The notes under the pieces were generated by a model. It ran no database searches and was not told where the DNA came from. It saw only the letters and a list, made by a program, of their open reading frames with translations. A program made the position numbers and the translations under genes. This document shows, one piece after another, positions 1 to 64,000 of a stretch of DNA of 64,000 nt. Every line of letters begins with the position of its first letter. Positions within the stretch are counted from its first letter, which is position 1. The DNA is from Gonapodya sp. JEL0774 (lineage: Eukaryota; Monoblepharomycota; Monoblepharidomycetes; Monoblepharidales; Gonapodyaceae), in the NCBI GenBank assembly GCA_027604505.1, contig JADIIX010000108.1, positions 1 to 64,000 on the forward strand, given 5' to 3'.

Positions 1-129
1 AGGTAAAGGTGTCAGTTGTGTGATTCATCTCAGGAGTTGCATGCAGGTGAGTCAAACTGCTACCATTGATATCTGATCGGATGCTAATAGCATTGCTGGT
101 TATCCCCCCAATATTTCTGTAGGTCAGGA

Positions 130-481
130 CTGCTTTGGTCTGGTGCTATGGCAATTTTAACCCTGTTCTGCTGGTGCAATGGCAGTTTTAAGCCACCATT
201 GCTGGTGCAATGGCATTTTTCACCCAGCCATGGTTAAATCAATATACCACGGCTCTTTAACCACTGTTGTAGACCATGGTATTAATAGGGTTAAGCCAAA
301 GGGGTTAAGTGCAATTTAACCATTTTAATACCCTGTCCACTTAACCATGCAATAACCGCATTGGTATTTTAGTGGCATTTTACCTATATAACCACTGGGT
401 GGTATGTCCGTGGTTATGGCAGTGGTTAAATGGACTTAACCACACAAGAACCATGGGTGGTTAAGCCCCCGACTTTCCCAG
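130..481. repeat. Degenerate repeat block upstream of a truncated gene
   Basis: From about 141 to 240 a unit of roughly 33 bp (core ctggtgcaatggca followed by a T-run) occurs three times with drift. From 240 to 470 the motif TTAACCA and its complement TGGTTAA recur many times in both orientations, including a loose inverted pair around ggtattaatagggtt and aaccattttaatacc. No ORF is apparent. It looks like a non-coding mobile or satellite-like element. Its right edge coincides with the point where homology between the next gene and the kinase gene at 4665 begins. Confidence 0.5.
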
Positions 482-1614
482 TGTCCAGTACCTGCCTTCA
501 CTCAACCCTCTTCTCCACCTACCACTGCACCTTCCACCCCTCCTCAACCCACTGAAGCCCTCATCTCACTCCTCGCTGACAAGGACAGGGCAAACAGGGA
601 GCTGCAGGCTGAAGTGGATCGTCTCAAAGCTCAGCTTCAGGAGCTTTCTGTGAGGATAGCAACTGCAGAAAGCAAGGTGGAGGAGGTTGAGCGACGGAAT
701 GTGGACAATCAGGCAAAGATCACAACATTGGAAGCAGCCAACCGGGACCTCCATTCTGAGAACCGTGCCCTCTCCACTGAAACCCGCACCCTCTCCACAG
801 AAAATCGCGCCCTATCCGCTGAAAACCGTAACATTTTGACAGCAAACGCATCTTTGGAACGTGAGGCTGTCACCCTCCGCACCCAACTTGCATCCCTACC
901 ACCTGCTCCTCCACCACGCAAACCCCAACCCCCCCGCACTGTCAAGAGACTCATGTACGCCATAGCCGATTTCCAGGCCCAAGATGTTGACGAACTTAAT
1001 GTTCAAGTTGGAGATGAGATTTATGTCAACCTGGAGTTTGCAGATGGGTGGGGATCTGTGAGTAACACTTTTTTGTTGCTTGTGTGCTGTTCCCCACTCA
1101 TGAATCTTACTTCCTTCCGCATCCCCTGCCCCCTTACCGTCCATCTGTGATCCGCTCCCAGGGCTTCAACACAGCACGTGGTACTGCTGGTGCCTTCCCC
1201 ATGGCATGTGTTAGCGACACACCCTCCGAACATCCTCTGCAACCTTCTTCCTTCACCCTCCGCTATGACTCCCGCCTCAACATTGGCCCAGCACCTGCCT
1301 CCTCAAACCCCTTCCGTCCAGTCCCAAACGCCCCACCTCCCTCCTCCCAGTACCATGGCGACGTGGCTGGCCCACCTCAACGGCCAACATACCCCACGGG
1401 GCCGACACCACCAGCGTCAGGAACGTGGCCTGAGCGGGGTGTGGAGTCGAGGGGTGGTGGTTATATTGTAGGATGGGGTGAGGCAATGGGGAGGTTTGGT
1501 GGAACTGGTGGCGGGGCAGGAACTGGAAACCAGAGTGGGAGTAGGAAGATGGGTGTTCAGACTGAGGTGCTTGGATCAGGAGGGTCCGGGGCAGAATCAG
1601 GGCGAGGGAGGTGA
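482..1614 (+). CDS. Coiled-coil / SH3-domain protein, 5' truncated
   Basis: Two exons are visible, 482-1057 and 1162-1614, joined in phase 0 (GTGAGT donor, CCCAG acceptor). The reading frame opens with a Pro/Ser/Thr-rich linker. A coiled coil of about 100 residues follows, ending in repeats of the type ALSTENRALSAENR, then a Pro-rich spacer. Splicing completes an SH3 domain with the ALYDF-like start (YAIADFQAQ), the DELNVQVGDEI core, GW, and the terminal G-FP motif (AGAFPMACV). The tail is Pro/Gly-rich and disordered. No ATG is seen before the repeat block, so the 5' end is missing or lies outside the window. The linker is nearly identical to that of the ankyrin-kinase at 4665-6529, so the two genes share an ancestor or a shuffled module. 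SH3 proteins bind proline-rich partners; a specific role is not evident. Confidence 0.6.
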
Positions 1615-1852
1615 ACAGTCCAGCAGTGGGAGAGGTGAAGTTGGGATCTGGCAGGGTGGTGGGGAAAGTTTTTTCCTTTTCAATCTATTCTTTGTTTACA
1701 TTCACTTTGGATTGAAGTGTCTTTGATCTGTAGAGTTTAGGAAGAGACATTTATTGTAGTTCAGTACGGTAAAATTAAGCCGTTTCAGTAAAATGTTCAA
1801 AGTTCGTACCCTCGCACTACTTTTTCTCTTATCTTGAGGGGACGGAGGAAAA

Positions 1853-2490
1853 GTCGTGTGCAATCATGTTGTGGTTTTGGTGTTCACGAACACATCGACA
1901 AAACCGATCCCCACCCCGACCCAACATTCAACCCGCGCCGTCACGCTCGACCGCCTGTGTTCACTCCCGCCCATATTCCATTTCCGTCGCTCTCTTGTTC
2001 GATCCCCGTCCCCTCCCCCCGACGCTCGTCTTCCCGTCCCAGCCCTCTTCCGCGCTCCACTCCACCAATCCACCTCACAGTTCAACATGTGAACGCATCG
2101 AATGAGAACATGGAGCAATTCGTGGGGAAATGTGTCTGTCCACCGTCGGCTGGATGTGTGGACAGTGATGAGTGAGTGTGTGCTCGTGACGATCCGAAAC
2201 GAGGAGGATGGAAGGACGGACCGATGGTGAAACATGAGGACACAGAAAGATCATCTCGTCGCTGTGGAATCAGGGATTGCAAGTAAGTTGTGTCGTTTTT
2301 TGTCTTTCTTCTCTCGATTTGTGTGTATGACCTTTGGCGTCGACACCTTTGTCCTTCCACGCTACGCCAAGCCAACGACGCTCAAGACGGACCGAAGCAA
2401 GTCCAATCTCATGACAATTGGCGTTGGTCCGAGGTGACCCGAATGCAAGACACGGGTGGACGCGTGGAATGGCCGCAATCTCGCGGAGGT
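1853..2490 (+). repeat. Direct repeat copy 1 (~630 bp)
   Basis: This stretch aligns over its whole length with 6846-7455 in the same orientation, with scattered substitutions and a few small indels. The shared tract starts at gtcgtgtgcaatc, runs through a C-rich section and a GTAAGTTGTGTCG donor-like site, and ends near the gtgggcag at 2494-2501. In copy 2 the repeat lies just upstream of the F-box/ankyrin gene, so it probably represents a duplicated promoter/5' leader. The ORFs in it are C-rich and not convincing proteins. Confidence 0.75.
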
Positions 2491-2500
2491 GAGTGGGCAG

Positions 2501-4664
2501 CGAACAGACGGCTTTCGTCTTCCATCGCACCCCCCGCTGTATCATCCTTCTACTGCTTTGGTATGTGGTTTTGCTCCTGCGTGCTTTAATTTTCACCGAG
2601 CCTGTCTCATCTTATTCATCTCTATGCCATAGCCGTTCGTTCCAACGACTTCAACCGGGAACCGACATCAACTATCACAGAAATGAGTTCCTCCCCCTTG
2701 GTAAGTCCTTTCACTTGCATTCATGGCCTGCCTTGCAACTCCTCATGTTTTGCCTTCCCCACCTTTTCAGGTCGCTCGCCCACGTTCACGACATTTGCCT
2801 CTGTGCATTTGAACCGCCGGTTGTATTTTGTACGCTGAACAGTGCAGAGGGTGGGGTGAACAGAGCACAAGTGCCCGGCCCGGACATGACCGTTGAATTG
2901 TGATCCTCGCTTTTGATTGGAAAATTTTTTTGCAAGTGGGAACACAGGATACAGTCTTTCCGTAGCGTTGGGACAATGGCACCGGATATCATGTAAGTTG
3001 GCAACCACGTGCGACGATCAAAAGATGCGAGGTGCCGGGAACATAGGTAAGTACTCTGTCTATACTCTGTCTACTAACGATCTGAGCGTTACCTTTTCAG
3101 CTCACCTCTGCCGATTGCATCTCCCTACTGTCTCGCTTCTTTGTCTCACTCGAACCATCCTCCCCAATTTGCCTTCCTCCTCTCCTCGTATCCCCCGACC
3201 GAATCCAAATCTCTGGAATTTCCCGGGGATACAAATGGCGGACTCGGCCTCAGATTTACTCCACACCTCCCCGCCACAGCCTATTTCAATGTCCAAGACC
3301 AAATGCCACAGACTCACCGCTCAGGATGACACCGATGTCACGAATGGACAAATGCATCGTGCAAGTCTAGGTACGTTTTGAACGTTTGAAACATTGAATT
3401 TTGTTCCTTCCCTCATTCTCCACCGTTCGCACTCTCGACCCCACGTATGGCTTTTCCCCACGTCCACTCACGTCTCACGAGATATGTCCAACTCGGCCTC
3501 CGATGTCCCAAGCGTTCCCACCGTTTGACCGACCGCCCCTCATCGGCATAACAGCAGGGACCGAGGGGTTGTGATGGATGGAGCAGACACTGTGAGGACG
3601 GCTCACACATTGGAACGAACTGTACCCACGAAATCAAACCTGTCAGTATCAAAGAAGGTGCTGGCAGCTGCATTCATGAAAGCTTTGGAAACCAGCTGGA
3701 GAGCTAAGTGTGGATGATCTTCAAGATCTTTGATCACCCGAGAAAGGGGAAAGCACGTGACAGAGAAGAGTTGTGAGTCAGAGTGTATGGGCGCCAAAAG
3801 AGCGTGCACACTATTAGTTAAACATCTATCGGCCAGGCATCCCTCCTACCACTTTCGGAATCTCGTGATGGAAGATGGAAACGGCGAGACGGACACTGAA
3901 GTAAAACTGTAGAACGACATGGGAACCGAGATGCTGAACAGGGTAAGTTTGCGATGGAGTTGCGGGCCAGTTGGCGTAGTGTTGTTTCTGAGTCGTCAAA
4001 CGGCAGGCAAAAACAGACTGGGAAACCTAGGACGACACAACGGGACAAGTACGCGCCTGGACCTATGAGTGGAGGTATTGCCTAGGGAACAGCGCATATG
4101 AGGGTATTGGGAGGCGGTAGGAGCGTGGTGGGGAGCAGACTGGAGTCGCGGGCCAGAACGGGAATGAGATGCCCAGAGGAAACTGCCAGGGGATGTCCAG
4201 GATGGGGAGCTCAGGACCAACAGCACAGTGAGTGGCAAAAAGGTATGCTGCCCTCAAGTGAGGCGAATCACTAGCAGACGGTGGTTGTGCCGAAACGTGC
4301 AAGAAGAAAGGGTGTCGGCACTCGTGTGATTTGGGCAGGAAGCGTCTGCAAGGGGGGACGGGAGACTGGCAAAGACGGAAGATGGTGCCAGTGAGCATTG
4401 CGCTGCGGGGTCCCCAGGGGAGAGAGCGTGTGGTGGGTTGGGCAAACGGGAGTGGCACCGACCTCGGGAGCAGGAATAACTGAAACATCTATATCATGAA
4501 CACCATACAATATAAAAGTTGTATCATCAATTTATTTACAAGTTCGCGTCATCGCTCGTGGCGGTGTTGAGAAGGTCTGCATAAACAAATGGGCGCAGTT
4601 GGTCACAGCGACAACTGACACAGCAAACAAACCAAAACATCACGAAAATTACAAGGAAAGCACC
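2501..4664. other. Region without a convincing gene; gene debris
   Basis: Possible exon-like scraps are present. A short ATG exon at 2683-2700 ends at GTAAGT. A second at 3235-3371 begins MADSASDLL and ends at GTACGT. A similar ATG phrase (MSNSASDVPS) begins near 3484. The two ATG phrases resemble each other, suggesting repeated leader sequences of decayed genes. No continuous coding model can be built. The part from 4000 to 4600 shows nothing recognisable. Confidence 0.35.
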
Positions 4665-6529
4665 ATGTTAACCACGCGCGACATCGAACTGATCGAAGCA
4701 GTGGAAAACGGGCAGGCGCCGCGCGTCCGACAGCTTCTAGCGGAAGGAGCGAACCCCAACGCAAGGAAGCAGGTGACACTGGCATGCACGATTGGACACG
4801 ATACAAAAACGGACACTACGGAATGCGAATCTGCTTTGACACTGGGGATTCGTCATGCTAATGAGGAGATTGTCAAGGCGTTGCTCGAAGGAGGTGCCGA
4901 TGCGAACGGTGTGTGCGAGTGGAAGATCGCGAGTTGGTTTTCATCTTGGGATTCGGACGCCTGGAGCAGGAGGCGTTGGCGTCAGAGGTATTTGTTCCCG
5001 TCAGCGTTGACACTGGCAGTGGTGAGGGGCGGGAAGACGACGTGGTACGGCGCCTTCACAGTCGATTCACCCAACTATGACAACAAACTCCCGATCAGTC
5101 TCAAGGGTGGCGACGTGCAGATCAGAGATCCCAAGGAACAGAACGACACCTGCATCGATCCCTTCACTCTGTTCCTGTCCCTCCCCATCCTCAAACTCCT
5201 CCTCTCTCACGGGGCGGTGGTCACCCAGAGAGAACTCGACTCAGCTCGCAAACAGCCAGATGGACGTTTCTTGCAGATGCTCCAAGCCCATCAATCCTAC
5301 CCTCCCACTCCAGTCCCTGCCCGCACGCAACCTTCATCTCCACCTACCACTGCACCTTCCACGTCTCCCCAACCCGAATCTTCTTCTCCATCTGCCTTCC
5401 ACATCTCATCCTCCCTTCCAATCATACCACCTGCTGCTGAAATCAGACAACAAACCCCAGTCAGACCAGTCTGGCACATTCATCATACAGATGTGGAAGC
5501 TGGTGAGGAACTTGGGCAAGGCAGCTTTGGCATTGTGCACAAGTGTGAGTGGTATGGAACAACAGTAGCAGGAAAATTCCTTCTCCTGGATACCAGCCCC
5601 AATGGACAGCCTAGGGAGAGCTATAAAGTTGTGAGTCACCACTGCTTGTTCATTATCTGAAGTGTTTGCTCAATGACTTGTTCTGTTTTCCTCAATATAG
5701 GCTTTTGAGAAGGAAGTGACAGCGTGGCACACAGCTGGATACCACCCAAACATTGTCCCCCTTATTGGTGCCTCATGGGAGTCCCCTCGTCCTCTCTTTC
5801 TTTCCAAATTCATGAAGAATGGAGATGTAGTCAACTTTCTCCAAAAGAATCCAACTCTTGCTACACCTAAAATGAAGTTTCGCATTGTGAGTTTTGTTTT
5901 TAAGCTTCTATAAATGGTGTTTTTGGCATGTTAAAATGTTCCTTGTTATTTTGTCACCACGAGCTCTGTGACATTTCTGCTGGCATGCACTACCTCCACA
6001 ACGGCCGCAACATTGTCCACGCAGATCTCAAACCTCAAAACACACTTGTGGATGATGACTACACAACTCTGGTGACAGACTTTGGGACTGCCAAAATTGT
6101 GGATTTACCTCCTTCTGAAGCAACCGGAATGCGGTTTGGAACCTCAGCCTATATGCCACCAGAGAGGTTGCTTGGGGGTGGGGCAACAAAGGAAGGGGAT
6201 GTGTATGCTTTTGGAGTCACAGTATTTCGAGTAAGCTCTGTTATGTGTTTTAACTTCTGAATTTGAGTACTAATTGTTCCTTTTTGATTTCACCACCTTC
6301 CCAGATCTGGACTCAACGCGTCCCCTACAGTGAAAGTGAGTTCAATGGCCTCCCACTCTCATCCATTGTCGACAGCAGACAGCAACTCAGGCCCTTGATC
6401 CTGGAATCTGACAACATGCCAGAAGCCTTGGAGCAGTTGGTGGAGGAATGTTGGGACCATTTTCCTGCAAAGAGGCCTGTGTTTGGGGACATTTTGAGGC
6501 GGCTCAAGGAGATTAGGGACACGGTGTAG
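4665..6529 (+). CDS. Ankyrin-repeat TKL-type protein kinase
   Basis: Exons 4665-5630, 5701-5886, 5964-6230 and 6305-6529 give 547 residues, all phase-0 joins. The ATG sits in a good context (caccATG). Residues 1-90 carry two ankyrin-like repeats (AVENGQAPRVRQLLAEGANP and EEIVKALLEGGADANG). A Pro/Ser/Thr linker follows at about 205-260. The kinase domain has the glycine loop GQGSFG, the beta3 lysine in VAGKF, the catalytic loop HADLKPQN, DFGT, the APE equivalent PPERL, and a C-lobe ending CWDHFPAKRPVFGDI, typical of TKL kinases. HRD is replaced by HAD, so this is a non-RD kinase, but the catalytic Asp, Lys and DFG are intact and activity is expected. It probably phosphorylates Ser/Thr in the cytosol; substrate unknown. 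It lies between the two copies of the direct repeat. Confidence 0.88.
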
Positions 6530-6845
6530 TAAGTTGTGTTTGGTGGGGAGGCGCCGAGCGGGAGGGTGAGATTGTTTTGAGAGTTGAACTGAACAACAGT
6601 TTCGGCGAGTTTTGATTCATTTATTGTATACTTTAACACCACTACCAAATAATACCTAAGTCAGTCATTGCTCTTGAATCTTTCCGTTTGTCTCACTGTT
6701 CCGTCCATGCCGCTGCTGTAGTCTGCAACATATTTCTGGCTTGGCTTCTGGTCGAGACCGGTCGACGTATTGTAATCCATTCAACGGGATATCTCATCTA
6801 GTATCCGCCCCGACAATTTTTTTAGATTACGAGGCGGTTGAGAAC

Positions 6846-7455
6846 GTCGTGTGCAATCGTGTCATTCAACTCGGGTGTTCAACAACACATCAACCGAACC
6901 GATCCCCACCCGGACCCAACATCCAACCCGCGCCGTCGCGCTCAACCGCCTGTGTTCACTCCTGCCCATATCCCATTTCTGTCACTCTCTCGTTCGATCC
7001 CCGTCCCCTCCCCCCGATGCTCGTCTTCCCATCGCAGCCCGCTTCCACGCTCCACTCCACCAATCCACCTTACCGTTCAACATGCGAACGCATTGAATGA
7101 AGACGTGGAGCGATTCGTGTGGAAAGGTGTCTGTCCACCGTCGGCGTGATGCTTGTGACGATCCGCAACGAGGAGGATAGAAGGACGGACGGTGATACGT
7201 GAGGACCCAGAAAGATCATCTATTTACTGTGGAATCAGGGATTGCAGGTAAGTTGTGTCGTTTTCAGTCTTTCTTCTCTCGATTTGTGTGCATGACCGTT
7301 GGCATAGACACCTTTGTCCTTCCACCCTCCACCAAGCCACCGACGCTCTAGACGGACCGAAGCGAGTGCAATCTCATGACGATTGGCGTTGGTCCGAGGT
7401 GACCCGAATGCAAGACACGGATGGACGCGTGGAATTGCTGCTATCCCGGGGAAGT
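6846..7455 (+). repeat. Direct repeat copy 2 (~610 bp)
   Basis: Second copy of the tract at 1853-2490, same orientation, about 5 kb apart. It ends about 100 bp before the start codon of the F-box/ankyrin gene. The conserved donor-like GTAAGTTGTGTCG sits at 7249, suggesting a leader intron. Confidence 0.75.
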
Positions 7456-7553
7456 GCGTGGGCAGCTTCTCATTCATCTCTTCATCTCTACATACCACCG
7501 ATACTCCTTCTCCCTGTTTTTTCCCAGCTCCCATCTTCGTTCCTTCGAGAATA

Positions 7554-8110
7554 ATGAAGCCCTCCGAAAACACGAATCTCGCCGATCTGCCATCCGATAT
7601 CCTATTCGAAATTGGCAAGTTTTCCCCTTCCGTCTCGGCGTGCCCACGGGCGCCCTAAACAAGGTTCTTTCAGCCATTTTTTGAACTCCTCGAAGTATTG
7701 CAGCGCGAACCATCGCCCACTATGGAACTCCTGCAAAGACGCTGGTGGGGCAGGCCACCAGGACTGAAAGTGAGCAGCACCAGGTTATTACAGCCATCCA
7801 CGAGCGACGCTTGTGTTGCCATCCGGATCTGAATGTCGACGAGAATATACCCGAATTGTTGTCAGAATGGAGGAGGTTGGGCGGCTCACCTCGCGGCAAG
7901 ATTGGACTCAACATGACCCCTCTTGCGGCTGCAGCAGGAGCAGGCAATGTGGCGAGTTTGCGTGTTCTTCTGCATTTAGGTGCTAATATACAGGGCAACC
8001 ACGGGTGGGGAGACGGTCTTCCTCTCGTCGAGGCGGGTCGAGCAGAAAGGAGTGGAAACCCAGAGGTTGTGAAACTGCTCTTGGATCACAGAGGCGCAAA
8101 CTTCAATTAG
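7554..8110 (+). CDS. Small F-box-like / ankyrin protein, possibly truncated
   Basis: Exons 7554-7614 and 7704-8110 encode 155 residues. The N-terminus (LADLPSDILFEIA) matches the start of an F-box, the Skp1-binding module of SCF ubiquitin ligases. The C-terminal half has ankyrin-like repeats (TPLAAAAGAGNVASLRVLL and EVVKLLLDHRGANFN). The first intron uses a GCAAGT donor; no GT donor gives an open frame, so a GC-AG intron is inferred. The stop at 8108-8110 falls in the middle of what would be another ankyrin repeat, so the gene may be a decaying member of a larger family. If functional it would recruit a substrate to an SCF complex. Confidence 0.55.
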
Positions 8111-8474
8111 TTTGAGAGCTGGGGTGCTGGCATTGGTGGCATATTTGGAACGATGGTGTCAGATGGAACCTGAATGAGGACGGTGCAGATTCTTCATCCA
8201 TCTCCAGGCGCCAACTGGGAGCCGTGTATTACTTTGAGGCAGCGTTGTATACTGTGGTGGAATCGAACTAAAACCTTACCAAACCTTGTTGATCCACGCC
8301 AGCAAGGTATCTCTGAAAACAGAAAATACCAAACAATTCCATATTGCTATTACTGTAGCTACATGTGAATCTGACTAAATTTACTCTCTTCTAGATTCAC
8401 AAGGGAAAAATATGTCAGCTGTTGAGCCGAAAGTTTGATCGCCGCTGCCCAACACATAGTATTCCGTCGGACCC
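8111..8474. other. Intergenic; part of an inverted duplication
   Basis: About 8300-8420 matches the reverse complement of about 14110-14250, including the shared phrases ccagcaa-gtatctctga and tagattcacaag. No gene is seen. It probably contains the leader of the cyclin gene that starts at 8475. Confidence 0.55.
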
Positions 8475-10644
8475 ATGCACCGCCCCCGTCCTTCCGCCAC
8501 GAGCAACCGCCTGCTCAGTTCCAGTAATTTCTCTCCAGCGCCCTCGTCTGGGTCTGCAGATGTCGCTTTGTTACCGACGAAGCCGTCAAAGTTCGTCGAC
8601 CGTGAACTGCACGCGATCGAGTTCATCGTGGTTTGTGGAGATATGCTAAATCTGTAAGTTGTTTTTCATCTTTGACAGAGATGGAAAGAGGAAACAGGCG
8701 GTGCTGACGTCGCGGTGATTGGGATCAAACGATTCAAACGGGCATCATTTACGTTGGACCATTCCGCATCCACCCACCCCGCACGATCCCATTCCAGTCC
8801 ACAAACCACCACTTGCACTGCCTTGACCTATTTCCACCGCTACACCCGCTTCTTCACCCACTCCGCCGCCCCCTCGAGCTCCACGTCCTCCTCCTCCCTC
8901 TCGGTCGACCAATTCATGCGACAAAGCCTCGTGGGCCCGCAGATCGACAAACAATCGTCGAGACTGGACGACTGTTTGATTGGAACGGCGGCGGTGAGCT
9001 TGGCGTGTAAGGCCACGGAGCAAATGAGGAAAGTGAGGGATGTCGTTAATGTGGCGTGGTGGGTCGTCAAAGGAGGTTCTCGGGGAGGTTCTGAAAGGTA
9101 TTTGCCGATAAACGATGTGAGTATCTTGACAATGGAGTCCAATAGTGGCGTTGTGTCTCGGAACCAGATAGCTGAAAGGGTGAGAATTCGGATGAAATCG
9201 TCGCTCAATGACGGACACTGGGTGAAAGAGTGAAGGCTCTCTTTGAATGAAGCAAAATGCCTTGTGCGCCGGCCTTGCCGAATTGCCATCCTAGGATGCC
9301 CCGTATATCTGGTGCAAATGTGGTGACCCCGTACCATGATAGATGAACACACCCTCTTCCACCCCGCACCTCACACCTGTTTGACCGTTCGCGCTACTCA
9401 CTAGACCTACCACACACTCCGCGACTCCCTTGTATCCGCCGAGCTCGCCCTCCTCAGAGTACTCCGTTTCGACGTCTCGGTGGACCTTCCCCACCGCCAT
9501 GTTGCGCATATGTGTCACCTGCTGTGGTGTAGGGTCGTCGCAGATGCCGGAGGTGACCCTAGAGATAGAGGCGGTGAACGGGATAGGCATCGGGGACAGG
9601 AGTGGGACCGGGGGCGGAACCGGGACGACGACAGACATTGGGACATGGGGGGCCGTGGTGGAAGTGGGAGCAGGTCCTGGCGGGCTTCCACGGGTAAAGA
9701 CCGAAGACGAAGCGCAAGTCCCGATAGGTACCCACCTGGCGCTGGATCTGGTTCGGGCAAGGCGATCAAGGTTGTGGAGCGCGAATGGGACCCTTCGCGA
9801 TCGGGAACGCCTTCGGATCGATTGTCTTCATCCCGTGACCTTGACCGTAATGTGGACCGATCCCGCACGTCTGGGTGGATCCGCTCTCCCAGTCCTTCTA
9901 ACCCGCCAACTTCCACCGAGTCCACCCTATCGACCCTGGCCTCGTTCCACCACCCGTTATCTCACCTGTCTCTCTCACACGCATCAGACGCCATGCTCGG
10001 CGCCGAGTTTGTATCGGGGAGAAACTGGAGACCCGAGGTGGTCGCGGCGTGTTGTGTGTTTTTGGCTGGCAGGGAGCTCGGGGGACTGTTGGCTGGTGTC
10101 GTGCCAGGGCCAGGAGAGAAATTTGTTGGTAGTGTGGGCAATATGGGAGTCGAGGAGGTGAGTTCTTCCCTGTCCGTCTGGGTGAATCTTTTTGATTCAG
10201 TCTTTTATCAATCTGGTGCGGCTCCTCTCAGTGGTGCTCGCTCTGGTCCGAGCCTAGAGACGCTGAAGAGCTTCAGGCAACCGTTGCTGCATTTTCATGT
10301 GAGTTTCTCTACCTTTTAAAAGGTGTTGCTGTCTTTGGACGACCATTACCGCTGGCATGACCTATTGGCCCCTCTCGCTGATCCTGCCGACATCACCTCC
10401 CCCGGCTAATGGTCATTTCAACCATGCAGCATGTCTGGAGGCACTTTTGCAGTTCTTCCGCAAGTCTAAGAACAAGTCGAGTACCGCTGATTCGAGTGCA
10501 GGTGCAGGCGGAGATAGTGGCAGGGACAAGGACAGAGAGAGGGAGCGAGAACGGCGGAAGGAGAGAGATGATAGAGACAGACAGGGACAAGGACACGGGT
10601 ACGAGAGAAGTAGGGAGCGGAAGGAGGATGACAGGCGACGGTGA
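8475..10644 (+). CDS. Transcription-type cyclin (cyclin L/Q-like) with RS-like tail
   Basis: Exons 8475-8653, 8681-9116, 9405-10157, 10232-10298 and 10430-10644 give 549 residues with matching phases. Cyclin box 1 contains TALTYFHRYTRFFTH, then DCLIGTAAVSLACKATEQ and KVRDVVNVAW. After the 288-nt third intron comes LRDSLVSAELALLRVLRFDV followed by DLPHRH, a pattern best matching cyclin Q (FAM58) and cyclin L. About 130 residues rich in Arg/Asp/Ser/Gly separate this from the box 2 helix (WRPEVVAACCVFLAGRELG) and WCSLWSEP. The C-terminus is an Arg/Asp/Glu tract (DRERERERRKERDDRDR) like splicing-linked cyclins. It should bind a transcription or splicing CDK in the nucleus. A partial inverted copy lies at 13720-14250. 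Confidence 0.78.
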
Positions 10645-10838
10645 TTTACGAGGTGGGGTCGACAAATCCTTACACCACTCCGCCAGTGTAATATTTAGAC
10701 AGCGTATACAGTCGCAACGCTCAATTGCAACGAATACAAATGTGTTTCGGGGACCGTGCCAGGGTGGTGGCTAAACCGAATGATGTCATGGAGCTCGAGT
10801 GGGCTTGCCACACGAACTTGAACACAAAGGCGGAAACC

Positions 10839-13107
10839 ATGAAGTATCTCGACGACGAAGTGATTGAGCGGATGAACGCCGCGATATCGTCTGTGGATGC
10901 AGGCGATCATCGGATTTACGGGCGGATCGAGTCGTATTCGTGTGAGTGCTCCCAGCTACAGAGCTCGCTTGGGGGGGAAGACGAGCGACTGCTAAATTTC
11001 GCTCCTCCCGTACGGCTCCACTGTCTCGCTAATGTGACCGTTGTGTGTGATGTCCTCACTGCTCTCTCCGCCTGTTTCTGGGTCTCGTTGACTCCCATTC
11101 ATTCAATGAACATCCGCACCCAACACGCCAGGCAAGACGACGCCCGACGACCGTTCTCTCAAGAAACACATCGAGTCTCGCTTTCCACTCAAATCTGACA
11201 GACCGGACCAAAACGCAAACACCACTTCCTCTCCTGTCACGAGCGCACTTTCACCGACGACCGCTCATACTGTCCTACCAAACTCACCGCTCCTGTCGCC
11301 GTCCTCTCCTGCGTTCCCGCCAACGCAAATCGCTTCTCCGGGCACAACTCCAACCTCCAACTCCTACCTCCTCGACCCGTCATCCGCCTTTCGCCTGCCG
11401 CCCTATTCCACTTCTTTCCCATCTTCGTGGGGTTCGCCCACGTCTACTCATTTCATGGAGCGTTTTGCCCCAGCATTCGCTGCAGGATCTGCCGGAACCA
11501 TTGAGCCAAAGGCAGAACCCATGACGGATGTGGACAGGGACCCCGTCCAGCGGAAGACATTTTTCTACCTGGTCGCCACGCTCAATGCGGCGTACCCAGA
11601 TTACGACTTCAGGTGGGTTCTCTTTCATTGCATGTACTTTTGCCATTTTGTTTGAAAGTGGCAGAAAGCCAGTATGTAGTGCAGTGGTCAAGTGGACATC
11701 TTTGTGGTGTCGAGCAGAGAGCAAGAGAGGGAGAATATCAGAAATGGCCGGAGAGCGATCGTTAGCGACTCATCCTTTCTGGTCCGTCCAATCTCATGCA
11801 TCCCATTCACCTTTACTCCTAGTGACGTGCCCCCCTCCACCTTCCTCCGCCTCCCTTCTGCCGCGAGGACCCGCAACTCCCTCCTCTCCTCATTTCCCCG
11901 CACAGTGCACGGCGTATCCCTCCTGGACGCTCTCTTCCGCGTCCTCGACGATGAAATCGACCTCGAAGGCTGCGAGGGGTTCCGGTACGAACCCGAGGGT
12001 ACCGAAGGCGATCCATATGGGGAATTGAGTGTGCTGTGAGTTGGTACGGTAGACATCTGGAGTTCGTTGTTTATGTGAAGCCGGTGTTCAAGCCCTTTGG
12101 AAGGCAGTGCCCCCCTTTGAATGACTTCCATCTTTTGGATTGGAGGGAAACGGGAATCTCGGAGGGCAACGTGATAAGCTCATACGAGCGGTTTTTTATC
12201 CAACGAGAGCCGGACCTGGGCCGCGTCTGACTTTGAAGTAGTGTGGATGATGGTGGTCTCATTGTTACGATTACCCGTCCAACTCCAAGCTGGTCCTTTC
12301 ACTACCTATTTTTCAATCGGCGTCTCCGAAGAGTTGTGTACGTCACTTTTAGAGCTTCCAGGTACGTTTGACGCTGTTTTAGTGTATTGGCATGTTGATC
12401 GCATGATCGCCCTTCCCTCTCGCACTCATGTCGACTATAATGTGTTTCTTGAAACATTCCACCTCATGTGGCGTACACTGTATGTCGTCAGTCCTCTCGC
12501 CCCTCCCACCACGCCGCCAGATACCCCCATGTTCGCCTCCTCCCCCTTCTCCCCGCCATCGTCCTCTCCCCCGTCCACCGACCAGACTAACCCGAGGTCC
12601 ACCAATCCGCCCGCCGATTCGGATGACGACTACGACCCCGAGTCAGTTCCCTTCCCCATCGAGATCGACATGGAGGAATGGGCCAAGGGAGATTGGAGAG
12701 CAAGGCTGGGTTTGGATGGGGAGGTTGGTGTGGTGGGGCAGAGTAATGGAGCGTCTGGATGGAGTGTCGGTTCTGGTGCCGCGCCTGTCAGCTCGAGCAG
12801 GTCGGTTACGGCAGGTTCAGGAATTGACGGACAACTGTCCCTGGTACAACCAGGTCTGTCACTCTCACCGACATGGTCAAATGGAGCGTCTGGCTCTAGT
12901 GCCGCACCACCGCGAAAGCGTCGTGTAAGTGAGGCGGGAATCCGGGACTCTTCGACCACGGACGGTTTTGGGGGCGGAGCTGTACGCGGTGGACGGCAAT
13001 TGGAAAAGACCGACGGGGGTGCACAAGCAAGACTGGGTGGGGTGGTCGCAGGTTCGACTGCCCTGAGTCCGGTGCGGAGGGGCAAGAGTGGCGCACTTGG
13101 TTTGTGA
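10839..13107 (+). CDS. MAF1: MAF1, repressor of RNA polymerase III
   Basis: Exons 10839-10941, 11132-11612, 11823-12035, 12290-12361 and 12492-13107 encode 494 residues. The start MKYLDDEVIERMNAAISSVD leads into GDHRIYGRIESYSCK, the MAF1 A-box. After a Ser/Pro-rich insert comes RKTFFYLVATLNAAYPDYDF, then the B/C region with LLDALFRVLDDEIDLEGCE and DPYGE, and WSFHYLFFNRRLRRVVY. An acidic segment and a candidate NLS (PRKRRVS) are in the tail. MAF1 binds RNA polymerase III and blocks its initiation under stress or TORC1 inhibition, and is itself controlled by phosphorylation in the Ser-rich inserts. The protein is longer than human MAF1 because of disordered inserts. It begins about 190 bp after the cyclin gene. 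Confidence 0.93.
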
Positions 13108-13719
13108 CAAAGTAGGTGCTTGAACGATGAATGAGCACGTGCACTGGCGGGGTGCAATGTGACCAGTTTCCGAGACAGATCCATTGGTGATTGTTGGTAT
13201 TGTGAATATGTTTTGGATGCGGTGGTGTCTCATGTCCGTACTACTAGTTCCTTTTGAAGATGTCTTCTGTTCCTTTTCATTCTCTTTCACGAGTATGACT
13301 TAATTTGTTGTACGGTGTTGACTCTTGTATCAGTAGCATAATGAATACGTCGCATCACATTTTGTTCATTCCTGTGAAGCGATTTCGGGAAAAGTTGTGC
13401 ATGGATTACTTTGTGGAACTAGCACGAGCAACCGATCAAAATTCAACTCACCTCAATCTCCGGGAGCAAACACCTCTCGTTGATGGCGTCTATAAATCTG
13501 GAATCGGCGCCAAGGAGACAGTGTCCCAAACTCCCTCCCCATCAATACCGCTCTCAGCTCACCAGTGGACCATCCATCCTCTTGTGGACTCCCACCGCTC
13601 GGTTCCGCGACTGCTTGGGCCTGGTCGGACCGCTGGCAATGCGATGATCATGTGGTGTCCACAATACACTTGCGTCGCCGTCTTGGAATGTGTTATTACA
13701 CATTAGAACGTGTCATGCT
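13108..13719. other. Intergenic
   Basis: Between the MAF1 stop and the inverted cyclin fragment. Short ORFs exist, but none has recognisable content or convincing splice structure. Confidence 0.4.
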
Positions 13720-14250
13720 CGAGGCGTGGACTCGCGGTCAGCCTTCGGTCTCGACTCGGGGAAGCCCGCCAGGCCCTGGTCCCACTTCCACCACGTACCC
13801 CACTTGTCCCAATGTCGGTCGTCGTCCCACCTCCGCCCTTGGTCCCACTCCTGCTTATTTCCACCCGCATTTGCGACGACCCGACACCAAAGCAGGTGGC
13901 TCATACGCGCAACGTGCCGGTGCAGAAGGTCCACAGAGACGTCGAAACGGAGCACTCTGAGGAGGGCGAGCTCCGCAGATACAAGGAAGTCGCGGAGTGT
14001 GTGGTAGGTCTAATGAATAGCTCGAAACGTCAACCGGCGTGAGGTGCGGGGTGAAAGAAGGTGTGTTCATCGATCGATCATGGTACGAGCCTGCCGCGAC
14101 ACTCAATTAATGTTGCCCCGTATTTTTCACTTGTGAATCTACCAGAGAAGAGAGCAAAGTAAGTCCGATCCGGGTGGAGTGATTGTAATAAATAGCATAA
14201 TGCACTTGGTTGGTACTTTCGGATATCAGAGATACTTTGCTGGTTTGGAT
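13720..14250 (-). pseudogene. Inverted, internally deleted partial copy of the cyclin gene
   Basis: Read on the minus strand, 14250-14110 matches 8300-8420, and 14080-13720 matches about 9340-9720 of the cyclin gene, including intron 2 with its TAG acceptor and the exon encoding LRDFLVSAELALLRVLRFDV. The ~900 bp in between, which holds the start codon and most of cyclin box 1, is absent, and the copy stops inside the Arg/Asp-rich insert. It therefore cannot encode a cyclin. Substitutions throughout show that the duplication is not recent. Confidence 0.75.
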
Positions 14251-14331
14251 CCAGGGTTTTTTTATGTACATAGTTCAATTCCAATAAGACGACCAAGTGC
14301 AATTGCACGGAAGATTGCGACACAAAATCAA

Positions 14332-16856
14332 TCAGGCAGATATTCCACCAACAGAATCTTTCTGCATGTCCAACCGAAGCTTCTCTTGTTCTAGCTCTCC
14401 GGCTTCCTCCAAAGTAATGTGCACCTTGGGTCCGACGAACCATTTTTTGGCGCTTACACTACAAGGGGGGAACGTAATTTGAAGCATCTGTCACTCAGCT
14501 ATTGGACGAGATTTTGTACTCACAACCAGTAAACTGTGATCAGAATGGTGAAGCCAACCAGCATGATCTGAAAGGTAATAGTAGGTAGTTTAGACTGACG
14601 AAAACGTTGTCGCATTTACCATGTACAAGTGGGCTTACAGGAGAGTAGTTCAAGTTTTGAGCGGTAACTGGCATAGTCTGAATGGAAGTTGGCGAAATGA
14701 GCTTGGAGATGTCGAAATCATTCCGCGATGTTTAACTTCACCTGAGGAATACTAAGAATGGCAACAACGTAGAACATCCACACGACTGATATCACGTTGA
14801 TAGGGATAGAGAGTCTTCCCAGGTCTTACAGATGGAAGTGTGAAGTGTCAGGACTTCATTGATCAGAAAATGGATACACGTACTGAAGAAACTCTGCTTG
14901 AACGTATCACGAGCCCAGAGAAGTTTGCAAATCGTTGGAATAGTGTATGCAATGTTAGCGCCAATCTGCAAAGGTGCGGCAGAGAAATGCTTTGAAAACT
15001 TTGATATGTCCTCTTGGCTTAGAAACACGCACCGTGGAAAAGGCAGAGAAAGCACTGATCGCGACAGAGGACCCGAAGTTCACCAAAAGAAGCAAACATG
15101 TGATTAAAGTTATGAACCAGACCGCTCGGAGGGGTTGTTGGGTTTTGGGGTGCACCTACACGATAGTGTGATTTGCTTAGGGATGACTCCATGCACCACG
15201 GTGCTATGAAACGTGGGTACTTACCGAGTGGAAGTATTTTGGGATCGCCCCGTCCCGAGCCCATGCGTCTTCCAGTGGGGACAATGAGTAAGCGGGATGC
15301 AAGTTAGACAACTCAGAAGGGAAAACTCACATAGTGCCCTAGATTCACCGTTTACTGCGGTCTGATTGTTCCAGATGAATTGCATAATCATCATCACGGT
15401 TCTATTTACAGGTTTGGTCGGGGCATTAAATCTATTGAGCACGGTGGGATTGCTTTTCATTATCTCAGAGAACTTACAGGAAAATGGTCGCCCACTTGCT
15501 GCCACCTGTTCCCTATAATCAGAGGAAATGCGCAATGAACCAAGACGGTTTTGCTCATCTCGAATCTGTGACGCACCTGCTCAAATGCACAAACCATTGG
15601 TTGGGCGTATCTACATTCGAGGACCGCCTCAACATCGGGCACCGTGAACACAAGAATCAAGACAAATGCGTATCCAAGGACCTGCGACGCCGCAAGGGCA
15701 AACACAATGGATCGCGCGGGTGTTACTGATGCATCGACTGTTTCTTCGGAAAGGTGGGCGGACATGTCGTATCCTGAATATCATGTGAGCAGTGTGAGTT
15801 ATCGCGCAAATGTTGTGGAGTAAACGTATATCTGCGCCGCCCCTCACCCCAGAAGACCCAAATTGGCATAAGAAGACCCAGTTGCGTGACGGTTGCGGGA
15901 TTGTCCCAGCCCGTGCCGTCAATATACGCTCCGACTGTTGTAAAAAAAGGATAAGGAACAAGCTTCGTGGCTCTGTACGAGCGGTGATTACTTACATGTT
16001 TCGGCTACGGTGGCTTTTACGGGAGACATGACCAGCATCGGAATGCCAATCACAAAAGCTCCAGACGCAACTGAAGAGAATCGGAGAGATGCGGTTAGTT
16101 TCGCCACGACTGTAGATGCTGTACCAGAGGTCTCACCTCCAACCAAAACAACGTAAGTGGAATAACGGAGAAAACGTTCGCCCAGAGAGTTCTACCACAC
16201 CGCAATAAAATGAGAGTCGTGAACCGTTGGAAGAGGCAACGGCGTCAAACTGACTGTGATTGCACCAGAAAGAGCAAATGCGACTCCGATAGCGTAGACA
16301 AAGCCGGTACTTGGTACGAAGTCCGGGTCGCTGATTTGAATCAAGGAAGCCTGATCACAATATTTCATCATTGCGGTGCTCTCAAGTTGCTACAAACGGT
16401 TTTACTCACTATAAAGGATGCAGTGCTTAGGGCGACGGATGCTCCACTGACGATCAGGCTGCAGATGTTATACCACCCAGTGATCCACGCCATCCAGGGA
16501 GCCCATTCGGGGGGAGATAACTTTGCACTCCAGTAGTAAAGACCTCCAGCAGTCTGTTACGACAGTGCAAAATCGAAACAAACAACGTGGACAGAAATAT
16601 ATGTACGAGCACTCACAGGGTAGGTACTGCAGATTTCAGCCATTGAAAGCGCTGTCGTCATGCAGAATACGGCTACAATTGGCTGGAAATGCCGAGGACA
16701 TAATGGTCACGAAATCCACCCAAGCAATAACAATGACGCAATCCGGTAACTTACCCATCCGATCAGCATAACCTGCGGTCCCCCCGTGGTGGAGGCGTAC
16801 GTGTAGAGTGTCGCCACGGAGCAAACGTACCCCATGAATCCGAGTGAGGTTCCCAT
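14332..16856 (-). CDS. Amino acid / GABA permease of the fungal UGA4/BAT1 type (APC superfamily)
   Basis: A multi-exon gene. The first recognised exon (16856-16755) encodes a first membrane helix ending TTGGPQVMLIGW. Later exons give PIVAVFCMTTALSMAEICST, then TAGGLYYWSAKLSPPEWAPW, SLIVSGASVALSTASF, the loop DGTGWDNPATVTQLGLLMP and the family signature YDMSAHLSEET. The last exon has KKWFVGPKVHITLEEAGELE, the usual cytosolic C-terminus, ending at 14332. These motifs are those of fungal permeases for GABA, choline or amino acids; the substrate cannot be told from sequence. Most exons are 60-230 nt. The N-terminal tail before the first helix is not resolved, and an upstream exon may be missing. 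Expected in the plasma or vacuolar membrane. Confidence 0.85.
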
Positions 16857-17800
16857 GTTGAGGCTTAATAACGCGCTTTTCAGCCGCCATGCCTCACAGT
16901 GTTTGAAAGAGACAGTCTCACAGAAAACCCCATGATCTCTTGAGCTCCTGCCTGTAGCCCAGTTTCGCAAGCGCAACCTCGTCTATAGCGCAGTCTGCTT
17001 GAGCTTTATCACGCGGTTGATGTGTGATCCACACTCACCTGCTTTTACTTTGTCACCCTTCGACATAACGCAGGTCGGTCGGTTGCGAGATGGACGTACA
17101 GAGTGGAGGAGACCGCTCCCCATTATAAAGCTCTCCCAGCACCGGCGGAGTTTGCCGGGCCTCGATCAGGCGTTCGGACCGTCGAGGTCGGCCCGCCCTC
17201 CCCTATTACGATTGCCTCTCCAACCTGCCTTCTACATTTCTTGAAATTCAGTTGTTGCAAATGAAAGACGAGGCAGGGGGTGTGACCAAGGCGGTGTCTG
17301 AGGTGAAGACGTGAGGAAAGACGAGGTAGTGGGAAGAGCGAGAATCCGGAGGATAAGTGGCAGTTGGCTGCCTTATAAGTGACATGGGTGAAGAAGCGGA
17401 GAATAGAGGTTGGGGAAAGTGAGACAGATGTAATAGAAGCATGTGATAAATGCTGGTGGTGATCCAAATGTGATCACCGGAGACGACTATTGTTGTGCGT
17501 TTTGGAAGACAGAACTAATAGATCCTAAGCACGCAAAATATGACCAAGTTAGAGTACCATGAGCCGTGCGGGCAAGTAAACAGCTCGCTCTTCGCAGAAT
17601 GCACTGGTGTACTCACCGGTTCCCGCCAAATGAAGGAGCTTCAACGGCGAAATCGCCCGTGGATGCACCGAAAGGAAGGCAAAGAAAAGCATCAGAATGT
17701 CTTTTCTTGTGGAATTAATGAGAAACTGTCGATGTCTCGAGGGTCTCGCGTTTGCGCGGTTTGTTGTGGCAATTGTCGGTAAAACCCACTGACCCCACTG
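16857..17800. other. Divergent intergenic region
   Basis: Probable shared promoter region between the permease (-) and the Sel1-repeat gene (+). Small ORFs have no recognisable content. First exons of either gene may be hidden here. Confidence 0.35.
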
Positions 17801-18411
17801 GTCCTTCTGTCTTCAACAACAAGCCAACACCAATTGGCGCCGATGCCACACGAACACGCCCGGAATCCTTCAATGTCCGATTCATTGATCCCGCTGCCAA
17901 CGCCGCTGCCCAAACCAGCGGGGCAACTTCCGGAGCCGTCGGACAAGGAGTTCAAAGGCGAACTGCAGGACCCGTTGCAGTTGGGAATTTGGTGAGCATC
18001 GGCGACATCGAAACTAAAACTGGATATTTCATGTTGATTGTCGGCGATGGATAGTGGGATGACAAGTGCGGGCGAATCTACGGACGTTGATGATTTGGAA
18101 GTTTCTCCCAGACGTTTTGCGTGATTTTGGAACTTGGAACGGGGAGCTGGAGCTCACACGGTCACCTATTTTGCGAAGAATTTTTGTGTTCCAGGCCTTG
18201 GCGGCTTGAATAGTGGGTATTGCACTTGCAGGACTACGGACAGGTTCACGGTGGCAGGAGCGGAATCCGACAATTTTCGCGATATTTCTTCGTTGCAAAA
18301 TTTTATTTGCATTACTCAAAAAATGGCATTGAGCTGGTCCAACTGTCTGTGGACGTGCTACATCCATGGCTGATCCTCACGGCCTTCGCCCACTGCCCAC
18401 TCCCCACGAAG

Positions 18412-20311
18412 GCACCACGAAAACCTCCGCCTTCCCGCCTCGGCCTACTTTTTCTCCATCTCCGCGTCACAGGGGAACCCACTCGGTCTCATCCTATATG
18501 GCCTCTCCCTCCGCCATGGCTGGGGAGTCAAACAGGACCCCGTGCTCGGATTCAAGTGCTTCCAACTCGCTGCAAAGAGCGCCGTATGGGAATTGGAAGA
18601 GGGAATCGGGCACGGTGGTGGTATTGGTGGAGCTGGTGGGGCTGCATCAGGAGCGGGCACCGGTATATCAGGAACAACGACTACATATGGTTCACACATT
18701 ACCACCACCAATCCGTCTCCCACTCCACTCACCAACCCCGCCCTTGCCCGTGTCGGTGTAAGCCCTAACGCCCACCCCCCTCTCATAACCCGTCAGTCCA
18801 CCACAGACACGGCCCTCGAAACCCTCATCCACGACACGTTCGAACCTGCCGTATCTTCCTCTATGTTCACGTCTGGCGGGAAAGTCGCCGCACCTGATTT
18901 TTCTGGCGCAGCAGGCGCAGTTCCCGCCGCGGACGACAGTTCATCCACATCATCTCTGTCCTTGGAACACCAATCGGGTACCTCCAAGGTTCTCTCCCTC
19001 CTCGGCATCCACAAACGCAGACCAAGTTCAAGTTCCTCGACTGACTCACGAACACCGAGCTATGCGGGCTCTCTGTCAAATCTCACCCAACCGCCTGTTC
19101 AGTCCACACCACCAGTTGCACCACAGACCGCTCCTCTACTCCCGACCATCGAAGCCATTCAAAACCGCTCATCCGGTGCAACCGCCACCGGTTCCCAACC
19201 TGCAGGATCTGACTTTATCGCCCCGCCCCGCCGCGCGTCCATCTCCGCCCCGTATGTCCCTACTCAAGGTTCCGCCGCACCAGCGTACCCTGTTCAACCC
19301 GTACCGACTCCACCGGTCGACTCTGCCAATCCGACTCCCATCCCGGACGTTGAACCACCAGTTTTTGTCCCCACACCCCGCGGCTCGTCTCGTCTCGCCG
19401 TCTTGTCCCAGCCCGACCCCACCACCGCCGCAGCCGGCTCTGACATCTCTGCGGATCCCTTGTCCCCTATATCCCCCGTCTCTCCCACACCTGCCGTGGA
19501 CTCTGATCTCACATTCACCTACCCACAGCCCTCCACCACGTCAAGCTCTGCCTCCCTCCCGACCGACCAAGACCCCGGTCCCGTACGACCGCCCCGACAA
19601 CCCACGGGTCCCGTCCTCGTCGACGAGACGAGCGGACCCGTCATGACGCTTTCCCGCAAACGACCTGCCGGTGGCGCTGGAGCTCCCTCAGACACCACCA
19701 ACGAAGCGTCGACCGACGAAGCAGGGGAACAAAGCGCGGCGTTTACCAAGACAGGTGGGGAGCAAGAACCAGTGGCGGCACTCAAGCAGATCGCGTCGCA
19801 GCAGTTGGTGTTGGCCATTTTTGAGATGGGGCAGGTGAGTTCGCCACTCGCCCGTTCAGACAGATCCTGCTTTAGCGGGGTATCGTGGAATGATCCCTAC
19901 CCTCTACCCTCGTCGTGTCCATCTCGGTCCCTGATACTTGTGCCACCATGACTGACCGCCCTTCCTCCCCTTCACCTCCGACCCTAGTCATTCGCCTACG
20001 GATGGGGCACCCCGCCGAACCCCTCCCTCGCCCTCCACTACTATACCCTTGCCTCCAAACTCGGCGACGCCAGCGCCATGGAATGCCTCGGTGATGCCTG
20101 TATGCGCGGTGACCTAGGTCTCAAGCGGGACAAGTACACCGCCGCGCAGTGGTACAAGCGGGCCATCAAGGCCGGCGGGATGAAGAACGTGCCTGGGATG
20201 GAGTGGGTGTGGAAGGAGAAGTACGAGGAGGGGGCAAGAGAGGGGCAGCAGGGGAAGAAAGGGTTTGGGGGGTTTCAGTGGAAGAAGCCGGAATGGATGG
20301 GAGCAAAGTGA
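18412..20311 (+). CDS. Sel1-repeat protein with a long Ser/Pro-rich insert
   Basis: The supported exons are 18412-19834 and 19988-20311, joined in phase 0. The first begins with a Sel1-like helix pair (LRLPASAYFFSISASQGNPL, then YGLSLRHGWGVKQDPVLGFK). About 400 residues rich in Ser, Pro and Thr follow, and then the Sel1 region resumes (FAYGWGTPPNPSLALHYYTL, ASKLGDASAMECLGD, DKYTAAQWYKRAIKAGG). The signature LRHGWG is typical of fungal Sel1 proteins of the Dsf2 type, scaffolds linked to signalling or chitin synthase control, but orthology is not certain. An upstream exon rich in Ala/Gly may lie near 17800-17990 (GTGAGC donor), so the true N-terminus is unresolved. Confidence 0.7.
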
Positions 20312-21206
20312 GGGGCAAGACGGTTAGGTCACGGACAGGGAAGGAACAACACGCTCGCTGTGGCGTGACGGAGTATCATGAAAGGGCGTAATCGGTGATC
20401 ACCCACGTTCGAGCTTTGCTCCTTCTTGGAGTCTTTTTGGACAGGCCTAACCGGTCGCCTATGTTCATGGAGCTTCGCCGCTCTCGGAGTTCTTTCGGGC
20501 ATGTTATCGAGCGACCACTTCGGATCTTTGACTGTTGGAAGTCGTTTGTATGGCCGAAATTCGCGGTTTGATCTGGTATGATCCACGATTGTCCACGATG
20601 ACGCGCACTTTGCGGTCTAGTCCATGTTTGAACGTCGAACCGTTAGTGCGCTGCTCACTTGAATGCGAAGTGGTTGTCTCTGGTTGTCTTTTGATTGTCT
20701 TTTAGTTTTAAAGGCAGGTAGATTTGGACATTGAAAACGCACTAAATGTGAAATCTTTTGTTCGCATATGTCCTGTGGTACGGTCGCGAAAAGAGAAACA
20801 TCTTCTTGGCGCCGATTGATCCCCGTTTTGCTTTTGAATTCAATACATACTATGACATCGGATTCGCGGATCTCAACGGTCAAGCCGCGTGAGCCACGAG
20901 AGTCAAACTATGTGAACATAACAAGATTATAGAACGCGAACAGCATTCGGGGTATATATAATATAATATTTATAAAAACAAGAGTTGCAACAGCCCCATA
21001 AGAGGCGAAACAGCCTCCCCCAACTTCTAGATCGACACCCCCCTAAGCCGCCCTCGGCCACAGCTGACCCCACTCCATCCATACCAACACGCTAGCGCCT
21101 CTTTCCAGCCCATGAAATGACCTCACACGCCTTCCCACCTCATCCATCCACCGAGGGAGCAATCGGGGCATCATCAGAAGACAAATCCCGACCAGCTCCC
21201 ACGGCT
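20312..21206. other. Intergenic, AT-rich in part
   Basis: Convergent 3' flanks of the Sel1 gene (+) and the coiled-coil gene (-). An AT-rich patch (tatataatataatattta) lies near 20953. No gene is seen. Confidence 0.45.
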
Positions 21207-24200
21207 TCAGTCTTGGCGGTCGTAAGCGGTGTTACTAAAGATAAGGCGTGTCAGAAAACTGGGATTGCTCCAGACAAAGTGGTCATTGAACACTTACGCC
21301 AACCTCCTCTCAGTGCCATGTCCAGCGGGAGCCGCGGAGACATTTCCGCATGGAAACTTCTGCATACTCCCCGGGTCCGACTTAAGCAACGTCAATTGGA
21401 AGAAATGAAGGGGATAAAGAGTAAATGAATCGTACTGTTCCTGGTTGAGCTGGTATCCAAGACTTCGACTCACTGTTTTGCTTACTGGACTCCTGACATC
21501 GGCTGAAGCCCGCGCGAAATACTTCTCACAATCAAATGGACCGCCCCACCCCTCTCCCCATGTTGGAAGCCGGGGGTCCAGCTGCGCATCTCGTGCATCA
21601 TGCGCATCCCTTCCGCCCGTGCCAATGGATCCTCCTTCCTTTGGTGCATTCGGATCTACACTCGGTTGCATCCCAGTGCAACTTCGAGCCGCTGCTTTTG
21701 TTGCTACTTCGAGCTGTCGTGAGAACCTGAGTGTTGGTTTGCGACTGCCCCACGATTGAGCCGGTGGAGGGATCTGTCCTGACACGGGAGTGATGCCGTT
21801 GGTGGATGGTTCTTCATGAATTTTGGTAGATCCAGTCACCAGTGTACTTTGTGAGCTTGAGCATGAGGCGTTTGTAGAGCTGTCCACGAGTGAAAAAGCC
21901 ACTATGATGAGAGCCAATGCGTAATATCACAGGAAAGTCAGCAAGTCTGCAAATAGAAATTGCAAATGAGCTGTGAGTGGATTACTCACCGGTTGTCGGC
22001 CCAGATGTACTGCTATGCTCTGATTTCTTCCCGCCAGCCCTATCTCGACGCACCACCATTCGCTGCTCCTGTTCCTTTTTCCAATTGCGCACATCCTCTT
22101 TCGATGGGAGCGATGAACCGGTCCTCTGCAACCGGGATTTGAGAAGAGAGATGTACATACTATCTTCTTCATGTTGCGTTAGAAGACTTCTGCAAAGAGA
22201 AATGCATTTGTAAACCAGGTGAACTGCAAAAAGGGACGTCCAGACACCTACTCGATACGCTTCATGTGTGTAAGATCATAAGATTGCGATGTTTCACCGC
22301 AAATGTGAGATTGCATGACCGGAGCATTCGAAACCTTTGATAGTTAAATCATAAATTCACGAACCTGCGTGAAATTTTGAGTTGGGACGGTCCAACTCAC
22401 CATTTCAGTCGCTTCGTTATCCTTTCCCAATTGTGTTGTTTCGTGCAGTTTTTCCTGGAGTGCATCACTTTTCGAACGCTCGTCAGCGAGTTGTGTTTCT
22501 GCTTCGAGCAGTTCCGTCGTCGCCACCTCAATCTTCAATTTCAACTGAGCTACCATGTGCTGTAGCTCTTGGCATTCGGTGGCGCGCGCTTTACTTTCCA
22601 AACTCAACACGTCGAATTCTCTGACGGTTACCTCCAATGCAAAAGCCTTTGCCTGCCACATTGCGAGCTCGTATGCTTGTTCATGTGAATTCTGCTGTTT
22701 CCTTAATATTTCCTCCTTAAGGTCATCGAGCTGACTGGCTGTTGAATTCAAGACCGTGGCAATGCTACCGGAAAGATCGGTCTTGATTTGCTCATGCTCG
22801 GATAAGAGGGTTCGGAGTTTTGACTGACAGATAGTAAAAGAGTAAGACCTGACTCAATTCAAGAAATGTTCCCGCATTAATTTCAAGCACTCACATCCGA
22901 AATATGTACATCCTCTACGTGTTTTTGAAGGCACTCGTTATCCTCTTGAGCTTTCTTCAGAGCAATGTGGAACTCTTCGCACTTTTGGTCGGCCACGACT
23001 TTTGCGCCCCGTTCCCGCTCGCAGGCCAGCGATAAGTTATCAAATTTCAGTATCACGGCCACCAAAAGAGATTCAAGATTGCGCATGCGAATCTGGTAAT
23101 CCAAGGAATATCACGTGATGTGTTTCCGTGAATGAAGCTGTGGCAACTCACCTTATGTTGTTGGGTTTCTTCTTCTGCGATGCGTGTTCGTTCTTTGAGC
23201 CGATTGATCTCGCTGTCGTTGCGGAATTTCTCGGCGGTGAGATTCTCCGCTTGCAACGACGCAATATGAGCGGTTGCGAGTTGAGTGGAAAGTGAGGTGA
23301 TTTCCCTAGAGCGCGCCTCGAGCGTTGAAGCCATGGATTGGATCTCAACACGAGCTTCTCCAAGTTCGTCCGTGAGACGATCCGTCTCGTTTCTCGATGC
23401 GGGAAGAGATGTTTCAGCCTAAAATACGTTTGATAATGATGATTTTAACAGTCAGTTCACGTCTTGCACTGCGGTCGCGACCCTTGAATACCCACGTTGG
23501 GAGGAGCCTCGAGTATTTTCTTTCCCCCCTCTATGCTCTCCTTCAAGTCCAGCAGTTCATTTTCAGCGCATCTACGCATCATCTCAGCTTCGGTTAGACG
23601 GAGTTGGTAGTCTCGCCGCGCATCCTCGTGGAACCGGATCTTTAAAACAAAAATGGGTGAAGAAGCACTTTGATAGAAGAACAGAAGAAACACAAACTGA
23701 CCTCTTCGACAAGCTGCTCTGTCCTCAGTTCTGTATTTGCAAGGATGCATTGCAGGTTTGCGAGGTCGGCCAACAACACATTGCCGTATTTATCAAACCA
23801 CTCGTTCATCTCGAAGGTTTGCGTAGATTCTTGTCCAATTTTCTTCGGCGACTTGACAAACAACTGGTGGCGTTCATCTATGAGTTCCGCTATCATCACT
23901 CCCTTCTTTTCTTCGGTATCGAACCAGGGCTGTCTGTACTCGGCACGCTGTTCTCTTGCATCTATGAGCATCTTGTCAGTTTCCTTTCTGAAGTGCTGTT
24001 CGAGTGTCAAATTCTCATGATTGTTTTCCATTTCCAAATCCGAAGAACGCTCTAATCTGTCCCTCTCTACCGAATCTTTTGGCAGGTCGTCGTATCTCCT
24101 TTGAAGAATCGCCCACGTCTGGTGCGCCAATGTGTTCCGCTTGCTTTGCTCTTCTTCCAACCTTTGTCCTAAATCCGAGTCCCAAGAAGGTGTCGTGTTG

Positions 24201-26432
24201 CCATCACCGCGTTGTGATGCTGGTAGATTTCCAGGATCGCGGTCGGGATTCACAGCATGCATCACCGCCATGTTGATCTCGAGTGCCTTGATATGCTGCT
24301 GTGCCTCTTTCAACGTGTACCTCGCCTCGAAAAGCTCATCCAATTCTACTTCGAACCCATTCTGCTCGAGCGAAGGCGGTCTGGCTGACTCGAGTCTGTC
24401 GTTCGCGTCCTGTAGCCGTGCTTCCAGCTCTTTGCGCTCCCTTTCTTCGTCCTCCAGCTTCCGCCCCAATACCTCGACCGTCGTGTCATGGTTCTCCCGA
24501 TCGGACTGGTTCTTCCTCTCGAGAGTGGTGTGCGCGTGCCTCAACTGCTGCAACTCCTCCTCCAACTTCATACCTGCCGTTCGGTCCTGACCGAGCAATT
24601 TCTGCATGGCTTCGATTTCCGATTCAAGTTGGTGTTTCTCCGTCGCCGATTTTTCCGCCTGCCGTTGCGCGAGTTCGAGCATTCCCACCAGCTCCTTGCG
24701 CTCCCGGTCCACGCGATCAAGGTCTGTGGAGGGTTTGGCGAGCTGAGACTCGAAGGCAAGGAGAGCTGAGGATACCCGATGTGCTTGAGTCGTTGTCGGT
24801 GAGGTAGTGGTGGACGCCACCAAGGGTGAGTCTGATAATTCGCGTTCCTCCTCTCTGAAGTCGAGGAGCTCCCTGACAGCACCACGTGCAGCAACTTCCG
24901 CCATAGCTAGGGGAACTTTCGACTCCTCAACGTCTCCGGAGGCCATTCCAGAAGAACGAAGCTGTGCGATATTGGCGTCTCTGATTACAAGTTCAGCCTC
25001 GATATGTCGAACGAGGTTTTCAGATTGTTGGGCAGACATGCTACTGCATGCGCCATTGGTTGCGATGACAAGTGGTGAGGCAACGACCGCGGAGTTGCGG
25101 GACCTGGATCGCGTGACCTCCACGACTTCGGTTCGATCTGATTCCAATGACTGTACTCTAGCACGCAAGGAATTGCGTTGGGCCTCGAGTTGCTCCACTT
25201 GTCTGTTGAGATCAAACACATGGAGTGTTGAGACGGATTTCTCCACCACGATCTGAGTGAACGTTGCATTCTCGGCTTCAACTTCGACAATTTGCTGTTG
25301 CATTTGCTGATCAGACCCCGCAGATGTAGATCGCCCTCGTTTGCTTTGCTGTTGAGCACGCGCTAGATGCGCGTGAGCGTCGTCGCTGTCCTTGATACCT
25401 TGGGCAAAGTCTTCGAGGTTAATTTCAGGTGAGGAATGAAGGAGAGCCAATTGACTTGTGCGGTCTGCGAGGTCAGCGGTGAGAGTGTCGATAGGAACTT
25501 TAGATTGGTACTTCAGACGTTGTAGTAAGGAGGAACGCGTGGGCATTGATGGAGATTCTAAGATAACGAGATAGTAGAGACTGGTAGCTGCAATAGTAAC
25601 TAAGAATTTGCAATTGATGTGAAAAAAGGATGGAAATTGAGAGTTCTCCGCTAAACTCACTCGAAATGTAAACCGTCATACACGCCAAGTCTGTGACAAT
25701 GATCAGCCAGCGTGCTCCGCCCGTGGCCGACGAACCATGAAGGTAAAAGTCCGGATGGACGAGACATAGGCCAAGGCCATGGGTGGTGTTACCCATTATG
25801 GGGTGGAGTGGGCAGATAGGATTGTAAATATGAACGCGTTGATGCGTGATAGAGTGGTCCGAATTGAATGGCCCGTTCATGTTTTTATGGAGATCCAGAC
25901 CCTGCTCATCGTGAAAGACTGATTTTGCAGCAACGCTGTGTAAAACTGTCATAGCCTTGGTCCAGAAGATTTGCACTTGAGCGGTGAGACTTTGAAATTG
26001 TGCGGGGAGAGTCCATAGTGGTCCTTGGATGGCTGGCGGAGTTTGGGGAATTGAGTACGGCGGGAAGGCGGCGAGAGACTCTGCTTCAGATTTGCTCGCT
26101 GCGATGTGCTGTGTTAAACGTCATTTGTAAAGTTTGTGTAAAAGAGATGAGACTTTCAACCAACGCCACGCTGCACGTAAGAACTGGCAATAACTCACAG
26201 GAGAGAGGAGGAGAATCAGGAAGAGGTAAGCAATGATTTCTGTAAGAGTTTGGTGAAGGTAGAGGATGGTCAGTCAAGAGCAAAGCGTCGGCGTTCCCGA
26301 AACGAGTCCCCAGATGCGATGAACCTACTCGCCGCCAACAGCGCGGGCAGCGAGAGCCATCAACGCTGCAGTGACGCGTAAACTGTCGATGCATTGCCCA
26401 AAGTCCTGATTGCGCGTCCGCTACTCACTCAT
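21207..26432 (-). CDS. Large coiled-coil protein with two hydrophobic N-terminal segments
   Basis: Exon 26108-25661 ends in phase 1 and joins in frame to the large exon 25557-23702; later exons lie near 23639-23490, 23400-23150, 23090-22890, 22830-22400 and below 21900, ending at about 21207. A small exon at 26239-26199 reads IIAYLFLILLLSP, a strong hydrophobic stretch. The next exon ends with ARWLIIVTDLACMTVYI, a second likely membrane segment. The remaining ~900 residues are mostly coiled coil rich in Glu/Lys/Leu/Gln (for example KELEARLQDANDRLESA and RLKERTRIAEEE). The start is unresolved: a 4-nt first exon at 26432-26429 (ATG A, then GTGAGT) would be in phase with exon 26239. The layout suggests a membrane-anchored tether or organelle/spindle-linked coiled coil. 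I do not recognise the family. Confidence 0.6.
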
Positions 26433-26698
26433 TGTGTAGTCGTGTTGTGATGGAAAGGATTTTTGCGAGAAAGTTCAAATCTGAACGGTCCACGTGACTC
26501 CTGACTGCGCCATTGCACACAAATCCATCAACAAGCGAACTTAATGCTTTCCAAACGGCGACTGCTACAAATGAAGCCACTCACTGAATCATTTGGTATC
26601 AGAAAAATATTCCGGCGTCGTTCTGGTCCCTCCAGGCACACTTGTGTCTCGGAAGACCCTTCTGCGAATTGCGACACGACAGCGACAGACAACTGCCT

Positions 26699-27000
26699 TC
26701 AATCATCAAATGCTCCATTGTCGACAAGCGGCTGCTTGGTGACAGTGAAGCAAGTGGGGCTGAAGGAGTTGGGTGGGGCCGGCGAAGCTTGTTTCCGTGC
26801 TTGCGTCATCTTCTCCAAGTATTGGTAATAGTGCTTCTCCTCTGTTACGTCCGACAGAGTGCGAGAAGAAAAATCTCCACTCCAGTTCCGAAACGCATAT
26901 CGTGTCTTCTGCGGTCTCCAAATAGGGAACATATCCGTCATCTCTCCTTGTGTGATAATAGTCCACGGCAAGAGGTTGCTTTCCAAGTCTAGAGTGAGAA
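26699..27000 (-). CDS. Possible exon of an unknown gene
   Basis: On the minus strand a frame ending at 26699 reads WTIITQGEMTDMFPIWRPQK and continues to VTKQPLVDNGAFDD followed by a stop. Its composition looks protein-like, and a CTCTAG acceptor lies just upstream. A further short frame at about 27100-26995 contains CICAVC. No family is recognised, and a shadow ORF cannot be excluded. Confidence 0.25.
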
Positions 27001-27834
27001 TGACACGTCATCTTTCAGATGTGGCGTTCTCAAGGAGGTGGAGCAAACTGCGCAAATACATCCTGGTCTGGGTTCCATCCCGACCGGAGCTTCGGAATCC
27101 ATGCTGGAGAGGCTTTCAAGATGCTTGTCCGATCAGCGATAATGTATCTACTTCAACACATCGATGAACGCCGATTGAGCCCCCCTAGTACAGAATCCAC
27201 CTAGTGGGCTTGATGGCCCTGCAAGAGTCAGACAAAATGCCCGAGATGATCCAAGTATTCCCCCGAGCTGGGTTCCAATTACGAGAGAACAAATCAATTT
27301 TGGCATTCCGCACTTGCGACCCATCATAATCGGTGATTGTTTGTTTGCTTCGTCGGAATGAACTTGGGTTCCGGTTGATCGGTGTTGTAATTTAGCACTT
27401 TTGATTCCGCTAAGTCCACCCGCTAGGCGTCGAGTACCGTTACGTCTCGACTACACTTCTTTCTCGCATGGTCGTGTATTTTTTTTGCCGGAGGTACCCT
27501 CATATGTCGCTGGGATCTTCCCCCCCCTTCACGACCACATATGAAGCTCGTCCAATTGAGCCTTCCGAACCGCTCATCAGAAAAGTGTCTTGCTTTATTA
27601 TGAGCATTGTATCTTGCATGACACTGGTGATACATAATACGGTGAATGCGAAGGCATGTATATTTGGCAACATTTCCACATGGTTCCCATGCCCGCGACA
27701 ATCTATAAACTACCACCGTTTCGCTCCCATGTAAGATGTGAGCGAGCTGTTTTCGCAGCCTTCATTTGTGACTTGGCGCGGTTGCGACCAGCGTGAAGAA
27801 ACGTCTCGGGATGGATGGCACCTCCGCCACTGTT

Positions 27835-28640
27835 TCAATTCGTTGGGATTGACTCGGTGCAGAATTTCGTTGACGTTGCTCTGCCATTGTCATGTACGGT
27901 AGGATTGCCGCACTCGCTGATCCGAGGTACAATGTTGTGCGTATCATACAGAGTGGTGATGTAGGAAAACTGCGACAATTTTGAACGAAATTGGGTTGGC
28001 ATCGATGAGCATGAGAACATACGTCGAGATTCCATCCCACGGCAAAAGCTTGTGTCCCGCTATATTATGAGTGGCGTGCAGTTTGAGCAGCTGCCGAGGA
28101 GGTTGCTTGACCTTGAGAATCCACCTGGGAGGACAGCTCATATTGGAGCATGTTCGCGGTTCTGTCCTGTTGGGACCACTCGCATAACCCGGCATGAGAA
28201 TGTCACTGAGGAAGCACAGATACAATCGCGCGTCACTTTCGTCGACTGGCAACCCATCCGTGTCGTCACTTTGGTGCCTTCTGTGACTCTGCCGACCAAG
28301 TCACTGAAGCATTCGATCCAATGGTAACGGCTCACACATGCACGCTCCCGCCAGCTGGTCCCTCACTTGCCACGAAGAGTCGTAAGGGCTCGAATTCCAG
28401 CCCTGTCCCATCTCCGCTTCCAGCACCAGGGTTGAGATAACCTTTCCGCCGACCACCACTGATCGTCTTACGTGATTGAGTCAGTCTGCTTCTCTTCCAC
28501 CATGATAAAACAGACACCAATTGTAGCCTGCAGCCACTCCGACACCTGGGTCATCCTAAACTCACTGACCTGGAGCTGTCGGACTCCGTCATCACAATCC
28601 CCATTCCCGGCATACCTCCACGCTAGCGGAAGTTCGCGTA
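27835..28640 (-). CDS. Possible multi-exon gene of unknown function
   Basis: Minus-strand pieces can be joined with fitting phases. The first has PLAWRYAGNGDCDDGVRQLQ and SEWLQATIGVCFIMVEE. Further exons read VISTLVLEAEMGQGWNSSPY, DILMPGYASGPNRTEPRTC, SGTQAFAVGWNLD and FSYITTLYDTHNIVPRISEC, ending at 27835. Several Cys residues and an N-glycosylation-like NRT hint at a secreted or extracellular protein, but no signal peptide is seen. The splice sites are partly weak (one GTGTGA donor). I do not recognise it. Confidence 0.35.
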
Positions 28641-29219
28641 TGACCCAACAACTCCTTTAGTGTTAATAGCCCTTGGCTACTCACCTTGCGACACCTGCTC
28701 TGTCTACTTAATCCGAATCATCTGATGTTGTTGTAAGCTCAGCATATCTCCATAAGAGAGCGAAGTTTTGACGGTTCGTCGTGTGAAGGGTCGATGTCCC
28801 ATACATATCGGTTGCGACCAGGCTCGTGGTAGATCTTCATCCGCGTGGTTTTTAAAATAACGAAAAGTTCAATTATGCGATGAGTAGCGAGCACGTGGGA
28901 GCCATAAGGAGAGAGTGGGGATGAAGTCCGACCATCGAACATCTCATAATGGGTCCAACCGTTTCTGCCTTCTGGCGTCCACGCTCTCTCCCTTTTCAGT
29001 AGCGTCGGAATGCTTGATGCCGACTCAAGAAGGACCGGACTTCTCAATCGGGCCTGTGATGTGCGGGACTTGTTCTGATTCTCCATATGTTGCATTTGGT
29101 GCGAGGCTGGACTTGGCACACAAAAAATCTGGCTGAATGCCGGAGAGCCCAACCGACACAATTCCTGATCACGCATCAGCCTTAAAGAAACCGCTGCCAC
29201 GATCGACGGATCCACATTC

Positions 29220-29735
29220 ATGGCCGCCATCGGGCAAGAAGGCAGTCTCGATCGTGAATCGTTCATGGCAGAACTCCGTCCTACTCTGGAATTGTACATA
29301 TCGAGGAGGATCAACGAGTTAGAGGGGATGCTGCACAAGATGGATGCAGAGATGGCGAGGATGGACGCAGAGGTGGCGATGAACGAAGCAAAGGTGGCGG
29401 GGAAAAAGAGCGGAGGCACATTACTGGAAACAAAAGTTCCTGGAATTGGCACTAGGTAGTCGGACGTCCCGGACGTACCTTGTAAGTTTCCTCCCGTTGA
29501 CTTGGTCTGACAATTGCGATCCAACTCCTTACTTATACGTTCCACAGAATCCTGAACCCGGCCAACATCCCAGAGACGTGTGTCCTGGTGCCCCAGACCC
29601 ATTCCTGTCGGATATGAACCTGTGAGTGCCTGTACACATTCCAGACCCATACACGTCATCAAATGTGCGCTTATCCCTGATAATTTAAAGAAACCGCGAC
29701 CTCTCCTCAGTAGATCTGGCTCCTGTGCCCAAGTG
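29220..29735 (+). CDS. Possible small coiled-coil protein
   Basis: From ATG 29220 the frame reads through a short amphipathic coiled coil (LHKMDAEMARMDAEVAMNEA). Downstream, a CACAG acceptor at 29547 opens PEPGQHPRDVCPGAPDPFLS, which ends at a GTGAGT donor near 29623 and can continue to a stop near 29735 (NRDLSSVDLAPVPK). The join between first and second exon is unresolved in phase. The heptad pattern on this strand argues that the longer minus-strand ORF overlapping it is only a shadow. Confidence 0.35.
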
Positions 29736-31639
29736 ACCGCGGACTCACTGAAGTACAGAAAATACGGTATTAAGAGCGGAAACGAAAGTCGTATGATTGG
29801 CCTCAAACGTCGCAGTTGGCACACCCATCAATTTACAGCAAGAGATATGCCGGTCGAGGACTGCCTGTTTGTGTATAATATGTATTACACAGTAGTATTT
29901 TTGGCGTTAGAACATCGCACAATCTTTCAGATTTATTCAGAATTCAGAGGAAACGAAAATGGAATGGTTTGAATATCAGATGCATCGTTATGTTGCTCAC
30001 AATTGCACGTCTCGGAACCTGTACATTTGGTCATAACCGCGCTCTATTAGTTCGCGTCGTCCTGGACGATCAATGTTGGGCACGGTCAATATCGACAAGA
30101 TGGACACCAATCGTGATATAACAGCACTAAGTTTGTCCGTAACTGAAATAAAGCAATATTGACAGCAAAATTATGTGGTTCAACGATATTCTTGTCAAGA
30201 TGCGCTCCTATCGTCGAGCCAGATCGTACTGCGGGACCGGAGCTTGAGAGACAAAAGTTCCTGCACATACGTAAATGCTCTATGTCCAACAGGCGAGCTC
30301 GATCACAGATGATTTTGGTTAAGTTTGTAGTATTATTGCACCGAGATTCCTTATAACATATATAATTTCTGACCTTCCCCACACCATTGAATCTGAATCC
30401 CACACACCAAGTAGTTCCGGGTACTGAAAATCTCTCAACGTAATCCCCTATCTACGTAGACGTATTTCGACACCCACTGTGTCCAGTTATGGTGAAGCCA
30501 AGCTCAATACCCTGGCAGGGAAGAAGGGTCAATGGCACCTGTCGATCACACTGGAGGGAATAATGAAGCGAGAACGCTTGCCACGCTAACAAGCGTGGGT
30601 GCAACTTTAAGACGATGACGTGTTTAGACTGCAATGACGACGGGAGCTGGGCTCGTTCTTGTGATCGATTAAAGTTGAGCAACCTAATGCGCGCCGGCGC
30701 GCCCCGGACTTGAACTGCTGAATGAACCAGAAACAGTCATTTAAGCGCACACCCAACGACAAATATTTTCTCGGACTTCAGAGCCCGTCGGATCGTTCTT
30801 TGCGTGTTTTCGTTTGTACTGTGGTGTGAGGACCACGAAAAATCAACCAGTCCCACGCCACTCCGCAACACCTCACGAAAGGCCCAAGGCAGCGGCGCTC
30901 ACCGAGAATCCAACTTTGCGAGTATTTTCCGTTGAATCAACAAACATCGAGTGATTCTGGGGCCGGAAAGCCGAGAGGCTGAAGAGCGGGTCCCTGGAGG
31001 CGATCGGTGGACTCGAAGGACTTTCCAAAGATGGCTGCAAGTGGGTGAACCACTCTTGCACGGGGGCGATCCCGTATTCGTTGAAACAACTTGACACTGA
31101 TGATGTCGTGCTTCTAAAAATGATGCTACCTGTGGCTTGTCCGCCTTGTTCGATTCCTCGTCACGCATCCGATTCCTGATGGTTCCAGCGCTCAACGTTT
31201 CCGCTCCGCTGGATATTCGATTATGTCCAGATTCAGCAGCACAGTGCCTCAATCCGACAACCCCAGCGACGTCCATAGTCTTGGGCAGCACGTATTGGTT
31301 GGACTGGGCGACTCTGGTGCGTTTTCATCGTATGTGGGGATCCGGTGTACAGAACGCAAAGTGCTGGCGAGAGAACTTGAACAGGAGGCGGCTGAAACAG
31401 GAATTTTGCTGGACCGAAGCGGTTTATGATCGATGGCAAATCGTGACTTTGCAATGGTCGTGCTCTCGTCTGCTCATGCAGCTAGTCCTGAATCCGCAGA
31501 GTTCTGTCATCATTCGGCAAATGTATTGCTATGCATGGCCTACAATCGTAGCAGGCTTTCGTTCGTCCTGCAGGACAAACCTGGTGCAAGCCTCACGTCG
31601 TTTGTCCGATTTTGACTCCCCATCACCCTCCACACACAG
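29736..31639. other. Long stretch with no supported gene
   Basis: No conserved motif was recognised on either strand. A GC palindrome-like patch (gcgcgccggcgcgc) lies near 30690. The part after 31130 may hold unresolved 5' exons of the membrane protein that follows, for example one reading DIRLCPDSAAQCLNP. Confidence 0.4.
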
Positions 31640-33701
31640 CCCACGGGCGACCCCAACGGAAACTTCACCCTCGAATTCCTCCTCCCTCCTGTCACCTCAT
31701 GTCGTGCCGTCCCCGCGGCCTCGTCTGTCTTCTCGCGGCAAATCATATCTCCGTTTGGTCCGTTCACCTACTCCCTGCCATCCGTCGCCAACAACCCAAA
31801 CTCCACGGGCGTCATATCGGGAGCTATCCTCACCAGAGTGTGGAACACGGACCTTGTTGCGTCGACTCTCGCATCTATGAACCCGACTGGCCAGTTCCGG
31901 TTGGTGGACGGGACTGGGTCACAGTGCCTCTTCGGACAGATTCTTCCACTTTATACCTCAACCTCTGACGCTGGTAATCCTACAACTTCTGTGACAACAC
32001 TCTCCAACACCACGCCTTCCGCCACTCCAACCTCTAACCCCTCACTAGCCCGAGGTTCCACCACCACCACAGTCGCGAACACTGAATCGTCTACCGCCGG
32101 TGCCCCCGCCACATCGTCCTCTTCCCCACCCTACGCACTCATTGGTGGCATAGCAGGTGGCGTCGTCGTCGCCGTTGCCGTCGCCTTGACCATTTTCTTC
32201 CTCTGTCGGCGTGCAGCCCGGAAGAAGGCAGATAAGGATATTGACGAGCGGGTCAACAAGATGATAGAGATGGAGGAACATTGGAAGGCACGCTCGTTGT
32301 TCCAGAAGAATGAAGCGACTAGGGGATCACGAGATGGGCCGCCTGGTAGTCCCCGTGAGTACAGCGTACGGACCCCAACACATCCCTCTCGAGGTTGACA
32401 TCCTGACCGACCGCCTTCGGCTCGAATTAGGATCCCCACACCCTATCAGCTCCTCTTCTCAACTTCCTTCCCTCCCCCACAATCATAGTCGGGAACTGTC
32501 TCCTAGCACCAGCCGCCCTTCCTCCATAATGGCACTCGGGCATGACCCTTTCTCGGACCCTCGCCGTATGTCTCAATCCTCTGAAGGGCGTACGGGTCGC
32601 AATCGTGATTCCAAAAAGGGTATGCGGACACTCGAGCATTTGGACTCTGGGGATTCACTTCCCCAATCCGACCACTCTGGAAACTCCGGCAGACTCTGGG
32701 CTCGCGGATCGTGGGGTGAGAAACCACTCTTGGATACAGGGTCCGACGTCATCAGTACCTCGTCGTCCACTGTTGGTGTTGCAGTGGCTGATGCAAACCG
32801 GAGTTTTGCACCTTACGGTGCGGAACCTGCCGAGATGGAACCCGCCCTTGTTTTCACAGCGTCCGGTGCACCTGCACCCCGCCGAAACTTTGGTGGAAGA
32901 ACTTCTGTACCTCCAGTGCTCAATAACGATCCATCTCGTCGACCTTACCTCACTCCCACCAACGGTACGGATTCGAACTCCTCTGGCCGTGAATCCCGAC
33001 CGCACTCTCGTGCACGCCCCTCCAGTAGCGTCCCTCGTCCACGTTCGATGTCGCGCTCTGCGACAGATCCGGAAGAGTATCTCGGACCCCGCACCCAGAG
33101 CCACCATTCCTTGGGGAGCACGCACCCTACGGAAAAGTCGTACATCTCCATGACTTCTGTGGACGGACCGTTGGCGTATCCGCCCAGTGTGTGGGACGCT
33201 GATGCGGCGAGAGATTCGGCGCAAGCACTGGAAGACGAGTTGCAAAATGGTACAGTGGACAAATCGTGGGAAGGAAGACCTTCAAGATCTGGTCGGGGAC
33301 AAGCGTTGATAAGGGATAATTATAACACTCGACATCAAAGCTTGGATTTGCCGTCCGCAGATGGTAGACCTGTTATGCGTGGACCGAGCGCATCAGACTT
33401 TGAATCGAGCAATGGGCAGCGGGTTGCCGGTCGGCTCGCAAATGCACAGTACAACACCGATGAGCGCGCGCGTCGAGGACCTTCTCGAGCGCAAACTGAC
33501 GTTTCAACAAACCGATTGTCCTCCATAGGCAACCCCGCGAGCCATCTTTCGGAAACACAGGTGCAAGCGATCGCCGAAATGTTTCGAAAATCCTTTGGGA
33601 TGTCGGCAGGTGCTTCGGCCATCGAGTCCGAGCTGGCTGCCGTAGAGAGGGAGAGAAGAATGTCTAATATTGAAGGGCATGCACGAGGTAGTGGATCTTG
33701 A
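31640..33701 (+). CDS. Single-pass membrane protein with Ser/Thr-rich stalk and long disordered tail
   Basis: The supported exons are 31640-32354 and 32431-33701, a phase-1 join. The order is an extracellular-type domain (NFTLEFLLPPVTSCRAV, then RVWNTDLVASTLASMNPTGQ and SQCLFGQ), a Ser/Thr/Pro stalk likely to be O-glycosylated, one membrane helix (GGIAGGVVVAVAVALTIFFL), a basic stop-transfer sequence CRRAARKK, and a cytosolic tail of about 450 disordered residues rich in Ser/Arg/Pro. This resembles fungal cell-wall stress sensors (WSC/MID-like) in layout only; no WSC cysteine pattern is visible. The signal peptide must lie in upstream exons not resolved here. Confidence 0.6.
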
Positions 33702-34547
33702 TCAAATCGCATATTCCTCGTGGACAGTTGAATCTGCCGCCGCGCGCGGACACACACTGTAAATACATGTATTAGCGATCGCACGCGACTCCCAAATCTA
33801 CGTTCATAGATTTGAATGAAATTTTCGAAGAGATGACCGCGTCATCTGTCTCAACCTCGGTACATCTGTATGCGCATACCGGATAAATCACCGGAATCGG
33901 CACATCCGTTCTGACGCAATTCGACGATCAAAATCAAATGTGCGGCAGACACCAGAGCTCGAGCACATCCTTGCTACGGATTCATCGGGTGTTCGTATCT
34001 CGTGTACATAATATGGCTGAGACCACGGAGTTTTATCGGAGGACGAGATCCTCTCCAATCCTCTTATAAAATACCAAGGTGTGGGGATGGGATCACAGCC
34101 ACAATGATACAATGATGTACATGCAGAGCGCCACTATATCCACTTCATCAGAGACCGTCGTCAATAACGGGCGCCTTTTTGTCTGGACTGTATGTGTAGG
34201 TTCACATGCGAACAAGAATGGACCCAACTCAGGTAACACGGGGACAGTTTGGGGTCCAATCTTGTTGACGTGAAAAAGAAATTGTACGGACAACTCGGAT
34301 CGGAATGCAGCTAACATCTCGACAAATTGGTATCTGCTCTATTCATTTGTATCCACGTATACTGTATGTACTTGTGCGCGGGTACATCTATCCACATTGG
34401 GATATATTTCAATCGCCCACACCAACCACCCCATTTGCTATTCAACCTAAAACCACAGGAAAAGATTAGCGAGATAGTTTCACGCGGTTTTCGTCTTTTC
34501 TGAATTATATCAGGTGCCAAATCCAGCGGGTTGGAACCCTTCCCGCA
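33702..34547. other. Intergenic
   Basis: 3' flank of the membrane protein and 5' flank of the cyclin gene. Nothing recognisable was found. Confidence 0.4.
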
Positions 34548-36401
34548 ATGGCATTGTCTTTCGCGTGGCCTCAAACCTGCCAGCAGAACATGAACGTCCA
34601 GCACCCGGCAAGGAAAGGCTCGCAAACGACGAGTTCTCGTCCAATGCGGCCTCCTCCGTGGGTCGAAGCCTCGGAGTCGGTGGACTTGCTGGATATCCGA
34701 TTCCTGGACGAGGTGGGTTGAGGACCCTTCGACCCGACAAAAGTCACGAATCCGGGGATCTGGACGCGGATCTCATGCGTTTTCTCTTTTTTGGTTGTCT
34801 CATCTTGCTGATTTGCCCTTTCATTGGTTCGGTTGGGTCTCTCTATTGCCATATTGACAGGATACTGTCGGCTTACTTCCAGACGTACAGTCACTGACTG
34901 ATAATACAGACCTGACTGATCAGAGTGAGTCCTCGTCGGGGCAATCTACCGCGCAATGGTGCTTTTTTTTTCCGGTATGTGTTGTTTGACCACGTTCGCC
35001 ATTCCCATTTTGGGTATTGGTTCCCCGTAGTGCGTTCCAAGGTCGTATCCTGGCTCATCGGTGAGTGACGCCATCGCATTCCCCGATTCATTGATGCATC
35101 ATGCTGACGTTGTCTTCTTTTCCTTCGTCGGGACTTCGATTTTCGCTCAATTTTTTGCTCTACCGGCCCGTGCGCTACGTAGACATTCGGGACGATTTGG
35201 CATTCCACGATGCAACCCTCCACCTGGCAGTATTCCTCTCCGATCGAGCACTTTCCGCCATCGATGTCTGTGCGAAAAACTACCAGCTCGTCGCCCTCGC
35301 CTGCGTATGGATTGCTGTCAAGTACGAAGAAGAGGCACACAAGGTCCCAAAACTACCAAACCTATGCACACTCGCCATGAACATGTGGTCTCCCGCTGTC
35401 TTACTCCAAATTGAACGTGAAATCCTTCACGCTCTTCGGTTCAATATCAGCATTCGGACAGCGCATTGGTTTCTTGCTGTTGGTGGATTCAAAACTCTTT
35501 CGGGTTGGACTCGAGGATCCATGGAGACCCCGGAAGCCAGACGTAAAAAGCTTCGAAAGATCATGAAGGTTGCATTCGAGCATTTGGAGGCGTCTCTACA
35601 TCATAGCGAGTTCCTGGGCGTGCCCCCTTCCTGGATGGCGGAAGCAGCCCTACTTACCGCTTGCCGTACCCTCACGCATCCCTCGGTAAGTTATCCAAAG
35701 TATTGTGGAGGGTGTTTTGGATCAAGTTATTTTACTCTGCGATAAGCGATCTGATGACACGTGTTCTACCTGTCGTATCTCAGCTCAACGTTCGTCCAAG
35801 CTTACGCGAAGTAGGCGACGTTGTAAAACTGCTAGATCATTTCGTCAATCCCCCCGTTGCAATCGACACGATGCATACTACACCGATTCGGGGGATGTCC
35901 GGAATCCAAACGCCTCTCACTCCTATCACTCCTTCCAACACCGAAAACCCTTCGTCTGTTCTCCAATCCGCCACCCCTTTCAGTATGGCAGTCGTGAAAA
36001 ACTGGTATCCTTCACCTGCCTCCGACTCTGGCGATGGAGAAATACCGAACTCTCGACCCATTTCCAGACAGGATGACGAGGATCCCGATGACCCAATGCA
36101 AATATCATCCTCCCAAGGGTATGCAAATCCGTCAAGGGAAAGCCGAGCAGACCGCGATGCGGGCTGGCGAGCAGAAAGACCTCGGAATCGGTCCCTGTCA
36201 CCTCTTTGCAGCCAGGGGAGCAGGAACAGCCAAAGTGCACGGTTCGTGTTCATGAAATTTTTGTTTGCATCTTTTCCAGTATCTCGACGCGCAACAATAA
36301 TTGATATCGTTGCTTTTTCCTATGTTACATTGAAAAGGGTTGACGATCTCCGGGTTCTTTCTAACTCGTTCCTCACGAGGTCTCCAACCTACTCCGATTG
36401 A
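34548..36401 (+). CDS. Cyclin with an N-terminal cyclin box (cell-cycle type)
   Basis: Exons 34548-34712, 34861-34924, 35031-35060, 35183-35685 and 35784-36401 give 459 residues with consistent phases; the third exon is only 30 nt. The spliced product contains MRSKVVSWLIDIRDDLAFHD and TLHLAVFLSDRAL, then QLVALACVWIAVKYEEEAHK, LQIEREILHALRFNI and LREVGDVVKLLDHF. The core RSKVVSWL, the conserved Lys and Glu of KYEEE, and the ERxIL-LxF motif are those of CDK-binding cyclins of the A/B/CLN group, which drive cell-cycle CDKs. Assignment to G1 or mitotic class is not possible by eye. The C-terminal ~60 residues after 36240 may be intronic read-through, so the 3' end is uncertain. Confidence 0.82.
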
Positions 36402-37298
36402 CCAGCACATCTACCCTCCATCTCGTCCATCCGACCGAGTTACTTGACCTTATCTTCTCCCCAGCATCATCTCTCCTGTCTCTCGAATCTCGCAGACTCG
36501 GTCAACCTTCTGCTTCTTCTCCATACCAAACCCCCTCTTTCCTTCCACCACTCCTTTCAACCGAGCACCATACATACCCTCCTCGATGTGACTCTATTTT
36601 CTTCTTGCTGTACGCTACCCTGGTGACTTTTCTTGGGTGCGTTTGGTCTCTGTATTATATTCTTCTTGGATTATTTTGCGGAAATGCCCCTCTGGAATCT
36701 GCGTGCGGTAATTGACCTGCTGATTCTTCTCGCGGAGCTACTATCCGGGTGTTCTTAACGGGAGAGATGGGAGTCAGTTTCGATATCGTATTGGTGTATA
36801 AACATGCTCAATCCGGACGGTGGGATCACTGTGTGTACCAGCCCCCGGTAACTCTTGACATAGACAACATCAACAATAATAAAGAATATGTAACTTCAAA
36901 TATGATATTGTGACTGCACCTTGATGGGGCAAAGTTGCGTTTCGGGTGGCCAGGAAAAGGGGCTTGGTCAAAAGCTGTAAGTTGTACTTCCCCAACATCT
37001 CGAATTCGAACGGGACTGAATGCTGCCTAATGCAAATGGCAAGATAACCTCGTGTGCTTACCGGCCCTTCAAGCCCGTCAATGGTACGTTAATGGTGAGT
37101 TGCGGTGCACTTGCTCGACCAGTTGAATTGGTGGATCGGACACAACGACTGCTCTCATGAATGGTTATTATTCGTGTTGCTCTTTTGCAGCAGATCGAAG
37201 AGAAGCTAATCCGGAACCATAATGCAACGGTCTCGACACCTGGTTCCATTGGTTCATCACTCAGCACTTGTCTGTACTGGGGATAACGCGTAGTCATA
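36402..37298. other. Intergenic, ending at an assembly gap
   Basis: Contains a C-rich ORF (36398-36715) with no recognisable family and otherwise nothing supported. Positions 37220-37298 are an exact second copy of the sequence right of the gap. Confidence 0.4.
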
Positions 37299-37396
37299 NN
37301 NNNNNNNNNNNNNNNNNNNNNNNNNNNNNNNNNNNNNNNNNNNNNNNNNNNNNNNNNNNNNNNNNNNNNNNNNNNNNNNNNNNNNNNNNNNNNNNN
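37299..37396. other. Run of N, assembly gap with identical flanks
   Basis: 98 unknown bases. The 79 bases on the left (37220-37298) are identical to the 79 bases on the right (37397-37475). That is the picture expected when two overlapping contig ends are scaffolded with a gap instead of merged. Confidence 0.9.
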
Positions 37397-37433
37397 TAAT
37401 GCAACGGTCTCGACACCTGGTTCCATTGGTTCA

Positions 37434-38392
37434 TCACTCAGCACTTGTCTGTACTGGGGATAACGCGTAGTCATAGTTGTTCGGAGCCATGATCTGGGAT
37501 GTAAACGGATTCGGACCACCGCGGAAAGCAAGACCAAACACAATCAGAATGAGTGTAGCGATCGGGAACACCATGACGAGGTCCACGAATGGGTTGTCGA
37601 AGAAGATTTTAACGGCAATCCACAAACACGCGAGTGCGAACGCGATCCAGAGGAGAACTGTTGGAGCTGCATGGAAATGTAACAGTCATCTTCAAAGTTA
37701 CCTTCCGTTCGATGACACACCGCTGTGCTTCACACACCGGCAGTGACTCCAAATCCAGTGTATGATATCACATTCGCCGCTGTAAAGATGATAAACATAT
37801 CGCGGATAAGTCGAGAGGCGTTTGCGAGTCGCTGGCCCTTTAGTCCGACATATTACATGGTGCACGCGTGTGATCGGAGGACAAAAAGAAGATCAATGCA
37901 TCGCTACGACAAGTCCACAAAGGGCGATATCACTCACAAGCGAAGGTCCTTTCTTAGCGTAAAATTCACGATCGTTGACCGAACTCCCCGGTCCGGAGGG
38001 GGGAGGGGGCAGCTTGTTGCGTGCCAGAGACCGGGAGAACATTTTCCAGAAGATCTCCATGAGCCAGACTAGCACCCATATGCAAAGTGCAGTGTACACA
38101 ATAACCCATATTGCTGTAGTTCGTAAAACACACGCGGTAGGCAGAGCGATTGAGAGACCGGCGCTGAAATGGACATCAATCCAAGTGAAACTCACCTGTG
38201 AGACCATTGTAGGCAAATCCAAAGTATAGAGGATCGAACTTTGTTGCAAGGGAGTTTGGAAAAGAGAAAACAAGTCGACAACGGACTGCGTAACTGACGT
38301 CATGAACGGTAGGTTGTTGTTCGGTAGCTCACCTGTCTTCCGGTCGTCGGATCTGCCCGTTTTGCGAGGTTACCAATCATATCGTCCGCCAT
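37434..38392 (-). CDS. Multi-pass membrane protein A (paralogue of the divergent gene B)
   Basis: Four hydrophobic segments are seen on successive exons. The first exon frame starts MADDMIGNLAKRADPTTGRQ at 38392. Then come AIWVIVYTALCIWVLVWLME with the basic loop MFSRSLARNKLPPPP, the exon RLANASRLIRDMFIIFTAAN, and the last exon VLLWIAFALACLWIAVKIFF and VDLVMVFPIATLILIVFGLA, ending at 37434 with the stop inside the sequence duplicated around the gap. The exact splice path near 38150-38330 is uncertain (one apparent intron would be only 39 nt). The gene shares motifs and an intron position with the divergently transcribed gene at 38549. Function unknown; probably an integral membrane protein of about 4 helices. 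Confidence 0.6.
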
Positions 38393-38548
38393 GATTTTAC
38401 TGTGTTGAATAGTTTGAAGTTTAGAAGCTGCAATTTAGTGTGATCGTAAGGATGACCTGGCTTCTCGCGGAGTCGGTGTTTGCCACATAACATTTGGTGT
38501 GGGCGGAGGCAGTTTATTTTTCTTGACCCAAGAACCACAGATCAAGTT

Positions 38549-39326
38549 ATGTCCAGCCAAGCAACGAGACAGGCGTACGCAAACGTGAATACGTGGCCCA
38601 TCCCACCTGGATTCAGTGGGGAGCCAGGTTTCCAAAGCGGAAATATTCGCGGTGTGTTCCAACCGATTGAGTTTGTCCACTTGTTTCTTCAAAAGTTAGA
38701 TCGTTAAACTTTTGATTTACGCTACAGCACTCTGGGTTATCGTAGGTTGATAGTCACTTCTTGCTACACTAGACATGATGTAACCCATCTGCGGATTGAA
38801 ACGGCAGGTTTACGTCATTTTGATTTCGTGGGGACTGGGACTCGTCATTGAAGCTCTTCTCAAGACATTCACCAAAGAGCCTCAACCAGATGCAGATCCT
38901 TATTTTCCAAACCGCTATGGCTGGGTGAGTTGTGCTTACAATCGGACGGTGGATGTGAATACAGAATTGCCTGAGGTCTGAATCAACCGAACTTTTCTCC
39001 GAAGGAACACCGACTCGCAAACGTCAGTAGATCCGTACGGGATGGTTTCCTTGTGCTCTTGGCTGGCGTCGTGGTGGGTGCTGACCACTAGATCAAGTCC
39101 CCCGGCTGAGAGCCTTTGTCTAACACCCTTTCATTCGGTGGGCAAGATCCAAGGCTCCGGATATGGCTCCGACCACTCCTCAATTGGTGTCCTGTGGACT
39201 GTTTTTGGCGTTTGGGTTGCACTCGTTCTGTCCAAGCTCATCGTGAATTGGTACTGGCTTGACGCGATGTTTTGGTTCATCATATTGGTTCTAGAGATTG
39301 CAGCGTTCGGCTTATCATTCAGATAA
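38549..39326 (+). CDS. Multi-pass membrane protein B (paralogue of divergent gene A)
   Basis: The exons recognised are 38549 to about 38647, 38808-38924, 39005-39073 and 39147-39326; the last three joins are phase 0. The first exon encodes a Pro-rich N-terminus (WPIPPGFSGEPGFQSGN). The next exons give VYVILISWGLGLVIEALLKT, then RLANVSRSVRDGFLVLLAGV, then SIGVLWTVFGVWVALVLSKL and WFIILVLEIAAFGLSFR at the stop. The phrase RLAN-SR--RD and the pattern LW--F in the third helix match gene A. The link between exon 1 and exon 2 does not close in phase, so a small exon may be missing near 38700. Family unknown. Confidence 0.6.
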
Positions 39327-39584
39327 TCTGTGGCCTTCGAGCTGCGGGGCTCCATTTGTTGTCGGATCAAACGGGTACTGCGGATGTAGTCTATATAGTT
39401 TTCTTTCGGCCACCAACAATAATACACACCTCTGAATCGATTCGAGAGCAATAACCCGACCATCAATGCTCATATGTGCCATGTTATCTACTGTGCTCTT
39501 CTTCACACCGAGCGTTCGCTTACAGAACATGCGTAGTCCAAAAATCCGAGTCCATTCCCAGCTCCGTGAGAGATCATCACCATG

Positions 39585-42550
39585 TCAGCTCCACTGGCGC
39601 ATTGTAGACTCATCCGGTAGCTCTTCCGACTCCCACAACCCAATCCAGTCCGCTGCACCGACTCCGCATACCGCTCCCGCCAATCCAAACAACAGACGCT
39701 CCGTAAAAGTTCGTTCCGCCCATTGGAAGCCAATTGACAGCAGAATTATACAGGAAAGACACAGTACAGTGGCAACAAACGCGTCGAACCACGTTGGTTG
39801 TGGTGTTGGGGGAGGTGGGGTGACAGGACGCGGAATGTCTTCAGGGGGTGGGAAACGGTCTTGTTCGTCACCGCCACCCGTGCCACCGTTCTGGTCTTCT
39901 TCCTCATCGTCACCACCAATCTGGTAGTCGAGAGCCGGGTATGTCGGACCGTCTTCAGGGGGGCCGGCCTTCTTGGGTGCCTTTCCGGGTCTCCGGATGA
40001 CACCACTGCTGCCACCGACTGGTACCTCATCCCCATCCATTTCTACCTCCACCCGTCCGGAATTTTTTGGCCTGGGTTCCACTCCCACAATCCGCCCCTC
40101 TAGGAAGAACTTCCCCGTCCGCACGATCTCCGCCCGGCACCACCTTCCCATCACCGTTTTCACTGGCTTCCCTTCATCGTCGGCCATAGCATCATCTTCC
40201 TTCACATCCTGAACTATGATCTGCCGATAGCTCTTATCGTGCCCGACAAGCTTGACTCCATCGTGTGCCACGTCCGTCACGAGACACCGTACTGTCCGGC
40301 CTTCGAATCCATCGTACGGCTTGTACGAGTCAAAAAGCTGCGTGACTTCCCTCGACCGCTCCTTCTTGACACGGTCCGGGAACGTGGGTTTCATGCGTGC
40401 AGCGGGTGTTCCTGGGCGAGGATAAAATTGCGAAATGTGGAGGACGGGGGGTTTGAGGCGACGAACCAGTTTGAGCGTGTCCTCATGATCTTCGGCTGTT
40501 TCAGTAGGGAATCTGGCATGACATCAGGATCAGAACGGAAGCCGATATACCATTGCTGAAAGTCCGCGGCCCCACGCTGTCACACGGAATTAGACTCACT
40601 CACCCGCAAATCACATCCGTCGCCACCGTCACCCCTTCCACTCCATCTTTCACCCCGTCCACTACCTCCCAAAACCCCTCTGCCGTGTACTCTCTCCGCA
40701 TATCGTGGAGCACCTTGTCGCTTCCACTCTGTACGGGTATGTGGATAAAACTGTACACCTGCGGGTGGTTGAGAAACTCGATAAGAGAGGGAAGATGACG
40801 GCGGATGTGCGGGGGGTTGGCCATGCCGAGACGGAGCATGGCGTGGGGATATTTGGGGAGGAGGAGTGCGAGTGGGCGTAAAAGATCAGGGAGGCCGAGT
40901 CCTGCACGGTAACGGATGGAGTTGTGAAGCGCACAATCAAACAACGTACTCAATAGAAGGCCAATGGGGATCCTCATCGCCCCCAACATCCCTAATTGCA
41001 TCACAATAATACTCACCGAGATCCGCACCCCACGCGCCGACATCCTCACTGGTGATCCAAATCTCGGTGACGCCCTCATCGCGGAGTACGTGCTCGACGC
41101 GAGCGACGATGGCCTCGGGAGCATAGGATCCGAGGTCACCTCGGGCGAACTTGGTCTTGCAGCTGAGACGGAGTGAGGTGAGGATATTCGAAAAGTGAGG
41201 GGAGCAGTGCTTTATGCCAAGATAATATGGTGAAAAACTCACTAGGTGCATTGGTTGAGACAACTTCCCATGGTGCGTTGGAGGGGATTCAAGAGTGATC
41301 AGCCTTCAGTCCCTCCCAAGGCCACCTGACATACTCCGAACACATACTATCCCCACGGTCCACTCACCCTGTGTTGATCGGTACGATCTCCACCAATGCA
41401 TTCCGTCGAACTTTCGGCAGATCGAGTGGAGCTCCGCCAGCTTTCCGCGATCGAAGGCGAGGCATCGGGATCGGTGTCTCCTCGACACCATCGGAAGCCG
41501 GAAGTGCAGTGGGTGGATCGGGTTTCTTGTCGCGAAGAAGCTGGGGCGACGACATGGAAGTCATTAAGAACCTCTGCATTTGCTTCACAGGGCCAAAATC
41601 CAGTTCCATCAAGACTTCTGTCCCAGTCTTCGAAGCCACACGGCATACGCAACATCTCTACTGAAATTGATTCCACAAGGGCGCTCACCTGTACGCAGTT
41701 CCCCTTGATCGTTTCTTCCACGACCTCTACCACCCGATCTATTTGTTGGACCTTGAGGTGCATGAATCACGAAAATTCGGAGGAAGCAAAAGGTGTGGCG
41801 CGAATTAGACTTGCAGGATCACTCAGCGCCTCGTGTCCAGTTCTCCAACAACTCACTCCGATGATGCTGATCCCATCCCATCGTTTATCTCTGCTGCTCG
41901 CCTGAGGAACACATCCGGAAACTATGACCTTCTTCCCCAGTCGTCTGGCGCGGTTGACGTCGGCGAGGAAGGAGGCCTCCGACGGACCTTTGACGGTACA
42001 GGAGTTCAGGAGCCATACATCCGCAGAGTTGGCGTCTGTGTCGGACAGGACGAGGGGGTGGCCATGCTTCGCAAGCATACCGCTCATATACTCGGCATCA
42101 CTGGTTCGCGGTGGTGGAATGTAAGGGAAGTTGGACGCGGTGTGTTACTTCGCATAGCCGACCGTCGCCGACGTACCTCGAATTATGGCTGCATCCCCAG
42201 GTCCGCACATACACTGAGTGTGATCCAGGAAGAACAAAGTCAGGGGCTGTAGAACCCATATCCTTGGCGTCGTTTTCGCTTGGGGCTGCCGATCCCTCCA
42301 TTGTCGGTAGGTCCTCTTTTCGAGCAGTCTTCACGGCCAAGACAGCAGACTCAGCAGCACTTGTCTTCACAGTTTTCGTTTTCCTTCGTCTAACGCCTGC
42401 AGCACCGTTGATGCTCGGTCTGCTGGCGACTTCCCACATCGAAACCCGATACGGAGCTCCAGATCCCGCGCCGTCACCGTCTGGCATGAGGGAAGCGGCA
42501 TCTTCGATGTCGTGGATTGCACTCGATGGCGGGAGAGCTACAACGGGCAT
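39585..42550 (-). CDS. CDKAL1-type tRNA-t6A37 methylthiotransferase with C-terminal membrane anchor
   Basis: Eight exons close in phase: 42550-42177, 42100-41857, 41751-41689, 41540-41368, 41263-41243, 41162-41017, 40901-40604 and 40512-39585, giving 748 residues. Domains in order are a disordered N-terminus (~1-115), the UPF0004 domain with three Cys (VRTWGCSHN, LLNSCTVKGPSE, VSGCVPQA), and the radical-SAM domain with the C-x3-C-x2-C cluster motif in NTGCLNQCTYCKTKFARG. Next come SEDVGAWGADLG, LRLGMANPPHI, FIHIPVQSGSD and QFYPRPGTPAARM, a TRAM domain, and a C-terminal hydrophobic anchor (VATVLCLSCIILLSIGF). The enzyme converts t6A to ms2t6A at position 37 of Lys tRNA(UUU), using two 4Fe-4S clusters and SAM, on the ER surface. 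The radical-SAM motif is split by a 21-nt exon. Confidence 0.95.
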
Positions 42551-44662
42551 GCGACTGATGTTCTCAAGGGAAAAGAATATTGTGGGGACGATCAAACGGT
42601 GCGACCACAGTCGATGGCAAATATGTTTTGCCGACCTCCAACACCACCCATCTTGGGAGCGTGACGCGGTCTTTCGTTTGATTACACCACCCTTGGATCT
42701 GTCTGGTATATATTTGGTGAGGGTCACCTGGCGACTTGCTTCCGCAAGCACCGAAGACTTTGACAAGTACCTCTGCAAGCTGAATGCTTATGGGGCGAAT
42801 TGGCTTCTTGGTCCGACCGTCTACATCTTCGGGTTTCCCGCTAAATTAATGCGCTCTGTGGGTTACGACCTAAACTCTTTTTATTCTCCGAGCTTCACTT
42901 GTATAGATGTCACTGTGTCGGAGTCAGTTCTGGGTGACGTCACGTTTTTCCTGATACGGGCAGTCCGCGAGGGATTCCGGTGCTCAGTGTGAGCGTGCTT
43001 TCGCGGTGTCATCTGAACTTGCGTTTCTTTGTCTTTCTTCCTGCTCATGTGCGATTCTCGAGTCTCGATCAAGTTTTCGATCGTTGTCCGAATATGCTTC
43101 ATCGTCACCTATTCTCTGTTGAACCAAAGATCACAAACAACTACTACCTTGCAAGGACAGATAGCCATACTACAACAAATTGAAACCTATTATTTCTTTC
43201 GGTTTTGGCAAGCCAGGGTTGGGCATGACATCATCTGAGTACAGTTGATGAGAACACAAGCCATGTTTTTCGTTCGGTTCGAATAGTGTTTCTACAAAAT
43301 GACTCTCGCAACAGGACAGTAACTAAATGTTCGAAAGGAGTTAGGAGACACAGACTCTCTCACAATCCCTTCATTTCAAAGAAATACAAATCATCTTTGA
43401 CTTCTCACTGAAGTGTCTTCATAAATGAGGTTCGCCGGAAATTCTATACATCTGCGAATTGCAATCAGCCAACCAAACGTGCACATATGTAACAGGAACT
43501 TTTGCTTGCAGAGATCAAGTGATCATCCGACATTACTATTTATTGAAGTTAGCAATCATCTGGTTTCTTTGGTTACACTCAGTCCATTTTGTGTTTGCGA
43601 TCAGATATCTCGAGGCAGTCACTTGAGCATATTTTGGTCAACGGTTCTGTTAAACCAGTTCTAAGAGGCAGATGACAGGCATACGTTTGCATGTGAACCA
43701 CTTGACATGCAGGGTTTGAGTGGTGTGATCCCGTCGTGTACAATACGTGCTCTTGATCACCAGCAGCTGCATGAGCATGTGGTCGTGGTGAGGCGAGTGC
43801 TGACGTTATTGAACGCCATGCCCCCAAAGCCAGACCGATCTGACTCTTGCTGTTTTCAATTTTGCACCCATAGATCTTGCATCCTTGCACGCTGATCTGA
43901 TCCACGAATGTAGATCATGAGTACAGTATGCACCTTTTCCATGATTTCATTTGGGCCAAATCTTGGTGAATTGTGATCGTGCGTGTCGATTTGTAAGATC
44001 TGGCCAACTGAAGATCAGTTGTTGGAAACACAACGCGTAGGGGAGTCATACTTTCCGTCCTTCTTTCCTGTTGCAAGATCATGCTGGCTACCAGAATCCT
44101 TGCACTACTCAATCGGGTTTATTGTAAAACACCCTGAGTGTGTGCTTTTGTGATTTGAAGTTCACGCAGTGACTGTCTGCTTGGATCTCAATTTCAAGCT
44201 TTATTGTGATATTTTCAGTACGGAAAGAATGCATAATATACCGCGCTAAGAAAACCCGAGGTTGGACGAACCGGCCGGCCCTACGCCCGAGGGCATAAAC
44301 AAATTATGCTCTGTCGACCCAGGCAACATTCGCACATTGACGATAAGAAACGCATGTAGGAACGATACAAGACAAATGATCAGCTCTACGTCTATGAATC
44401 TATGAATCTATGAGTCACGTCATCTAGCAATCTATCAGTTTACTCGTGCAACATCGTGAAATCAAATACACCACAAGCACACCAAACATCAACGCGGATC
44501 CTGTCCAAATATTATGCCAATAGCGTCGTCCATCCCAAAATCAAAACCAAATTGGAGTCCGGATTGCACCAGTGAAGCTCGTACCAGCTACCGCTCTCGA
44601 CAACCTGAGAGATCGGCAAATAAAAGCAGGACTCAAATACGCCGACCCCTCAAGAACAATGA
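42551..44662. other. Long stretch with no supported gene
   Basis: Both strands carry only short ORFs with no recognised motif. A short direct repeat (tatgaatc three times, with variation) lies near 44390-44415. The last few hundred bases are the 3' flank of the RING gene. Confidence 0.4.
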
Positions 44663-46008
44663 TCACGGCTCCTCGGCAATCGTTTGCAAAATGGCATCCG
44701 AGGATGGGTTGAGTGGAGACGGTGGTGAGGTGGAGGGTGGGCCGAGAGATGAAGATGGTGTTGTCCCACTTCCATTCACCTGCACGTTGAGGATGTTTTC
44801 TCGGGGGAACAGGTTGGAAAGAAAAGTGTTACGAGGGAACCACGTCGGCAACGTGAAGCTTGGTTGAGAAGGTGGTGATGCAGCGGCGGGTGGCTCGAGT
44901 CCACTCGTCCGCTTTTCGGTGCTTGTCTGAGTGATATCCATTCGACATACGGGGCACGTCCCATGCCATTCTACGAGCCATCCGTCCACGCAAGCAGCGT
45001 GGAAAGTGTGGGAACAAGGAAGGCGACGGAGCACCGTTCCCGGTTGATTGAGGGCTTCCAGGCAGATGGAGCAAGTGGGGCCAATGGTCGAGACCGTGCG
45101 GCAAGAGAGGCGTCGAAGGGCTGAGAACGATACACGACGGGTCATGGATGAACGACGGGTGCTGACACAGGGTGGCGGGCTGCTTGGGGATTTGAGGTCA
45201 AAGGCACCGTCCCCGCGTTCCAAGTCCACATTGTCAGATTGTGAAACGCGAGCTTCAGCTTCCACGCGCCATGATACTATTCCTTGTAATACGGTGGGAT
45301 CTACTGTGCGACCGTGGAAGACTGTGTCGACGTCCCGGATGGCGAATGGTTGATGTCGAGCCCGAGCTTGGGACATGAGTTGGGCGTACAGGACAGGATT
45401 TTGGAGTCGGAGCGGCGCAAGGGCATTAGAAAGACGCTGTAGATGGAATATAATAGGATGCGATTAGGAACAAGTTTTGGGATGATGATATGGCGATACC
45501 AATAAACGCTCCCATCAAACGTACCCGCCATGCCCGAAACCGCGCCCAGACCACCCATCCCAATAGGATGAAGAAGAAAATACAAATACCGCCGCAGATT
45601 ATAACGGTAGCAGTGACGACTACTGGGTTAACACTGACTGAAGAACTAGGGACTGATGGATAAATGGTGAACCCGAAACACGATCGACGGGGTTAAAAGA
45701 GTCGGTGAAGTGGGGAAACGGAGAGACAAATGAGAAAACATACATAAATACGAAGATTGCTGAAGTGGAGACGGCGTTGGTGTCACCGTGTCACTAGTCG
45801 TCGAACTCGGGCTGGAGGTGATGCCGGAGGAAGCAGCGGAGGAGGACACTGAGTCGTCACCGGCACGCGCAGTAGGGATCAACGAGAGGAGGGAAAAAGC
45901 CGAGAATGTCGCGATGGTGGAGATGGAAAACACGGTTGGGAAATGGTTCCGGTTTGACCCGGTTGGGCATGAGCCGTTGGACAGACGTGGGCGGGGAACA
46001 CATTGCAT
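44663..46008 (-). CDS. Membrane-anchored RING-H2 E3 ubiquitin ligase
   Basis: Exons 46008-45752, 45645-45525 and 45436-44663 encode 383 residues. The order is an N-terminal hydrophobic segment compatible with a signal peptide ([19 protein letters not shown]), a short Ser/Thr lumenal stalk, one membrane helix ([20 protein letters not shown]), a basic cytosolic segment, and a RING-H2 finger: CSICLEAL, then [15 protein letters not shown], then [10 protein letters not shown]. The C-x2-C, C-x-H-x2-H-x2-C and C-P-x-C elements are all present. Such TM-RING proteins ubiquitinate membrane or cytosolic targets together with an E2. The lumenal part is too short for a PA domain, so it is closer to ATL/RNF-like small TM-RING ligases. 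Confidence 0.88.
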
Positions 46009-47662
46009 CGCTTAGATATATCAATCTTGAAAGTGACGATGCAGAAGGCTGCGATGAAGAAAGGATGGAGAAACAATGACGTGAGGTTTGTCTTCCCTAC
46101 GGCATAGGACACAATTCTCCGAAAGGGTCACTATCAAGCCCACACATCAACAACGCCACCCGAAAGATGCCGAAGCAACAACCCAACAATGTGGAATAGA
46201 ATAATGGGACAGTGTCCCGCAGTCGGAGTTAGTACTTTGCGAATGCGGTCGTCGGACGTCTGTTTCCAAGATCAGTGGCCTATATGCGCTAGCCAAGGGA
46301 ATTAACCAGAATATTGACGAACACAGCAGCTACGACGAGATGCGTGAGAGCTCCTTGGCTACGACGCGGGTAAAGCCTGCAGATTTGTGCAACGAATGAA
46401 ATGTAGCAGAAGAACTGTCGAATGAGAAAGGCATCAACTGGACACGTTCGCGGAAAATCATCTCCCACTATGCCAATGGTCGTACCATTCGTCTTAAAAT
46501 GCCATCTAGAAACACTCATCCGGCACGTAACGGCTGAGGATGTGAGAAATGGGGTTGGGAGACGTAGTTATGTCGATGTTGATGACGTACTTGCCATTCA
46601 CGCACTGCCAGCTCCAAACATACTGACTTATGAATAATTTTTTTCGTAAAATTTGCAATGGATTATCCGTAAATAGAGAGAAGGAAACTGGTGGCAGGGG
46701 CACGAGACGCTGTACATCATCACAAGGTGCGGGCGCCCACAATTCGTGAATGCCGTGCATGGTAGAAAATGTAAGACACAAGAGCACGAGGTACAGGAGA
46801 TGACATCAGGAGATGCGTGAGTTTTGTGTGGTGTCGAGCCATATTCTACATGATAGTGCGCGCATACTCTTGCCTCAAAGCATTGGGGTTCCAGTGATGA
46901 ATTTCATCAACTTTTCAACAGCTCTCGGTAGCTATTGGATGAGAAGGCTAGAACCTCGAAAAAAAGCACAGTTGAGAGGGAACTTCCGCTTCTCATGAGC
47001 GTGGTCCATTGGGCCATGGTCCCACAAAGTATAGACGAGAATGCGTGAGGCATTATCGTTGTATCCCTTTCATTGCTCTCACTCGGACTTTCACTGCAGC
47101 TGAGCACAGGATTTACGAAGTTCGGCTGAAGATCTCCTTGAAGAATGACAGTAGTGTGGAACTGCCCGGCACATTATTTTAAGTACCACAAGTCCGTCTA
47201 TCGTGTCCAAAAGTCGCGACAAGCAGTGGATTTCGGGACGAAGATAGAGGTGTGGTTCCTCGTGCGTAAACTGCATGACGTCAGCCCCAAGATTCGCCCT
47301 CGAAAATCTTCGAGGTGATTAGGACTTCGCCGATATCACCGTCAAGCTAACTGTACGACAAGGCTTACAAAAGTCCTATAATTGGGCAATGGCAGCGGTG
47401 TCGCTGTCCGGTAACGGCGACACAACCATGCCCAAACTTGAATATGACAATGCCATCAGCAGCACATGAGCCCCGTGCCAAACAGCACAAAGATGCCTGC
47501 GGACGTAACGTAACGGAATAATGTTCTTTACAAGTTTTGTGTGTCGTTTGAAAAGATGCAAGGAGGTGCTCCCAATATACAACAAATGTGGCGTTGGGCC
47601 GTGCGTGCCGTCCCAAGGGAAAACAACCAAGGAATCCAGAGGGAGGAAGAAGGACGACAGGA
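46009..47662. other. Region with only a weak gene candidate
   Basis: A minus-strand frame at about 46520-46289 contains FLIRQFFCYISFVAQIC and LTHLVVAAVFVNILVNSLG, two hydrophobic stretches separated by a basic loop, with an acceptor-like CTCAG upstream. It could be part of a multi-pass membrane protein, but no complete model can be built. From 46800 to 47660 nothing is recognised. Confidence 0.3.
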
Positions 47663-50600
47663 ATGTCTCTTTCCAGGTTTGTGCAATTCATCAACATCTG
47701 TGCGGTCGTTGCTTCGATGCGCGGCTGACGGTTCCGTGTGCGCCTGTTCTGCTGCGCACTTGTGTCCTTGATCTTGTGCCCTGCACGAACACTCGTTACC
47801 CACTTCAAGCGTTCTCCCGGCGCCTCGCACGTCGCTGACTACCACTACAACATTCAACCCGCCGTTACCGCCAACCTCGTTGCCGCCTTCATCGGCACTC
47901 GTGCGTGCTGCCAATGTTCCCCGCTACGGTCAGAGGAAGGGTTGGACTCCGAAGACGCTGGAGGATTTTGGCGATGGCGGCGCCTTTCCAGAGTGTCACG
48001 TTGTGCAGTACCCGATGGATATGGGAAGGAAGAAGAACGTCGGGGTGAGTCGTCCGAAGTGATGACAATGCATATCATGTTCAGTTCAACAAGTGTCAGG
48101 ATTCACATTCAATCTCGTGCGAGATTTGGGGAACCGAGGAATTGTACTATCTGTATATTCTCGCTTCTGTGATAAGCGGACAATTGAAACCGTCGCCATT
48201 GAGAGGTCGGACATGACAACGCTTGGACGAGTCGCCTGGGACATTCATTCGGACTCTTTTGGGAGTCTAGCGTCTCAGCGTTCTACAGAAGCTACGAGCG
48301 TGGAGTGACGGGAAAGGAAGCTGACCTGCACTCTACCCTCCCTCCCTCCAGAAATCCCTCGCCCTCCAAACTGACGCCTCCGGTCACCTCCGCTACGACG
48401 CCCTCCTGACCCAAAACCTCCCTGACAACCGCATTGTACACTCTACCGTGGTCGCCCTCACCGCCCAAACCCGCTCCGACGACCCTTCCGACGAGCAAGC
48501 GTTCGCCCGCCCCGACAATGACACGGTCCGCGAACAGACCGAACGAACACAAAAGGCACTCGAGAAGATCGTCGGTGGCAAAGTGGCAGCTACCAGGTCG
48601 GCGCTCGTGGGAGGAGAGGACCTCGAGGGAGGGAAAGGTGGCGCCAGCTTCATCAAATACACGCCGGGACAGCAAGGGGCAGGGCAGGGTGCCGTCGGGA
48701 CCAGGATCATCAGAATGGTTGATGGTCAGTATGGTGGCCTGAGGTGAATGGCGGTATAGAGTGGAAGGGAGTTGGATATGGCGAAACCGTATCAGGTGGC
48801 GTGCCAAACTTCACCTTGCCGTGGTTCACGTGACGCGTAGTCATCAGATTCAGTTTGGGTCTCATGCTTTATGAGTGTTCTGAGTTTTTCTCGCTGGCTG
48901 ATAATGGCCCATCTTCCCCCTCCCTCCAACCCCCCCTGTTTTCTCTCCTCCCCCCTCCTCTCCTCATCAACCCCACAGCCAAGCAAGACCCCCTCTCCCC
49001 ACCCCGCTTCAAAGCCAAGAAAGTCCCCAAAGGCCCACCCTCCCCTCCACCGCCAGTCATGCACAGCCCACCGCGTAAAGTGACCGCCGAGGAACAGAAG
49101 GAGTGGTACATTCCGCCGAGTATCAGTAGCTGGAAGAATAGGCACGGGTATACGAGTGAGTGGAAGGGGAGGAAGGTGTTTCGGGCAATGTCAATACCAT
49201 TTCTGACCGAGATCATCTCCTCCTCTTGACCCACTCGCACCGCAAAGTTCCCCTTGACAAACGCTTGGCAAGCGACGGGAGGGGCATGCAGGAAGTGGTG
49301 GTCAATGATAACTTCGCAAAGGTGAGTCGTACGGTGGCCACGGTCTCGAGGGGACCTTTAAGTGGTGGTTCTACGCTGTGGGACATGGCTGGAATGGGGC
49401 ATCACGTGGAAAGTGTCGTAATGGATCCTATGGATGACTGTTTTTTTTTGTTTGTTGCCAAGGATTCGTGGGATGTGACCGGGCATTAATGATGGAGTCA
49501 ATAGAGTGCCGGGCTGCAAAAGCGGAGGAATCGTCGGGATCATTTCCTACCCTGATCTTCCGCTTTCCAAGACTACTTCATACCTACTTCACTGATCTCA
49601 CTTTTTCTTGGCTTTTCACACACCACACTCGTGGTCGGGACTGTTGTTGGGTGATCCACATGCACTGTGTGCACTTTCCACTCCCACGTGCTTTTCGAAA
49701 TCTGGATGACTTTCCGATCGCCGCCACCCGCACATGCAACTCACATGCCATGTTCCCCCCGATCAGCTCTCGGAAGCAATGTTCATCGCGGACCGCCACG
49801 CCCGTGAAGAAGTCCGCCTTCGCGCTGAAATGCAATCCAAAGTAGCTGCCAAAGAAAAACGCGAAAAGGAAGAGAGGCTCCGAGCGTTGGCACAGAGGGC
49901 AAGGGAGGAGAGAGCAGGTTTGAAGCCAGGTGCTGCCTCCGTAGTTGGCGCCGACGAGACTCCTGCAGGAATGACGAGAGCCGACTCACCTGATGGTAGG
50001 GGCGCAAGAGGTGGGAGCACACCGCCCCGGAGTGGTGGAAATCGTGGTGCGTCGTCCGATGTGGACTCGGAAGGTTCGGGGGAGGATGAAGTAGAATTGT
50101 CCGAGGAAGCCAAAAAGAGGGCGAAGGAGAGGGAGGATATCAGGCGTGAGAGGCAAAAGATGCGTGAGAGGGAGATGAGGATGAGCCACATGGGACAGGA
50201 TGCGAAGAAGAGATTTGAAGAGAGAGGGTGAGTAAAATTTCAATTTGAGTGGAGCAGCCTCTACTAAGTTCTGCCGTCGCACACTTGCCCGGATTTACGG
50301 TCCCTTGTTTTGCTTCGGGCCACTGTCACATGGACAACGAATATAGCGAGGGCCGCGACATATCCGAGAAAATTGCACTCGGCATCGCCCGTCCCACTGC
50401 CGTGAGCAACACCGAGACGCTTTATGACTCGCGTCTTTTCAATCGATCTGCGGGCATGACTTCGGGCTTCGGTGAAGAGGACTCTTACGGTTTGTACGAC
50501 AAGCCGCTCTTCACCGGGAGCAGTGCCAACATCATTTACAAGGCACCTCGAGGCGGGGCGGGGAGTAAGCACGACGACGAGTTTGGTGGCATGGATATGG

Positions 50601-50987
50601 GCGAGATGGAGAAACTCGCCAGCTCTGGTCCGAAACCAGCTCGTGGTTTCCAGGGGACAGATGTGGCACCAGGAGCTGGCGGTGGTGGTGTCGCTGGACC
50701 GGTTCTATTTGAGAAGGATGCAGGGGATGTATTCGGGCTCGAAAAGTTTTTGGAAGGGAAAAGCACGGCTAAACGGGCGAGAGAGGATGGGCAGCCCCAG
50801 AGGGGATTGATGGGTGCAAGGTAGGCAGGCAGTTCGAATTTCCAGGTGGAAGTCAAAGAAGTCTTTTCTACAATGCTATACTTGTTTTCTGCACAGTACC
50901 GCCGGTAAGCGTGAAGATTATGACAACCGTGGATCCGGACGGCGCATGGAGTTCGAGCCAGAGGGGAAGAGATCGAGAAAGGACTAG
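47663..50987 (+). CDS. SNW1: SNW1/SKIP (Prp45-like) splicing and transcription co-regulator
   Basis: Eight exons close in phase: 47663-47676 (14 nt), 47810-48044, 48352-48724, 48979-49155, 49249-49322, 49767-50227, 50347-50820 and 50897-50987, giving 632 residues. Key blocks are SSVLPAPR, YGQRKGW, DFGDGGAFPECHVVQYPMDM, SFIKYTPGQQG, IIRMVD, KGPPSPPPPVMHSPPRK, SSWKNRHGYTIPLDKRLASD, EAMFIADRHAREEVR, GRDISEKIALGIA and VFGLEKFLEG. The name-giving SNWKN is SSWKN here. SNW1 is a spliceosomal protein of the activated B/C complexes and a transcription cofactor. The region after the SNW domain is Glu/Arg-rich and helical, as in the family, but with a longer acidic insert. The start depends on a 14-nt first exon inferred from splice signals. 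Confidence 0.94.
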
Positions 50988-51364
50988 TCGACTAGGTGCG
51001 TAAACATTCTCTGCGGAGTATTCCAACGGGTTACAGCCAAGTACATAGTTGAATGTATTTTGTGTTGGGGTAGATATATAGTGGCAAAGGCATGATACCG
51101 CAAAGCGCAAACTCTCCTCGTGCAAAATGGGTGTCACTTTCGATGTGGGACATGGCTCTGCGCTGTCATCATATGGGGGCTATAAGCTTTGATCCCAGTC
51201 GCTCCATGCTAGTTCTGAAGGAGCGAAATTGCATTCTAAAAAATTCCATCCGGCCGAATACATACAACGGTCAAAGACAATGCATGGGATAAATCAAAAC
51301 TGTACAACTAATTATTGAACAGTGGCAGTCCACAAAGATAGCCAAAAATTGGGTTCGGAGTTAC
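50988..51364. other. Convergent intergenic region
   Basis: 3' flanks of SNW1 (+) and the large disordered protein gene (-). No features were recognised. Confidence 0.4.
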
Positions 51365-54300
51365 TCAAAGCGTAGTGAACTCCTGATGCTTGTTACTATG
51401 CCCCCGTTCACCTGATCCACTATCAGCCCGAAAGCTAGAAGAGATAGTCGAAAGCCCTCCGTCAGATCCTGCGTAAGTAGAGATTGAGCGACGACTTGAC
51501 TTTGTTCCTCCCTTAGTCCGCTTTATCGGTTCATTGCCGGACTCTATGTCCTCGAGTTCCAAGCTTCCTCTTTTGGTGGAACCGACCGGTCGTAGAATGC
51601 TCACCCACGAGCCAGTCGTTTGGTAGTCCATGGAGAGTTCGTCCACATCATCATCCGCAATATTCACGAATTCTACATCCAGAGCACTCGTCGGTTTTGG
51701 TGCACGAATGAGCTGATGAGATTTTGATGAGGAGGACATTCGGATCGAGGAAGAAGGTTTCGTAACTCTGACATCGGTAACGGGTGTGATGGTAGACGAT
51801 GTGCTACCACGACGAACGTGCGCTTCGGTGCGATCCATGGAGGAGGTGACGGACTTCGAACGTCCAGTCACCGGTGCGACAGTCGGCGTCTTCGAGACAA
51901 TGGAGTCCGACGGACTTGCTGGGCGAGGATTCTTGCGTAGTCGTTTGTATTGTGCGTCTGAGGTATCAGACTCCCTGTCGGGCAACTTTTGCAATTGCTT
52001 AGAGCTCGACTCTGTGAGAAATGGAAGCGAATGCCCAGCGGTGTACTTCTTCAACAGCGCTGAGGTATCCACTTTGCTTGGCTCCGGAGGATCTGATTGT
52101 TTGATTCCTTTGTGATTTCTCCGCCGAGTCCTGGGTAGATCTTCATCTTCGCTGAAGTCAAGCACGTCAACTTCTTCAGCATGTTCATCCTGTTTGCGCC
52201 GTTTCCGCTTGGTTTTCGCGATCTTAACAGACTCCGGCTCGAAAACAGACTCGGCTTCGAAATCCCCTGGAAAATTAGTCGATTCGGTCCCTGAAACCAA
52301 TTGTTTACCTGATGAAATGGAATCTTGCCTATTCCCGCAATCATCAGTATCGTGAACGTGTCTCCCTTCGTGAACATTGTCTACCCCCACACGCGTTACT
52401 GGGATAATCGACGTCAAATCTGTCAGGTGAGGTTTCTCCATCCGTAGCTCCAGTTCGTCAGACCTCTCTTCAGGTACAGGCACACAAATAATAGGTGTTT
52501 CGGGCCTCGCTGCGTCCATCTGGGTGTGGTTCGAACCAGACGAATGGTGACTGATCTCTGAATGGGCGGATCCTGACGAAGCAACAGATGAACGAATGGG
52601 TTTTTGATGAAAACCCTTGCTATGAATTTTGTGAAGGTGTTGAGGTGTAGGGGGCAGTGATATTTCAAAGACTGGAGATCGATTGCGATTCCGTCGCACG
52701 GAGATGGGGTAGTCAGTACTGGACAACTGGATCGAATATCGCCTGGGGTCCGCCGATTCCGCCACGGCAATGTGCTCCGGTCGTGTTATCAGAACTGAGT
52801 CCGATATTAACGTTGGTGTGGGCATCGGAGCAATCTGATTGACAAAGGTAGAGTATGAGAATGTTGAGAACCATTAGGGGATGCAGTGTCGGAACTCACA
52901 GATGCCATAACCATTTTGGAGCCACTGCCCCCATCCCGAAGTGAAACTTCCTCGATCAAATTGTCGATCAGGGAGCCCTTTAGACTCTCGGGGACGGTCG
53001 ATGAGAACCCCAAAGCAGATTCGTACACATTGGAAAGGCTATCCTCAACGGCGGGCTCAAGAGTTTGGCCTTCATGAATGCCAACCCAGTCGCTCTCCCC
53101 TGCTCCGAGTATTCCGTTCTCCACGGCGGGTTCAACAGTTTGGCCTTCATCACCGTCAACCAAGTCGCTCTCCCCAGCTGTATGTAGTTCGTTCTCAACA
53201 GCGGGTTCAACATTTTGCCCTTCATCACCGTCAACCAAGTCACTCTCCCCAGCTCCGTATATCGCCAGGGGCCCCGACAAATCCACTGGCGTACTTCTAT
53301 CGGATTCGCGAGTAGTCTCGTCCAATGTATCATTGTCGTGATTTGAGGGAAAGTTTTCAGTGTGCATTGTGTCTTCCATTAGTGCATCGTCAAGACCCGT
53401 TACCTTCGAGCTGTCATCAATCTCTTCAACACGTCCGTCTTTGTGGTCCAAGCGCATGTCCGTGCCGGCACCGTTATTCACGGACCCATCGTCAACAGCC
53501 ATACTTTCTGCAGTGAAATCAGCCTGACTCTTTAGAAACGAAGGGCTATCGCGAGCGAGTGGATCAGTGGAGATGTCACAAGAAGTGCTATCCTCACCGC
53601 CTCTTTCACTAAGTTGTTTGCTCACAATACTCAAATTCCCATCCGAAAGATAGGGAAGGCGCGATATTGGTGGCCCGTTAGAACTCAAAGCTTTTGATTG
53701 CAGATTCGCACTGTGGGAAAAATCCGGTGGTCGCCTTCTCAAACGTGCGCTGTAGGGGTGAAAGTGGACCACCGATGCCAGTTTTGAGAGCGAGGGGAGT
53801 CCGCTGCGAGCACGGTCCCTTAGGGCTGCATGATATAGTTGCACAGGTTCTGTTTGGGTTTGAAGATGCGCGGGTTCGCAGAGAGCGGTAACCACTTCGC
53901 GCGAAACCGAACCCCCCAAAACATCAGTAGGGCAATCACGACCACGCAACAAGGTCCCATTGCCATCTGGATTCTTCGTTCCCGTAGTTCCAGTCTGCTT
54001 GACTTCTCGACTCCTTCTATCGTTCGTATTTTCCAACAAGGAATTCTCCACAGTGAGAATGTCGCCATGATCACTTCCTTCTAAGATCGCATTGTCCAGT
54101 CCCCTCCCCATTGTGACCTCTCCGCCATTCACATCCACGTCCATCCTGGCCGAACTGCCTTGAAAATATTGATCTCCATCACCAAGCACCTGATGCCGCA
54201 CTTCATTATCCTCCACTTCTTCTCCCTCTTCGTGTTCAGGACCATCGTCTTCGCTCCCTGCAACCAACCAGTCGTCCACTATATCCGGCTCTCCGTGCAT

Positions 54301-56212
54301 CTGCGTCGCCTTTCGCTCTCCTTTCCCCTTGACGTTCCCTTTCCAAGCGATTCCCCACTCCTCTCTCCATCCATCCTTCTCCAATCCTACTCTCCAGTCT
54401 GATGCAATAACGGGCGCCAATAGCGCAGGCGGTACATAGTCGAGGTCAAACCCGTCATCGAGCTGCTCCTGCGATTGTGCTCTACTTTTACTGCGGTGAG
54501 TGATTGGGTCCAATGAGGGGGAGAAGCCATCATGCACCGATGAGGAGAATGCGGGCCACTCAGGAACGGCAGAGTCGGGTTCGGAGAAGAGCGAAGAAGG
54601 TGGCGCGGTGGGTGAGGAAGGCGCAAGTCCGGGAGAGGAATGGCTTGCGATTTCTGGGATCACAGATGGTACTGATAGGTGGTTGGAGGCAACGGGAAGG
54701 GTATTCGATGATGGTTTTGGCGCTAGTTCTGAGGGAGAGGGGAGGTGCGAAACTTTAAACAACTATCCTGGTATGTTGCACTTCTACCGGCCACCAAAAG
54801 ACATACCTGTAAGCTGCACGTCCATTAGTTCGTCCCACTCCCCTCTATCTTCCTCGTCCACATCGTCCCCATCCGGCTCGACATCTGAATCGTCAGCCAC
54901 GCCCACCATCTGGACGTCCCTGCCGTCTTGCTCTCTGCGCCATACCCGCACTGGTTGCTTCTCTTGTCCGATGTCCCCACTCTGCTGCTCGACACCTTCT
55001 CGATCATCTGTCCCCAGATTCCACCATACCGAAGCACTCGCACGTCCGATCACTTCCCCACATCCTCGTCCAACTCTCGGTACCACAGGACGAACTCTAA
55101 GTGCGAGCTTCAGTGGCGCAAGATCAACCACAACGGAGTCGCTGACTGGGTTCTGGACTGGCGGTGCGTGTTCAGGCAGGAACTGGTTCACAGTTAACTG
55201 AGGTATTTGTAGATCGACTCGTACTCTCTCCGAATCTTCGTTCAGGGCTTTGTCCTTTCCGGCCTTCCCCCGCCGATCCGGCTCCACTTCAGCATCTTCA
55301 ACAATCACCCGCCTGCCGGTCCCGCGCCAGCCCTCCTTCCATTCCGGCTCGCCTGCGAGATCCTCCATGGCTTGAATCACATCGCTTCCACTCCCACGAC
55401 GCCCGTGCTTGCTCACACACCCCTCTACAACCCACGTAATATGCTTGCACGTCCCCACATGCACCTGCTTCGGCATCCCCGCCGCAAGACCCACGTCCCG
55501 CACGATCACTTCCCCCGTCCTCTGGCCATTATGTCCACTGTCCTGAGCCCCTGCTGCCGGCTCAGTCCCCTCACCCGCTCGTCCTCTCGTCGTCCTCTGC
55601 CACCACCCTGCGCCCATGACTATCGTACCGGCGTAGGGTTGAAGGGTAGCACTCAGGTGGAGAGAGGGAAGGACAGGGGCCTTGTGCGTGGTGAGGGATA
55701 AGGGAATGTGTGGGTTGTGTGATAGAGAGGGAAGAGTGAGTGGAATGGTAGATGGGGTGAGTAAGATATGCAGGATTGGAGGGGTGGCGGAAAGCGTCGG
55801 GGTGGGCGGCATGACTGTCGGTAAGCACCGATGACGTTTCAGTTTATGACATTTTTACAATCAGTTCATCGAGCAGTGCGATCAAAGGAAAACAATTTAT
55901 TCCACCTCCAATTCATCGTCTCAACTCACCACATCCGGCAATACCACCCCACGCCACCCCCACGGCCCTCTCCCTTCCCGCGTCCCACCTCACGACCCTA
56001 ACCGCCACGGCTTCCCCCGGCACCCACGCCCGTCTTGCAACGGTGCGTGCCGCGTCGGGAGTCCCTGGTGGCGGTGCAAACGACAGAGGAGGACCAGCGA
56101 TGGTGTGTGAGGTAGATGGGCCGATGTAGGAGCGGAGCCAGGTTTGTGGGGTGGTGGGCGCTGCGGGAACGGACGATTTGGAGGGTTTGGGAGGCGGAGG
56201 GAAAGTGAGCAT
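51365..56212 (-). CDS. Large mostly disordered protein with 25-residue tandem repeats
   Basis: Four exons close in phase: 56212-55930, 55814-54807, 54752-52900 and 52834-51365, giving 1537 residues. The start at 56212 (MLTFPPPPKPSKSS) is the first ATG in frame, but an upstream exon is possible because the frame stays open. The N-terminal ~400 residues look partly folded, with beta-rich stretches (HILLTPSTIPLTLPSL, YAGTIVMGAGWW). The rest is rich in Ser, Asp, Glu and Pro, with basic patches KTKRKRRKQD and RTRRRNHKG that look like nuclear localisation signals. Three tandem acidic repeats of the type AGESDLVDGDEGQTVEPAVE lie in the middle. Probably a nuclear scaffold or chromatin-linked protein. 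I do not recognise the family. Confidence 0.7.
53040..53262 (-). repeat. Three tandem 75-bp coding repeats
   Basis: A 75-bp unit encoding 25 residues (core ESDLVDGDEGQTVEPAVE) occurs three times in frame. The two copies at about 53110-53262 are nearly identical in DNA; the third (about 53040-53110) has diverged (SDWVGIHEGQTLEPAVE). Unit length is a multiple of three, so copy number can vary without frameshift. Confidence 0.8.
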
Positions 56213-56443
56213 GTCAAGAGTGTATGTGGGCTCTGCTGTGTGCGGGGGAGGGGCAGGTCGGAGCAAAAGTGAGGGAACTATTCAGAATTGTTCCCCTGCG
56301 ATACCTAACAAATTTAGAGGGAGAGCATCATCGTACTCAGCCCTTGGAGAAGCTCTTCGGTACCTAATACTGTCTTGTCGAACGACAAACGCCAAGATCC
56401 CGCTGACCACGAGCAGATGTCCAACTCCTCGCTGATACTCAAA

Positions 56444-57703
56444 CTAACCTCCATCATGCTCGTGATTCCATTCGGAATCACTCCATCGTACTGTGAGGGA
56501 CTCGCAGTCGGAGGCAGCGAGGTCCATCCACACGGTGACCTTTTGGAGCTGCGGTGCAAGGCGTGCGGCGTGACCCGTGGATATGCCGGAACGGTGCGAG
56601 TGCGAAAGGGAGTGCGATGCACTAGTGGCGAGAGAGGACAACGACGAATCCATGGATAACGGAAGAGCAAGGTCCGAAGAGGAGGAAGTAGCAGAGAGGA
56701 TAGAGTTTTGTCGACGTGTGATCCTGGATGATGATGATGCCAAAGAAGGCAGTGGAGGAGCGGATGCAGGTCGGCCAGCAGTACTAGCCGACGTTCCCAT
56801 CGCGGTGAGTCTTTGGAGTTCGGAACGTCTGGGTAGTGAATTGTGGAGCGAGGGAGCTGGTGTTGCGGAGACCAAGTGATGTGGAGAGCTGGAAGGAGCA
56901 GCAGAAGAGCTAATTTTGAGCGTGATGCGTGGGAGTGTTGAAGGGGGAGGTGTTGGGGTTGGAGATGGAGCTGTTGGAGGCAGACCGGGAGTCAGAACAG
57001 CCGCTGCAGAGACAGACGGCGTGGTCAGAGCAGGTGGCTCAGGAGGTTTTATCGCTGGTGCATCGAGCGGCGGTGGCAGAGCAGCTGCGGGCAGGTGTGA
57101 AACAGCGGTGACATCGACGTCGATGGACTCTACGTCCAGCGATGGAAGCACAGAGTCCTCGACAAGTTCAGCGTGCGCCGTCTCCAGCGAGTCTTGCGAT
57201 TTTGTGTCGAGTTGAGCGTCCGCGGCCTCCACTGCCGATTCACTCGGAGTCCTCTGGTCTCCTTCCGTGCTCACCCAATTCTCGCTTTCTTCCTCCGACT
57301 CTTCTCCGCTCTCATCCTCCTCCGCAGGTGCGCCCGCATTCGCAACGTCTTCCAAAGCGGAGAGTCGTCGCGATGATCTTCGGATGGTGCTCGGGTCCAA
57401 ACTGCTGACAGGGGGCGGTACGGCCGTCAGTACTCCTGAGGTGAGTCCCGGCTTTGGAACCTGCCCGCCTCCGCCCCGCCCTCGTCCCCTGCCACGTCTT
57501 GTTCCTCTCAATGCGCCTAGAGCACCTCTCTGCCCGGGGTGTCCGGCGACGAGTCCGGATCTCGTTGTCGTGCCCGAATACACATTTGCTGAACTCGTGG
57601 TCGCATTTCCCACTCGGGAACTGGAGCTTCTGTGCGTTTGTTGTCGTGTTTCAACTCCCACGGTATGGTGTTTAGCTCGCAATTCCCGACCAGTTGGGAG
57701 CAT
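56444..57703 (-). CDS. Disordered Ser/Pro-rich protein with an RG-rich motif
   Basis: A single open frame of 419 residues from ATG 57703 to 56444. It contains an Arg/Gly tract (TRRGRGRGRGGGG), which often binds RNA and is a target for arginine methylation, an acidic stretch (EEDESGEESEEESE), a long Pro/Ala/Ser section, and a Ser-rich part with basic residues. No folded domain is recognised. The short C-terminal end (QKVTVWMDLAASDCESLTVR) could be the start of a structured element cut by the stop. No intron is needed, which is unusual here. The ORF is open for 1.3 kb and is probably real, but low-complexity coding is hard to prove by eye. Confidence 0.5.
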   Translation of the reverse strand: MLPTGRELRAKHHTVGVETRQQTHRSSSSRVGNATTSSANVYSGTTTRSGLVAGHPGQRGALGALRGTRRGRGRGRGGGGQVPKPGLTSGVLTAVPPPVSSLDPSTIRRSSRRLSALEDVANAGAPAEEDESGEESEEESENWVSTEGDQRTPSESAVEAADAQLDTKSQDSLETAHAELVEDSVLPSLDVESIDVDVTAVSHLPAAALPPPLDAPAIKPPEPPALTTPSVSAAAVLTPGLPPTAPSPTPTPPPSTLPRITLKISSSAAPSSSPHHLVSATPAPSLHNSLPRRSELQRLTAMGTSASTAGRPASAPPLPSLASSSSRITRRQNSILSATSSSSDLALPLSMDSSLSSLATSASHSLSHSHRSGISTGHAARLAPQLQKVTVWMDLAASDCESLTVRWSDSEWNHEHDGG

Positions 57704-58015
57704 AAGGTGTCGGTTTTGGGTACCAAACCGATATCTCGGCGTGAAATAGCTCAATCACACAAGGACGTTGCACGACAAGAACACAATAAAATTGAAGATC
57801 ATTTCATGTGCAGAAAAGCATTTGACGGTACGGGGATACAAAAGTGCACGTGGTTAACTATCTAACAAATCTTGAGACTGTACTTTTCGCAGGCTTTTCA
57901 GTGTTCGAGAGGTCAAAAAATTGAAAGGAGGGAATTGTTCGTCAAGCAGTCGAAAGGACTCTTGAAACCGATTGTGATACTCTCGTGCTATCCACCAATG
58001 GTTCAAATCCAGCGT
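57704..58015. other. Intergenic
   Basis: Separates the RG-rich gene from the 3' end of RCC1, both on the minus strand. Nothing recognised. Confidence 0.4.
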
Positions 58016-60350
58016 TCACTTCTTCTTGGCCGCCCCTCTCGCACGCTTCGCAGGAGGCCCGTCCCCAGACTCGCTCGCGCTGTCAGCGATACTATCCGCC
58101 AGTATAACGTTTGGCTTGGTAACCGGATCGTCAACCTGCATCACCGCCTCCGAGTTGGTACCAGTCGGAGCCGCCGCAGGCACAGAAGGCACCACGGGTG
58201 CAGCAGGAGGAACTACCGCTGGCGGTGCTCCGGGTCTCTCGCCCAACAACCATATGGAGTGGTTTGCCCCACATCCAAGGGCAAGCGTCTTTCGTCCCTG
58301 CAGTTCAATCAACTCCGGTGATTCCCGAGTCTCATCGTCCCTGGTGCCCAAATTGCCCATCTGATTCAATCCCCATCCGTATAATCTGCCTGATCTCGTT
58401 ATGGCCATGGTGTATCGACCACCACACGCAACGAAATCCACCCCCTCTCCATCAAAGTTGTCGATGAGTTTCGGACGCAATACCAGAACATGGGTAGTTG
58501 TGAGGGCTCCAGTGATGACTGTGCTGTACTCGTCGGACTCTACGCCACATTGATAATCGTCATTCCGTCCAAAGCCGTACAGTCGACCTGGATGTGGCAG
58601 AAGTTGGAAGTCACGGCGGTGAGGGTTCAGATTGGGTTCGATGGCCGTTGGTAAGGTACAAAGGGCTCACCATCTTCCAACAGAATCATAGAGTGAAATT
58701 CCCCGGCCGCACACATCTTGACCTTCACTCCCTGGGGCAAACCCTCCACCTCCGCAGGAGTCTCAACGGAAGTTTCGCAATCGCCAAACCCAAGCTGAGA
58801 GTACCCATTCAGACCAAACGCAAAAACTTGCGTTCGATCCTTACTGACTAGGAATGTATGGTCGCCGCCCGAGCAAACCTCGGAGAATTTGAGACGGCGG
58901 TTCCAGTTCAAGGCCCGAGGCAGGAGGGACGCCTCGCCCTTGAATCTCGCCATAATACGACGTCCTAATGCGCCGTGTTCACCGATGCCCCAGGAGAATG
59001 CAGTACCAGCAGCGTCAATTGCTGTGGCGTGGTTGTTGCCCATCGAAATGGAGACAATGTGTCGCAGATTCGGGACCTTTACGAACTCGCGGACGACTTG
59101 ACCCTTCTCAAAGAAGCCGTAGTTGCCGTTCGTGTCCTGGGGACAGGTGTGAAGATGTTACATAGAGGATTGAATTCATCAGCGAAAACGTTTGGGCATC
59201 AGTCACGCCAGGACTTCAGCCGAAAGGACAGGAAACATGGGTCTTCACTCACTCTCCAGTTCCCACAACCATATACTTCGCCGAGTTCAGTCAGTACCAG
59301 TGTTACATTGTCCCCGGATACCATCTTCACGATCCGATCCACATCCTGGAGGCCTTGGGCAGGGTAAGGAATATAGTCCTTGTTTTCTGTACTGCGACCG
59401 AGACAGCCTTGGTCATTGCATCCCCAGGTGTAGAGTGTTTGCTGTAGACAAGGCAATCGTACGTTGTTGCTGGGTTCCAAAGAATGGCTGATTGGATACG
59501 AAACAAGTCGCTCACATTCCCTGTTGCATCTACCCCGAGTGCCAAAGAAGAGAGACCACCTGCTGCAACATCAACAATTCCACTATTCTCGATGACAACG
59601 ACTTTTCTGGGCTTGCCGTCTCCTCCAGGGATGGGGTCGCCGTCTTCGTCGACAATTCCGAGAGAGCCAATGGTGCCATCACCACTGAAAACGAACATTC
59701 GCAGAATGAGAAGGATGTTCGCAGAATGAGAAGTTTATCGCAAAAAATTTTGCTAGGAAACGGTTGACAACGCGTGTCCCTTGTTTTGCATCATGGATTC
59801 AGAATCGCCCTCCTCTGCAACTCAGATTGCGACCACCAAGCAACCCTCAGGCGCTGGGGCAGCTTAGTAGATTCAATACGCACCTGACAAAAACAGTTCC
59901 CGGTGTCGTTCTCGGCCTCGGCAGAGGAAAGTAGCTGGCAAATTTTCGGAGGACGGGGTTCGTCTTCTCCGCTCTCGAAACCCCTTTGGGCTTCCCACGG
60001 GCAGAAAGATTGAGTGCCGCCGTCGATTGAGAGAGCTCCTCTGTACTGCCCTGAGATTCAGTTTCGGATGCCTTCCGCTTTCGGGGGGGAGGGCTGGACC
60101 CCTCTGGGGTGATCGAGTCACGAGCTTGAGACGCCGCTGAGACCAGCCTGCTCGAGTCCGCCGTCTTGGTAGCACGCAAACGCCGGCCTCCTGAACTCTC
60201 TTCTCCTGGAACGGGAACGACCGATGTGTCTCTGGATTTGTCGCCACGGCGGGTTGGACGGGAAGGGGCAAATGAAGCTGAGGACGCGTTGGAATCGGTT
60301 TCCATGGCGTCGTTGAGGGAAGGTACCGTGTGGCGGGTCGGTCGAGGCAT
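58016..60350 (-). CDS. RCC1-type Ran guanine nucleotide exchange factor
   Basis: Five exons close in phase: 60350-59884, 59684-59516, 59441-59253, 59136-58671 and 58587-58016, giving 620 residues. The first ~145 residues are disordered and basic, with PPPRKRKASE as a candidate NLS. RCC1 blades follow: SGDGTIGSLGIVDEDGDPIP, VDVAAGGLSSLAL, LYTWGCNDQGCLGR, VYGCGNWRD, SISMGNNHATAIDAAG, FSWGIGEHGALGRR, VCSGGDHTFLV, VFAFGLNGYSQLG, LYGFGRNDDYQCG and LYGWGLNQMGNLG. The C-terminus is basic (KRARGAAKKK). RCC1/Prp20 proteins sit on chromatin and load GTP on Ran, setting up nuclear transport and spindle cues. Other RCC1-repeat proteins exist, but the acidic DEDGDPIPGGDG insert after the first blade is typical of Ran exchange factors. 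Confidence 0.88.
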
Positions 60351-60935
60351 GGCGAAGAATGTTCAAGTTGGATTCGACTGTTGCAGAATCTCTGAATTCT
60401 GGCGTTCGCGGTTTGGAGAAAATTGGGACGCACGGGCACTTGCGCTGTACTCTGCAAAGGCTGTCCACGCCTGTGCCTTTCAGCCACTGTTCATTGTCCG
60501 CCGGCCTACAAAGTACCATCACCTAATATTTTGTCAGAAGCACAGTTGTGGCTCTGCCAGGGTGAGGAATAATTTGCGGACCATGTCAGCATCTGCACTG
60601 AATGTTTGGTGTTCGACAACTGGACGGGTTCAGGGACTCGAATGTCAACACAATTTGGGCGTCTCCCATTATTACTATTGTTATTTGGCAGAGCAAAACA
60701 AACCGTAAATTGTGACCCACGAGCAGAGCAAATCAGACAAAGGTTCCCCACAAACTTAACTGTCCCCGGCTCACATCGCTTACTCTCTGTTCTACCTCAC
60801 CCGGCCTGTTCTCCACTCTCTTGGGTCTTTGCTCGGCGGCATTCACCCTCCTTCGGTCTTCACTCGCCTCGATTACTTTTGCTTGGTGTCTTGGTCACAT
60901 AACCCGACGACAAACCTCGACCCTCGCAGTTTCAG
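60351..60935. promoter_or_regulatory. Divergent promoter region between RCC1 and the CBM-CCCH gene
   Basis: 585 bp separate the two start codons, transcribed in opposite directions. Pyrimidine-rich tracts precede the plus-strand start (for example cactctcttgggtctttgctc near 60815). No defined binding site is claimed. Confidence 0.4.
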
Positions 60936-63846
60936 ATGGAGGGCCTTAAATCCCATACCTTGAAGCTACATTTGACTCAACCGGCAAAGTCAGTCGCGGT
61001 CGCTGGAACCTTCAGTGACTGGTCAGCCGTAGCAATGATTTCAGAAACCAATGGAGATGCCCAAGGTCAAGTTTTCAAAGCCACGATTGCATTTCCAGTC
61101 GGAAAGCTTGTACAGGTACGTTTAGTGAGGGGGTGGGTCGGTTTGGTGACAGAGATCAAGAAATGATGACATCATCAGTGCTCGTTCATATTCCAACCTT
61201 TGCCATCGTTCAGTACAAGTATATACTCGACGGAAACTGTAGGTGTGATTTTGTGTCTTGTGGTGCTTGTATCCTTCCTCTTACCGCAAGTTTGCGTACT
61301 CGGCCTGCCTGGTACTGCCCGCGGATCACGAAAAAAACATAAGGGGTCGCAGATCTCACGCAGCCCACAATGAGCGACGGTACGGTGTAGCTTCCGGATC
61401 AATTCTTTCATTGGTTCAATCTCTTTCTGGCTCTACAGGCCTCGGATCCGTCAATAACTACATTACGATTACCAATGATCTACCATTACAACCATCCAAT
61501 GAGCTTCCAATCACTCAGAGGAGTCACTCAAAAGGGAACCTATTCAAAACCGCTCTTTGCGTTCGCTACGAGAAAACTGGATGCTGTCCGGATGGGGACA
61601 AGTGAGTGTCGTAGCTCAAGGCACCTGAAGATCATGACCTCATTCGATCAACGATCAAACTTTTCCCTTTGTGGATTGATAACCGCTCGCAGATGTCGTT
61701 TTGCCCACGGAACACAGGATCTCAAACCTATTCCTACATGCAAGTTTGGCTCTCGATGTGTAAAGGAAGTTTGTAATCTGAAGCACGAACCCGACGGTGA
61801 GACTGTTGGTCGTGTTTCCATCATTCGAGCGGTCGCTGAGTTACACTGTCGATACCACCATCCTTGGTCAATACTTTCTTTCAGCTCACGTCGTACGCCC
61901 CACTCCGATCAGGGAAGATGGATGTGATCCTTCGGGAGTATCCGTACAAGGCACAAGATTCAGTGAGCAGACTGCGAGGAATGTGCAGGCTTCCAGCTCC
62001 AGTAAAAGTGCCAGCCTAGGGAAGAAGGATACGTGCGTGATCCCTGCGATGAGTGATGGGAACCGAGTCATCTTCGTCTCCCCAAATTCTTCGACTGGGT
62101 GACTTTTGCATAACTCCGTTTTCCCAGCAGCCCAAACTCTGGCAAAAAGTTTGGCTCTTGGAGTGGATCAGATCTACTGTACAAGACCGCCCTCTGTCAC
62201 TTCTTCACGCGTGACGGCCAATGCAAGGGTGGAGATAAGTGGGTGATCGTTGAGGCACTTCCAGGACTATCAGATCGTTAATCAACTGTCTCCATGTTGC
62301 ATATTTCTATTGGAAGATGCCTTTATGCCCACAGCGAAGCGGAACTTCGGCCGAAGCCGCCATGCCCTAGTGGAACAGAATGCATATATGAGAAGTGTCA
62401 GTTTGATCACAAAGAAAAAGGCAAAGATGGAAACGACAATCAGAATTCGGAAGGTGCGTCTGGCGAAAGTTTATTTTCATGCCTCCAAGTACTCTGATCA
62501 GCAAGATCACCCACACTCGTGATCTTATACTCGATTGTTTGAACGATCAGTCACAGAATTCTCCAGCCCCCTGGATGAACTCTACAAGGCGGATATTTGT
62601 ACCTTTTTCACAAAATCTGGCTTTTGTAAATGGGGTAGCGAGTAAGTATGTGCGCACATGAGAGATCAGAAACGATGGATTGTCGTCGCTGATAAGTCAC
62701 CTTCGTTTGCACCGGTATCACAGCTGTATGTTCGCACATGGCAATCACGAGCTTCTTCCGCGACCTCCATGCAGGTTTGGCACGGCGTGTCACAAAATTG
62801 GACGAGGCTGTCGATACCAGCATGATCCGGAACCAACGCCAGTGAAGTCACACGCAATCAGGAAAACTGGAACTGGAAGGAAGCAAGAAAATTCCGATTC
62901 GCGAAGTGTCGCGAAAACTGAAATTACGAAAGGTGATAGTGGAGAGACCGAAAAAAAGGCAACCAGGTGAGTAGATCAGTTTGGAAAGTGTAAAGGGGCT
63001 CATGTACTCTTGTCAAATATCTCAAGTGGCGTCCAATTGAATTAAACGCAGCACCACTGATAGCTCCCCCCTGTCAGACGATCGCGACAAGCAACGCACA
63101 CTTGACGTTGCTCATAACAAATCCAAGGAGGTGGACCTGCTCTCGGCGATCCTCGGGCCGGCAGGCCTCCAACCTCTTCCACAAGAGACGATTGACTTCG
63201 TGGCCCATGCTACACATGCTCACCCAGCCTTAGTTGCTGTTGCAGCAATCTCCCTGTGGAACGCGGCACCTGTATCGGGTGCTCGGGCCCGCACGAAGCT
63301 TTTTGGGGATCCCACGTTTGATTCGAAGCTCGTCAATTTAGTAAGAGCAATGGAGAGGGCGAAAGAAATCTTTGTGGAGAAGCTTTTGGAGGAATCTGGA
63401 GATGTCAAATTGTTTGATCAAGTGGTTCGTGCTACGAAGAAAGGGGTCGACGTGAGTTCTGTGTCTTTCCAACATGCAAGAAATGTCGGGTCCTCCGTCG
63501 CCTCCTTTACGAAACACATCAGTCAGAGATTGATAAAATTGTGAACGCAAACCAATCTTGGAGCATCGACATCGAAACCATCGCAGCAGCTCGGGCTCAA
63601 GTCCAGGATGTTGTTAGATCTTCGATCAGGGTCATCGAGGGAAAACAAGTGCGAGAAGACGGGTCCGAGACAATGCTGAGACGCAAGGAAGCACTCGAAG
63701 AGCTTGAGGTGAGTCTGATCAATGAACCATCGCAATACTGCCCCTGATGAACGCGGATCTGGGTTACTCGTGTGCCACATGTGATTATCAAGGCGCTTCT
63801 GCGACGAGCTACCGATGTTCTCGATTGGGCAGCTAAAGCGGCGTAA
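60936..63846 (+). CDS. AMPK-type glycogen-binding (CBM48-like) domain fused to six CCCH zinc fingers
   Basis: Thirteen exons close in phase: 60936-61115, 61214-61238, 61344-61379, 61439-61601, 61693-61796, 61885-62098, 62131-62238, 62317-62453, 62551-62641, 62724-62966, 63052-63451, 63523-63708 and 63793-63846, giving 646 residues. Residues ~6-88 form an AMPK1-CBM fold (SVAVAGTFSDWSAVAM, then VQYKYILDGNWVADLTQP and GSVNNYITI), keeping both Trp residues that bind sugar in AMPK-beta. Three tandem finger pairs follow. The first of each pair is C-x8-C-x5-C-x3-H (CVRYEKTGCCPDGDKCRFAH, CHFFTRDGQCKGGDKCLYAH, CTFFTKSGFCKWGSDCMFAH). The second is C-x5-C-x4-C-x3-H (C-x6-C in the last). The C-terminal ~190 residues are helical. 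CCCH fingers bind RNA; a sugar-responsive RNA regulator is one inference. Confidence 0.88.
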
Positions 63847-64000
63847 ATGTCTTTGTTGGCTTACAATGGGGGCATAAAGTTCAGATTCGATTCTAAATTG
63901 GGATCTGCCGACTTCGACGGACAAATTTGGATCGAAATTCACTCCAATTGAAGTACAGTAATATGAGATAATTATACAGTTACACAATTGTGCCAATAGT

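Follow-up and report, generated by a model that had tools for sequence, protein, structure and literature searches.

The far end of the stretch of DNA analysed here (the window, 64,000 nucleotides of a contig, C108, of 64,937 bases) raises the question of whether a carbohydrate-binding module (CBM) of the AMPK-beta type and an array of CCCH zinc fingers are encoded there as a single protein and, if so, what such a protein might do. Read from the DNA, positions 60936-63846 of the forward strand hold one predicted gene of 13 exons, whose single open frame encodes 625 amino acid residues (Table 1). An earlier, sequence-only reading had proposed 13 exons with phase kept across both halves, and we obtained the same count and coordinates. 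All 12 introns are GT-AG and 59 to 105 nt long, a branch-like YTRAY motif is found in five of them, and the 5' leader has an in-frame stop ahead of the ATG at 60936. Splicing of the predicted gene is ambiguous at some sites: for exons 7 and 9, other in-frame acceptors score just as well and alter only linker residues, and 160 splice variants in total stay open, as counted on a 12-exon version of the model. GC content by codon position across the gene gave no clear coding signal, and the acceptor of the 36-nt microexon, CATAAG, is without a pyrimidine tract.

Table 1. Exons of the predicted CBM-CCCH fusion gene, in window coordinates, with the protein features assigned to each.
Feature	Coordinates	Strand	Content
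Exon 1	60936..61115	+	CBM strands; first sugar-contact Trp, W29 (GTFSDW)
Exon 2 (25 nt)	61214..61238	+	YKYILDGN and base 1 of the W69 codon; K62; 25-nt exon also in paralogs
Exon 3 (36-nt microexon)	61344..61379	+	Completes W69; VADLTQPTMSD and base 1 of the following Gly codon; phase 1/1; 36-nt exon also in paralogs
Exon 4	61439..61601	+	LGSVNNYITI (last CBM strand), linker, start of CCCH finger 1; single open frame, the join
Exon 5	61693..61796	+	Remainder of finger 1; finger 2 (CX5CX4CX3H)
Exon 6	61885..62032	+	Linker
Exon 7	62128..62238	+	Start of finger 3 (CX8CX5CX3H); acceptor 62131 scores equally well
Exon 8	62317..62453	+	Remainder of finger 3; finger 4 (CX5CX4CX3H)
Exon 9	62551..62641	+	Start of finger 5; acceptor 62557 scores equally well
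Exon 10	62724..62966	+	Remainder of finger 5; finger 6 (CX5CX6CX3H)
Exon 11	63052..63451	+	C-terminal region; helical prediction, low confidence
Exon 12	63523..63708	+	C-terminal region
Exon 13	63793..63846	+	C-terminal end, TAA stop

The two halves of the protein meet inside one exon. Exon 4 (61439-61601) alone encodes LGSVNNYITITNDLPLQPSNELPITQRSHSKGNLFKTALCVRYEKTGCCPDGD, in which the final strand of the CBM is followed, in the same frame, by a linker and then the opening part of finger 1; the fusion thus lies in uninterrupted DNA and the join needs no splicing. In this respect the sequence-only reading, which had splicing bring the halves together, needs refining; its companion claim, that a false join of two genes is unlikely, is strengthened by the same exon. 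Among the 127,996 six-frame codons that the window contains, the motif G[STNH][VIL]NNx[IVL], picked after the sequence had been seen, occurs once, in exon 4. Given the reading frame of exon 4, together with the ranking of splice models and the exon structure of paralogs presented below, the CBM-CCCH join is real at the DNA level. A CBM gene and a neighboring CCCH gene might conceivably have been joined by mistake, since relatives of each half occur elsewhere in the genome and translation of a CCCH-only product could begin at Met78 in the microexon. Against this stand the uninterrupted passage from CBM strand to finger and a motif that is unique in the window exactly at that place, and we regard a mistaken join as extremely improbable.

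The exons upstream of this boundary include the microexon, on which the second tryptophan of the CBM depends, the W69 codon being split between 61238 and 61344. When the microexon is left out, W69 changes to Cys and the score against the Pfam AMPK1_CBM profile is 33.0 bits instead of 54.3. Fixing exon 1, the start of exon 2 and exon 4, and permitting no more than one microexon, leaves 52 ways of splicing in frame and without a stop, among which the microexon model, with donor GTAGGT, ranks first: it scores 123 against AMPK beta2, compared with 112 for the next model and 82 for the best without a microexon. Against AMPK beta1 it scores 121 and the runner-up 110. A 12-exon model lacking the microexon was dropped on the grounds of the Cys substitution, the lower CBM score and the presence of the microexon in paralogs. 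Both key Trp residues, W29 and W69, are thus present, as had been proposed, provided that the microexon is included. Since the microexon is 36 nt long and in phase 1/1, its skipping would preserve the frame yet delete W69.

The N-terminal domain is matched by AMPK1_CBM (PF16561) over residues 11-93 (54.3 bits against a cut-off of 26.8, E = 1.6e-14, profile positions 5-81 of 85), in agreement with the AMPK-beta-like carbohydrate-binding fold suggested from the sequence at the outset, and its Trp residues are at positions 29 and 69. In rat AMPK beta1, the crystal structure suggested W100, K126, W133, L146 and T148 as sugar contacts, and all of the mutations made in such residues markedly lowered glycogen binding, L146A less completely than the others (PMC2642990). 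In our alignment with beta1 and beta2, these five residues correspond to W29, K62, W69, L82 and S84, of which four are identical and the fifth, T148 to Ser, is conservative. The domain is 34-35% identical to the AMPK beta glycogen-binding domain (PF16561; PDB 2f15 and 1z0n), with the equivalents of W100, K126, W133 and L146 kept. An AMPK beta subunit, however, has a C-terminal AMPKBI domain (PF04739), whereas here the CBM is joined to CCCH fingers and a Pfam search of the 625-residue protein gave no AMPKBI match at E<=1; for lack of that domain, an identity as AMPK beta was rejected. An AMPKBI match on another contig, C37, was below the cut-off at 15.1 bits and by eye looked spurious.

The genome (25 Mb in 381 contigs) was searched for relatives of the CBM, and an AMPK1_CBM-like first exon was found at five further loci, on contigs C158, C130, C17, C221 and C31 (L024 and L033-L036), which by sequence similarity are a small expanded family in this fungus. 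The C158 CBM was confirmed by Pfam (AMPK1_CBM, 72.7 bits), and the other four loci were recognized by their similarity to it. Two CBMs lie in tandem in C158, where the CBM has exons of 25 and 36 nt and the first three exons end in phases 0, 1 and 1, as in the fusion gene; its alignment with the fusion CBM scores 142, compared with a maximum of 41 in 1000 shuffles. C31 has clean 25- and 36-nt exons like those of C158. C130 has the same exon lengths, but the AG of its microexon acceptor is changed to TG and the copy looks degenerate. C221 has a single exon of 61 nt (25 + 36) with the intron absent, so that microexon-like content belongs to the CBM domain in contiguous DNA. The exon ends of these four paralogs were picked by eye with the fusion exons in mind and were script-checked afterwards. 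As in the fusion gene, the CBM lies near the N terminus in C158, C31 and C221, and C158 and C31 share with it the intron after GKLVQ/GGRLE/GQRVE as well as the 25-nt and 36-nt exons. These genes, which we liken to the fungal Crp1/Mdg1 genes, differ from the fusion gene in what follows the CBM: eight downstream ORFs at the five loci have no Pfam match over the cut-off and no CCCH fingers. An annexin-like impression in the C158 gene found no support from Pfam on two ORFs.

The weak matches between C158 and the fusion CBM in searches indicate that their kinship is distant. A six-frame genome search with the C158 CBM gave eight matches at E<=10, on five contigs including C158 itself, and the fusion gene was not among them; the fusion CBM as the query reached C17 at E = 0.16 and C158 at E = 1.08. 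The proposed kinship rests on the whole-domain alignment, Pfam and exon structure. A search of the genome contigs with the PF16561 profile returned no match, presumably because introns split the domain. A tree of six CBM rows was weak (79/84) and gave the fusion CBM a very long branch, near AMPK beta if anything, so we claim no origin for this CBM. For the fusion gene, the genome gave 14 matches among the best candidates, 11 on C108 and three to fingers only (C17, C33 and C26), and by this search the gene appears to be single-copy.

The CCCH half contains six complete C-C-C-H motifs (residues 121-140, 151-166, 242-261, 272-287, 318-337 and 348-365), arranged, as the sequence-only reading had described, in three tandem pairs, each made up of a TTP-like finger and then a short one. 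Pfam recognizes zf-CCCH (PF00642; 66.3 bits, cut-off 20.5, E = 1.9e-18) and UNK-type CCCH (PF25427; 47.5 bits, cut-off 31.1, E = 1.7e-12). Finger 1 has the spacing CX7CX6CX3H, which can also be read as CX8CX5CX3H, the spacing of fingers 3 and 5; the short fingers are CX5CX4CX3H (2 and 4) and CX5CX6CX3H (6). The gap within a pair is exactly 10 residues in all three pairs, and each of the three first fingers has a TTP-like K(T/A)xxC lead-in. We take TIS11d to have two aromatic stacking positions, one of them after the second Cys; that position is aromatic only in finger 5 of the three TTP-like fingers, so the RNA specificity may differ or be weaker. An isolated CCCH pair on C33 (L021:3647-3820), whose aligned part is 53% identical to fingers 5-6, has both zinc-binding His residues replaced (by Y and Q) and is perhaps a relic of the pair unit.

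The finger array resembles several known types. Unkempt has six CCCH fingers and a C-terminal RING; the fusion protein likewise has six fingers and exceeds the PF25427 cut-off, and it differs in its N-terminal CBM, its paired fingers and the lack of a RING match in Pfam. The TTP/ZFP36 family is defined by two C-x8-C-x5-C-x3-H fingers 18 residues apart (PMC9498899), a definition that leaves out the fusion protein, whose second fingers are CX5CX4-6CX3H and start 10 residues past the first in all three pairs. The plant RR-TZF arrangement, C-X7-8-C-X5-C-X3-H-X16-C-X5-C-X4-C-X3-H with an Arg-rich lead-in (PMC9498899), is nearly matched in its CX7-8CX5CX3H and CX5CX4CX3H fingers, and it differs in having a spacer of 16 rather than 10 residues and one pair rather than three, the Arg-rich lead-in being judged by eye. 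As the genome's TTP-like gene the fusion gene was set aside; a separate TTP-like gene, judged by eye, is on C26 (L023).

An alternative is that these fingers bind DNA or protein and that the protein acts in the nucleus, where its CBM would mark glycogen or chromatin. Some CCCH proteins do bind DNA besides RNA, among them AtTZF1, which according to the title of a paper reportedly binds both. The phmmer matches to solved structures nonetheless include TTP, TIS11d (butyrate response factor 2) and Unkempt, all RNA binders, among others, even if a C3H1-type protein and a "cytoplasmic zinc-finger protein" rank above them; we consider a nuclear role of this kind very unlikely and a role in binding RNA preferable.

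For the C-terminal 187 residues, Pfam gave no match at E<=10 and a comparison with PDB sequences gave four, the best at E = 0.24; residues 445-625 had no match at E<=10 among 3643 protein-database candidates. A single-sequence model of exon 11 has helices throughout at a mean pLDDT of 50.3, which is too low for a fold search. The helical C terminus put forward previously is accordingly retained for exon 11 only, and on a poor model.

What might a protein with these parts do? Our best reading, with a probability of about 0.45, is that it is an RNA regulator which glycogen either tethers or gates; the binding of sugar, the binding of RNA and the coupling of the two are all inferred for a predicted protein. 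The CBM, with its near-complete AMPK-beta-type sugar surface, would place the protein on glycogen or sense glucan, the three CCCH pairs would recognize single-stranded mRNA that is probably rich in U or A, the C-terminal region might contact partners, and use of the glycogen would release or change the mRNA-bound protein. The sequence-only reading had likewise suggested that mRNA or its control might be placed on glycogen, or that sugar sensing might set RNA fate. Such a role would be consistent with the retained sugar-contact residues and with the glycogen enzymes of the genome: two contigs have matches to glycogen synthase and one has matches to phosphorylase, so that the fungus very likely makes and uses glycogen. 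Counting against a glycogen tether, some AMPK1_CBM domains may not act as sugar binders in vivo. In adipocytes, glycogen pellets contain RNA-related proteins, and the nuclear proteins in them, mainly spliceosomal proteins and histones, were not deemed specific by the authors (PMC3622581).

The strongest competing explanation is that the RNA-binding fusion is real and its CBM makes contact with proteins, for instance AMPK/Snf1 or enzymes of glycogen metabolism, instead of tethering the protein directly to sugar. A precedent for a CBM48 region in an RNA-processing complex is the MatK-MKIP1 splicing complex, in which the CBM-MSR region of a former branching enzyme is key in binding MatK (PMC13172542). 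MKIP1 is thus like the present protein in bearing a CBM48 and taking part in RNA processing, and unlike it in being a former branching enzyme of chloroplasts, with CCCH fingers not mentioned in the accessible part of that report (PMC13172542). The sugar-contact residues of the fusion CBM are retained, though pure protein contact would not need them, and we judge this explanation somewhat unlikely.

To return to the glycogen-linked RNA regulator, its lifestyle context can be sketched from two markers. The genome has a chitin synthase of the PF01644 type, which we take to point to a fungus, and an IFT57 match over the cut-off, which we take to point to a flagellated and hence early-diverging one; with one marker for each inference, this suggests a flagellated, early-diverging fungus. 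Zoospores hold stores of glycogen and of mRNA. A direct glycogen-to-mRNA switch might then operate, in which mRNAs would be stored or silenced on glycogen particles, for example in zoospores, and be freed by loss of glucan or by splicing-out of the 36-nt microexon, with a change in the fate of the targets. We consider this extended form unlikely; if true, a sugar polymer would be gating an RNA regulator. Should the protein simply bind glycogen as well as RNA, it would hard-wire a carbohydrate store to mRNA control, two things otherwise known to be linked mainly via kinases such as AMPK, and its two Trp residues and six fingers would offer a mutable handle on whether glycogen particles organize RNA.

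The fusion consists of known domains in a new combination and is not a new kind of system. A pairing of AMPK1_CBM with CCCH fingers was not found described in the open-licence literature (titles and abstract starts). A protein database search with the whole protein gave four proteins at E<=1e-3 among the 8000 candidates with most words in common, and their listed domains include CCCH but not PF16561; one with the CBM region gave 33 candidates, none at E<=1e-3. Such searches depend on exact 5-residue words in common and on similar length and could miss distant orthologs, so that absence from them is weak evidence; within this limited sensitivity, no precedent came to light for a combination that the sequence-only reading had called unfamiliar. 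No ortholog of the fusion was found in these same searches, which therefore lend no support to selection holding both halves together. This lack is in line with a recent chimera or a decaying gene, its pieces joined in this lineage, little expressed and without coupled function, as are the degenerate CBM paralog on C130 (TG for the acceptor AG), the loss of both zinc-binding His residues in the related C33 finger pair, the weak microexon acceptor and the unclear codon-position signal. All 13 exons are nevertheless open, all 12 introns GT-AG, and the zinc ligands of the six fingers and both CBM Trp residues intact, and we think a decaying or unconnected chimera unlikely.

Two other features of the window may be mentioned. 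The upstream neighbor of the fusion gene, head-to-head with it, is an RCC1-repeat gene (58019-59157, reverse strand). Farther away, at 39588-41211 on the reverse strand, weak Radical_SAM and TRAM matches in adjacent ORFs, both below their cut-offs, possibly mark a tRNA methylthiotransferase gene.
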